A stretch of 47,278 nt of DNA from Nitratiruptor sp. Its GTDB lineage: Bacteria > Campylobacterota > Campylobacteria > Campylobacterales > Nitratiruptoraceae. The position numbers and the translations under genes are program-made. Under the pieces are notes generated by a model that was not told the origin of the DNA, ran no database searches, and was given only the letters and a program-made list of their open reading frames with translations. The DNA is taken from contig WGBC01000098.1 in the NCBI GenBank assembly GCA_015494535.1, positions 1-47,278 on the forward strand, written 5' to 3'. This document shows positions 1 through 47,278 of this stretch, in pieces. Every line of letters starts with the position of its first letter. Within the stretch, counting starts at the first letter, position 1.

Positions 1-1036
1 CTACTATCCCATCAATCCCTTTTCTATGCTCCAAAGCCTTGGTAATATGCACATCTTTCATCTCATGCAAAGCTTTAATTTCTTCTACATCTATTGCCAC
101 ATACTCTGCGCCGATACATGCAATGACAAACTCCCTAGTAGATGTTTTGATACGCTTTTGGGTATCTTTATGCGTAGAGACAATGCCAAAGCGATCCGTG
201 AGATGCATGAGATGCTCATGTGATAGCACCGTCACTACCCTATCCATTTGCAAAAAGCAGCAGCTCTTCTCATCCGCTTGGGAGTAGTTGATGGCATCCT
301 TTGGCACCGAAGCGATATTGAGAATCTCTCCTACGCCAATACCTATATATGCATTGTCCTTTTTAAGCACCAAAATATTCTCTATTACACTATCTGCCAC
401 CTTTAAGTATTTTGCCAAATTCATAACATACATCAATCGATTTTTAACGACGTACACCCCCTCGATAAATGGCTCGTTAGGAATGAACGCCCCTTTTTTG
501 GCATCCTCTATCACCTCCACGAACTGCACGCTATCCGCTTCAAGCCCAAAGACTTGATCACCCAAATAAAAAAGCAAAAAACTAAGCTCCTGAGCCATCT
601 CTTTTTTTGTATCAGGCTCCTCCATCAAAACCGCCGGTTTCATCGTAGGGATGTGATTGAGTTTGGCAAAGAAGCTCTCTTTGAGCACTTCCACAACCTC
701 ATCGCCATCTCGCACAAATTCAACTACATCGTCGCTGCGCACCTCTTTGAGCTCTTCAATTTTGTGAATCTCATCCACCACTATGGCAAACTCTCTGTTT
801 CCAATAGCCATAATAATGGCGTTTTTCCCTACCACATCCTTGCACTCTCCAAATCCCAAAAGCTTGTTCAAGCAGACCAAAAAATAGAGATTGCCGTTTT
901 GCTCAATCTCTCCAATCACAAATTCCGGCATCATCGATACGCTAAAGACCTCTTCAATATCCACTATCCACTTTACCAAAGATGAGGGCACCCCAAACCA
1001 ACTATTTTCAATCTGAAACGTAACGACGCTTTCCAT
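1..1036 (-). CDS. Partial multi-CheW-domain protein (at least three CheW-like modules), truncated at the left window edge
   Basis: Minus-strand frame open from ATG at 1036 to the window edge; I translated it by hand (MESVVTFQIENSWFGVPSSLVKWIVD...FLLFYLGDQVFGLEADSVQFVEV...FVIACIGAEYVAIDVEEIKALHEM...). Three repeats of the CheW-like pattern (strand-'G..yaip...v.ei'). Start overlaps the MCP stop (ATGA). Confidence 0.7.
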   Translation of the reverse strand, partial: MESVVTFQIENSWFGVPSSLVKWIVDIEEVFSVSMMPEFVIGEIEQNGNLYFLVCLNKLLGFGECKDVVGKNAIIMAIGNREFAIVVDEIHKIEELKEVRSDDVVEFVRDGDEVVEVLKESFFAKLNHIPTMKPAVLMEEPDTKKEMAQELSFLLFYLGDQVFGLEADSVQFVEVIEDAKKGAFIPNEPFIEGVYVVKNRLMYVMNLAKYLKVADSVIENILVLKKDNAYIGIGVGEILNIASVPKDAINYSQADEKSCCFLQMDRVVTVLSHEHLMHLTDRFGIVSTHKDTQKRIKTSTREFVIACIGAEYVAIDVEEIKALHEMKDVHITKALEHRKGIDGIV

Positions 1037-2877
1037 CACCCTTCTCCGCGAAGCTCAACTGAGAGTTCAAAAAGCTTTTTGGCCATCATACGCATATCTT
1101 TTGCGATATCCAAGATAATCTTTGCAGCCTCTTTGGACTCTACGGCACTTGTATGCGAGAGATTGGCAGCCTCTAAGATCTGTTCGGCCGCAATTTTGCT
1201 CTGCTCCAACGCTTGCGTTACCATCTCTACGAGCCTGTTGCCCTTTTCTATGGTCTCAAGCACTAAATCCAAGTTTTTCTTGTTGTTTGCCAGCTCATAC
1301 TGAATGCGCTGCAACTTTTCATTCTCCGCTCGTTGCGTCAAGACGATGTTGTTGACCAAGACATTGATTTGATCGTTTTCCTCTTTGACTTTATCGATGA
1401 TTGCTATGACTTTATCAAGATACTCCTCTGAGTTGGTGGAGAGCTCTTTTATATCGCGGCTTACTTCGCTAAAACCGGTTCCAAATTCACCTGCTCTCAT
1501 GGCTTCAACCGAGCCATTGATAGAGAGTGCCGCAATCTGCACGATGGAGAGCTCGATTTTTCTGATCATATTGTGCAATGAGGTGATTTTGGAATTGATG
1601 AGATTGAGAATTGGCACTATCGCTTCTGACTCTTTTGTGTTGTAGAGCGCCATTTGCTGAATCTTTTTGAGATTCTCTATCACTTTGTCAAAGGCGCTCT
1701 CTATCTCTTGAACCATCTCGTAGAGCTCTTGCAGATGCGCCTTTGCCTCTTGACTTTTTGCAAGCGAATTATGCGCGACGATTTGCGCTTTTGTAGCATC
1801 CTCTTTGGCAATTTGGGCTGCCTCTTCTATCTGGCTTAAAGCTTCTACCACTTGCTCCATGGATCGCTCAAGTTCTTCGTTTGAGCTGCTTAGCTGCTCA
1901 GAAGCTGCGGCAATCTCATCGGCAATGGCGCTATCGCCTTGCTCCAACTTTTGGATGAGGTCTTCTATCATTTGCGCCGCTTCTTGGGCTTGGGAAAAAG
2001 CCTCTACCTGCTGGGCAATAGTATTGGTAATCTCGCTTACCGCGCTTGCGCTCTCCTCGGCGGCGCTTGCAATCACTTCAGCGTTTTGCTGCAGCTTTTT
2101 TACTTCTTTGGCCGTTTGCGCAACGGAGCTCACCACATCCTCAACCACCTCGATGGAGCGATCGATTTGTACCACAATCCCTTCCATATTTTGGGAACTC
2201 TCTCCCGCTAGCTGCTGGGCCTCTTGCATCGTATCTGCAAGGGCGCGCATTACTTCCTTGGCTTTGGTGATCTCATCTTGCGTGCTTTGCACTACCTCTT
2301 TGATATTTCCCACGTACTGATTTGATTTTGACGCAATGGCACGAATCTCTGAGGCCATAATGGTAAAGCTTTTGCCCTTCTCTTTGGCTCTTGCAGCCTC
2401 AATGGCGGCGTTAAGCGCTAGCAGGGAAGTCTTTTTTGCAAGTTTCGTAATAAGATCCACCGCGCTATCTATCTCTTTGGAAGAGGCAAAAAGCTCATTT
2501 GCTTTATTGACGATCTCCATGGCATAGTTTGCCGTTGCTTGCATTTTATCTCTATTTTCAAGAATGCTTTGGTTGGCCTCTTTGATAAGCGCATTGAAGC
2601 GGTTTGCTACATCAAGGATTGCCTGGCTCTCTCTTTGCAGCTCATTTGCGTTTTTTTCTATCTCATCGATTGCGCTAAGACTCTCCTCCGCCGCTCCCGC
2701 GTTCTCTTCAGCTGCAGCCGCGATTTGATCCATCGTGCCTTTAAGCTCTTCGATGGCCGCTAAACCTTCGTTGCTTTTTTCTTTGAGACTCTTTGCAATA
2801 AAAGCGATATCATTGCTTTCCAACGTCTTAGACACTTCTTCTGTTTGCGTTTTTTTGCCATATTTGATAAAGCCCAT
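1036..2877 (-). CDS. Cytoplasmic methyl-accepting chemotaxis-like protein with two tandem signalling hairpins and no transmembrane segment
   Basis: Sequence from M at 2877 (MGFIKYGKKTQTEEVSK...). Hairpin-tip-like motifs LAKKTSLLALNAAIEAARAKEKGKSFTIMASEIRAIA and IELSIVQIAALSINGSVEAMRAGEFGTGFSEVSRDIKELS; no hydrophobic TM stretch. The longer track ORF (to 3045) would run through the tRNA-Pro gene. Confidence 0.85.
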   Translation of the reverse strand: MGFIKYGKKTQTEEVSKTLESNDIAFIAKSLKEKSNEGLAAIEELKGTMDQIAAAAEENAGAAEESLSAIDEIEKNANELQRESQAILDVANRFNALIKEANQSILENRDKMQATANYAMEIVNKANELFASSKEIDSAVDLITKLAKKTSLLALNAAIEAARAKEKGKSFTIMASEIRAIASKSNQYVGNIKEVVQSTQDEITKAKEVMRALADTMQEAQQLAGESSQNMEGIVVQIDRSIEVVEDVVSSVAQTAKEVKKLQQNAEVIASAAEESASAVSEITNTIAQQVEAFSQAQEAAQMIEDLIQKLEQGDSAIADEIAAASEQLSSSNEELERSMEQVVEALSQIEEAAQIAKEDATKAQIVAHNSLAKSQEAKAHLQELYEMVQEIESAFDKVIENLKKIQQMALYNTKESEAIVPILNLINSKITSLHNMIRKIELSIVQIAALSINGSVEAMRAGEFGTGFSEVSRDIKELSTNSEEYLDKVIAIIDKVKEENDQINVLVNNIVLTQRAENEKLQRIQYELANNKKNLDLVLETIEKGNRLVEMVTQALEQSKIAAEQILEAANLSHTSAVESKEAAKIILDIAKDMRMMAKKLFELSVELRGEG

Positions 2878-2985
2878 AACAACTCCTTGCACAGACAATT
2901 CTTGTATGAAATTATCGAAATAGAAAATTATTTTTTTTAATAGTACACAAACTGCGAACATTATGGTAAAATTACATTTGCGTTT

Positions 2986-3063
2986 CGGGGTGTGGCGCAG
3001 CCTGGTTAGCGTGCTACCTTGGGGTGGTAGAGGTCGCGGGTTCAAATCCCGCCACTCCGACCA
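2986..3063 (+). tRNA. tRNA-Pro (anticodon GGG), CCA encoded
   Basis: Acceptor CGGGGTG/CACTCCG, anticodon arm CTACC-TTGGGGT-GGTAG, T arm GCGGG-TTCAAAT-CCCGC, 3' ACCA. Confidence 0.95.
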
Positions 3064-3100
3064 TTTCCTTGCAATTCTTCACAACTGCACAATCAAATTT

Positions 3101-3174
3101 GCCAACGTAGCTCAGCTGGCTAGAGCACCTGATTCGTAATCAGGAGGTCACGGGTTCGAGTCCCGTCGTTGGCT
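3101..3174 (+). tRNA. tRNA-Thr (anticodon CGT), CCA not encoded
   Basis: Acceptor GCCAACG/CGTTGGC, anticodon arm CCTGA-TTCGTAA-TCAGG, T arm ACGGG-TTCGAGT-CCCGT. Confidence 0.95.
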
Positions 3175-3176
3175 TG

Positions 3177-3185
3177 TGTTATAAT
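3177..3185 (+). promoter_or_regulatory. Extended -10 (TGTTATAAT) for mobA, directly after tRNA-Thr
   Basis: TG-T-TATAAT at 3177-3185, 6 nt before the mobA ATG at 3192. Confidence 0.5.
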
Positions 3186-3191
3186 CCTGAT

Positions 3192-3752
3192 ATGAAATAC
3201 GATATTCCTTGCGTCATTTTTGCTGGCGGCAAAAGCAGCCGCATGGGCAAAGACAAATCGCTCTTACCTTTTCATGGCAAGTCACTCGTTCGCTACCAGT
3301 TTGATAGGCTTAGCGAAATTTTTGGCAAAGTTTTCATCTCCTCAAAAACCCCAAAATTTGACTTTGAAGCGCCCTTGATTCTTGATAGCAGTGAAATTTT
3401 CGCTCCAACGCCTGCATTTTTGGATATTTTTGAATATTTTGAAGAGTTTTTTGCCATCGCGGTGGATAGCCCTTTCGTAGACGGGGTCGTTATCGATACG
3501 CTCATACAAGCCGCCAAAGACAACCCAAAAGCGGATGCAATTATTGCCAAAACCGATTTTCCCCATCCACTCATCGGGATATATAGAAAATCGATTCTAC
3601 CCCTTATACAAAAAGCGATCCAAAACGAGAGCTACAAACTCAACGCCATTTTACGCCAAGCAGATACGAAGTTTGTAGTATTTGAAGAAGAGGAGAAGTT
3701 TTTCAATATCAATTACCCCGAGGATTTTACAAAAGCAAAAAATATGCTATAA
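3192..3752 (+). CDS. mobA: Molybdenum cofactor guanylyltransferase MobA
   Basis: MKYDIPCVIFAGGKSSRMGKDKSLLPFHGKSLVRYQ: MobA/nucleotidyltransferase signature (GGxSxRMGxDKxLLPF). ATG at 3192 preferred over the TTG at 3174 that lies in the tRNA. Confidence 0.9.
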   Translation: MKYDIPCVIFAGGKSSRMGKDKSLLPFHGKSLVRYQFDRLSEIFGKVFISSKTPKFDFEAPLILDSSEIFAPTPAFLDIFEYFEEFFAIAVDSPFVDGVVIDTLIQAAKDNPKADAIIAKTDFPHPLIGIYRKSILPLIQKAIQNESYKLNAILRQADTKFVVFEEEEKFFNINYPEDFTKAKNML

Positions 3753-3763
3753 TTTCAGCCCTT

Positions 3764-3839
3764 GACCCCTTAGCTCAGCTGGTAGAGCAACTCCCTTTTA
3801 AGGAGTGGGCCGTTGGTTCGAATCCAACAGGGGTCACCA
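3764..3839 (+). tRNA. tRNA-Lys (anticodon TTT), CCA encoded
   Basis: Acceptor GACCCCT/AGGGGTC, anticodon arm ACTCC-CTTTTAA-GGAGT, T arm GTTGG-TTCGAAT-CCAAC, 3' ACCA. Confidence 0.95.
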
Positions 3840-4295
3840 CTACTTTCGCATAAGCCTTTTCGCTTCATTCTCATCAAAGTCGTTATAAATCCTGCCCAAT
3901 ATCGCAAAATCATTGCTTGTAAAAAATCTGCTATCTCCTATGTTTTGTTGGAATTTTTGGAGGTACTCTTTTGCCTTTTGTTTATCATTCATTATCAAGT
4001 ACGCTGCACCGATATACTCGTTCGCATAATCCTCTTTCATCTTCAATGCCTTTTTACCGGCTTCGATTGCTCTCTTTGGCTCCTTTGCCAAGAGGTAATA
4101 CCATGCAGCCTTGCCATAAACCTTGGTATTATAGAGATAGTCAGCATATTGTTTGCACTCACCAATTTTACTCAAATCGCCCTTTTTGGCTACATAAAAT
4201 TCGCACTTCATCTGCGCTTTGTTGAGCGAGCATTTGGTGCAAGGCGTGGCAGCCAACAAAAATAGTGGTAAAATAGCAATGAGCAATTTTTTCAT
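3840..4295 (-). CDS. Small exported TPR-like protein of unknown function
   Basis: Signal peptide MKKLLIAILPLFLLAATPC, then helical repeat-like sequence (YGKAAWYYLLAKEPKRAIEAGKKALKMKEDYANEYIGAAYLIMNDKQKAKEYL). Stop codon abuts the tRNA-Lys 3' end. Confidence 0.7.
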   Translation of the reverse strand: MKKLLIAILPLFLLAATPCTKCSLNKAQMKCEFYVAKKGDLSKIGECKQYADYLYNTKVYGKAAWYYLLAKEPKRAIEAGKKALKMKEDYANEYIGAAYLIMNDKQKAKEYLQKFQQNIGDSRFFTSNDFAILGRIYNDFDENEAKRLMRK

Positions 4296-4316
4296 ATACA
4301 CTCCTAAGGATACGCG

Positions 4317-4598
4317 ATGGTTCGACATATAGTCTTTATGAAATTTCCTGATCCAAGTTTAGCACAAATTGCTAAAGAAAAACTTTTAAGCATGCCAACG
4401 CACATTGAAGAACTGCAAGATATAGAAGTTGGAATTGACTTTAGCAGAAGCGAGAGAAGTTACGATTTAGCTCTTGTTACCACATTTAAAAACAAAGAGG
4501 ATTTAGAAAAATACCGCGTACACCCCTATCATCAAGAGATCGTCAAATGGCTCAAAGCCAACGACACCAAGACTAAGGTGGTGGATTATGAGTTCTGA
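4317..4598 (+). CDS. Dabb (stress-responsive alpha/beta barrel) domain protein
   Basis: [10 protein letters not shown]...[32 protein letters not shown]: Dabb family pattern. Confidence 0.85.
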
Positions 4599-5067
4599 TC
4601 TAACGCATCTAGATGAAAAAAAACGCCCCAAAATGGTGGATGTTGGCGCAAAGGATGAAACCGAGCGTATAGCGGTGGCAAGCGGCATTATCAAAATGAG
4701 CCAAGAGGCGTTTAAAGCCATCATCAATCAAACCACCAAAAAGGGTGCGGTGCTGCATACTGCAGTGATCGCTGCCATCATGGGTGCCAAGAAAACCCCC
4801 GATCTCATCCCCATGTGCCATCCCTTGATGCTTACATCCATCAACTGCGACGTGGAGGAGATCCCAGATCTTCCCGGTTTCAAACTCACCGTCACCTGCA
4901 AGCTCAAAGGGCGCACGGGCGTGGAGATGGAAGCGCTCACAGGCGTGAGCATTGGGCTTTTGACGATTTACGATATGGTCAAAGCCATCGACAAAGGAAT
5001 GGTAATTCAAAACATCCAGCTTGAGCGAAAAAGCGGAGGCAAAAGCGGAGATTTTGTAAGAGAGTGA
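4588..5067 (+). CDS. moaC: Cyclic pyranopterin monophosphate synthase MoaC
   Basis: [18 protein letters not shown]...[13 protein letters not shown]...[28 protein letters not shown]: characteristic MoaC motifs. Confidence 0.97.
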
Positions 5068-5331
5068 TTAGAGCACCATCTTTATATCTTCGTGCTTTTT
5101 GAGATCTTGATAGATCTTTTCCCTCTCCTCTTCGGAATGCACCATGATATCCGCATTGAAGCTTTGATATTTGCCTCTGTTGCTCTGCTTGGAAAATGTG
5201 ATGGTTGTGGGCCGATTCGTCACGCTCTCAATCGCTTCTCGCGTCTTTTTGGCATTTTCTCCTATCACTTTGTAGCGCCAAATGGTTGGATACTCAATTT
5301 GCGCTTTGCCTAAATCTTTGATCTCTTTCAT
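5068..5331 (-). CDS. DUF493 (YbeD-like) family protein
   Basis: MKEIKDLGKAQIEYPTIWRYKVIGEN...SKQSNRGKYQSFNADIMVHSEEEREKIYQDLKKHEDIKMVL. Confidence 0.8.
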   Translation of the reverse strand: MKEIKDLGKAQIEYPTIWRYKVIGENAKKTREAIESVTNRPTTITFSKQSNRGKYQSFNADIMVHSEEEREKIYQDLKKHEDIKMVL

Positions 5332-5553
5332 GTTTCCTCCTTTTTTTTGTATCTTAGCAAAAAAGCAACAAACTGTATGCTACTTAAGTTACATTTAAGC
5401 TTAAAGCGATACAATACGCCTCAAGCCTTTGATAGGCGATATGCTTTACGATTCGATCCCTCCTCACCTCGCGTACGAGATTTACCCAGATGTGAACTTT
5501 GATTGAATCGTTTGATTCGCTCATCTAAGGTAAATTCCATACAAAGAGAAATA

Positions 5554-6957
5554 ATGACTTTTTCACAATTTAACTTCAAACAGCCTATTATGAAGGCAAT
5601 TGAACAAGCTGGCTTCAAAGAGCCAAGCCCTATCCAAAAAGAAGCAATTCCCCATATTCTTGCCGGCAAAGACATCGTAGGCCAGGCCCACACAGGTACA
5701 GGTAAAACTGCAGCTTTCGCACTACCAATTCTCAATATGCTCGAACTCGATGGCGAAGTGGAAGCCCTTGTGATTGTTCCAACCAGAGAGCTTGCCACGC
5801 AGGTGAGCGACGAAGTGTTTAGGCTTGGTAAGTATCTTGGCATCAAAACGGCCACGGTCTATGGAGGAAGTTCCTATTCAAGGCAACTCCACCACATCGA
5901 CAACGCGGCGGTTGTGGTAGCAACGCCAGGGAGGCTTTTGGATCTGCTCAAAAGCGGCAAAATTGAGATAAACCCTCGTTTTGTAGTGCTTGATGAAGCG
6001 GATGAGATGCTTGATATGGGCTTTTTGGACGATATCAAAGAGATTTTTACCTATTTGCCGACCAACCGCCAAACACTCCTTTTTAGCGCTACGATGCCAA
6101 ACGAGATCAAAGAGCTTGCCCAGCAGATCCTGCACTCGCCAGAATTCATCTCAATCACCAAAAAAGAGGTAACCAACGCCAACATCAAACAGTTTTTCTA
6201 TGTAGTGGACGAAAGAGAGCGAGACGAAGCGCTCATTCGTTTGCTCGATTACAAAAACCCAACGAAAGCCATCATCTTTTGCAGGATGAAAGTGGAAGTA
6301 GATAGATTGACCGAATTTTTGCTAGCCCAAGGCATCAATGCCAAAGGACTCCATGGCGACATGCAACAGCGCCAAAGAGAAGAGACCATCAGAGCCTTTA
6401 AAAAAGGCAATGCAGACATCCTCATCGCTACGGACGTGGCGGCAAGGGGGCTGGATATTAGCGACGTAACGCACGTCTTCAACTACCACATTCCATTCGA
6501 TCCGGAAAGCTACGTACATAGAATCGGCAGAACCGGCAGAGCCGGACGCGAAGGAGTAGCAGTAAGCCTTGTGACTCCTCACGAATTCAAGCAGCTCCTT
6601 CGCATCCAAAAAGCGGTAGGTAGCAGCCTTATCAACAAAGAGATACCGACCTCTACCGAAGTCAAATCCAAAAAGCAAAAATCCCTCATCCAGCAAATCC
6701 TCTCGCAGGATATCACCCAAGAGGCGATCGAGCTTGTCAATCTCCTTGAGAGCGAGAACGACTTAAGCAGCGTAGCTCTTAAACTCGCTAGCATGGTCAT
6801 CCAACAGGACAAAGAGTATGGAAGTGAAAAAATTGGAAAAAGCCTCAAAGAGATTGAGCGCATGTTAGAACAAGCCAAAAGAGAGCTTAGCCGCCCAGCA
6901 AGAAGCTCTCAAAGAGGCTATAGAGGAAGAGGTGAAAGAAGGCATCGCAGAAGATAG
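5554..6957 (+). CDS. DEAD-box ATP-dependent RNA helicase
   Basis: Q motif, AHTGTGKTAAF, VVLDEADEMLDMGF, LLFSATMP, ATDVAARGLDI, YVHRIGRTGRAGREG; RG/RH-rich C-terminus. Start set at MTFSQFNF. Confidence 0.95.
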   Translation: MTFSQFNFKQPIMKAIEQAGFKEPSPIQKEAIPHILAGKDIVGQAHTGTGKTAAFALPILNMLELDGEVEALVIVPTRELATQVSDEVFRLGKYLGIKTATVYGGSSYSRQLHHIDNAAVVVATPGRLLDLLKSGKIEINPRFVVLDEADEMLDMGFLDDIKEIFTYLPTNRQTLLFSATMPNEIKELAQQILHSPEFISITKKEVTNANIKQFFYVVDERERDEALIRLLDYKNPTKAIIFCRMKVEVDRLTEFLLAQGINAKGLHGDMQQRQREETIRAFKKGNADILIATDVAARGLDISDVTHVFNYHIPFDPESYVHRIGRTGRAGREGVAVSLVTPHEFKQLLRIQKAVGSSLINKEIPTSTEVKSKKQKSLIQQILSQDITQEAIELVNLLESENDLSSVALKLASMVIQQDKEYGSEKIGKSLKEIERMLEQAKRELSRPARSSQRGYRGRGERRHRRR

Positions 6958-6995
6958 TGCCAATTTGCTATAATAGATGAAAAAAAGGTTCATCT

Positions 6996-7883
6996 ATGCA
7001 GCTTGCACAAAAGCCAAAAGAAGCTATCAAAGAGATTATCGAGGCCACGAGAAGACCAAGGATCGAAAAGATCCAGTCTCTCTTGGCCCAGATCGACAAA
7101 CTCAAAAGCGAAATAGAAGCGCAAAAGAGCGAACTAAAAAACGATCTTTTGGAGATATTCGACAATTTAGAAAAAGAGAGCGAAAAACTCCCAGAACCAA
7201 AAAGGCAAGAGGCACTGCAATACCTGCAAGAGTGCAAACTAAACTCCCTCGAATTTCTAGGCATCCTAGCCGAAACCACGGAGAGCGCTATTCTCACCAC
7301 CCTTGAAAATGGGCAAAACATCAAAGAGACCATTAGCGAAATCACCAAAGATCTTACCTACCAGACCATCGATATAAACGTAGATCCAAGACATATCAAG
7401 GATGTAACAAAAACAATCTTCAGCGTAGCCGCCACCATAGCGCAAGCCAGCATCAACCACGCCGACGAAATCTTGGAAGGCGCACTCATTGGCATCAAGC
7501 AAGGCATAAAAAAAAGTATCCAGAAATTCAACGAAACCATCGAATTTACGCCAGACGAAGCGAGAGCCATGATCATTCAAAACTACGACGAGATCGTGGC
7601 AAATCTAGGCAAAATTGATGAAATCTACCTGCAAACCATCCAAGAAGTGGCCAAAGAGGCGGAACCTGGCATCAAAGAGAAAATCTTGCAAATCGCCAAG
7701 GAGGGGGTATTGGAGAAACTCGCAGTCGAGGCGCAAAACGCCATAAACTTGATGAAAAAATCCTTCGATACCATCACCCCCACAATCAAGGCAAGCACGG
7801 ATGAGGCCAAAAAGCTTGGGCTGCGCGCCTTTGAGATTGCTAGGGAAAAGATAGAGGAGACGCTCAATGCGATTAAGAAATAG
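6996..7883 (+). CDS. Predicted all-helical, coiled-coil-rich protein of unknown function
   Basis: Continuous ORF with heptad-like K/E/L-rich sequence; overlaps the following gene by 17 nt. Confidence 0.7.
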   Translation: MQLAQKPKEAIKEIIEATRRPRIEKIQSLLAQIDKLKSEIEAQKSELKNDLLEIFDNLEKESEKLPEPKRQEALQYLQECKLNSLEFLGILAETTESAILTTLENGQNIKETISEITKDLTYQTIDINVDPRHIKDVTKTIFSVAATIAQASINHADEILEGALIGIKQGIKKSIQKFNETIEFTPDEARAMIIQNYDEIVANLGKIDEIYLQTIQEVAKEAEPGIKEKILQIAKEGVLEKLAVEAQNAINLMKKSFDTITPTIKASTDEAKKLGLRAFEIAREKIEETLNAIKK

Positions 7884-8319
7884 CCTTGTAGCCCTGCTTT
7901 TTCCTTTGGCACTCTTTGCGCAACAAGAGGATATGCAAAAAGCTTTGCAAGAGTTTTTGCTCATGATGGAGCAAACCACCAAAACGCTCAAAGATCTCTC
8001 CCAACCCCAGCAAAACCCAATCCCCGAAGAGCAAAACAGCTGGCAACTCTACTACAAAGTGGTGCAAAACGGCGCTAAGGTCGAAAAGCGCAACGATCTG
8101 CTCATCAAGACGCAAATCTCCTACCAGCTTCTCAAAGAAAAGTCCATTCCCTCCTCACTCCTACTCGTTGTCGTCAAAGATGGCGTAGTGGAGCTCTTTG
8201 GCAAACTCTACTCACAAAAAGGTGCCGATAAAGCCATCGATATAGCCCTGCACACCCGAGGCGTTAAAAAGGTGATATCCTATATTATTATGAAACTTCC
8301 AGCAAAAACATTGATATAA
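7867..8319 (+). CDS. Exported BON-domain-like protein
   Basis: Signal peptide MRLRNSLVALLFPLALFAQ; C-terminal DLLIKTQISYQLLKEKSIPSSLLLVVVKDGVVELFGKLYSQKGADKAIDIALHTRGVKKVISYI fits the BON pattern. Confidence 0.75.
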   Translation: MRLRNSLVALLFPLALFAQQEDMQKALQEFLLMMEQTTKTLKDLSQPQQNPIPEEQNSWQLYYKVVQNGAKVEKRNDLLIKTQISYQLLKEKSIPSSLLLVVVKDGVVELFGKLYSQKGADKAIDIALHTRGVKKVISYIIMKLPAKTLI

Positions 8320-8342
8320 AGCGACTAAAGTTGCTTTATATC
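8313..8342. terminator. AT-rich perfect inverted repeat at the BON gene stop (possible weak terminator)
   Basis: GATATAAAGC-(GACTAAAGTT)-GCTTTATATC; the inner bases can also pair (GACT/AGTT with G.U). Followed by CTTTTG, a poor U tract. Confidence 0.45.
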
Positions 8343-8357
8343 CTTTTGTGATATCTT

Positions 8358-8386
8358 ATAATTACTCCTAAAAAAGGAGTAATTAT
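8358..8386 (+). promoter_or_regulatory. 11-bp perfect inverted repeat covering the ribosome-binding site and start codon of the next gene
   Basis: ATAATTACTCC-TAAAAAA-GGAGTAATTAT; right arm holds the SD (AGGAG) and the AT of ATG 8385; left arm overlaps a TATAAT at 8357-8362. Confidence 0.65.
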
Positions 8387-9071
8387 GCTTAGCGAACACA
8401 AGCGAAAACTACTACTGGATACCTTGGTCTTCGAGACGCTGGGCCAACCAGAAAAAGAGCGGGAATTCAAAATAAAATCCCTCAAAAAATGGGGATTCGA
8501 TCTCCTCAGTGCCAAAAGCGGGGAAAAAAGCACAATTTTTGCCCTGAGTGAGGGCAAAAGCGTAGGCGATACCTTCACGCAGGAAAACAGCCAATACACC
8601 ATAACCGAAATTTTCAAAGAACTCCCCAAAAATAAAAAGATTTTCGCCCATATCGAGATGATGGAAGGAAAAGCATATTTGTGCGTAGATTTGCGAGAAG
8701 ATGAGCAAACTCAAGAGATTTTGCGCATCGAGGCCGGCGAGATACTGCTAGCCTTCTTGCACAAGCACAAATTTGTCAAAATCATAGAAGCCTTGCACGA
8801 TATAGGCACCGCCGCCACACTTATCAAACATCATGGTGAAGAGGGTAAGCCATTAAGCTTTGAAGAGCTACCGCCAGTGGCTAGAAGGTTTTTGCGAGAG
8901 GCCAAAAAAATAGAAAAAGAGATGGGATTTGGGCGCGTGGCTCTTGCATATTTTGGGGAAAATAAAGATAAAAAAGCAAGATTTCATCTGAACTGGATGG
9001 TGCCAACAATCGCGCTTTTTGATGAGCATATCGCACAAAAGATCGACAAAACTTTAGCGGAGTTTGTGTGA
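8385..9071 (+). CDS. Protein of unknown function, first gene of a two-gene cassette
   Basis: ORF MLSEHKRKLLLDTLVFETLG... with SD AGGAG; overlaps the next gene by 4 nt. No family recognised. Confidence 0.75.
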   Translation: MLSEHKRKLLLDTLVFETLGQPEKEREFKIKSLKKWGFDLLSAKSGEKSTIFALSEGKSVGDTFTQENSQYTITEIFKELPKNKKIFAHIEMMEGKAYLCVDLREDEQTQEILRIEAGEILLAFLHKHKFVKIIEALHDIGTAATLIKHHGEEGKPLSFEELPPVARRFLREAKKIEKEMGFGRVALAYFGENKDKKARFHLNWMVPTIALFDEHIAQKIDKTLAEFV

Positions 9072-9778
9072 TGCTGATAGCCTGGAATGCGATAATCCCT
9101 GAAAATGGAGAGTTTTTGCGCGATAGCCAGGATGCTTTTATCCCTCGCAACGAAATTATGGAAGCTATCGAGAGCGCAATGCTCTTTTACTACATTAAAA
9201 AAGACAAAGCGATTGAGCAAAGAGTCAAAAAGATGATTCTAAGCGTCGATACGAAACCGAAGCTCAAAACCCTCGCAAAAGAGATAAAAGCGCTCATTTT
9301 CGACAAACACCCATTAAAAGTCGAGATGCCAGAGAAGATCTATTTGCCAAAAGAGGGTATCCAAAAGGTAGCGATTGAGCGATTTGATTTTGCAAAAAAA
9401 GAGTTTATAGAGCGCAATGAGTGCGAAATTTTTAAAGGCACGATTGAGTTCACAATCGATGGTATCGCGCCTCTTAAAGCAGCCCTTACTTCCTATGCAA
9501 GAGGCCTGGCTGAGCAGGAGCACATGCTTTCGGAAGGATCGATACTGGAGCCATACATCGCTCAAATACAAAACAGCATAGCCAATGAGTGGGATATGAC
9601 GCTTCGCATAGGAGCTTGGACTACAACACCCTACAAAGGGGATCTGCTCTTTTTTTGGCGCATCAAAGAGGTTAGAGAAAAGCTGCTCAAAGAGTTCAAG
9701 CTAGATATTCGACCAAAAGATATTCTCTTCATTCCAAAATTCAAAGAGTTCGTAGGCTGGTGCGAATACAAAGATTAA
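9068..9778 (+). CDS. Unknown protein with possible divergent RAMP (Csm5-like) features
   Basis: Ordered segments FIPRNEIMEAIESAMLFY, FIERNECEIFKGTIEFTIDG, WDMTLRIGAWTTTPYKG and a C-terminal FVGWCEY parallel, from memory, the Csm5 segments YIPGSSLKGAIRT, (L)YREC..G..FEFEI, LGxGSGxxxKT and (Y)EMG. Confidence 0.4.
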   Translation: MMLIAWNAIIPENGEFLRDSQDAFIPRNEIMEAIESAMLFYYIKKDKAIEQRVKKMILSVDTKPKLKTLAKEIKALIFDKHPLKVEMPEKIYLPKEGIQKVAIERFDFAKKEFIERNECEIFKGTIEFTIDGIAPLKAALTSYARGLAEQEHMLSEGSILEPYIAQIQNSIANEWDMTLRIGAWTTTPYKGDLLFFWRIKEVREKLLKEFKLDIRPKDILFIPKFKEFVGWCEYKD

Positions 9779-10533
9779 TCCCACTCTCCCATGTGCTCGA
9801 TGAGGGCGTTATGAATCGTTCCATTGGAGGCGACAATAATGTCGCCAAAGCGGTAGGGTTCGCCCTTGTGGTTGGTAACCTTGCCACCGGCTTCCTGAAC
9901 CAATAAAATCCCTGCCGCCACATCCCAAGGCTTGAGATTGACCTCGTAAAAGCCTCCAAATCTCCCACACGCCACGTATGCTAGGTCGATCGAAGCGCTG
10001 CCTAGGCGCCTAATGTCTCTGGTAATTGGCAAGAGATTTTGCATGGTTCGCATAACAAAGCGAAAATCTTTTCCTCTTTTTGTCTTAGTATAGGGGAAGC
10101 CGGTAGCTAGCAAGGCATTGATAAGCTCGCCATCTTTGCTCACTTCGATTCTTTCGCCATTGAGGTACGCACCCTCTCCCTTTTTGGCATAGAAAAACTC
10201 CTCCAAAATGGGATTGTAGATTGCTGCCTCTATTGGCTTACCATCCTCCCACACCCCAACGCTTATAGCGGTATAGGCGATATGGTGCACGAAATTGGTA
10301 GTCCCATCAATTGGATCGATATAGATTGCCTTTTTGGCTTCCTGCACGCTAGCGCTCTCTTCACCAACAATCGTAAATCCGGCATAGCGTTTTTGCAAAG
10401 CCTCGCTCAAAAACTCTTCAATCTTTATATCGTACTGCGTCAATAGATCGACGCTACCTTTTTTGTGCACCTCTTTTTTGCCCCAGTAGCCCTCTTTTAA
10501 AATCTTGCCAGCCTCATGGATAATCTCTCGCAC
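9775..10533 (-). CDS. Inositol monophosphatase family protein (SuhB-like)
   Basis: VGEESA, IYIDPIDGTTNFVHHI and WDVAAGILLVQEAGG motifs. Confidence 0.93.
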   Translation of the reverse strand: MREIIHEAGKILKEGYWGKKEVHKKGSVDLLTQYDIKIEEFLSEALQKRYAGFTIVGEESASVQEAKKAIYIDPIDGTTNFVHHIAYTAISVGVWEDGKPIEAAIYNPILEEFFYAKKGEGAYLNGERIEVSKDGELINALLATGFPYTKTKRGKDFRFVMRTMQNLLPITRDIRRLGSASIDLAYVACGRFGGFYEVNLKPWDVAAGILLVQEAGGKVTNHKGEPYRFGDIIVASNGTIHNALIEHMGEWD

Positions 10534-10618
10534 CGTTAACCTTTTATTAATTTTTTATTAATTTTTGTAATGTTTATTTATCCTATCATTACTATGACAA
10601 AACATCAGGAGGTATGCT

Positions 10619-12025
10619 ATGAAAAAAACACTCATTATGTCAACAGTCACAGCAATAATTTTAAGCGCTGCGACGATTCATTTCAACGAAGCGCCTAAGA
10701 ACTTCACGCGCATCATGCCACAGGGCGGAAGCAATGTAGTCATCTCATATTATGACGCCATCAAAGATGCAAAAGAGAGCGTCGTCAACATCTCTACAAA
10801 AAAACGCATCAAAATGCCAAACCTACACAGTATGCCATTTTTCAATGATCCCTTCTTCAAGCAGTTTTTTGGCCCTATGTTTAAAGATAGGCTTCCAAGA
10901 AACAGGATTGAAAGAAGCTTGGGAAGTGGCGTGATTATCAGTAGCGACGGTTATATCGTCACCAACAACCATGTAATCAAAAACGCAGACGAGATTACAG
11001 TTACTTTGCCAGGCGATGATAAAGAGTATAAGGCCAAAGTAGTAGGCAAAGACGCCTTGACGGACTTGGCAGTGATTAAAATTGACAAAAAGGGGCTTAA
11101 AGCCATCAAAATCGCCGACTCATCCAAGATCAAACCAGGCGACGTGGTCTTTGCCATAGGCAACCCTTTTGGCATAGGCGAAACAATTACACAAGGAATC
11201 ATAAGCGCCACTAACAGAAACAATGTAGGTATCAACACCTACGAAAACTTCATCCAAACCGACGCTGCCATCAATCCTGGCAATAGCGGAGGAGCGTTGG
11301 TTGATAGCAGAGGAGCGCTCATTGGTATCAATAGCGCTATTATTACTAGAAGCGGTGGCAATAATGGTATTGGCTTTGCGATTCCATCAAATATGATGAA
11401 AGAGGTAGTCAAAAAGCTTATTGAAAAAGGAAAGATCGAAAGAGGCTATCTTGGCGTGCTCATTGAAGATCTCAAAGGTGATCTCAAGGAGGTCTACAAG
11501 CACAAATATGGTGCGGTCATCGTAGATGTAACCAAAGATAGCGCAGCTGACAAAGCGGGACTTAAAAGAGGCGATCTCATCATCGCAGTCAATGGCGAAA
11601 AAATCGAAGATGCAAACGAGCTCAAAACAATTATTGGCTCATTCCCTCCAAACAAAAAAATAACCATCACCTATGAGAGAAACCGCCACACCTATACGAC
11701 CACAGTCAAACTAGGAGAGCGGCCAAGTGAAAGCAGCAGCGAAGCCACTGAAGAGCTCAAAGGGCTCAGTGTGCAAACACTTGATGAAAATTTGCGAAAG
11801 ATGTACAATATTCCATCAGATATCAAAGGCGTTTTCGTCACAGATGTGAAAGAAAAAAGCGCAGCCGAAAAAGCTGGCATTAAGCCAGGGGATGTGATTG
11901 TGGGCATTGAGGATATGAATATCGAAAACGTGGAAGATCTCAAAAAAGCCCTCAACAAATATAAGGGGCCCAAAAGAGTATTTATCAAACGCCAGGGCAT
12001 CCCGCTTATCTTGGTTCTCAAGTAA
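10619..12025 (+). CDS. htrA: HtrA/DegP-family periplasmic serine protease with two PDZ domains
   Basis: GSGVIISSDGYIVTNNHVI (His), TDLAVIKI (Asp), GNSGGALV (Ser), two PDZ segments. Confidence 0.96.
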   Translation: MKKTLIMSTVTAIILSAATIHFNEAPKNFTRIMPQGGSNVVISYYDAIKDAKESVVNISTKKRIKMPNLHSMPFFNDPFFKQFFGPMFKDRLPRNRIERSLGSGVIISSDGYIVTNNHVIKNADEITVTLPGDDKEYKAKVVGKDALTDLAVIKIDKKGLKAIKIADSSKIKPGDVVFAIGNPFGIGETITQGIISATNRNNVGINTYENFIQTDAAINPGNSGGALVDSRGALIGINSAIITRSGGNNGIGFAIPSNMMKEVVKKLIEKGKIERGYLGVLIEDLKGDLKEVYKHKYGAVIVDVTKDSAADKAGLKRGDLIIAVNGEKIEDANELKTIIGSFPPNKKITITYERNRHTYTTTVKLGERPSESSSEATEELKGLSVQTLDENLRKMYNIPSDIKGVFVTDVKEKSAAEKAGIKPGDVIVGIEDMNIENVEDLKKALNKYKGPKRVFIKRQGIPLILVLK

Positions 12026-12030
12026 TTTTC

Positions 12031-12044
12031 GCCCCCTTTGGGGC
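12031..12044 (+). other. Small GC hairpin between htrA and the response regulator gene
   Basis: GCCCC-CTTT-GGGGC; no following T tract (ATAAAGG). Confidence 0.4.
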
Positions 12045-12057
12045 ATAAAGGATAGCC

Positions 12058-12717
12058 ATGAAAGTAGCGATGATCGAGGATGATATAGAATTAGCTGAAA
12101 TCTTGAGCGAATATCTCAAAAAGTATGGGATTGAGGTAGAAAACTATGAAGATCCCTTTATCGCACTCTCAGCCCTTCGCATAGCCAAAGATTACGACGC
12201 GCTTATTTTGGATCTTACGCTGCCCGGCATGGATGGTTTAGAGATTCTCAAAAAAATCCGTGAATTTAGCGATCTGCCTATCATTATCTCTAGTGCTAGA
12301 AGCGATCTCAGCGACAAAGTAATAGGGCTTGAGCTTGGAGCAGACGACTACCTGCCAAAGCCATACGATCCAAAGGAGCTGGAAGCCAGGCTCAAAGCGA
12401 TTACCAGAAGAAGAGCCAAACCACCAAAAGAGCCGGATCTCAAAATCTACAAACACCGCAGAGAAATCCATTTCAAAAACAAGCCTCTGCCTCTCACTCC
12501 TGCAGAGTTCGAGGTGCTCAGCTACCTGATTGAACATCCCAACCAACCAATAGAGCGCGAAGAGCTTCTTTATACCTGTGAGAACCTCAGCGAAAATGCT
12601 TCAGAAAAGACGATAGACGTGATAATAAGCCGCATTCGCCACAAACTCGGTGAAGATCCCAAAAATCCGCGCTATATCCTCTCGGTGCGAGGCATTGGAT
12701 ATAAATTCGTTCCATGA
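12058..12717 (+). CDS. OmpR-family response regulator (CprR-like by synteny)
   Basis: Receiver: IEDD, LDLTLPGMDGLEIL, KPYDPKEL; C-terminal winged helix. Directly downstream of htrA. Confidence 0.93.
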   Translation: MKVAMIEDDIELAEILSEYLKKYGIEVENYEDPFIALSALRIAKDYDALILDLTLPGMDGLEILKKIREFSDLPIIISSARSDLSDKVIGLELGADDYLPKPYDPKELEARLKAITRRRAKPPKEPDLKIYKHRREIHFKNKPLPLTPAEFEVLSYLIEHPNQPIEREELLYTCENLSENASEKTIDVIISRIRHKLGEDPKNPRYILSVRGIGYKFVP

Positions 12718-13934
12718 AAAAGAGCTCTATTTTTCTTTGGATCACAATTATCTTCCTCCTTGCCTTCATAGGCATCGGAGCCTCTTATATGCTCTCGCTC
12801 AAATATATCAAAGCAAACAGCCAAAACCAGACCCAAAAGCGCTTCGACTTTATCTCACAGTCGCTCATCTGGCAGCTTGGCACCATACAAAATCCAAACA
12901 GCCTCATAAAAGATTTGCAAAAGCTAGATCTCTTGCCCATCACCCACCCAAAAGAGATCATCCACATCATCAAACATGCCAAAATCATCAAACGCACCCG
13001 CTATCCCGTAGGCGAGATAATTATCCTCAAATACCAAAATAGCTACTACATCTGGGTGCAAAGCTACGGCAATACGCTGCTTTTGCAAGACGTATCGCAA
13101 AATATAGAGACCCTCAAAATGCTCTATACCACCATATTTATCATCATCGTCGCCCTGTTGCTGCTGATTTACATCCTCATCCTCATCAAACTACGCCCTC
13201 TCAAAAAGATCACAAAAGAGATCGAAAAGTTCTCCCAAGGAAAGCTAGATCTTGATCTGGGTATCAAAGGCTTTAAAGAGATCCAAGAAGTAGCAAACGC
13301 CTTACAAGAAGCGGCAACCTCTCTCAAAAACATCCAAAATTCGCGCAAACTGCTACTAAGAAACATCATGCATGAGCTCAAAACCCCCATCACCAAAGGA
13401 CGTATCCAAGCAGAGATGGTAGAAGATCCCAAACAAAAACAGCGTCTTATCCAAATTTTTGAAAAACTCAATTCCCTCATCAACGAACTTGCAGCCATCG
13501 AAGCGGTTAACGCAAAGATAAAGCCAAATTTGGAGAGTTTGCAGCTTAGTGACATCGTGGATGAAGCCATCAATATTGGCATGTTCGACAAAAAGGACCT
13601 CACCATTATCCAAAACGCCAATCCAACCATTAAAGCAGACTATAAGCTTCTCTCCATCGCCATCAAAAACCTCATCGACAACGCCATCAAATACTCGCAA
13701 GATAGCAGAGCTACAATCGTCTTGGAAAACGACGCCATCAAGATCATCAACCAAGCCCCGCCTCTTCGCTATGAACTTGACTACTTCTTGGAGCCATTTA
13801 GCAAAGAGGGCAAAAAGAGCGGCTTTGGCCTAGGACTCTATCTAGTGGACAACATCCTCAAAATGCATCTATTCACACTCCGCTACTCCCACCAAGAGGG
13901 CAAAAATATCTTTACTATTAAGTTTTCTAAATAA
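12714..13934 (+). CDS. Sensor histidine kinase, ArsS/CprS-like
   Basis: Two TM segments, H-box MHELKTPITKGRIQAEM, N-box LIDNAIKYS, GFGLGLYLV. Confidence 0.92.
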   Translation: MKKSSIFLWITIIFLLAFIGIGASYMLSLKYIKANSQNQTQKRFDFISQSLIWQLGTIQNPNSLIKDLQKLDLLPITHPKEIIHIIKHAKIIKRTRYPVGEIIILKYQNSYYIWVQSYGNTLLLQDVSQNIETLKMLYTTIFIIIVALLLLIYILILIKLRPLKKITKEIEKFSQGKLDLDLGIKGFKEIQEVANALQEAATSLKNIQNSRKLLLRNIMHELKTPITKGRIQAEMVEDPKQKQRLIQIFEKLNSLINELAAIEAVNAKIKPNLESLQLSDIVDEAINIGMFDKKDLTIIQNANPTIKADYKLLSIAIKNLIDNAIKYSQDSRATIVLENDAIKIINQAPPLRYELDYFLEPFSKEGKKSGFGLGLYLVDNILKMHLFTLRYSHQEGKNIFTIKFSK

Positions 13935-13979
13935 TATTTCTATTTTATCGATAATACAAAAAAATCTGGAGGATATGTC

Positions 13980-15830
13980 ATGCAAAAAATTTTGGCAATC
14001 CTACTATTATTATGCTCACTGCTTTTCGCGCAAAATCTTGATAAGCTTTTAAAAAAATATGAACAAGAATCAGAGCTCTCCAAAATCACCAAAATAGATA
14101 CAGCCGGCTATGTCTATATCTACACAAGACAGATGCTCTCCACCATGCAGGCATACACATTGGCGGATGTGCTCAAAAGCGTACCGGGCCTCAACTATAC
14201 ACTCACGCCAAACAATCTCAACCTCTTTACCTATCCTTCATCCTCTTATATTCCCGCAACTTCTGCCAGACTCTATATCAATGATCATGACGTCACTAGC
14301 GCTTCGTTTGGAAGTGCTCTGCTTATTTGGGGGGAGATGCCAATAGAATATATTGATCACATTGAAGTGTATAAGGGTTCAGCTTCCATAGAATTCGGAG
14401 ATGAGACGGGGATTGTCATTATAAAAGTCTATACCAAACTTGCAAAGAGAGAGATAGGCAATAAACTGCGCCTAAGAGCCGATTCGCTAGGCTCAAAAAG
14501 TATTGATACCTATAATGCACATATGACAAACGATGAACGCTCTCTCTTTTTATATCTTCATGGCGCAGACACAAAATCCAAACACTATCACATCCAAGAA
14601 AGCACCATCTCCAAAGACAAAAACGACTTTACGTTCTATGCCAACTACTCCAACAAAATCATCTCCATAGAAGCTTCCCATTATGCTATCAACAAAGATC
14701 CATTTTTGGGATATGGACGCAGCAAAAGACCTCTTGGAGGAGGGCTTGATGCCAAACACTCCTATCTCAATCTTAATACCAAATTTTTGGGAGCAGACTG
14801 GAATCTCGCATATGACAGGCTTAATTACAAGCGTGTCTATAAAGATGCGCAAGGGGTCTATACTGCCCAAGGCTATGTGCAAGACTATCGTCTCGACTTC
14901 ACTGATGACATATTTACATTAGCTATCAAAAACCGCATTAAAGATACAAAAAACTCGTTACTGATTGGTGGCTTTTATAAGTTTAAACAATTTAAACAAA
15001 AAGGCAGCTTCGATGCTATCCATACTAGCTTTTCAAACTCTTTCCATCTCTTTAGTCTCTATGCGGAAGAGAGCTACTCTTTCAATAAGGATCTTTTAGC
15101 AATCTTCTCACTTAAAGGTGATTTCTACTTTTACGATAGAGATGTCAAAGATCATGCCAAGTCAACTTTACGTATAGGGGTAATTAAAAATATAGATACT
15201 TGGCAGCTAAAAAGCTTCTATACAAAAACATATTTTCCCCTACAATTTTATGCTCTCTACTCGAAAGATGGCATGCCTCTTAAGACAAATCCAAATCTTA
15301 AGTTTCCAACATTAGACAACCTTACATTTGAAGCAGCTCATAAAAAGTCAAACTATATTATCAAATATAAACTAGGCATGCGCAGTCTCAAAAATACGCT
15401 ACTCTACTCCCCACAACAAGGATATTATAATAATAAAAATACTTTTTACTGTACTCTAGCTGAGATAAATTTCGAGTACAACATCGATGCATACAACAAG
15501 CTCTATCTAGATATTGCAAAAGGTATGAACTCCCAAGACAACTATTCACCGGATCTACAAATCAACCTGCGCCTTTACAACGCCTGGGAGAATCTACAAC
15601 TCTACAACGAGCTGCTCTATAAAAACGATTATACCTATTACGGTACTAAAGTAAAACAATCATTAGACTATACATTGGCTATGAAATACCAAGTTACAAA
15701 AGATTTAAGCATAGGTATCAGAGGTGAAAATCTATTCAATAAAGGCTTTCGACAAGCGTATCGTAGTGTAGATACTGCTTATCCTGTCACAGACAGACGC
15801 TATATTTTCAATGTGGAGTATACGTTTTGA
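13980..15830 (+). CDS. TonB-dependent outer-membrane receptor
   Basis: Signal peptide; plug-like TLADVLKSVPGLNYT...ARLYINDHDVTS...IEYIDHIEVYKGSASIEFGDETGIVIIKVYTK; C-terminal beta-strand ending in Phe (FNVEYTF). Confidence 0.9.
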   Translation: MQKILAILLLLCSLLFAQNLDKLLKKYEQESELSKITKIDTAGYVYIYTRQMLSTMQAYTLADVLKSVPGLNYTLTPNNLNLFTYPSSSYIPATSARLYINDHDVTSASFGSALLIWGEMPIEYIDHIEVYKGSASIEFGDETGIVIIKVYTKLAKREIGNKLRLRADSLGSKSIDTYNAHMTNDERSLFLYLHGADTKSKHYHIQESTISKDKNDFTFYANYSNKIISIEASHYAINKDPFLGYGRSKRPLGGGLDAKHSYLNLNTKFLGADWNLAYDRLNYKRVYKDAQGVYTAQGYVQDYRLDFTDDIFTLAIKNRIKDTKNSLLIGGFYKFKQFKQKGSFDAIHTSFSNSFHLFSLYAEESYSFNKDLLAIFSLKGDFYFYDRDVKDHAKSTLRIGVIKNIDTWQLKSFYTKTYFPLQFYALYSKDGMPLKTNPNLKFPTLDNLTFEAAHKKSNYIIKYKLGMRSLKNTLLYSPQQGYYNNKNTFYCTLAEINFEYNIDAYNKLYLDIAKGMNSQDNYSPDLQINLRLYNAWENLQLYNELLYKNDYTYYGTKVKQSLDYTLAMKYQVTKDLSIGIRGENLFNKGFRQAYRSVDTAYPVTDRRYIFNVEYTF

Positions 15831-16255
15831 AACGCTTGAGCATTCTACTTTTTACCATACTCTTTTTGCAGGCTTCACCTCTAGATACGGAAAAAGAGAT
15901 ATACAAGATTATCGTTCATGCTATTTTCCCACACAAACAGACTGTCACTATTTGGTTTGACGATCCCAATGAATTTGGTGCGCTTATGCGTCTCAAAGAG
16001 GCTGTGTTTGTACAATCTCCGGAAGATGCGGATATGCTCTTTGTCTCACACGAAAAGAGCTTTCAAAACATTCCATCACATAAGATTATCTTCGTCAATA
16101 GCTATTCACTCTTGAAAAAATATCAAAGTACAGCAATTGGAGGGTTTTTCTGGCAAAAAGGGCGACCAAATATCGTTTTTATGCGTAAGTCTTTGCAAAA
16201 ACACCATATTATACTTCCGCCCGATTTGCAAAAATATATAGAGGATGAACTGTGA
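15827..16255 (+). CDS. Small exported YfiR/DUF4154-like periplasmic protein
   Basis: Signal peptide MKRLSILLFTILFLQA; ADMLFVSHEKSFQNIPSHKIIFVN...GGFFWQKGRPNIVFMRKSLQKHHIILPPDLQKYI resembles the C-terminal half of YfiR family proteins. Confidence 0.6.
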   Translation: MKRLSILLFTILFLQASPLDTEKEIYKIIVHAIFPHKQTVTIWFDDPNEFGALMRLKEAVFVQSPEDADMLFVSHEKSFQNIPSHKIIFVNSYSLLKKYQSTAIGGFFWQKGRPNIVFMRKSLQKHHIILPPDLQKYIEDEL

Positions 16256-18141
16256 AGATCATCAACATTATCATAGCTATCCTTATCGTTTCCATTCTTG
16301 GATCAATAGGATATTTATACAATGCCACTCATACAATCGAGCAAAATCTCCATAACAATCTCAATAAAATGTTCACCGATCACGTAGGATCTGTGAGCAG
16401 TCGTATAGCCACATTTTTACAAAAATATATCAAAGATGATCCATACATCCAGCTAAAAAACGATCCAAAACTCCAATCCTTCTTGCAAGATGCGCTCTCT
16501 TTGACTGCAGTCTCTCCTCATCGCTACGTCTACGTTCTTTACAGAGACGAGCAGGGGCGCTACCGCTATCTGCTTGATGGCAGCCAAGAAGATAGGGGCG
16601 AATTCAACCAAAAGCTCGATGTAGACACTACAAAGTGGGATCAAGTCTACAACAACAAAAAGCCTCAACTTTTTTTACACAAAGACTCTTCGATTCTCTA
16701 CATAACTTATCTCTATCCTTTAATGATTCAAAACAGCGTCAAAGGCATAATCGCTATAGATTTCACAAGTGAATTGCCACAAACAATAGCCGAGATTCTA
16801 GCACCTGCCAAAAAGATCATCGATTATCTCTTTTTCCTTCTTTTTCTGCTTTTTATAGCACTCCTATACCAGCTCCACCTCTACTTGACGACTCGAAAAA
16901 AAGCCATTACCGATACGCTCACCCAGACCTACAACAGAAGCTATCTCAAAACCTTCATCGAACAAATCGATCCTGCCAAATACGCTATTTTGATGCTAGA
17001 TATCGATCACTTCAAAAAAATCAACGACACTTACGGTCATAAAGCAGGCGACTTCATCCTCCAAGAGGTAACAAGCACAATCCGCCAGACTCTACGCAAA
17101 GAGGACCATATCTTTCGCTACGGGGGTGAGGAGTTTATTATTTTTATCAAAAAAGAGGGCAAAGATGACAACATCATAAAGATTGCAGAAAGATTGCGCA
17201 GCACACTTGAAAAGACTCCCTATCACTATCAAGGGCACAATATTAAAATCACTGCTTCAATAGGAATTGTGGCCTATCCAGAAAAATATAGATCCATCAA
17301 AGAGGCAATTAAACAAGCTGATGAATATCTCTATGAAGCCAAAAGACTTGGACGCAATCAAATCTGCTACAATACAGACATCATCAAAAAACCGCATCCA
17401 GTTACAAGCGAAATTCACACTATTAAAGACGCGATAGAAAATGGCAGACTCTTTTTGGAGTACCAGCCAATTTTTGATATCCATATACAAAAGATTATTC
17501 GGTTTGAGGCACTTGTGCGCCTCAAAGATGAAGAAGGCAAAGTTATCTATCCCGGAGCATTTTTAGAACAGATCGCTTTTACTACCATATACAACACCCT
17601 CACCAAAGAGGTACTTCGCCAAGTCTTTGCAGCAATCAAAAAATATAATGTAAAAATCAGCATCAACCTCAACTTCTCGGACATAACAGACAATGTAATT
17701 TTTGAAATCATTAGACAAGAACTCGAACACCATCGCAATCTTGCCGAATATCTTGTGATAGAGCTTTTGGAAAACGAAGCTTTCTCTCAATTCAATAACC
17801 TTCAGGAAAAACTTCAAATACTTAAAAGCTACAGCGTCAAAATAGCAATAGACGATTTTGGTAGCGGTTACTCAAACTTTGAAATATTCAGGTATCTCCC
17901 AGTGGACGTCCTCAAAATAGACGGTACGCTTATTAAAGAGCTTCCCGCCTCAAAAATCACCTACAATATGGTCAAATCCATAGCCCTCTTTGCCAAATCG
18001 ATAGGCATAAAGGTGGTAGCTGAATATGTGGAAAACGAAAAGACTTTAAAACTACTAAAACGCCTGCATATCCAATATGCCCAAGGATTTCATCTTGGCA
18101 AACCAAAACCACTAGAGGCATACCTGCAAAACTCTCTGTAA
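16252..18141 (+). CDS. Membrane-anchored GGDEF-EAL protein with periplasmic sensor segment
   Basis: Two TM segments flanking about 160 aa; GGDEF site FRYGGEEFIIF; EAL motif FEALVRL; DDFGSGYSN; VLKIDG. Confidence 0.95.
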   Translation: MKIINIIIAILIVSILGSIGYLYNATHTIEQNLHNNLNKMFTDHVGSVSSRIATFLQKYIKDDPYIQLKNDPKLQSFLQDALSLTAVSPHRYVYVLYRDEQGRYRYLLDGSQEDRGEFNQKLDVDTTKWDQVYNNKKPQLFLHKDSSILYITYLYPLMIQNSVKGIIAIDFTSELPQTIAEILAPAKKIIDYLFFLLFLLFIALLYQLHLYLTTRKKAITDTLTQTYNRSYLKTFIEQIDPAKYAILMLDIDHFKKINDTYGHKAGDFILQEVTSTIRQTLRKEDHIFRYGGEEFIIFIKKEGKDDNIIKIAERLRSTLEKTPYHYQGHNIKITASIGIVAYPEKYRSIKEAIKQADEYLYEAKRLGRNQICYNTDIIKKPHPVTSEIHTIKDAIENGRLFLEYQPIFDIHIQKIIRFEALVRLKDEEGKVIYPGAFLEQIAFTTIYNTLTKEVLRQVFAAIKKYNVKISINLNFSDITDNVIFEIIRQELEHHRNLAEYLVIELLENEAFSQFNNLQEKLQILKSYSVKIAIDDFGSGYSNFEIFRYLPVDVLKIDGTLIKELPASKITYNMVKSIALFAKSIGIKVVAEYVENEKTLKLLKRLHIQYAQGFHLGKPKPLEAYLQNSL

Positions 18142-18549
18142 AAATGGCTTTTGCGAAGCGATAATCACCTCTCTTGCTTCATCAATCTCAAACCATCGTG
18201 CCCTATCTATTTCGGGAAAAGCGAGTTTTTTGCCTTTATATTCAATCGTCACCATATTCGATCGAATATCGGTATCCAAATCCTGCTTCATAGCAAAAAT
18301 ATGAAGGATTTTGCTACTTGTCCTTATTTCTCCCAAATCTATCAAATCAGCTTCCACTCGTTTGCCAGTCTCTTCAAAAAATTCTCTCTTAGCCGCCTCC
18401 TCATCGCTCTCGCCTTCTCTCACCTCGCCCTTGATAATTCCCCACGATCGCTTTTTGTTTTTCCAAAAAATCCCTCCCAAATGCCCCAAATAGACTTCAA
18501 CTTTGCCATCTTTTTTGCGACAGGGCAAAATACCGGCGCTTCTTTTCAT
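18112..18549 (-). CDS. Nudix hydrolase
   Basis: Nudix box GEVREGESDEEAAKREFFEETGKRV. Confidence 0.92.
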   Translation of the reverse strand: MKRSAGILPCRKKDGKVEVYLGHLGGIFWKNKKRSWGIIKGEVREGESDEEAAKREFFEETGKRVEADLIDLGEIRTSSKILHIFAMKQDLDTDIRSNMVTIEYKGKKLAFPEIDRARWFEIDEAREVIIASQKPFLQRVLQVCL

Positions 18550-18610
18550 ATTACTCCCATTTAATTAAACTATAAGTAATAAAAATCTACACTTACCTAA
18601 AAGGAGTGGC

Positions 18611-18991
18611 ATGAATATCCAAAAGGTAATAAGTGGATTTTTCTTCATTTTGGCAATGACTACAAACTTTGGCTTCTTCTATGGCGATCCGGCCAATCTG
18701 GACTATCATAGCAAATATGAGCTCTTTGCAGCAATAGTTGTGAACCTCATCGCTACCATTCTCAAACTTGGCGACAAAACGCAACTGGGATCAGTGCTTT
18801 TGGCTACAAGCCTCGTAGCCGATATCCAACTCATAGGTGCGGCAAGCGTTTGGGCTTTTGCGGTCTATGGTATAGGCAATCTCAACTTGGAAGCTACAGT
18901 AGCAGTCATTTCTATGAGTGGTGGAGCACTTTTGGCAAATATCGTCTCCGTGCTGCTTTTCATCGGTGATACTCTCAAATCCAAAAGGTAA
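18611..18991 (+). CDS. DUF6394-like small membrane protein
   Basis: About four hydrophobic segments; MNIQKVISGFFFILAMTTNFGFFYGDPANLDYHSKYELFAAIVVNLIATILKLGDKTQLGSVLLATSLVADIQLI. Family assignment from memory. Confidence 0.65.
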   Translation: MNIQKVISGFFFILAMTTNFGFFYGDPANLDYHSKYELFAAIVVNLIATILKLGDKTQLGSVLLATSLVADIQLIGAASVWAFAVYGIGNLNLEATVAVISMSGGALLANIVSVLLFIGDTLKSKR

Positions 18992-18993
18992 CC

Positions 18994-20697
18994 ATGGAAT
19001 CAAATAGTGCCTGGATTATCATCCATCGGATGAGAATCCCTTTTCTTGTCATTATTGCTACATTTTCTATCGCTATCTTTGGGCTTACACTCATTCCAGG
19101 CGTTGATGAACACGGCAACACCTACTATATGAGCTTTTTTGATGCTTTCTACTTTGTAAGTTATATGGCAACTACCATTGGCTTTGGTGAAGCTCCCTAT
19201 ACCTTCACCTATCCCCAGCGCCTATGGGTTAGCTTTTGTATCTATCTCACAGTGGTTGGCTGGTTTTATGGGATTGGTAACATCATCGCCCTCATCCAAG
19301 ACAAAAAGTTGGCGCGCGAGCTAGCTGTAGCTAGATTTCGCAGCAAGGTCAACAAACTCAATGATCCTTTCATCATCGTCCTAGGCTACAACAACATTAC
19401 AAAAGAGATAATCAAACGATTGAGTTTCGAAGGTATTCGTACCGTAGTAGTAGATAAAGATGAGACAAAAATAGAAGAGATAGAATTAGAAAACTTTATC
19501 CCAGAAGTCCCCGCCATTAGCGCAGATACCACCAAACCCCAAACCCTCAAACTCGCCGGTATCCACCAAAAAAACTGCAAGGCGGTGGTAGTACTATTTG
19601 AAGACGATGTAAAAAATGCCAAAATTGCTCTCATGTGCAAACTCCTCAACAAAAAGATCGACATCATCGTCAAATCCACTACAAAAGATAATACCGAACA
19701 CCTACGCAATATCGGTATCCGCCATATCGAAGATCCTTTCAAGATCATCTCAGATAGACTCTACTTTGAAATTACCGCCCCTTATATCTGGCTTCTTGAG
19801 ATGTGGATATTTGGGCATATTTTGCGCATACGCAAACGCGAGTTCTTGCCAAAAGGGAAATATATCATCTGCGGTGCAGGACGGATGGGCAAAGCCCTAG
19901 CCCATGCACTCGAGCGGGCAAAAATAGAGTATGTCTTCATCGATATCAAATCGAGCGAATACAAAAAGCGCAAACAGAGCGCCATATACGGAGATGCGGA
20001 AGATATCAGAATCCTACTCAAAGCTGGCATCAAAGAGGCTAGCTGTATCATCGCAGCAACAAAAGACGATATGATAAACCTCACCATCCTCTCTACAGCA
20101 AAAAAACTCAATCCCACCATCTACACAATCGCGAGAGAAAACTCTTTGGAAGATATCAGCGTATTCAAATCGGCCAGAATCGACAAAATCTATATTCTTG
20201 AACAGATCCTCGCTAAATACACCTACAATTTCATAGCAAAACCTATGGCAAATAGGTTTATTCGTATGATCCACCAAAAAGACAACTGGTGGGCGATGAA
20301 TGTGGTAGGCAAACTCAGCTCTCAGGTAGGCAAAAACCCCGACGTTTTTGAGATCAAACTGGATGAGGAGCGCGCTTACGCTCTTTGCAATGCACTCAAA
20401 AATGGCGCTCACATCACCCTTGATATCCTAAGAAGATCACGCAGAGATTATCGCAAAAAGAACAAAATCATCTTCTTGATGTATCACTACGAAGATGAGT
20501 TTAGGCGAAATACCATTCTCATGCCCTCAGACTCCTTGAGCGTAGAGTGCGGAGCATCTTTGCTTATCGCTTGCGACGAAGAGGCAAAAGAGGACTTCTT
20601 GTATATCATCAACAACTACTATGAACTCCACTACGCAATGACTGGTAAAGAAGAGTATGTGGGCGTCTTCAAACTCTTAGCCCGCAAAGCAGCATAA
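18994..20697 (+). CDS. Two-TM potassium channel with two RCK/TrkA-N domains
   Basis: Pore MATTIGFGEAPYTFTYPQRLW; Rossmann-like segments IIVLGYNNITKEIIKRL and YIICGAGRMGKALAHAL. Confidence 0.9.
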   Translation: MESNSAWIIIHRMRIPFLVIIATFSIAIFGLTLIPGVDEHGNTYYMSFFDAFYFVSYMATTIGFGEAPYTFTYPQRLWVSFCIYLTVVGWFYGIGNIIALIQDKKLARELAVARFRSKVNKLNDPFIIVLGYNNITKEIIKRLSFEGIRTVVVDKDETKIEEIELENFIPEVPAISADTTKPQTLKLAGIHQKNCKAVVVLFEDDVKNAKIALMCKLLNKKIDIIVKSTTKDNTEHLRNIGIRHIEDPFKIISDRLYFEITAPYIWLLEMWIFGHILRIRKREFLPKGKYIICGAGRMGKALAHALERAKIEYVFIDIKSSEYKKRKQSAIYGDAEDIRILLKAGIKEASCIIAATKDDMINLTILSTAKKLNPTIYTIARENSLEDISVFKSARIDKIYILEQILAKYTYNFIAKPMANRFIRMIHQKDNWWAMNVVGKLSSQVGKNPDVFEIKLDEERAYALCNALKNGAHITLDILRRSRRDYRKKNKIIFLMYHYEDEFRRNTILMPSDSLSVECGASLLIACDEEAKEDFLYIINNYYELHYAMTGKEEYVGVFKLLARKAA

Positions 20698-20704
20698 TAG
20701 AAAT

Positions 20705-21565
20705 CTAAAACTTCAATGAAGCCAAAAACTCTTTCGCTGCAATCCTGCCAACTTCAATCACCTCATAGGCTTTGTGAAAGTCGTATGTGCCGCACACATC
20801 TTTAGAGATCTCAATGAGATAATCTGGAGGATAACTAGCCAACCTATATCTTGTGAGCGCCTTTTGCATAGCATCAAAGCTCTTATCCATTATATCAAAC
20901 ATACTATACTCATCATCATCTTCAATTATCTTTTTTGCTCCCTTTTTAATAAATTCGATACCTTTGACAATTCGTTTTCGCTTTACTTCCAAATTTTTTG
21001 GCAAAGTTATAGCAGGATGCTTCTTATCTGCATAGAGATTGACAGCTATAATCATATCGCTATGATCGCTCATCGTTGGCGCTACTGGCAAAGGATTGAG
21101 CACTCCACCATCTACTAGCAGCATACCGTTTATCTCTACTGGAGTAAAAAAGCTGGGAATAGAGATAGAGGCGCGAATGGCTCTGAGAAGATCTCCTTCT
21201 TGAAACCATATCTCTTTGTTGTTTTGAATATCTGTTGCAACTGCAGTAAATTTAATAGGCAAATCCTCTATTTTGCGCTCTCCTACAATCTCTTGCAGTT
21301 TTTGAAAAACCTTCTCTCCCCTAATAAAGCCTCTCTTATCAAAACTTATATCAAAAAGCCCCACCACATCCCATACATCCAGCTCCAATACCCACTCTTT
21401 ATACGCCTCAAGCCCTCCAGCAGCATAGAGCCCCCCTATCAAAGATCCCATAGAGCAACCACTAATAGAGATAATCTCAAATCCAGCTCTTTGCAGCTCC
21501 TCAATCACGCCAATATGCGCATAACCTCTAGCCCCTCCGCTGCCTAGCACCAAAGATACTCTCAT
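20705..21565 (-). CDS. Patatin-like phospholipase (RssA-like)
   Basis: LVLGSGGARGYAHIGVI oxyanion loop, GCSMGSL nucleophile elbow, LVDGGVLNPLP dyad motif. Confidence 0.93.
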   Translation of the reverse strand: MRVSLVLGSGGARGYAHIGVIEELQRAGFEIISISGCSMGSLIGGLYAAGGLEAYKEWVLELDVWDVVGLFDISFDKRGFIRGEKVFQKLQEIVGERKIEDLPIKFTAVATDIQNNKEIWFQEGDLLRAIRASISIPSFFTPVEINGMLLVDGGVLNPLPVAPTMSDHSDMIIAVNLYADKKHPAITLPKNLEVKRKRIVKGIEFIKKGAKKIIEDDDEYSMFDIMDKSFDAMQKALTRYRLASYPPDYLIEISKDVCGTYDFHKAYEVIEVGRIAAKEFLASLKF

Positions 21566-22827
21566 TGCAGCGCCTCCTTGAAGCTATCTAGCCCAATCAT
21601 CAAAGCAATCTGACTCTTCTTGGCAAAAATCTGCGCTTTTACTGCCTCTAAAGCAGCTTTTGCCTCCGCCTCTTTGGCAATGGCTCGGCTAAGCTCATCT
21701 GCGCTCGCTAATTGATTATTAAAGCGTCCCTTAGTTAATTTTGCATACTCTTTGGCAGCTACCAACTGCTTTTTTGCCCACTCTACACGCGAGCGTAAAG
21801 CTTCAAGCTCAACTTTTGCATTTTGCAACTGAACTCTTGCCTTTTGGACATAGTCATTATAAAAGCTTCTTTTTGCCATATAAGCTTTTTTAGCGGCCTC
21901 GAGCCTATATTTATCGCCAAAACCGCTAAAGATATTGTATTGCACTCCTACGCCTATATAACTTTCATCGGCGTTGCGGTATCCATCCCCGTTAAGCGCC
22001 AAACTATCACCAAATCGTTTGAGGCTAGCTTCTAGTGCAATTGTTGGTAAAAATTTTGATTTTGCTAGCGCAATATCGCTTTTGGCAATAGCAAGGGTTT
22101 TTCGTAGCATCGCAATATCTGCTCTTTGCAAGAGATCCCCCTCATTGGCATCTTGCATAGCAGGAAGCGCCAAAGCTTTTGGCACCTCTTTACTTAAATA
22201 GTGCAGCATATTTTGCAACTGCTTTGCTTGTGCTTTTAGCTTAGTTATTTGCGCTTTCATCTCATACATTTTCGCCTCTATATTATAGACTTCGCTTAGA
22301 GGAACCAACTCTTGCTCATAAAAGCCCTTGGCTTTTTCATACGCTAGCTTTAGAGCTTCATACCCTTTTTGCAAAGCATGCAGCTGCTGATTTGTGGCAT
22401 AAAGCGATGCATACAACGATGCCGCCTGCATATAGAGATTGCGCTTAAGATCCCTTTTTTCCAATGTGCTGCGCAGGTAATTTAGCTTACTTTTTTGGAT
22501 CATAGAAGATATGGCAAATCCGCTAAAGATAGGATAGCGCAAACTCACTTCACCTCTTATTTGCGTCTTTTTGCCCATAGGAAATGCCGAGACCGGCATA
22601 TTTGGTAGATGCAGATACATTGTAGGTGTCTCTTTAAGCCTTGCAGCGCTTAGCTTCATATCTAGAGTAGGGAGGTTTTGTGCCCTGCTAGCTTGGTAGA
22701 GTTTTTTATTTGCAAACACTTCCAATCTTTTGGCCTGCACCAAGTCCATACTATCAATACCCTTTATCACTTGATGAAATTCGCTTGCCATCGTCAATAT
22801 TGGCAACAATACTATTAAGACTCGCAT
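21562..22827 (-). CDS. TolC-family outer-membrane efflux protein
   Basis: Signal peptide, repeated coiled-coil architecture, YPIFSGF and VGVQYNIFSGFGDKYRLEAAKKAY motifs. Confidence 0.88.
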   Translation of the reverse strand: MRVLIVLLPILTMASEFHQVIKGIDSMDLVQAKRLEVFANKKLYQASRAQNLPTLDMKLSAARLKETPTMYLHLPNMPVSAFPMGKKTQIRGEVSLRYPIFSGFAISSMIQKSKLNYLRSTLEKRDLKRNLYMQAASLYASLYATNQQLHALQKGYEALKLAYEKAKGFYEQELVPLSEVYNIEAKMYEMKAQITKLKAQAKQLQNMLHYLSKEVPKALALPAMQDANEGDLLQRADIAMLRKTLAIAKSDIALAKSKFLPTIALEASLKRFGDSLALNGDGYRNADESYIGVGVQYNIFSGFGDKYRLEAAKKAYMAKRSFYNDYVQKARVQLQNAKVELEALRSRVEWAKKQLVAAKEYAKLTKGRFNNQLASADELSRAIAKEAEAKAALEAVKAQIFAKKSQIALMIGLDSFKEALQ

Positions 22828-24362
22828 CTACTACTCCTTGGTAAAAATAGCGCCACAACAAAGAGGCTTCCTACAACCGCCCAGTAGCCTGCATGCATAA
22901 AAGTGTTGTAAAAGCCGTAGTTGTAGCTCATAAAAAGCTCAAAATTCCTAAACATCTCCTCCACAACCTCCCAACTTGCTCCCATAAGGCTTTGGATTTG
23001 ATGCAAAAAGTGCTCCACGTACTCCCTATTTTGCACTTCATTCATTCTATCAAAATGCATAGCCTTGAAATACTCCATATTATTAGTAGCCAAGGCAGTG
23101 CCAAAACTCCCACCCACAAAGCGCACATAATCCATTAGCACGATGGCAAGCTCGCTTTTCGTCTCAGGCGCGCTTTGCATAATGAGCACGGTTACCGGAG
23201 CAAAAAACATCCCCATACCTATCCCAAAAGGGATGGTTAGCAAGATTGCTTGAGTGAGAGGGGTGTAGTAGTTGAGATTTGGCAAGAAAAGAAGTGCGGT
23301 AAAGAGATAAATAATTGTAGCGATCGCTACGGTTTTCTTGGCTCCAATCTTATCGCTTAAAATCCCGGCAACCGGCGAAAAGATCCCGATAAAAAGCGCA
23401 AAGGCAAAAACGGCAATCCCTGCTTGCAATGTGGGCAAGCCCTTGATATGCTCATAATACACTGGCAAAAGGTAAAAGTATTGATACATGCTAAAGCCAA
23501 GCACAAAAAAGTAGATAAAGATCCCATTGGTAAAGTCGCTGTTTTTAAAGAGTGAAAAGTCTATGAGTTTTTTGGCAAAGCTTATTTCACTAAGAATGTA
23601 GAGCAGATACCCAATAATTGCAGCAAAGAGCAAAACGCCAATCGTTATGGAGCTAAACCACCCAAGCTGCTGCCCTTTACTAAGCATGATGAGTAGTGCA
23701 ATGGTAGCAAATGAAAGGAAAAACAAAGAGATGAAATTGATATCGATCTTTTCAAAAAAGCGCTCTTTTGGCAGATAGATCCAGCCAGCCATAACCAACA
23801 AAACCCCAATTGGCACATTGATAAAAAAGACCATCCTCCAGTTGTAATATTCAGTTAAATACCCTCCAATGGTGGGTCCTAGAGCTGGGGCAAAACTTAC
23901 TCCCAGAGCAAAAATCCCCATCGCTAGTCCCTTTTGGTGGGGAGGAAAGTAGCTAAAAACCATTACGTGGCTAGTCACCATAATAAGCGCTTCCGCCGCT
24001 CCCTGCACCACGCGCGCGATTATGATCATAGCCAATGTATCGGAGATTCCGCATACAAATGAGGCCAATGCAAATAAAAATACGCCACTTAAATACACTG
24101 CTTTGCTGCCAAAGCGTTTAATCAGATATTCACATACCAAAAGCCCAATTGCAGCTGCGATCATATAGCTAGTAATTATCCACTGCACCCCATACATGTC
24201 GGTTGCTAGTGGGGCTGTTAGCTTTGGTACTATCACATCCACAACTGTGGTATCCAAAATCGCCATAAAAGCCCCCACCATGACGATAAAGGTAAAGATT
24301 GCCCGCTCTTTTGGGGTGATGTCCCAGGTGTTTTGAGACATTGGACATTGGACATTAGACAT
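22815..24362 (-). CDS. DHA2-family (EmrB-like) MFS exporter
   Basis: FMAILDTTVVDVIVPKL, GGYLTEYYNWRMVFFINVPIG; about 14 TM. N-terminal MSNVQCPMSQ is encoded by the heptad repeat. Confidence 0.93.
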   Translation of the reverse strand: MSNVQCPMSQNTWDITPKERAIFTFIVMVGAFMAILDTTVVDVIVPKLTAPLATDMYGVQWIITSYMIAAAIGLLVCEYLIKRFGSKAVYLSGVFLFALASFVCGISDTLAMIIIARVVQGAAEALIMVTSHVMVFSYFPPHQKGLAMGIFALGVSFAPALGPTIGGYLTEYYNWRMVFFINVPIGVLLVMAGWIYLPKERFFEKIDINFISLFFLSFATIALLIMLSKGQQLGWFSSITIGVLLFAAIIGYLLYILSEISFAKKLIDFSLFKNSDFTNGIFIYFFVLGFSMYQYFYLLPVYYEHIKGLPTLQAGIAVFAFALFIGIFSPVAGILSDKIGAKKTVAIATIIYLFTALLFLPNLNYYTPLTQAILLTIPFGIGMGMFFAPVTVLIMQSAPETKSELAIVLMDYVRFVGGSFGTALATNNMEYFKAMHFDRMNEVQNREYVEHFLHQIQSLMGASWEVVEEMFRNFELFMSYNYGFYNTFMHAGYWAVVGSLFVVALFLPRSSRCES

Positions 24363-24364
24363 TA
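24337..24364. repeat. Left heptanucleotide array (GACATTG x2, GACATTA x2)
   Basis: GACATTG GACATTG GACATTA GACATTA read directly. Confidence 0.95.
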
Positions 24365-24723
24365 GTAATTCCTGTTTTGGCTATAAAAGTATTTAACTGC
24401 TTGCCTAACTTTTCAAGTCTAAAAAGAAAAAATTCATACAAATTTTTATCTATCAGTTCTCTTTGATACAACAAAAATATCCAATGTTTAGCTTCCCATA
24501 AACTACCCCTTGCATTGTAAAAAAATCTTATATTATCCTTATAATGAAATCTTCCAAAATCTTCTGCAATATTAGCGCCGATAGAATCTATAGCTGACAA
24601 CACCTGCTTTCCCATGGAAAACTTTAAATCATTTGGCAACGTTACATATATATCCCAAATCTTCTTGCTCAAATCTATAGCACTTTTATAGACATCCAAG
24701 TTTCTAAGTTTTTGCAATGCCAA
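24355..24723 (-). CDS. Four-helix-bundle protein (S23 / 23S-rRNA intervening-sequence protein family)
   Basis: LRNLDVYKSAIDLSKKIWDIYVTLPNDLKFSMGKQVLSAIDSIGANIAEDFGRF...ARGSLWEAKHWIFLL: S23/Avd-like signature. No ATG: TTG at 24717 (GGAGG-6nt-TTG) looks more plausible than TTG at 24723. Confidence 0.92.
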   Translation of the reverse strand: MALQKLRNLDVYKSAIDLSKKIWDIYVTLPNDLKFSMGKQVLSAIDSIGANIAEDFGRFHYKDNIRFFYNARGSLWEAKHWIFLLYQRELIDKNLYEFFLFRLEKLGKQLNTFIAKTGITNV

Positions 24724-24727
24724 CCTC

Positions 24728-24748
24728 CAATGTCCAATGTCTAATGTC
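24728..24748. repeat. Right heptanucleotide array (CAATGTC x2, TAATGTC x1), inverted relative to the left array
   Basis: CAATGTC CAATGTC TAATGTC = reverse complement GACATTA GACATTG GACATTG. Confidence 0.95.
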
Positions 24749-25865
24749 TTCTCTCTATAGCCACACTCGCTCCCATGCCAACTCTCAGATCTGGCGTTGG
24801 ATTGTCAATGGAAATGCGCACGATGAAGCGTTGATCAAGCTTGGTAAACTCTCCACTTGCTATGTCTCTTGGCACAAGGCTAAAAGTAGCAGCACTTGCT
24901 GGTAAAATTTTTCTCACTTCTCCTGTATACTCTCTATCCTTAAAAGCATCTATTGTGATTTTGACGCTGTTGCCAACCTCTACGCCCTTTAATTTTCTCT
25001 CACTCAAGAGCACCTCAATATGCAAATCTTTAGGATTTACTAGAGCATAGATTGGCGCTCCTTTGTCCACCACGCGATAGCGATTGACAAATCTTTTAGC
25101 CACCACTCCATCAAAAGGCGCTTTGAGATAGCTATAGGCAATTTTATTCTCTATCTCTTGCAAGGACTTTTGCAAAGCCTGTTTCTCTTGCTGCATAGAG
25201 GCAATCATTTTTGCAAGCAGTTTTACCTCATTTTTGCTATTTTCCAAAAGCCTCTCTTGCACCGCTACATCATCTAGATCTTTTTGTAGGATCTGTAGCT
25301 GCGTCTCTTTGGCGGCAATGCTATTTTGCAAAGTGGCAAGTTTGGTTGAGGCAAGTTCAAATTTCTCTTTTTGGATAAGATTCTTTCTATAAAGATTTTG
25401 CAGCCTCTTTAGATCTCTTCTTTGCTGCAAAGCTTGCACCCTCATAGCTTCTATTTCATAATTTGCAGCTTTTATAGCTAAATGGAGCTTCTCTTTTTTA
25501 ATAGCAATCTCATTCTTTTTTAAAGCAATATCTTTTGCTATTTTTTGGCTCTTAATCTGCTGCGCTTGGATCTTTCTATCCAGAGCCTCTATTTGGTGAG
25601 ACACTTTCTCTTTTGCAACCAGGAAGTCTTTGGTATCGATTTTTGCCAAAAGCTCGCCAACCTTGACGCTATCACCCTCCAGCTTAGTAAGCTCATCAAT
25701 CTTCCCGCTTACCTTAAAACTCAGCCACACCAACGAATCGGTGCGCACGAAAGCCGCATCGCTCACCGCATTATGGGTGCGATACATCACATAATCAAAT
25801 CCCAAAAAGGCAAAAACGAGTATTAGCAGTATCAAAAGGATCTTGGCGATAGACTTCATTATCAC
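24741..25865 (-). CDS. HlyD/EmrA-like membrane-fusion protein
   Basis: N-terminal TM, coiled coil, YLKAPFDGVVAKRFVNRYRVVDKGAPIYALV lipoyl/barrel motif; ends ERRH-TAG inside the right heptad array. Confidence 0.92.
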   Translation of the reverse strand: MIMKSIAKILLILLILVFAFLGFDYVMYRTHNAVSDAAFVRTDSLVWLSFKVSGKIDELTKLEGDSVKVGELLAKIDTKDFLVAKEKVSHQIEALDRKIQAQQIKSQKIAKDIALKKNEIAIKKEKLHLAIKAANYEIEAMRVQALQQRRDLKRLQNLYRKNLIQKEKFELASTKLATLQNSIAAKETQLQILQKDLDDVAVQERLLENSKNEVKLLAKMIASMQQEKQALQKSLQEIENKIAYSYLKAPFDGVVAKRFVNRYRVVDKGAPIYALVNPKDLHIEVLLSERKLKGVEVGNSVKITIDAFKDREYTGEVRKILPASAATFSLVPRDIASGEFTKLDQRFIVRISIDNPTPDLRVGMGASVAIERRH

Positions 25866-25871
25866 TCCTTT

Positions 25872-25888
25872 AGTGAATTATATTCACT
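25872..25888. promoter_or_regulatory. Candidate TetR operator upstream of the EmrA-like gene
   Basis: AGTGAAT-TAT-ATTCACT perfect 7-bp arms, 7 nt upstream of the start codon region at 25865. Confidence 0.55.
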
Positions 25889-25944
25889 TTTTTATTAACT
25901 AATTCTTATTTAAGCAACAAGCTTTTATAATTGAGCGAAAGAGA

Positions 25945-26012
25945 GTGAAAAAATTATGAAATTTTGCTCAAACAATTTGCACCTTGTTTGAGTGAAATTT
26001 ATAATTTTTCAC
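25945..26012. repeat. 68-bp imperfect inverted repeat upstream of the tetR-like gene
   Basis: Left GTGAAAAAATTATGAAATTTTGCTCAAACAA; reverse complement of right GTGAAAAATTATAAATTTCACTCAAACAA; 8-nt centre; inner 9 bp perfect (CTCAAACAA/TTGTTTGAG). Confidence 0.8.
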
Positions 26013-26038
26013 AATTAACCAGTCACAAAAGGCGCAAG

Positions 26039-26623
26039 ATGGACATCAAAGCACAAGTCAAAGCCTTTAAACAGGAACTCATCATCAAAAAAGCAGGAGA
26101 GCTCTTTGCCAAAGAGGGTTTTAGCGCAGTCAAAATGGCAGATATTGCAAAAGCTTGCAAAGTGGCGGTAGGGACAATCTATAAACTCTTTGCATCAAAA
26201 GAGGATCTCTTCTTTGCCTATGTGCAGTATGAGATAGATAGATTTTATAATCAGCTTTTGCAAGATTATACAACCTGCAGTGATCCGAAAAAGCGCCTTG
26301 CAATCTTTGTAGATCGCATGATAGAGGCGTTTCTTGACAAAAAGAAAGTGCTAACAGACACGATCGCTGGCGATCCGCTATTTTTTGCCAAACTCAACCT
26401 CACCCACCAAAATCCAGCCCAAAAGATTTACAATCTTTTAGAAAAAGAGTTTGCAAAGCTACCACTAAAAATAGACAATCCACAAAAAGCGGCCATACTC
26501 TTTAAATCCTTCGTCTATGGCTATATCGAATATTGGCTTCTTTTCAATGAAGATATACAACACACTTCCCACGAAGCACTAAATATCTTCTTCTGCGGGA
26601 TTATAAAGGATAAAACATGCTAA
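26039..26623 (+). CDS. TetR/AcrR-family transcriptional regulator
   Basis: Start set at MDIKAQ; HTH AGELFAKEGFSAVKMADIAKACKVAVGTIYKLFASKEDLF. Confidence 0.92.
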   Translation: MDIKAQVKAFKQELIIKKAGELFAKEGFSAVKMADIAKACKVAVGTIYKLFASKEDLFFAYVQYEIDRFYNQLLQDYTTCSDPKKRLAIFVDRMIEAFLDKKKVLTDTIAGDPLFFAKLNLTHQNPAQKIYNLLEKEFAKLPLKIDNPQKAAILFKSFVYGYIEYWLLFNEDIQHTSHEALNIFFCGIIKDKTC

Positions 26624-27768
26624 AAAAATATTTAAGCGCTATCTTACTGCTTGCTCTCATAGCAACGGGAGCACTGCTTATTTATATAAAAACGCATCCA
26701 AAACAACTTCCCTCCAACCTCATTGCAGGGGTTGGCACCGTTTTGGGCGATGAGATAAACCTCAATACCAAATATCCCGGGCGCGTAGAAGAGGTATACG
26801 TAGAAGAGTCTCAGCCCATACATAAAAATGAACTTCTTGCCAAACTCTCCTCAAAAGAGCTGCAGGCAAAACTGCAAAGCATCCAGCAATCAATCTTAGC
26901 TAAGCAAAAAGAGATAGAGGCTAAAAAGGTAGAGTTAAGTATTGCAAAAGCGAGCTTGCCCCAAAACGTGCAAAAAGCCCTAGCGCAAGTTTCAGCCAAA
27001 GAGGCAGCCATCAAAGAGCTTGATGAAAAGATCCAAACCTTGCAAAAAGTGATCAATCAAGACAGAAAAGATTTTAAGCGCATCAAAAACCTCGTAGCAA
27101 AAAAACTTCTTCCCCATCATGAGTTAGAAAAAATTCAACTGCGCCTCAACGACGATAGTAACAACTTGCAAGCACTCTTTGCAAAAAAAAGAGCAATACT
27201 AGCCTCTTTGACAGCAGCCAAAAGCACCCTCACCCAAGCCAAAATATCGCTTAAAAATATCGAAGCTCTCCAACTTGGCATAGAAGCGTTGCAAAAGACT
27301 CTTTTAGCACTCAAAGCCCAGAAACAAGAGGTAGTAGCAATGATAGATGATATGCAGCTTCGATCCCCAATAGATGGATATGTCACACAAAAAATAGCCC
27401 TCAAAGGCGAAGTGATAGGAGCCGGTATGAGCGTGCTGCGCCTGCTTGATCCCCATACTCTCTACTTACAAATTTTTTTAGACACTCTGCACAATGCCAA
27501 AGTAAAAGTAGGAGACAAAGCAGTCATTTTCCTAGATGGCATGCCAAATCATCCAATAGCCGCAAAAGTGGTGCGCATCGCCAAAAAGGCCGAATTTACG
27601 CCAAAAGAGGTGGCTGTCAGGAGCGACAGGATCCAAAAGGTTTATGCTGTTCGCATCAAACCCCTCAAAGTGGAACCTACATTAAAACTTGGTATTCCGG
27701 CAATCGGCGTCATTAGCACAAATGGCCAAGGACTGCCAAAAAGCTTGAAAGAGTTGCCTAAGCTATGA
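26617..27768 (+). CDS. HlyD-family membrane-fusion protein (YbhG-like)
   Basis: TM anchor, LNTKYPGRVEEVYVEESQPIHKNELLAKL, long coiled coil, LRSPIDGYVTQKIALKGEVI. Confidence 0.92.
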   Translation: MLKKYLSAILLLALIATGALLIYIKTHPKQLPSNLIAGVGTVLGDEINLNTKYPGRVEEVYVEESQPIHKNELLAKLSSKELQAKLQSIQQSILAKQKEIEAKKVELSIAKASLPQNVQKALAQVSAKEAAIKELDEKIQTLQKVINQDRKDFKRIKNLVAKKLLPHHELEKIQLRLNDDSNNLQALFAKKRAILASLTAAKSTLTQAKISLKNIEALQLGIEALQKTLLALKAQKQEVVAMIDDMQLRSPIDGYVTQKIALKGEVIGAGMSVLRLLDPHTLYLQIFLDTLHNAKVKVGDKAVIFLDGMPNHPIAAKVVRIAKKAEFTPKEVAVRSDRIQKVYAVRIKPLKVEPTLKLGIPAIGVISTNGQGLPKSLKELPKL

Positions 27769-28913
27769 ACAAAAATATCATCTATTTGGGGTTTGTCAGC
27801 TTCTTTACAGATTTTGCTTCAGCGATGATCAACCCGATCCTGCCTATTTTTGTGGTCTTTTATCTGCATGAGAGCATGGATAAGCTTGGCATCATCGTAG
27901 CGATTGCCACATTTGTAAGCTATATGCTTAGGCTGGTAAGTGGCTTTATAAGCGATCGCTTTGGTATAGTCAAGCCTCTGGTAGTAGCTGGCTACACGCT
28001 CTCAGCCATTGCAAAGCCTCTCTTTGCATTGACTCATAGCTATAAAAGCGTAGCGGCGCTAAGAGCCATTGAGAGGCTAGGCAAAGCGATTCGATCAGCC
28101 CCAAAGGATGCGATGCTTGCGCACTTTGGTACAAAAAAAAGAATGGGTAGAGCTTTTGGGCTGCATAAAAGCCTCGATATTGCAGGCGAATTCAGTGGCA
28201 CTTTGGCTCTTTTTTTGCTGCTATTTTTCATAGGCCAAAGCGAAGATACTATTAGGTCCATCTTCCTAGCTACCGCCATTCCTTCCATTTTAGGCTTAGT
28301 AATTCTCATTCTTTTGGTACAAGACATTAAACATCCTCCAAAAGCAAATCCCCTCACTTTGCAGCACGCTGATTGGCACATTATTAAAGAACTTCTTTTT
28401 TATTTTCTCTTTTTGCTCTTTTTCTTTAGTGAAGCCTTCTTTAGCATCCAAGCCAAAAAAGTTGGCATTGATATAGCCTTTATTCCCCTACTTTTCTTGC
28501 TATCAAGCTTCACCCAAACCCTTACAAGCTACCTCTCAGGTGTTGCCATCGATAGATTCTCGCCAAAAGCAATTCTATCGCTCTCTTACCTCTTTGGCGT
28601 TGTGGCACAGCTACTTTTGTGGCTGCAAAAGCCGCTTTTTACCTGGCTATCATTCATTTTCCTGGGACTCTTTAGCCTCTTTTCACTCAACGCTAACCGC
28701 ACCCTAATCGCACAAAAAGCCAGCAGCAAAGCTACCATGTATGGATTTTACTACGCTGGTGTTGCCATCTTTTCCGCTATTGGCGCTTATGCAGTAGGTA
28801 TTATTTGGCATACATTTGGTATGCAAACGGCTCTTTTGTATGGGCTTTTTGGTTCATTTAGCATTGCAGTACTCTTTTGGTTAAAGGCACTTTATGGCAC
28901 TTTTGCACGTTAG
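27765..28913 (+). CDS. 12-TM MFS transporter
   Basis: YLGFVSFFTDFASAMINPILPIFV...GFISDRFGIVKPLVVAGYTLSA...ERLGKAIRSAPKDAMLA. Confidence 0.9.
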   Translation: MNKNIIYLGFVSFFTDFASAMINPILPIFVVFYLHESMDKLGIIVAIATFVSYMLRLVSGFISDRFGIVKPLVVAGYTLSAIAKPLFALTHSYKSVAALRAIERLGKAIRSAPKDAMLAHFGTKKRMGRAFGLHKSLDIAGEFSGTLALFLLLFFIGQSEDTIRSIFLATAIPSILGLVILILLVQDIKHPPKANPLTLQHADWHIIKELLFYFLFLLFFFSEAFFSIQAKKVGIDIAFIPLLFLLSSFTQTLTSYLSGVAIDRFSPKAILSLSYLFGVVAQLLLWLQKPLFTWLSFIFLGLFSLFSLNANRTLIAQKASSKATMYGFYYAGVAIFSAIGAYAVGIIWHTFGMQTALLYGLFGSFSIAVLFWLKALYGTFAR

Positions 28914-30513
28914 CAATCTTCATGTCCAATATAAAGAGACTATAGCGGTAGACAATATCAGCTTTAGCGCCGATCAAGGCGAAATTGTTGGTTTTATCGG
29001 TGCAGATGGAGCGGGCAAGAGTTCTCTTTTTCACGCAATTGCTGGCGTCGTACCGTTTAGCGGAGAGATTTCCTACCATAATTACACTTACCATTCTCCC
29101 AAAGAGGCTGAAAAGATCAAGCCCTACCTTGGACTTATGCCCCAAGGCTTAGGGCTTGTGCTCTATCCAGAGTTAAGCGTCAAAGAGCATCTAGAGTTTT
29201 TCATTGATATTCGCAATCTCAAAAAAGATAAAGCCCTGCAGCAATACACTGAAGAACTCCTACATATGGCAGGGCTCGCCAAGTTTACCGACCGGCTTGC
29301 CAAGCATCTGAGCGGAGGCATGAAGCAGAAGCTCTCCCTCATCTGCACCCTCGTGCATCGCCCACAACTTCTTATCCTTGATGAGCCAACCACAGGCGTA
29401 GATCCTGTAAGCAGAAGAGAGCTTTGGGAGATTTTGCAGCACCAAAAAGAGCACTCCCTCACGCTCTTTAGCACCGCTTATATGGATGAGGCACAAAGAA
29501 TGGATCGCGTCCATCTCATGCATGAAGCCAAAGTGATAGCCCAAGGCACTCCTGATAGCCTCATCCAAAGTGCAAAGCCTTACACCTATGAGGGAGTATA
29601 TGAGTGCGATACATGCATTAGCTTTCAAAACCGCACCTATGCACTCTCCACACTCCCCATGCCACATGCCAAGCCTACACTTGAGAGCCTTTTTTTTATA
29701 AACGCCTTGCAGCATAACGCGATACCTCCAAAGATCTCTATCGCACCACGCTCTAAACCTTTAGATATTCCGCCAATCGTCATGGAGGCAAAAGGGTTGA
29801 CAAAGCGCTTTGGAGATTTCGTGGCTGACGATCATATCGATATGCAGCTACAAAGAGGAGAGATCTTGGGGCTACTTGGAGCCAATGGAGCTGGCAAAAC
29901 CACATTTATCAAGATGCTTTTAGGTCTTTACCCAATAGATGAGGGAGATCTCTATCTGCTTGGTAAAAAAATCTCAAGCGCCAAAGACAGAGAAGATCTC
30001 AAAAGCAAAATCGGCTATATGAGCCAAAACTTTGCGCTCTATAAAGATATGAGCATCAAGGAAAATCTGCTTTACTTTGCAAACTTGCATCACATTCCTC
30101 TCTCAATAGCTTTAACAAAGATAGATGAGCTTGCCTCCTCTTTGGGTTTTGCCAAATACCTGCACAGCCTTCCAAAGGACCTGCCTCTTGGCATCAACCA
30201 GCGCTTTAGCCTAGCGGCCGCAATCTTGCATGAGCCGGTAGTGCTCTTTTTGGATGAACCAACAAGCGGGGTGGATACAATTGCAAGAGCACAGTTTTGG
30301 GATCTTTTACACCAGCTCAAAAACAGATGGCAAATATCCATTCTCATCACCACCCACTATATGAGTGAGGCCAACTTTTGCGATCGGGTGGTGGTGCTCA
30401 AAAGCGGCAAAAAGATTGTGGATGAGAGGGTGGATAAGCTTTTTGAACAATACCCTTGGGCAAAAAGCTTTGAAGATATTTTCTTCTATCTCTACCAAAA
30501 GGAAAAAACATGA
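28894..30513 (+). CDS. ABC transporter ATP-binding protein with two fused nucleotide-binding domains (YbhF-like)
   Basis: Walker A GADGAGKSS and GANGAGKTT; signature HLSGGMKQKL; Walker B LLILDEPTTGVDP and VLFLDEPTSGVDT. Confidence 0.94.
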   Translation: MALLHVSNLHVQYKETIAVDNISFSADQGEIVGFIGADGAGKSSLFHAIAGVVPFSGEISYHNYTYHSPKEAEKIKPYLGLMPQGLGLVLYPELSVKEHLEFFIDIRNLKKDKALQQYTEELLHMAGLAKFTDRLAKHLSGGMKQKLSLICTLVHRPQLLILDEPTTGVDPVSRRELWEILQHQKEHSLTLFSTAYMDEAQRMDRVHLMHEAKVIAQGTPDSLIQSAKPYTYEGVYECDTCISFQNRTYALSTLPMPHAKPTLESLFFINALQHNAIPPKISIAPRSKPLDIPPIVMEAKGLTKRFGDFVADDHIDMQLQRGEILGLLGANGAGKTTFIKMLLGLYPIDEGDLYLLGKKISSAKDREDLKSKIGYMSQNFALYKDMSIKENLLYFANLHHIPLSIALTKIDELASSLGFAKYLHSLPKDLPLGINQRFSLAAAILHEPVVLFLDEPTSGVDTIARAQFWDLLHQLKNRWQISILITTHYMSEANFCDRVVVLKSGKKIVDERVDKLFEQYPWAKSFEDIFFYLYQKEKT

Positions 30514-31628
30514 GGATAGGAGCTATCAAAGCCTACCTTTTAAAAGAGTTCAAAGAGCTTATTCGCAGTCGCCTCATCATTCTTATTTACCTAGTGCCCA
30601 CAATGATACTACTTCTTTTTGGATATGGAATTAGATTAGAAGTCAAACACACCCGTTTGGTGGTAGTAGACGAAGATCGCTCTACCCTCTCTATGAAACT
30701 CCTACAAAACTTTACCCATTCAAAATATTTTCAAATCCTCTACACCACCACCTCCTACCAAGATGCCCTACACAAAATCAAACAGGCAAAGGCAGATGTT
30801 ATTCTCATTATACCAGCCGATTTTGAAAAGAATCTCTTCCATACCCACAAAGCCTCCTTAGCTATCTTTATCGATGGGGCGTTTCCTTTGCGTGCAATGA
30901 CTATGCAAGGGTATGTAGAAGGAGCACTCATCAATGCGATGGAGGATTTTGCGCAAAAATATAACATAGCTATGCATCATATTGCAATAGTGCAAAGAAA
31001 CCTCTTCAATCAAGCAATGAGAGATGAAAACGCCATAGTGCCAGGACTCATTGGCTTGGTGCTGCTGGTAGCTCCAGCGCTGCTGGCAGCTTTGCTTATT
31101 GTCAAAGAGAAAGAGTATGGCACGATTTTCAATTTCTACTCTTCTCCTCTTACAAAAAGTGAATTTCTCATAGCAAAACTTCTGCCGGTATTTTTGCTCC
31201 ACTCACTCAATATCTTTATCCTTTTTCTTTGGAGTACCTACCTCTTTGTAGTCCCCTTTAGAGGAAGCTTTTGGCTCTACTGGCTAAGCTCAGAAATCTA
31301 TATTCTCATTAGCCTCTCTATTGGATTACTAGTCTCCATTATTACAAATAGGCAAATAGTAGCAGTGGTGCTCACTCTCATCATCACTATCATCCCGGGA
31401 TTCCTCTACTCTGGCATCCTTATGCCAATCTCATCTATGCAGGGCGAATCCTATATCGAAGCGCACCTCTTTCCTATAATGTATTACAATCAGATAGCCT
31501 ATGACACCTTTCTCATAGGCCAAGGCTTAGCCTCACAGAAAAATCTCCTCTATCTAGGGATCCTCATACTCTATAGCATCATTCTACTCACACTTGGTTC
31601 TTTGTTAATGAAAAAGGGGATGCGATGA
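30510..31628 (+). CDS. ABC-2 type permease (YbhS/R-like)
   Basis: N-terminal TM, extracytoplasmic domain, C-terminal TM block with ALLIVKEKEYGTIFNFYSSPLTKSEFLIAKLLP. Confidence 0.92.
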   Translation: MRIGAIKAYLLKEFKELIRSRLIILIYLVPTMILLLFGYGIRLEVKHTRLVVVDEDRSTLSMKLLQNFTHSKYFQILYTTTSYQDALHKIKQAKADVILIIPADFEKNLFHTHKASLAIFIDGAFPLRAMTMQGYVEGALINAMEDFAQKYNIAMHHIAIVQRNLFNQAMRDENAIVPGLIGLVLLVAPALLAALLIVKEKEYGTIFNFYSSPLTKSEFLIAKLLPVFLLHSLNIFILFLWSTYLFVVPFRGSFWLYWLSSEIYILISLSIGLLVSIITNRQIVAVVLTLIITIIPGFLYSGILMPISSMQGESYIEAHLFPIMYYNQIAYDTFLIGQGLASQKNLLYLGILILYSIILLTLGSLLMKKGMR

Positions 31629-32704
31629 GAGTCTTTTATTCTGTGTTTATGAAAGAGATTATCACATTTTTACGCTCATGGGGGCTAGTGGCTGTCGTAT
31701 TATACTCTTTTACGCTTGATGTCTATATCGCTGGCTCTGGCCTGGTTATCACTCCGCGCAATGTAACTGTCGGCTATGTGGATGAGGGAAACAGTATTAC
31801 GGCACAAAAGATCCTTGCCAAACTCCATCCTCCAGAGTTCCAAAAACCAAAGCGTTTTCTTTCACAAAAGGCGCTTTTAGATGCAATTTTTGACAAAAAA
31901 ATAATGGTTGGCATCATCTTTCCCAAAGATTTTGAAAAAAAATTGGCCAATCACGATCATCCTCAAATCCCGATATATCTTGACAGCACCGCCGCTTCAC
32001 AAGCCTACATTACACTCGTCTACTTGCAAAATATTCTCCTAGATTTCAGTATGTCCCAAAAGCTTTTTGATCTAAAAATCCATAAGCTCTTCAACCAAAA
32101 TAGCGACTCTAAAATGTTTATCTCTTTTGTGGAGATGCTCTCTGTCATTACAATGCTTGGCATTATTCTTACAGCCATTGTCTTTGTAAAAGAAAAAGAG
32201 GATGGCACCTGGGATATCTTGCTGCTCACCCCTGCCAAAAGCTCTCACATCATCTTTGCCAAAGCCTTTAGCCAAGTTACCATTATGTTAGGAGGCATTA
32301 TCATTGCCCTTGGCTTTGTAGTGCTGGAAGTTTTTCAAGCTCCTTTGAATGGATCCTTTTGGGCATTTATGCTTTTAAGCATACTCTATCTTCTAACTCT
32401 TGCTGGTATCGGTCTTTTTATCGCAGCAGCCTCACAAACAATTATGCAAGTAGCTCAGCTCTCTATGCTCATTGCCATGCCTTTAATATTCTTAAGCGGG
32501 GCATGGACGCCGATTTACTCTATGCCAACCTTTTTACAAAAGCTCTCTTTAATTTCACCTCTTCGCTACTACATAGAGGGAAGTGAGAGTATATTTTTTA
32601 GAGGAACGGGCTGGGAGGATCTTTGGGGCTATTTTGTTGGTGTAACGATTTTGGGTATTATCACTTTTTGGTATGGATATAAAAAAATAGGAAAACTCTT
32701 TTAG
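31625..32704 (+). CDS. ABC-2 type permease, second subunit
   Basis: Same architecture; VFVKEKEDGTWDILLLTPAKSSHIIFAKAF. Confidence 0.92.
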   Translation: MRVFYSVFMKEIITFLRSWGLVAVVLYSFTLDVYIAGSGLVITPRNVTVGYVDEGNSITAQKILAKLHPPEFQKPKRFLSQKALLDAIFDKKIMVGIIFPKDFEKKLANHDHPQIPIYLDSTAASQAYITLVYLQNILLDFSMSQKLFDLKIHKLFNQNSDSKMFISFVEMLSVITMLGIILTAIVFVKEKEDGTWDILLLTPAKSSHIIFAKAFSQVTIMLGGIIIALGFVVLEVFQAPLNGSFWAFMLLSILYLLTLAGIGLFIAAASQTIMQVAQLSMLIAMPLIFLSGAWTPIYSMPTFLQKLSLISPLRYYIEGSESIFFRGTGWEDLWGYFVGVTILGIITFWYGYKKIGKLF

Positions 32705-32712
32705 GAGAGAAG

Positions 32713-34056
32713 ATGCAAAAGAAAGCTTTTGGACTTTGGAGCGCAGTCTTTTTGGGCGTTGGCTCTATGGTGGGGATTGGGATATTTATCGTTATTGGAG
32801 AGGCTGGAGCGATTGCTGGCAACTTGGTAATCTATACCTTTGTACTTGGAGGCATTATCGCTCTGCTTGCTGGCTACTCTTTGGCTAAACTAGCTCTTCG
32901 CTACCCAAGCAGAGGGGGAGTGATAGAGTATTTGGTGCAAGAGTATGGAGAAGGATTTTTTAGCGGAAGTGCAGGAGTGCTCTTTTATCTAGCACAGCTC
33001 ATCGGCCTAGCGGCCGTATGCAAATCCTTTGGCACCTACGCAGCTACATACATCCAAGTGACACCCTTTTGGATCAACACTTTTGCTCTGGCAATTTTAG
33101 CGCTTTTCACGCTCATCAATCTCATAGGCGCATACTTTGTTGCCAAAAGCGAAAACCTCATCGTCATAACGAAGCTTAGCGCTCTCATTATCTTTGTGGG
33201 AGCAGCCCTACTCTATATCGATCCTACGCGCTTAAGCGCCAAAGATGCCCCAGCACTCATCAATCTCTTCTATGCATTGGGACTGGTCTTCTTTGCTTAT
33301 CAGGGCTTTAGTGTTATTACCAATACTGTAGAAGACATGCAAAATCCAGCCAAAAATATGCTGCGCGCTATGCTCATAGCAATATCTTTGGTTATGATTC
33401 TCTATGTCTCTACCGCTGTTGCGGTTTTGGGCAATCTAAGCCTCAACGAGGTGATAAAAGCTAAAGATTACGCTCTAGCAGAAGCTGCCAAGCCAATTTT
33501 TGGAGAGCTTGGATTTAAGATAATGGCAGCGGTCGCGCTCATTAGCGCCACGAGCGCAATCAACGCTTCTTTGTACTCGGCTACGCAAATAAGCTACGAT
33601 CTAGCCAAAAAAGGGGAGCTACCAAAATTTTATCAATATAACGTCTTTCACTCAAATGAAGGTCTCATCGTCTCGGCTTTGCTTATTGTGCCAATGATAC
33701 TCTTTGTCAATCTTGATGAGATCGCAACCACTGCATCCATAGTGGTACTTCTTATCCAAGGCTTTGTGCACGCTGGACACTTTCTTAAAATAAAAGAAAC
33801 CCAAGCAAATAGGATATTGGTATTTTTGGCAGCCCTTGGAGCTTTCAGTGCGGCCGGATTTGCAATGGCTTACACCTCTTCTAAGATGCCGTTAGTAAGC
33901 TGGTATGTAGCGGGGGCATTCTTTGGGGCATACTTGCTAGAGATTCTTCTGCGCTTTAGCGGAAAGCGTGGCAATATCAAAAAGCATATTTTATACAATG
34001 ACGACGAGATTAAAAAGAGATTAGAGGCGGTGCTTTATAAAAAAGCTACTTCTTAA
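32713..34056 (+). CDS. APC-family amino acid permease
   Basis: LGVGSMVGIGIFIVIGEAGAIAG; about 12 TM. Confidence 0.9.
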   Translation: MQKKAFGLWSAVFLGVGSMVGIGIFIVIGEAGAIAGNLVIYTFVLGGIIALLAGYSLAKLALRYPSRGGVIEYLVQEYGEGFFSGSAGVLFYLAQLIGLAAVCKSFGTYAATYIQVTPFWINTFALAILALFTLINLIGAYFVAKSENLIVITKLSALIIFVGAALLYIDPTRLSAKDAPALINLFYALGLVFFAYQGFSVITNTVEDMQNPAKNMLRAMLIAISLVMILYVSTAVAVLGNLSLNEVIKAKDYALAEAAKPIFGELGFKIMAAVALISATSAINASLYSATQISYDLAKKGELPKFYQYNVFHSNEGLIVSALLIVPMILFVNLDEIATTASIVVLLIQGFVHAGHFLKIKETQANRILVFLAALGAFSAAGFAMAYTSSKMPLVSWYVAGAFFGAYLLEILLRFSGKRGNIKKHILYNDDEIKKRLEAVLYKKATS

Positions 34057-35425
34057 GCCTCATTTTCTTCCTCAAAATCCTCCTTCGAATCTTTTGAAAG
34101 CGGCTAAGCTGGCTCTCTTCGAGCTCCACTTCTGCCTTTTCAATCTCTTGTCCAATTTTGACTTCCAAAATTTCGCTTTTTCGCATTGCCAAAATCTGCG
34201 ATGGAAAGACGCTGCGATGACCCGTGACCAAAAAGCTAATAACTGCACTCAAAGCCGCATAGTGGGCAATCTCCAATCCAAAAAGCTCTACCGCCATAAT
34301 GGTAGCAGCAATAGGCGCGTTGGCCGCGCCTGAGAGCACGCTCACAAAGCCAAGAGCCGCAAAAAGCGTAATATGCTCATAATCAAACCAACTCCCAAAT
34401 GCATGCCCACTAGTAGCTCCAATATAAAAAATCGGCGTAATCACACCCCCGCTACCTCCACCACTGAGCGTTAAAGAGGTGGTAAGAGTTTTGAGCAAGA
34501 AGGCATACCAAGGCAGATCCTTTGCAAAGTATGGATCGGGATTGAGAGTATCTTGGATCGTCTCCATACCAAGCCCTAAATATTGCGCCCCAAAGAGTGC
34601 CCCAATGAGAACTAGCACCATACCTATGATAAAGGATTTGATGTAGATATTGAGAGGGATTTTTTGTATGCCCTTGTGCATAACCTGCATACTTGTCACC
34701 ACAATATCTGAAACCAAGCCAAAAAAGAGTCCTGCACCTATCACTTTGGCAATAAGAATTGGATCCAAAGAGATACTTTGGTAGTAGTGCATATCGAAGT
34801 AGGTATACTCAATACCTAGAAATTGGGCTGTAGTAAATGCAGCAAACCCAGCGATGAATGAAGGCAAAAGCACATCATACAAAACCACGCCAATAATGAG
34901 CACCTCCACCCCAAAAATAGCTCCGGCAATCGGCGTGCCAAAGACAGAGGCAAAACCAGCGCTAATACCACAAATAACAATTTTTTTGCGATCGCTATCA
35001 CTAAAGCGTAATAGATCGCTAAGCCCTGAAGCACTTGCGGCACCAATTTGCCCCGCTGGCCCCTCTTTTCCCACAGAACCCCCGGCAAAGATGGTAAGAA
35101 CCGTGGCAATGAGCTTGATTGGCACTACTTTGAGATCAATCTTGCCGTGGCGCTTATGCACAGCCTCTATCACTTTCTCGGTCCCATGCCCCTCGGCACT
35201 TGGTGCAAATGTGCGAATGAGCCACACCACAAAAACCAAAACAAAAGGAAGCGTATAGTAGTAAGCAAAGGGGATCTTTTGCTGGTAAGCTTCGGCAAGA
35301 TGGATAGTTTTTAGGAAAAGCGTCACAATCGCACCAATGATGATACCAACGACGGATGAGAGCACTATCCACTTGGTGACTGAAAGCAAAATGGCAGTCT
35401 GCTCTTCAAAATGCTTCTTTATCAT
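34046..35425 (-). CDS. ClC-family chloride channel/antiporter
   Basis: GSVGKEGPAGQIGAASAS, GISAGFASVFGTPIAGAIFGVE, SGGVITPIFYIGATSG. Confidence 0.94.
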   Translation of the reverse strand: MIKKHFEEQTAILLSVTKWIVLSSVVGIIIGAIVTLFLKTIHLAEAYQQKIPFAYYYTLPFVLVFVVWLIRTFAPSAEGHGTEKVIEAVHKRHGKIDLKVVPIKLIATVLTIFAGGSVGKEGPAGQIGAASASGLSDLLRFSDSDRKKIVICGISAGFASVFGTPIAGAIFGVEVLIIGVVLYDVLLPSFIAGFAAFTTAQFLGIEYTYFDMHYYQSISLDPILIAKVIGAGLFFGLVSDIVVTSMQVMHKGIQKIPLNIYIKSFIIGMVLVLIGALFGAQYLGLGMETIQDTLNPDPYFAKDLPWYAFLLKTLTTSLTLSGGGSGGVITPIFYIGATSGHAFGSWFDYEHITLFAALGFVSVLSGAANAPIAATIMAVELFGLEIAHYAALSAVISFLVTGHRSVFPSQILAMRKSEILEVKIGQEIEKAEVELEESQLSRFQKIRRRILRKKMRLKK

Positions 35426-35434
35426 TTGCTACTC

Positions 35435-36889
35435 CTAAAATCGCTTCCAAAACTCTCTTGAAAAGAGCACGATAAAAGTATAAAACTCAAGCCTTCCAAT
35501 GATCATAAAAATGGCTAAAACAATCTTTTCAACATCGCTAAAAAAGGCAAAATTATCCACAGGCCCCACGTGCCCAAAACCTGGCCCAATATTGCCAATA
35601 CAAGCAATGGCGGCACTTACGGCAGTCAAAAAGTCATACCCTTTGGCATACAAAAAGAGTGATAACAAAAGGTTGGTAAGCACATAGATAAAGAAAAAGC
35701 CACTTACACTGCCCAAAATCTTACCGCTAACCCGCTTGCCATCAATATAAACGCCAACTATTGCATTTGGATGGAGATTCTGCTTGATTTGAGCAAAGAG
35801 GTTTTTAAAAAGCACAACATAACGAATAACTTTGACGCCTCCTGCGGTACTGCCAGCATTTGCACCAATATACATAGCAACGAAAATAATTGCCACAGCC
35901 TCGGGTGACCAGGAAGCGTAGTTGATGGAGGCAAAGCCGGTAGTCGTAAGAATCGAAGCAATAGTAAAAAATGCATGCGTTATAGAATGCCAGATAGAAT
36001 CATGCCCCAAAACTATATGCATAGCACTTAAAGCTCCTGCCAACACCAAAAAGACAATCACATACCAGCGTACCTCTTCAGAAAAGAATCCATCAAAATC
36101 TTTGTGCAGCGCTCGTAAATAAACCAAAAAGTTCACTCCACTCAAAAACATAAAAATAGTCGTCACCCACAATATGAAATAGTTATGATCCCAGTATGCA
36201 AGACTCTCATTTTTGGTAGAAAAGCCTCCAGTAGAGATGGTACTAAAGGCATGATTAATCGCATCAAAGCTATCCATACCTCCCATATACAAAAGTAGCG
36301 CATCGATGAGAGTGAGCACAATATAAATACCCCAGAGCCATTTGGCCGTATCTTTGATTTTAGGCGTCAGTTTCTCCACGCTTATGCCTGTGGATTCAGA
36401 CTTAAAAAGCGTAAGTGAACCTGAGGGGTTAAGAAGCGTCAAAAGCCCCACGCTAAGAACAATCACCCCCATACCGCCAAGCCAGTGCATAAGGCTTCTT
36501 AGCATCAATGTAGTATGTGAAAGCGAGGCAATATCGCTATAAATGGTAGCTCCCGTAGTAGTAAAACCGCTAATTGCTTCAAAAAAAGCATCGACAAAAG
36601 AGACATTGGAAGTAAGATACAACCCCGCTGCGCCAGCAATTCCAAGTAGTATCCATATGAGATTAACCGCTAAAATAGCATCTTTGACACTCATCTTCAA
36701 AGTGTGCCGATAAAGACTCAAATAGATAGCAAAATTGAGAAAAAGAAAGCCTACGAAAAAGAGAAAAAAGTTGCCAATATCCTCGCTATAAATAAATCCC
36801 ACCCCTACGGGAATAGTAAAGAAAAGCCCCACTCCTATGCCAATGACGCTAAGAAGCTTTAAAATATTTTTCAGAGATTGAAGATCCAC
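35435..36889 (-). CDS. trkH: Trk potassium uptake protein TrkH
   Basis: SGFTTTGATIY, STISTGGFSTKN, ASILTTTGFASINY and NIGPGFGHVGP filter segments; GTG start. Confidence 0.94.
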   Translation of the reverse strand: MDLQSLKNILKLLSVIGIGVGLFFTIPVGVGFIYSEDIGNFFLFFVGFLFLNFAIYLSLYRHTLKMSVKDAILAVNLIWILLGIAGAAGLYLTSNVSFVDAFFEAISGFTTTGATIYSDIASLSHTTLMLRSLMHWLGGMGVIVLSVGLLTLLNPSGSLTLFKSESTGISVEKLTPKIKDTAKWLWGIYIVLTLIDALLLYMGGMDSFDAINHAFSTISTGGFSTKNESLAYWDHNYFILWVTTIFMFLSGVNFLVYLRALHKDFDGFFSEEVRWYVIVFLVLAGALSAMHIVLGHDSIWHSITHAFFTIASILTTTGFASINYASWSPEAVAIIFVAMYIGANAGSTAGGVKVIRYVVLFKNLFAQIKQNLHPNAIVGVYIDGKRVSGKILGSVSGFFFIYVLTNLLLSLFLYAKGYDFLTAVSAAIACIGNIGPGFGHVGPVDNFAFFSDVEKIVLAIFMIIGRLEFYTFIVLFSREFWKRF

Positions 36890-38187
36890 TTTTTGACTCT
36901 CTCTTCTTGGTAGGATTTCAAAAAGACAACGATTATATCTTCTGGTTGAAGCTGCACTTTCTTATCAAATTCGTAAATCTGATTATCTCTAATATAAAAA
37001 AGCGCCACATCTTCAAGACATAAAGGTTTGATCGTTTTATGGATAAGCGTTGAGTCATCAAAGATCTTTCGCATAAAGACAGCCCCTCGCCCGCCACAGT
37101 AATGCTTTTCCGAAACAATATTGCTCGAAGCTAGTTTTTCCAATATAGCGTAGTAAGCGCTGGTTTTGGGCCCTCTTATAGCTACGATTTGGAGCTTATG
37201 CATGAGATCGTAAAAGGCGAGATCGTTGTTGATGGCTACGCGCTTTTTTACTCCATATTCCCCTGCTTGCAGACACTCAATGATATTGACCTCATCATCA
37301 CTGCTGGTAGCTACCACCATATCCGCAAAGCGGATATTCTCCTCTTCATAAATCTCGTGCTCAATATATTTGCTATTGATGATCGTTGCTCTATCTTGCA
37401 AAACCTCAGAAGCCTTTCTACACTTTACGGGATCCGTCTCGATAATCTTGAGCACGATGCCCTTTTGCAAAAAGATCTTGGCTATCTCAAGCCCAAGCAG
37501 ATCTGCTCCAAAGATAGCCGCCCTCTTTATCTCCTTGGGATCGCTTTTGTTAATCTTGGCACAAACTTGCCTTATCTGCCGCTCATCGCCAAAGAGATAA
37601 ACAAGATCACCATCCTCCAATCGCTCTTGTGCATCAGGTATGAAAAAATGCTTCTTTCGCTCAATCCCCACAACTTTGAGGGCTTTAGCTTCAATCTCTT
37701 GGATGCTTTTATATAAAGGCTCATTAACGCGTACGGAGATAAGTTTAAAAGAAGTAAAGATAAACTCTTTGACATTGTTTGCCTTTGGAAAATCAAGCAG
37801 CGATCCGACGGAGGCTGCAGTAAGGCTAAAAGGAAAAACAGCGGCATCGCTACCAAGCTTCTTAGCAATGGAACTTTTGGCAAAATAGGGGTTACGAAGC
37901 CTAATGATCTTTTTCGTAACATCGATTTCATCATCTGCGATGAGGGTCGAGAGGATATTTGCCTCGTCATTGTCCGTAACGGCTATAAAAATATCGTATC
38001 TGCCATCAAGATGCTTATAAGTAGCGGGGTTTTCAATATCGCCTAAGATGGGTAAGACATCGATTGACTCTTGCAGACGCTGCAAAGCTTCACTGTTGCG
38101 ATCAATGATTGTGACATTGTGTTTGATACTAAGGGTTTGTGCTAGCTTATAGCCAACCTTACCGGCTCCTGCGATGATAATATCCAT
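36871..38187 (-). CDS. trkA: Trk potassium uptake NAD-binding protein TrkA
   Basis: MDIIIAGAGKVGYKLAQTLS; second RCK domain FGADLLGLEIAKIF. ATG 38187 preferred over TTG 38208. Confidence 0.94.
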   Translation of the reverse strand: MDIIIAGAGKVGYKLAQTLSIKHNVTIIDRNSEALQRLQESIDVLPILGDIENPATYKHLDGRYDIFIAVTDNDEANILSTLIADDEIDVTKKIIRLRNPYFAKSSIAKKLGSDAAVFPFSLTAASVGSLLDFPKANNVKEFIFTSFKLISVRVNEPLYKSIQEIEAKALKVVGIERKKHFFIPDAQERLEDGDLVYLFGDERQIRQVCAKINKSDPKEIKRAAIFGADLLGLEIAKIFLQKGIVLKIIETDPVKCRKASEVLQDRATIINSKYIEHEIYEEENIRFADMVVATSSDDEVNIIECLQAGEYGVKKRVAINNDLAFYDLMHKLQIVAIRGPKTSAYYAILEKLASSNIVSEKHYCGGRGAVFMRKIFDDSTLIHKTIKPLCLEDVALFYIRDNQIYEFDKKVQLQPEDIIVVFLKSYQEERVKKWIFNL

Positions 38188-38250
38188 GGCTAAGCTTTTT
38201 TTAGCCAATTATAGCACTTCTGCTTTAATGGTATAATAAATCCAAAGGAG

Positions 38251-39138
38251 ATGATGATGAGCAAGATTTGGCCACTATTTCTTAGTATTTCTCTTTTTGC
38301 GATGGAGCCGCTGTTTACAACCATCAATCACCCCATCAGGCTAGCATTTTACAACCTCTACCCACACAACACAAAAATAGAGCACAAATTCTTGCTTACT
38401 TGGAGCGAAGCAAACGATTACGAAAACGAAGATATATATCTCCTCGATTACGAACTTGCCTCCCTATCTTTTGGTTTGCAAATACCTCTAAGCCAAGAAG
38501 AGAGTCTGCGCTGTATCGTACCAATACACTATGTCTATGGCGGATTTTTGGATGGGGCGCTTGATTGGTTTCACGATGCCACGGGGCTGCTCAACGGCAC
38601 GATACACAACGTCTACGGCGACAATGAAGTGCACTACCAAATCAATAACATCCTCTCCATTCACAAGCCCTACACTATCCTTGGCAATATCGAGATTGAG
38701 TACAAAAAGCGCCTCAATTTCAAGCCCTTTGGCGCAAGAAGCGCAGTGGCTTTTGGGATAAAAATACCAGCCTCACCCAAAGATAGAGGCTTTAGCTCGG
38801 CAAAAATGGACTACTCCATCATTGGCATCGTAGAAAAAAATAACTTTCTTGCAAATCTAAGCGTCACGAAACTTGGCACGATACATCTTGGAAATTTTGC
38901 GGTATCCAATAAGCTACTCTACTCCCTTTATTTTGGATACCAACATCACAAGTGGCTTTTTGAGTATCGCTTCGTCTCTTCAGCCTTCAAATCGAAATAT
39001 AGCACAATCGATTCGGCATCCAACGTAATCAACATCGCCTATGACATCAATAAGCACTTAAAAGCATTTATAACCGAAAATCTCTCTCCCTTTTACGGGA
39101 GCGCTGATTTTACCATCGGTCTATCATACTCATATTAA
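38251..39138 (+). CDS. DUF3187-like exported beta-rich protein
   Basis: Signal peptide; beta-strand-rich sequence with alternating hydrophobics; SFGLQIPLSQEESLRCIVPIHYVYGGFLDGALDWFHDATGLLNG. Confidence 0.7.
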   Translation: MMMSKIWPLFLSISLFAMEPLFTTINHPIRLAFYNLYPHNTKIEHKFLLTWSEANDYENEDIYLLDYELASLSFGLQIPLSQEESLRCIVPIHYVYGGFLDGALDWFHDATGLLNGTIHNVYGDNEVHYQINNILSIHKPYTILGNIEIEYKKRLNFKPFGARSAVAFGIKIPASPKDRGFSSAKMDYSIIGIVEKNNFLANLSVTKLGTIHLGNFAVSNKLLYSLYFGYQHHKWLFEYRFVSSAFKSKYSTIDSASNVINIAYDINKHLKAFITENLSPFYGSADFTIGLSYSY

Positions 39139-39147
39139 GGAAATGCC

Positions 39148-39906
39148 ATGAAAAAGAAAGAGTACAAAAAAGAGCTCTACTACCTCCAAGTGGAGCTGGT
39201 GAAACTACAGCGCCAAGTCATAGCGGAAGATCTCAAAGTCTGCACCATCTTTGAAGGGCGCGACGCCGCTGGCAAGGATGGGACTATCAAGCGATTTGTT
39301 GAGCATTTAAGTCCAAGAGAGACCCGCGTAGTAGCTCTAGGCAAGCCAAGCGACATCGACAAAAAGAGCTGGTATTTTCAGCGCTACGTCCCTCACCTGC
39401 CCCATGGCGGCGAAATGGTCTTTTTCAACCGCAGCTGGTACAATAGAGCGGGCGTAGAGAGGGTTATGGGCTTTTGTACCAAAGAGGAGTATGAGCAGTT
39501 CATGCAGGAAGTCCCAAATTTTGAGCATCTTTTGGTGCACGATGGCATGATCTTTACCAAATACTATCTCGACATCACCAAAGAGGAGCAAAAGAAACGC
39601 TTGGAAGAGCGCAAACACGATCCCCTCAAACAGTGGAAGCTCAGTCCCATCGATAAAAAAGCGCAAGAACTTTGGAATGAATATTCATTAGCTAGAGATG
39701 AGATGTTCGCGCGGACCCACTTTGCCTTTGCACCTTGGTATGTGGTAAGGGCGGACGATAAAAGAGAGGCTCGCATCAACTGCATCAAACATTTTTTGTC
39801 TAAAGTAGATTATAAGAAAAAAGATGAGAAACTACTCATATACGATCCCAATATCGTGTGCGAATTTGACGAGTCTTGCTACGAAAAAGGATTGATTGCC
39901 AAATAA
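39148..39906 (+). CDS. ppk2: Polyphosphate kinase 2 family protein
   Basis: FEGRDAAGKDGTIKRFVEHLSPRETRVVAL, FFNRSWYNRAGVERVMGF, LKQWKLSPIDKKA. Confidence 0.95.
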   Translation: MKKKEYKKELYYLQVELVKLQRQVIAEDLKVCTIFEGRDAAGKDGTIKRFVEHLSPRETRVVALGKPSDIDKKSWYFQRYVPHLPHGGEMVFFNRSWYNRAGVERVMGFCTKEEYEQFMQEVPNFEHLLVHDGMIFTKYYLDITKEEQKKRLEERKHDPLKQWKLSPIDKKAQELWNEYSLARDEMFARTHFAFAPWYVVRADDKREARINCIKHFLSKVDYKKKDEKLLIYDPNIVCEFDESCYEKGLIAK

Positions 39907-39916
39907 GGAGGCGAAG

Positions 39917-40234
39917 ATGGCACAACTTGAGAGATACATGTTCTACTACATCGATACGATCTTGGAGAAGAATTTCAAAGAGTCCATCGAAGTGGCACGG
40001 CAGATGTTAGAGCTTTGCGAAGATGAGAGCGCACCAGTGATTGAGGGGCTACTGAGTGCCGCAAACTCATTAGAGTGCATCAAAATGGGAGATTTTGATA
40101 GGGTCGAGGAGCTATGGAACGCCTATGAAGAGTCCAAAAAGTTTCTCATGCCCCAAAACAGGCACTATGCGATTTTGCTAGAGACCACGCTTATAGTGGA
40201 AAATACCAAAGAAGAGATAGAGAGGATAGTATGA
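39917..40234 (+). CDS. Small helical protein of unknown function
   Basis: MAQLERYMFYYIDTILEKNFKESIEVARQMLELCEDES...; SD aaggaggcg; overlaps the next start. Confidence 0.75.
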   Translation: MAQLERYMFYYIDTILEKNFKESIEVARQMLELCEDESAPVIEGLLSAANSLECIKMGDFDRVEELWNAYEESKKFLMPQNRHYAILLETTLIVENTKEEIERIV

Positions 40235-40818
40235 TTATCGATTTTGCGCCACTTGAACTAAAAGATCGCTACAAAATCATGAGCCGCACCATCATTCCTC
40301 GTCCAATTGCGTGGATAGTAACGGAGGAAAAGGGCATCGTCAATATCGCTCCCTTTAGCTACTTCATGGCTCTTAGCTCCAATCCCCCAACCGTCATCGT
40401 CTCCATTGGACACAAAAAGGATGGCTCGCCAAAAGACACCCTCAAGCACATTAGAAACACCAAAAAGTGTACCATCTGCTTCGTCACGCCCCAAATGGCA
40501 CAGCTTATGGACGCTACAAGTGAGAGCCTACCGGAAGAGATAAGCGAAGCCGAGAAGTTTGGCATAGAGACAAAAAGAGCTTTGCAAGATTTCCCGCCTA
40601 TCATCCAAGCCTCTCCAGCGGCGTTTTTTTGCACGCTGCATCAAGAGATCGAGCTTGGAGGAAAGACAGTGCCGCTGATTTTAAAAATCGAGCACTATTT
40701 TGTGGATGATGAGCACTATCGCGAAGATTTGGCTTTTGAGTTTGCGTTTGTAGCAAGAGCTGGCAAGGAGTATAGGCTATGTGAAAAAAAGATAGATCTT
40801 GATAGAAAGGATCATTGA
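40231..40818 (+). CDS. Flavin reductase / flavoredoxin-like FMN-binding protein
   Basis: YKIMSRTIIPRPIAWIVTEEKGIVNIAPFSYFMALSSNPPTVIVSIG. Confidence 0.9.
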   Translation: MIIDFAPLELKDRYKIMSRTIIPRPIAWIVTEEKGIVNIAPFSYFMALSSNPPTVIVSIGHKKDGSPKDTLKHIRNTKKCTICFVTPQMAQLMDATSESLPEEISEAEKFGIETKRALQDFPPIIQASPAAFFCTLHQEIELGGKTVPLILKIEHYFVDDEHYREDLAFEFAFVARAGKEYRLCEKKIDLDRKDH

Positions 40819-41840
40819 TGAGCGTAACCGCCTGGATGAGCAAAAAACTTCCATCGGGCAAAATTCTTTGTGAAGCATGTGCTCATGCTTGCAAGCTAGA
40901 CGAGGGAGAGTATGGAATATGTGGCGTCAGAAAAGTTGAAAATGGCGAGCTTAAGCTCCTAGTCTATGGGAAAGCGGCGGCAGTTAATGTAGATCCGATA
41001 GAGAAAAAGCCTCTTTTTCATTTTCTACCGAATTCGCTCGTTTTCTCCATAGGTACGGTTGGATGCAATCTTAGCTGCAGCTTTTGCCAAAATTTCGAGA
41101 TTAGCCAATTCCCTCAAGAGCATGAACACAAAATTTTCGGTCACGATCTTCCACCCAAAGATGCAGTGGAACTCGCCCTCAAATATAACTCAAAATCGAT
41201 TGCTTATACTTACAATGAACCAATAGTGTGGTTCGAATACAACTATGACATAGCAAAGCTTGCCAAAGAGAAAGGTCTCAAAAACGTCTATGTCACAAGT
41301 GGGTACGAGACACGCAAAGCGATGGATAAACTCGCTCCCCTCATCGATGGAATGAATATCGATCTCAAAGCCTTTACCGATAGATTCTACAAAGAGCTCT
41401 GCGGTGCAAGGCTTAAACCGGTGCTAGAAGCAATTGAATATGCATACAAAAAAGATATTTGGATCGAAATCACCACCCTTTTCATCCCCGGACAGAACGA
41501 CAGTGAAGAGGAGATGCGCCAAATCGCCAATTTCATAGCTAGTATCGACACCGCCATCCCTTGGCACGTAAGCGGCTTCTATCCCACATACAAGATGACA
41601 GATACCAAGCCAACGCCACCCGAGACGCTACTAAAAGCCCATGAAATAGGCAAAGCAGAGGGGCTGCAATTTGTCTACGTTGGCAACTTCAACGCTCCAG
41701 AATTCGAGACCACTTATTGTCCAAATTGCGGCTTCGCGGTGATTGAACGAGCAGGCTATATCGGCAATGAAGTCAAAAATCACTTGAAAGATGGCAGATG
41801 CCCAAAATGCAACACGTTCATCCCTGGGGTGTGGCAGTAA
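40818..41840 (+). CDS. Radical SAM enzyme of the AmmeMemoRadiSam type
   Basis: CEACAHACKLDEGEYGICGVR; radical SAM CNLSCSFCQN; C-terminal CPNCG/CPKC pair. Confidence 0.9.
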   Translation: MSVTAWMSKKLPSGKILCEACAHACKLDEGEYGICGVRKVENGELKLLVYGKAAAVNVDPIEKKPLFHFLPNSLVFSIGTVGCNLSCSFCQNFEISQFPQEHEHKIFGHDLPPKDAVELALKYNSKSIAYTYNEPIVWFEYNYDIAKLAKEKGLKNVYVTSGYETRKAMDKLAPLIDGMNIDLKAFTDRFYKELCGARLKPVLEAIEYAYKKDIWIEITTLFIPGQNDSEEEMRQIANFIASIDTAIPWHVSGFYPTYKMTDTKPTPPETLLKAHEIGKAEGLQFVYVGNFNAPEFETTYCPNCGFAVIERAGYIGNEVKNHLKDGRCPKCNTFIPGVWQ

Positions 41841-43176
41841 GCTGGAAGCAAAAGCTGCTTCCTTCGCCAAACTCGCTCTCTATCTCCAATCTGGTTGCAT
41901 GCAGCTTGAGAATGTAGCTTACGATAAAAAGTCCAAGTCCCATGGAATTATCCCAGCTATTGCTGACGCGGTAGAATTTCTTGGTAATTTTCTCAATATC
42001 CCCCTCTTTGATCCCCACGCCTTGATCCCTTACACAAAATCTTCCACCCTCTACAACCACTTCAATAGGAAGCTCGGAATACTTTAGGGCATTATCGATA
42101 AGATTAGTAATTGCAATCTCAATCATCTGCCTATCCGCGTACACTTCACTCTCATGGCATTGCAGACGCACGCGCTCTCTTTTATTGGCTGGCAAAAATT
42201 CTATCACCTCTTTAGTAAGCTCGCAGAGGCAAAAACGGCTTTTATGCAGCTGTAGATTTTCATTTTCAAACTTCATGGCAAGAGCTAGCCTATCGATCAT
42301 AGCGCTAATCTTTTGGCTAGCGTCATAGATTTTTTGGATAAAACGCTGACGAAGCTTTGCTGGCATATCATTGTCTTGCAAGAGCGTTTGGGCGTAGCCG
42401 TTGATAATGGCTACCGGATTTTTAAACTCATGGCTAATTGCAGAGATAAGCTCGTTGCGCTGTTTTGCAATCTGTTTGATTTTCTTGGTGTATTTCGCTT
42501 TTTTCTCTTCCCGTTTTTGCAGTTTTTTAGCCAAAATTTGCAAATGTTTGGCAATCTGCGCAAACTCGGCGCTAAAGCTACTCGTAATTGTTTTGGCGTA
42601 CTCTTTTTCCGAGAGTGCTTCAAGGTAGGATACAATCTTATCGATTTCACCTTGGATTTTACGGCTAAGAAAATAGGAAACCACGAGGGCTATAAGCGCA
42701 AATCCCAAAAATAGCAGCAAAAAATCGAGCCAAAGCTTTAAATAACTCTCTTTGATCTCTTTTAATGGATATGCCAAGCGAATGATGCGTTCACCGCTTT
42801 TCTTGGCTACATACAAGAAGTTTTGGTGCAGCGTAGTAGAGTAGCGCTCACTCCAACCCCATCCCTGCCTCAGGGCTTGCTGCACTTCGGGTCTTAGAAG
42901 ATGGTTTTCCATCTCCTCTTTGTCAAAGCGGCTCTCTGCCAAAACCTTACCATGCAGATCTATAATGGTAATGCGGCTCTTTAGCTTGCGATCCAATACT
43001 TTGGGATCTTTGATGGAACTATTTTCAATGAGGAGGATCTCTTTTTGCAAACTATCAATAAAATTTTGGATCTCGATAGTCTTGATGCCATAGTAACTCA
43101 CTATCGAGATAAAGAGAAAAAGCGCACCAAGCAAAAGAACGAGATGCAAAAAGTAGAGTCTGCTTAACTTTAGCAT
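41818..43176 (-). CDS. Sensor histidine kinase
   Basis: Two TM segments; H-box SAISHEFKNPVAIINGYAQTL; N-box LIDNALKYS; VRDQGVGI, GLGLFIV. Confidence 0.93.
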   Translation of the reverse strand: MLKLSRLYFLHLVLLLGALFLFISIVSYYGIKTIEIQNFIDSLQKEILLIENSSIKDPKVLDRKLKSRITIIDLHGKVLAESRFDKEEMENHLLRPEVQQALRQGWGWSERYSTTLHQNFLYVAKKSGERIIRLAYPLKEIKESYLKLWLDFLLLFLGFALIALVVSYFLSRKIQGEIDKIVSYLEALSEKEYAKTITSSFSAEFAQIAKHLQILAKKLQKREEKKAKYTKKIKQIAKQRNELISAISHEFKNPVAIINGYAQTLLQDNDMPAKLRQRFIQKIYDASQKISAMIDRLALAMKFENENLQLHKSRFCLCELTKEVIEFLPANKRERVRLQCHESEVYADRQMIEIAITNLIDNALKYSELPIEVVVEGGRFCVRDQGVGIKEGDIEKITKKFYRVSNSWDNSMGLGLFIVSYILKLHATRLEIESEFGEGSSFCFQLTATPQG

Positions 43177-43832
43177 AGTTTATAGCCCACGCCGCGAACA
43201 GAAGAGATAAATCCAAAACGCTTATCAGGATCAATCTTCTCTTTGAGTCGCTTGACCGCTACATTGACGCTTCTCTCTTGCTTCATGTCACCCCACACCT
43301 CTTGAAGCAAAAAGTCGCGCGTTAATACCTGGTTTTTGTGTTTGATAAAAGTAATCAGGAGATTAAATTCAAGATTGGTCAAATGCACCTCCCTCTCTGC
43401 CACCAGCACTTTATGCGTGGCGGGATAGAGGGTGATCTCTTTATAGACTATTTTATCTTGCGTCTCTGGTTTGGTGCGCCTAAGGATCGCTTGGATGCGA
43501 AGAAGCAGCTCATTGAATGAAAAAGGCTTCGTGACATAATCGTCTGCTCCACGCAAAAAACCCTCTTCTTTATCCTTTTCGCTATCTTTTGCAGTAAGAA
43601 ATATTACGGGAATATCGTATCCCTGCCCTCGGAGCTCTTTGACAAACTCGCTTCCTTCAACGCCTGGCAAATTGCGATCGACTATGAGAAGATCGGCGCC
43701 CTCCTCCTCTAAAAACTCCTTGACTTTTTTGGTAGATAAAAAGCCTACTACCTCATACTCTTTGCTCAAGCGATACTCCAAAAGCTCTAAAAGATCGGCT
43801 TCGTCCTCTATTATGACTATTTTTGCTTGCAT
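43170..43832 (-). CDS. OmpR-family response regulator
   Basis: IIEDEADLLELL, LIVDRNLPGVEGSEFV, TKPFSFNELLLRI; C-terminal winged helix. Confidence 0.94.
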   Translation of the reverse strand: MQAKIVIIEDEADLLELLEYRLSKEYEVVGFLSTKKVKEFLEEEGADLLIVDRNLPGVEGSEFVKELRGQGYDIPVIFLTAKDSEKDKEEGFLRGADDYVTKPFSFNELLLRIQAILRRTKPETQDKIVYKEITLYPATHKVLVAEREVHLTNLEFNLLITFIKHKNQVLTRDFLLQEVWGDMKQERSVNVAVKRLKEKIDPDKRFGFISSVRGVGYKLC

Positions 43833-43849
43833 CCTCTAATTTTATCACA

Positions 43850-44305
43850 TTAACGAATATCTACGTCAATATAGCCTTTGCCATCGCTTGCCCAGTTGCG
43901 AATGAGATCCTTTTGGCTCTTTGTAAGTTTTGCTTCAGGATGCAGCCAGAGGTATTGGGGCAGCGGCATGGCGATTACCACGCTTCTATAAATCTGCTTT
44001 TTTAGCTCCTTTTTCTGCTCATCGCTATACTCTTGCCAGATACTAAAGTTAAGCGCTTTCCTACCCTCAATCACATCGCGCCTCACTACCCACTTCATAG
44101 GCGCTACATCACTATACCATGGCCAGTTTGTCTGATTGGAGTGGCAATCGTAGCAGCTGCGTTTGAAAACCTTCATCACCTCTTTTGGCGCTTTGATCTC
44201 TTTGGCTGGATCTACAGGAGGATTGCTCTTTTCATAAGATGGTATAAACTGCATTGCAGCCAAAATGATGGCCAAAAGCCCCAAATATTGCAAAAAACTC
44301 CTCAT
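43850..44305 (-). CDS. Membrane-anchored haem-binding-domain protein (CxxCH)
   Basis: N-terminal TM; VFKRSCYDCHSNQTNWPWYSDVAPMKWVVRRDVIEGRKALNFSIW. Confidence 0.9.
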   Translation of the reverse strand: MRSFLQYLGLLAIILAAMQFIPSYEKSNPPVDPAKEIKAPKEVMKVFKRSCYDCHSNQTNWPWYSDVAPMKWVVRRDVIEGRKALNFSIWQEYSDEQKKELKKQIYRSVVIAMPLPQYLWLHPEAKLTKSQKDLIRNWASDGKGYIDVDIR

Positions 44306-44390
44306 ACTCCCCCTTTTGTAAAGTTTTTGTACAATTTTTTTTTGGCAATTAGTATATCATTATAAGATTAAAATCCATAAAGGAGTGCTG

Positions 44391-45521
44391 ATGAAAAAGA
44401 TTCTTGGGAGCCTACTCACCGCCACCATTCTTTTTGCAGCGCCAACTGCACAAGAGGTTGCCAACCAGCTAAAAGCCTTGCAAGGAGAAACTCTTAAAAA
44501 TCCTGTGGTTTTTGTCAAATATGGCAAAGATATCTTTGACTGGCTGGCTGTCACAACAGATGGTAAGTTTGCCGCCAAACTCAACGGACTCAATCCAGAT
44601 GGATCGTTCAACTACACAATCCTTGGCGATCCTGCAAAGTATGGACTTAAGCTTGATGTATCATTAGATGGTGTAAAAATTGTATCGGCTGCATCTTCCA
44701 ATCAATCTTCTGCACAAGCAAAAATCAAAACCGCCAATACTGCCATTACTACGGTCATCACCGGAATTGCTCCCGAATTTGCTCAAAGCCTTACCGCAAT
44801 AGGAGGCTTTAATGCTACTAGAGACTTGCAAGAGCCTTCTCTCACTTCACTAACCCTTACGACTTTACAACATCTTGCCAATAAACAAAATAATTTAAGA
44901 GAATTTGAACAAGAAAAGTGCCCTGGTGGCGGTACCATTACTGCAAGTGGCAATTACTCGCAAGCCGTGGCACAATTCAATCAGTGTGTCACCAATGGAT
45001 TTACCATTAATGGCACGATACGATTTTCGTTAAACGACAACTACTACTCCGCTACATACCAAAATATATCAGTCTATTCTAACGAATACAGCTATACGCT
45101 TCCTTCAGGAACACTCCATCTCACATTAGATGAATATTGGCAAGTACAAAGCTATGATCTTCAACTCGAATCTTCTATGTTTGAAGATAAAACCAAGCAT
45201 GTCACATACTACTTTAAAAATCTCCATCAAACAATCCAATTACAAAACAAAATAATCACTGCTTCTACCAATACGCAATTTAAAGCTAGCTGCCAAAACG
45301 AATGGCTAACCATTCGTACAATCTCACCTTTTCAAATCCCTCAGGGCTATAATAGTTGCCCCGTAGCTGGTATTCTCACGGCCAAAAATAGCCATGATGA
45401 CATTAAAGTCGTCTGTAACCAGGATACCAGCATAGATGTAATTGATAATCAAAGTGGCCAAAAGATAGAACACTACCCCAACTGTCACGCAATACCTAGC
45501 AACGATATCTGCGCAGAGTAG
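44391..45521 (+). CDS. Exported protein of unknown function
   Basis: Signal peptide MKKILGSLLTATILFAAPTAQ; Asn/Thr/Ser/Tyr-rich remainder, no family recognised. Confidence 0.75.
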   Translation: MKKILGSLLTATILFAAPTAQEVANQLKALQGETLKNPVVFVKYGKDIFDWLAVTTDGKFAAKLNGLNPDGSFNYTILGDPAKYGLKLDVSLDGVKIVSAASSNQSSAQAKIKTANTAITTVITGIAPEFAQSLTAIGGFNATRDLQEPSLTSLTLTTLQHLANKQNNLREFEQEKCPGGGTITASGNYSQAVAQFNQCVTNGFTINGTIRFSLNDNYYSATYQNISVYSNEYSYTLPSGTLHLTLDEYWQVQSYDLQLESSMFEDKTKHVTYYFKNLHQTIQLQNKIITASTNTQFKASCQNEWLTIRTISPFQIPQGYNSCPVAGILTAKNSHDDIKVVCNQDTSIDVIDNQSGQKIEHYPNCHAIPSNDICAE

Positions 45522-45524
45522 CCC

Positions 45525-46217
45525 CTACTCTGCGATGTTTCTAATATCTACATACTCCCCGCTTGGAAACTCTAGCAGCTTTGCAAAATTGTCACTCAGT
45601 AGTAGTGCCGCATCCATTGGATCGAGCCTTTTTGAGTTTGCCAAACGCTCTACTACGGGAAACTTTTTGCGATCGGCATGCGTGAGGATATACTCCATCA
45701 TAGGCGTCTCGATAAGTCCAGGCGCTAAGGCCGTGAGGTGCGTATATGGCATCTCCGCCGCATAGAGGCGAATGAGCATGTTCAGAGCCGCTTTGCTAAG
45801 GCTGTAAGCGTTCCAGCCTCTTGCACCACTCACGCTTGCTCCACTGCTAATAGCTACAATCTGCTTGATGGTACGATTTTTCAAACAGTCCAAAATCACC
45901 TTGTTGGCATAAACGTTGAGGTTCATTACGGTCTCTATCTCATGGATGGAGGTCTCGCTCATATCTTTGAGCTCGCCAAGGATGCCGGCATTGAGGATGG
46001 CGAGATCGATCTCTTCCTCTGCTAAAAGTTCCTCAACCACTGGCGCGATCTTTTCCAAGCTATGAAGATTAAGGGATGCGAAACGGAGACTCTCAAACCC
46101 TTGCAAACTTTTTGGCAAAAAGCGGCTCACCGCATAGACCTCTTCGCCAGCTTCCAGATAAAGCTTAGCCAATGCCTCCCCAAGCCCGCTGCCAATACCT
46201 GTGATGAAGATTTTCAT
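45525..46217 (-). CDS. Short-chain dehydrogenase/reductase
   Basis: ITGIGSGLGEALAKLY; NAGILG; ISSGAS...YSLSKAALN. Confidence 0.93.
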   Translation of the reverse strand: MKIFITGIGSGLGEALAKLYLEAGEEVYAVSRFLPKSLQGFESLRFASLNLHSLEKIAPVVEELLAEEEIDLAILNAGILGELKDMSETSIHEIETVMNLNVYANKVILDCLKNRTIKQIVAISSGASVSGARGWNAYSLSKAALNMLIRLYAAEMPYTHLTALAPGLIETPMMEYILTHADRKKFPVVERLANSKRLDPMDAALLLSDNFAKLLEFPSGEYVDIRNIAE

Positions 46218-46248
46218 AGTCGCTCCTTTGTATCACATCATAATGTGC

Positions 46249-46420
46249 AAAAAGTTTGTCGAATGAAAACTTTGCAATTGTAACTTGGAAACTTTATGAT
46301 GGCCATAGGCTAAAAAAGCGCGCTCAACCCGAAGGGCACTTGCCGTTCGCGCTTTTTAATAAAGTTTCCAAGTGTTGCTACGCAAAAATTGCAACTCGTT
46401 TGAATGAGACAAAGCTTTTT
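46249..46420. repeat. 172-nt nested imperfect inverted-repeat element
   Basis: Nested arms: AAAAAGTTTGTC/GACAAAGCTTTTT (1-nt bulge), TTGCAAT/ATTGCAA, ACTTGGAAACTTTAT/ATAAAGTTTCCAAGT (15 bp perfect), AAAAAGCGCG/CGCGCTTTTT. Confidence 0.9.
46313..46357. terminator. Candidate bidirectional intrinsic terminator in the core of the palindromic element
   Basis: AAAAAGCGCG...CGCGCTTTTT with T tracts after the stem on both strands; apical region can form CCCGAAGGG and GGCACTTGCC sub-hairpins. Confidence 0.6.
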
Positions 46421-46427
46421 GGTTAAA

Positions 46428-47278
46428 TCAGTCTATCTGCACATTTCTCCTGTGATAGCGCTGCACGATATCTGGATCGGGAATGAGGCTCACTTTGGCT
46501 TTCTCTTTGCTCTCATATGGCACTTGCGAGAGCACGTAGCGAATGGACTCAAGGCGCGCCATCTTTTTGTTGTTGGAATTGACGATTATCCAAGGGCTAT
46601 AGGTGGTATGGGTGCGGCTAAACATTTCTTCTTTGTATTGCGTTATCTCATCCCAAAGCTCCTGGGCTTTTTTATCCACGGGGCTTAACTTCCACTGCTT
46701 GAGAGGATTTTTCATGCGCTCCTCAAAGCGCCTCTTTTGCGTCTCTTTAGAAATTGAAAACCAAAACTTAATCAAAATAATGCCATCATCAATCAGAGCG
46801 TGCTCAATCTCTGGGACCTCTTTCATAAACTTCTCATACTGCTCTTTAGTACAAAATCCATAGACTGGCTCTACGATGGCTCTGTTATACCAGCTTCTGT
46901 CAAAAAACGCGATCTCTCCCGGATTTGGGAGTTGGGCAAAGTAGCGCTGGAAATAGAACTGTCCCTTCTCCACTTCAGTTGGCGCCGGCAAGGCCACGAC
47001 GCGATATTTTCTAGGATTGAGGTGCATCGTAAAACGCTTGATCGCTCCCCCTTTGCCCGCGGCATCTCTTCCTTCAAATATGATCATAAGCCGCTTTTTA
47101 TTCTCATATACCCAATTTTGCATTTTTATAAGCTCGATCTGCAGCTTCGTTAACTCCTCCTCATACTCCACCTCTTTGATTGCTTTGGAAATTTTTTTCT
47201 TTTTCACAAGCATCTTGAGCCCGGTTTTGGTGCGAAGTTTATGGATTTTATCTTCAAGATCTTCTAATTTTGCTTTGA
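46428..47278 (-). CDS. ppk2: Second polyphosphate kinase 2 family protein (N-terminus may extend beyond the window)
   Basis: FEGRDAAGKGGAIKRFTMHLNPRKYRVVALPAP, FFDRSWYNRAIVEPVYGF, LKQWKLSPVDKKA. Frame stays open to the window edge (SKAKLEDLEDKIHKLRTKTGLKMLVKKKK), so the M at 47213 may not be the start. Confidence 0.93.
   Translation of the reverse strand, partial: KAKLEDLEDKIHKLRTKTGLKMLVKKKKISKAIKEVEYEEELTKLQIELIKMQNWVYENKKRLMIIFEGRDAAGKGGAIKRFTMHLNPRKYRVVALPAPTEVEKGQFYFQRYFAQLPNPGEIAFFDRSWYNRAIVEPVYGFCTKEQYEKFMKEVPEIEHALIDDGIILIKFWFSISKETQKRRFEERMKNPLKQWKLSPVDKKAQELWDEITQYKEEMFSRTHTTYSPWIIVNSNNKKMARLESIRYVLSQVPYESKEKAKVSLIPDPDIVQRYHRRNVQID

What the first reader, a model, noticed from the sequence alone, without database searches (positions are those of the whole stretch)
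24337..24748. S23-type four-helix-bundle gene bounded by inverted heptanucleotide arrays, inserted inside an efflux operon
Seen: an S23/IVS-family ORF sits between the EmrA-like and EmrB-like genes, where such operons normally have no gene. It is bracketed by (GACATTG)2(GACATTA)2 on the left and (CAATGTC)2(TAATGTC) on the right, the same 7-mer in opposite orientation. Knowledge: S23-family ORFs are known from 23S rRNA intervening sequences, and Avd of diversity-generating retroelements is structurally related; neither is a conventional transposon. Inference: ORF plus short inverted heptad arrays may be a small non-autonomous mobile cassette with its own insertion mechanism, spreading into protein-coding operons as well as rRNA.
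Basis: partly seen in the sequence, partly recalled or inferred. Interest (0 to 1): 0.85.

Follow-up and report, generated by a model that had tools for sequence, protein, structure and literature searches.

The report
S23 cassette with inverted heptad arms
A small gene wedged between two drug-pump genes turns out to belong to a widespread family of short mobile-looking DNA cassettes, found in more than a dozen bacterial phyla, whose two ends are mirror-image runs of a 7-letter repeat; until now such cassettes were known mainly as 'intervening sequences' in ribosomal RNA.

Summary
A 122-aa S23/IVP ORF lies between emrA and emrB, inside convergent GACATTR arrays that supply emrA's stop codon, the S23 stop and emrB's ATG. 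Chance expectation is zero. The emr junction is empty in 9 genus-mates, filled in 3 of 16, and patchy across the order. Arms are a general property of S23 genes: in 216 S23 elements, 166 (77%) have complementary arms, against 2% for swapped partners. Period 7 dominates, and 8 comes second. Homologous Avd genes of retroelements lack arms (0 of 36). The unit differs between elements, both arms change together, and close S23 relatives at different sites share units. Canonical 23S-rRNA IVSs have the same anatomy: Coxiella in the literature, and one genome of this order. The same heptads also occur without S23, as dispersed single or hairpin arrays, largely confined to S23-bearing genomes, recalling RAYT/REP. 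Best reading: an IVS-type mobile cassette in a protein operon. S23 is under strong purifying selection (dN/dS about 0.07). Insertion chemistry is unproven: no clean target duplication was seen, and no transposase or RT was found. The link between S23 and heptad arrays was not found in the open-access papers I could search.

The parts
24728..24748 (-). 5' arm of the element in S23 sense: GACATTA-GACATTG-GACATTG, followed by GAGG (Shine-Dalgarno-like); holds the emrA stop codon TAG
24355..24723 (-). S23/23S_rRNA_IVP four-helix-bundle ORF, 122 aa, TTG start; its stop codon TAA lies in the 3' array
   Evidence: fold
24337..24364 (-). 3' arm in S23 sense: (TAATGTC)2(CAATGTC)2; carries the S23 stop and emrB's first ATG
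   Evidence: pairs with the 5' arm in the RNA fold
24741..25865 (-). emrA-like periplasmic adaptor gene (host operon, upstream side of the insertion)
22815..24362 (-). emrB-like DHA2 MFS exporter gene (host operon, downstream side); N-terminus MSNVQCPMS is array-encoded
21562..22827 (-). TolC-like outer membrane efflux gene, third gene of the host operon
   Evidence: OEP, PF02321

Best explanation
This is an IVS-type mobile cassette: a roughly 410-bp element made of one S23/IVP gene between two convergent, mutually complementary heptanucleotide arrays, inserted at the emrA-emrB junction. It has the same anatomy as the S23-coding intervening sequences of 23S rRNA, but sits in a protein operon. 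SHOWN by sequence: the anatomy, the site-by-site presence and absence, and the generality of arms around S23 genes. Also shown: co-inheritance of S23 with its array unit across sites and phyla, concerted change of both arms, dispersed solo arrays largely confined to S23-bearing genomes, and purifying selection on S23. INFERRED: the S23 homopentamer (known from 2GSC) recognises the folded arms as RNA or single-stranded DNA and helps place the element, or arms alone, into transcribed intercistronic gaps with host polymerases. The element tolerates being transcribed because the arms bring stop codons in several frames, an SD and a start codon, and because the arms fold into a duplex that RNase III may cut, as it does for the rRNA IVS.
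For: Arms: local score of the 5' flank against the reverse complement of the 3' flank. In 216 elements the median is 37 and 166 score >=28; swapped partners have median 16 with 2.1% >=28. The named set chosen by protein alone gives 56/82 >=28. Same period in both arms in 84/89, 7 nt dominant. Specificity: Avd 0/36, S23 in viral contigs 15/19. Location: S23 between co-directional genes, same strand, in 136/158. Patchy site: 7-8 filled/empty changes on the EmrB tree, with empty junctions of 31-82 nt. Unit follows S23 rather than host: L001+L061 share GACATTG and L035+L050 share GTCATTR, while EmrB pairs L035 with L061. S23s 70-80% identical at different sites share arm sequence (score >=28) in 35% of pairs against about 1% background, including Desulfobacteraceae, KSB1 and Nitrospirae sharing an octad. 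23S copy: three identical S23s in G085, the one checked lying in a 23S gene with GAATACA/GATTACA arms. Coxiella IVS has tandem heptamers, a 28-bp terminal stem and RNase III excision (PMC4990558). Solo arrays: GTCATTR 373 matches in 63 S23+ genomes against 4 in 137 S23- (>=2: 10/63 vs 0/137, p 6e-6); AGTGAAG 126 vs 5. S23 dN/dS median 0.067.
Against: No target-site duplication and no closely related filled/empty pair, so boundaries are fuzzy. No second copy in the window's genome (the MAG is 79% complete). The emr-site S23s largely form one subclade (9 of 10 within an 11-member clade), which fits old occupancy with losses as well as repeated insertion. Arm mismatches are A.C-type more often than G.U-type in S23 sense (171 vs 95), so there is no sign that sense-RNA pairing is what is selected. 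GACATTR arrays also occur in S23-free genomes G036 and G018, and for that unit S23 association is weak (>=1: p 0.6; >=5: p 0.009). G117 and G025 have many GTCATTR arrays, but no S23 of theirs that I read has GTCATTR arms. Genomes are phylogenetically related, so p values are optimistic.
Confidence: 0.6

Rival explanations
1. Domesticated intercistronic module: S23 plus arms is an old, vertically kept regulator or RNA-processing device that sets the expression ratio of adjacent subunit genes; it no longer moves and is lost repeatedly.
For: Low dN/dS. Recurrent junctions that often separate partners of one complex or pathway, named by eye from the flanking proteins: emrA-emrB, sucC-sucD, sdhA-sdhB, cysD-cysN, fadB-fadA. 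Several sites are monophyletic in the S23 tree (suc, nad, pheA). The emr S23s are mostly one subclade.
Against: Other sites are polyphyletic (hld, murI, thiolase and others). Nearest relatives often sit at unrelated sites and share units across phyla. Occupancy is patchy on the EmrB tree. Insertion in 23S rRNA and on cyanobacterial plasmids, sometimes antisense to the host genes.
Confidence: 0.25
2. Passive repeats: slippage-prone heptads arise anywhere and S23 is a bystander.
For: Solo arrays exist without S23, even in S23-free genomes and inside dcyD-like loops, with exactly 3-heptad length change. Heptad excess in bacteria is known (PMC4692102).
Against: Arms flank 77% of S23 genes against 2% in controls and 0/36 Avd. 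The two arms are mutually complementary and share a period in 84/89. The GTCATTR and AGTGAAG arrays concentrate in S23-bearing genomes.
Confidence: 0.08
3. A conventional TIR transposon or MITE moved by a separate transposase, with S23 as cargo.
For: Inverted ends, short internal part, and non-autonomous hairpin derivatives.
Against: End sequence is different for each element and tandemly repeated. No transposase ORF inside the elements. No target duplication seen. S23 is the only constant part.
Confidence: 0.05
4. A relic of a diversity-generating retroelement, S23 being a stray Avd.
For: The fold matches Avd and the DGR RT complex at TM about 0.8; weak match to the Avd model (21 bits, cut-off 80).
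Against: No RVT_1 reverse transcriptase in the window's genome (MAG 79% complete). S23 keeps Q34, E48, E71, R37, S41 and N45, which the Avd alignment does not. Avd genes have no arms.
Confidence: 0.02

Closest known systems
S23-coding intervening sequences (IVS) of 23S rRNA, e.g. Coxiella burnetii (PMC4990558)
   Same: One S23 ORF of about 120 aa, total length about 420-440 bp, tandem heptamers upstream of the ORF, complementary ends forming a long stem
   Different: Here the element sits between two protein genes; the arms also provide stop, SD and start signals to the host operon; RNase III cutting is untested
REP/REPIN sequences and RAYT genes (own knowledge; REPIN paper PMC3116915 seen only as a title/abstract)
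   Same: One trans-acting gene flanked by inverted short repeats, with the same repeats dispersed genome-wide as single or hairpin copies in genomes that have the gene
   Different: S23 is not a Y1 tyrosine transposase; repeats are tandem 7-mers of variable sequence rather than a fixed palindromic motif
Avd of diversity-generating retroelements
   Same: Same fold (4DWL, 8UB7)
   Different: Different conserved residues, no arms; no RT found in this genome
Heptameric repeats: GGGAATC in Xanthomonas and GGGGA(C/T)T in Nostoc (PMC4692102), TAACTGA in Beggiatoaceae (PMC4679880)
   Same: Intergenic tandem heptads; in Xanthomonas about 70 pairs in convergent orientation
   Different: None of the searched terms for S23/IVS occurs in those papers; whether these are S23-linked is untested here

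Membership tests
S23-coding 23S rRNA IVS | ORF of the S23/23S_rRNA_IVP family | tested here: met
   PF05635 90 bits
S23-coding 23S rRNA IVS | Complementary ends able to form a stem around the ORF | tested here: met
   Arms score 38 against a control q99 of 25-30; RNA fold pairs the arms, z -2.7
S23-coding 23S rRNA IVS | Tandem heptamers next to the ORF (reported for Coxiella) | tested here: met
   PMC4990558
S23-coding 23S rRNA IVS | Located inside a 23S rRNA gene | tested here: not met
   Lies between emrA and emrB; a relative in the same order does lie in 23S. So it works like an IVS but is not a 23S IVS
S23-coding 23S rRNA IVS | Excision from the transcript by RNase III | not testable with these tools
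   needs RNA work
Diversity-generating retroelement | Reverse transcriptase | tested here: not met
   No PF00078 match in the window's genome (MAG 79% complete)
Diversity-generating retroelement | Avd at family cut-off | tested here: not met
   NF033474 21 bits, cut-off 80
TIR transposon / MITE | Target-site duplication | tested here: inconclusive
   Nearest empty junctions too diverged
TIR transposon / MITE | Fixed terminal inverted repeat sequence | tested here: not met
   Unit differs per element
REP/RAYT | Y1 tyrosine transposase | tested here: not met
   The ORF is S23, a four-helix bundle
REP/RAYT | Gene flanked by the repeat that is dispersed in the same genome | tested here: inconclusive
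   Seen in G103, G003, G174, G152, G130, G202 and G203, not in the window's own genome (only its two arms), and some genomes do not fit

The most novel reading that the evidence does not exclude
S23 proteins and heptad arrays form a bacteria-wide mobile system of a new kind: a small pentameric protein without transposase or reverse transcriptase that places and maintains convergent, mutually templated 7-mer arrays in transcribed DNA. It moves its own gene as a hairpin cassette, rRNA IVSs are one niche of it, and it would account for the long-noted excess of intergenic heptanucleotide repeats.
Probability: 0.33. Interest if true: 0.93.

Novelty: new variant of a known kind. Interest (0 to 1): 0.8.

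Why it matters
It joins three loose ends into one testable hypothesis: orphan 'four helix bundle / S23' genes in very many bacteria, the origin of 23S rRNA intervening sequences, and the unexplained surplus of heptanucleotide repeats. If S23 acts on the arrays, this would be an insertion system without a known transposase. It would also show that stop codons, ribosome-binding sites, start codons and even protein N-termini of host operons are supplied by a selfish repeat. Practically, genome annotators can recognise the cassettes and avoid mis-called starts such as MSNVQCPMS or MTNDQMTND.

Tried and rejected
A sense-strand G.U wobble test for RNA-level selection on the arms gave the opposite sign and was not used as support. 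Stop codons in the left arms are only mildly enriched (2.1 of 3 frames against 1.7 shuffled). S23 in phages: no match in 50,697 records, so phage carriage was dropped. Emr junctions for target duplications: too diverged. Two plasmids of one Calothrix strain carrying the same S23 turned out to share the surrounding genes as well, so they are not an independent transposition. A high-scoring neighbour-gene control (6.5% >=28) was inspected: one hit was another S23, others were MITE-like repeats or a DUF559-like gene. Literature: 9 searches of open-access PMC found no paper linking S23 with heptad arrays; bioRxiv and subscription papers were not available.

Full report
OBSERVATION. The region was read base by base. 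On the minus strand, the coding strand of the efflux operon, the order is...GCT ATA GAG AGA AGA CAT TAG (emrA stop) ACATTGGACATTGGAGG TTGGCA TTG (S23 start region) ... GGA ATT ACT AAT GTC TAA (S23 stop) TGTCCAATGTCCAATGTCTCAAAAC (emrB). The two arrays are real. GACATTRGACATTR occurs five times in the window, all in these arrays, with zero expected. The ORF is PF05635/TIGR02436. Its model (pLDDT 92) superposes on 2GSC and 2RLD and, more distantly, on Avd in DGR complexes. The flanking genes are emrA- and emrB-like. The arms pair in the predicted transcript (16+7 bp; z = -2.7).

IS THE SITE VARIABLE? In the genus (16 genomes) only three have any PF05635 gene, one copy each, always at the emr site. 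Nine genus-mates have a readable, empty emrA-emrB junction; across the order empty junctions span 31-82 nt, with one of 92 nt. Across the order eleven of 36 loci placed in the EmrB tree are filled, one (G090) is a decayed remnant with an N-terminal S23 fragment, and one (G033) has an ATPase gene beside what looks like a surviving 3' array. The EmrB tree needs 7-8 filled/empty changes. Arrays at orthologous sites differ between genomes: GACATTR (G000, G202), GTCATTR (G203, G103, G003, G174), GGAATTR (G077), the octad GTNTATTR (G160), GATATTG (G090 remnant) and, in a more distant operon, AATGGAG (G048). In most, both arms carry the same unit; G005 is an exception whose arms have diverged.

IS IT GENERAL? 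S23 loci were collected by protein similarity alone: 80 named loci from one scan of 84,980 species, plus loci of the order, plasmids and viral contigs. The named set covers Bacteroidota, Campylobacterota, Acidobacteriota, Nitrospirota, KSB1, several CPR groups, Verrucomicrobiota, Planctomycetota, Desulfobacterota, SAR324, Pseudomonadota and Bacillota; cyanobacteria came from the plasmid search. Scoring the 5' flank against the reverse complement of the 3' flank gave, for 216 elements, a median of 37 with 166 at 28 or more. Swapping partners between elements gave a median of 16 with 2.1% at 28 or more. The first set of 165 gave the same picture against random sites and neighbouring genes. Period 7 dominates, 8 is second, and the two arms share the period in 84 of 89. 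S23 lies in the same direction between co-directional genes in 136 of 158. The left arm in S23 sense is C-poor (336 C of 4104). The homologous Avd genes of retroelements, a control for fold, gave 0 of 36, against 15 of 19 S23 genes in viral contigs.

SAME AS THE rRNA ELEMENT. Coxiella's 23S IVS has an S23 ORF preceded by tandem heptamers (GACAGAT), a 28-bp terminal stem, and is cut out by RNase III (PMC4990558). In the same order as the window, G085 has three identical S23 genes; the one checked lies in a 23S gene, between GAATACA/GATTACA arrays. So the emr element and the rRNA IVS share anatomy; only the address differs.

DO S23 AND ARMS MOVE TOGETHER? S23 pairs at different sites and in different loci were compared by arm similarity. 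Below 60% protein identity arms are no more alike than composition-matched shuffles. At 70-80% identity 35% share arm sequence, and both pairs above 80% do. Desulfobacteraceae, KSB1 and Nitrospirae elements share the octad AGGCACAAAG with S23 about 67-71% identical. At the emr site the S23 pairs with the same unit (L001+L061; L035+L050) conflict with the EmrB tree, which joins L035 and L061 at 99; the L035+L050 branch itself is weakly supported (86/61). Some recurrent junctions are monophyletic in S23 (sucC-sucD, nadD, pheA) and others are not (hldD-hldE, murI, thiolase); gene names at these junctions were given by eye from the translated flanks. Old occupancy and repeated insertion therefore both occur. 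S23 is under purifying selection: median dN/dS 0.067 in 25 unsaturated pairs. Across 170 proteins Q34, E71 (100%), E48 (99%), R37, S41 and N45 are conserved (numbering of L014); the Avd alignment does not keep them. That pattern is more like a specific active or binding site than a generic bundle (inference).

ARRAYS WITHOUT S23. The same heptads occur alone. G203 has a 19-unit GACATTG array with an inverted partner about 75 nt away. G202 has a hairpin in what looks like the spacer between its 23S and 5S genes. G036 and G018, which lack S23, have arrays too, one of them in frame inside an ACC-deaminase-like gene whose loops carry heptads in G036, G064, G018, G077 and G103; G064 and G036 differ there by exactly 21 nt. 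Over 200 genomes of the order GTCATTR pairs number 373 in 63 S23-bearing genomes and 4 in 137 others (two or more: 10 vs 0 genomes, p 6e-6). AGTGAAG gives 126 vs 5. GACATTR gives 76 vs 16, significant only for five or more (p 0.009). These counts include the arms of S23 elements themselves. Genomes with many copies often have an S23 with that very unit (G103, G003, G174; G174, G152, G130), but G025 and G117 do not fit. Sampled solo arrays in G103 and G003 are mostly intergenic, single or convergent. The pattern recalls RAYT genes and their REP repeats.

MECHANISM. Shown: anatomy, generality, patchiness, co-inheritance, concerted arm change, genome-level association. Inferred: S23, a pentamer in 2GSC, recognises the folded arms and promotes placement or copying of the element and of arms; the arms keep complementary through template switching or selection; they are tolerated because they bring stop, SD and start signals and may be cut by RNase III. 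Against an RNA-level constraint: arm mismatches are A.C rather than G.U in the sense strand, so a DNA-level role (ssDNA hairpin) is at least as likely. No reverse transcriptase (RVT_1) was found in the window's genome, which is 79% complete, and S23 has no match in 50,697 phage records.

NOVELTY. Known: S23-coding IVSs in 23S rRNA, and heptad excess in some genomes. Not found in the open-access literature searched: that S23 genes across bacteria sit in operons between convergent, element-specific heptad arrays, or that dispersed heptads track S23. I therefore file the window element as a new variant of the IVS kind, and keep the larger reading (an S23/heptad mobile system) as the novel case.

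Noticed in passing
L139 (Geobacter sp. AOG1) 5662-6106: A DUF559-like endonuclease ORF (identified by eye) flanked by near-perfect inverted CT-rich repeats (CCTCTTCCCCCTCCCTGACCCTCCCCC...): perhaps a second kind of small gene cassette with inverted low-complexity arms.
   Followed up: no
L237, L253-L257 (G036, G064, G018, G077, G103): An ACC-deaminase/D-cysteine-desulfhydrase-like gene carries heptad arrays in frame in up to three loops, with units that differ between genomes; length change of exactly three heptads between G036 and G064.
   Followed up: partly
L193 (G033), junction of emrA and emrB: An ATPase-like gene now sits where other genomes have S23, beside what looks like a surviving 3' heptad array (TTTTCACTTTTAACTTTGCAC).
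   Followed up: no
L188 (Nostoc edaphicum plasmid pNe_5) 2483-2851: S23 with (GGGAGTA)n arms inserted antisense between ribonucleotide reductase subunit genes; these heptads resemble the known short tandem repeats of heterocystous cyanobacteria.
   Followed up: partly
L047 (G200) and L042 (G127), upstream of emrB: A different gene, possibly ferritin-like or a CADD-type protein by eye, with no heptad arms noted, sits upstream of emrB instead of S23; L042 shows only the end of a similar gene.
   Followed up: no
L138, 684-1953 and 5629-6145: Inverted CGTACAAGTGAGTGACACAACGAAA repeats around unrelated genes, MITE-like.
   Followed up: no
G003, G173, G120 (control columns): The reversed control pattern GAAGTGAGAAGTGA is itself abundant (64, 20, 10 matches): further heptad families in S23-bearing genomes.
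   Followed up: no
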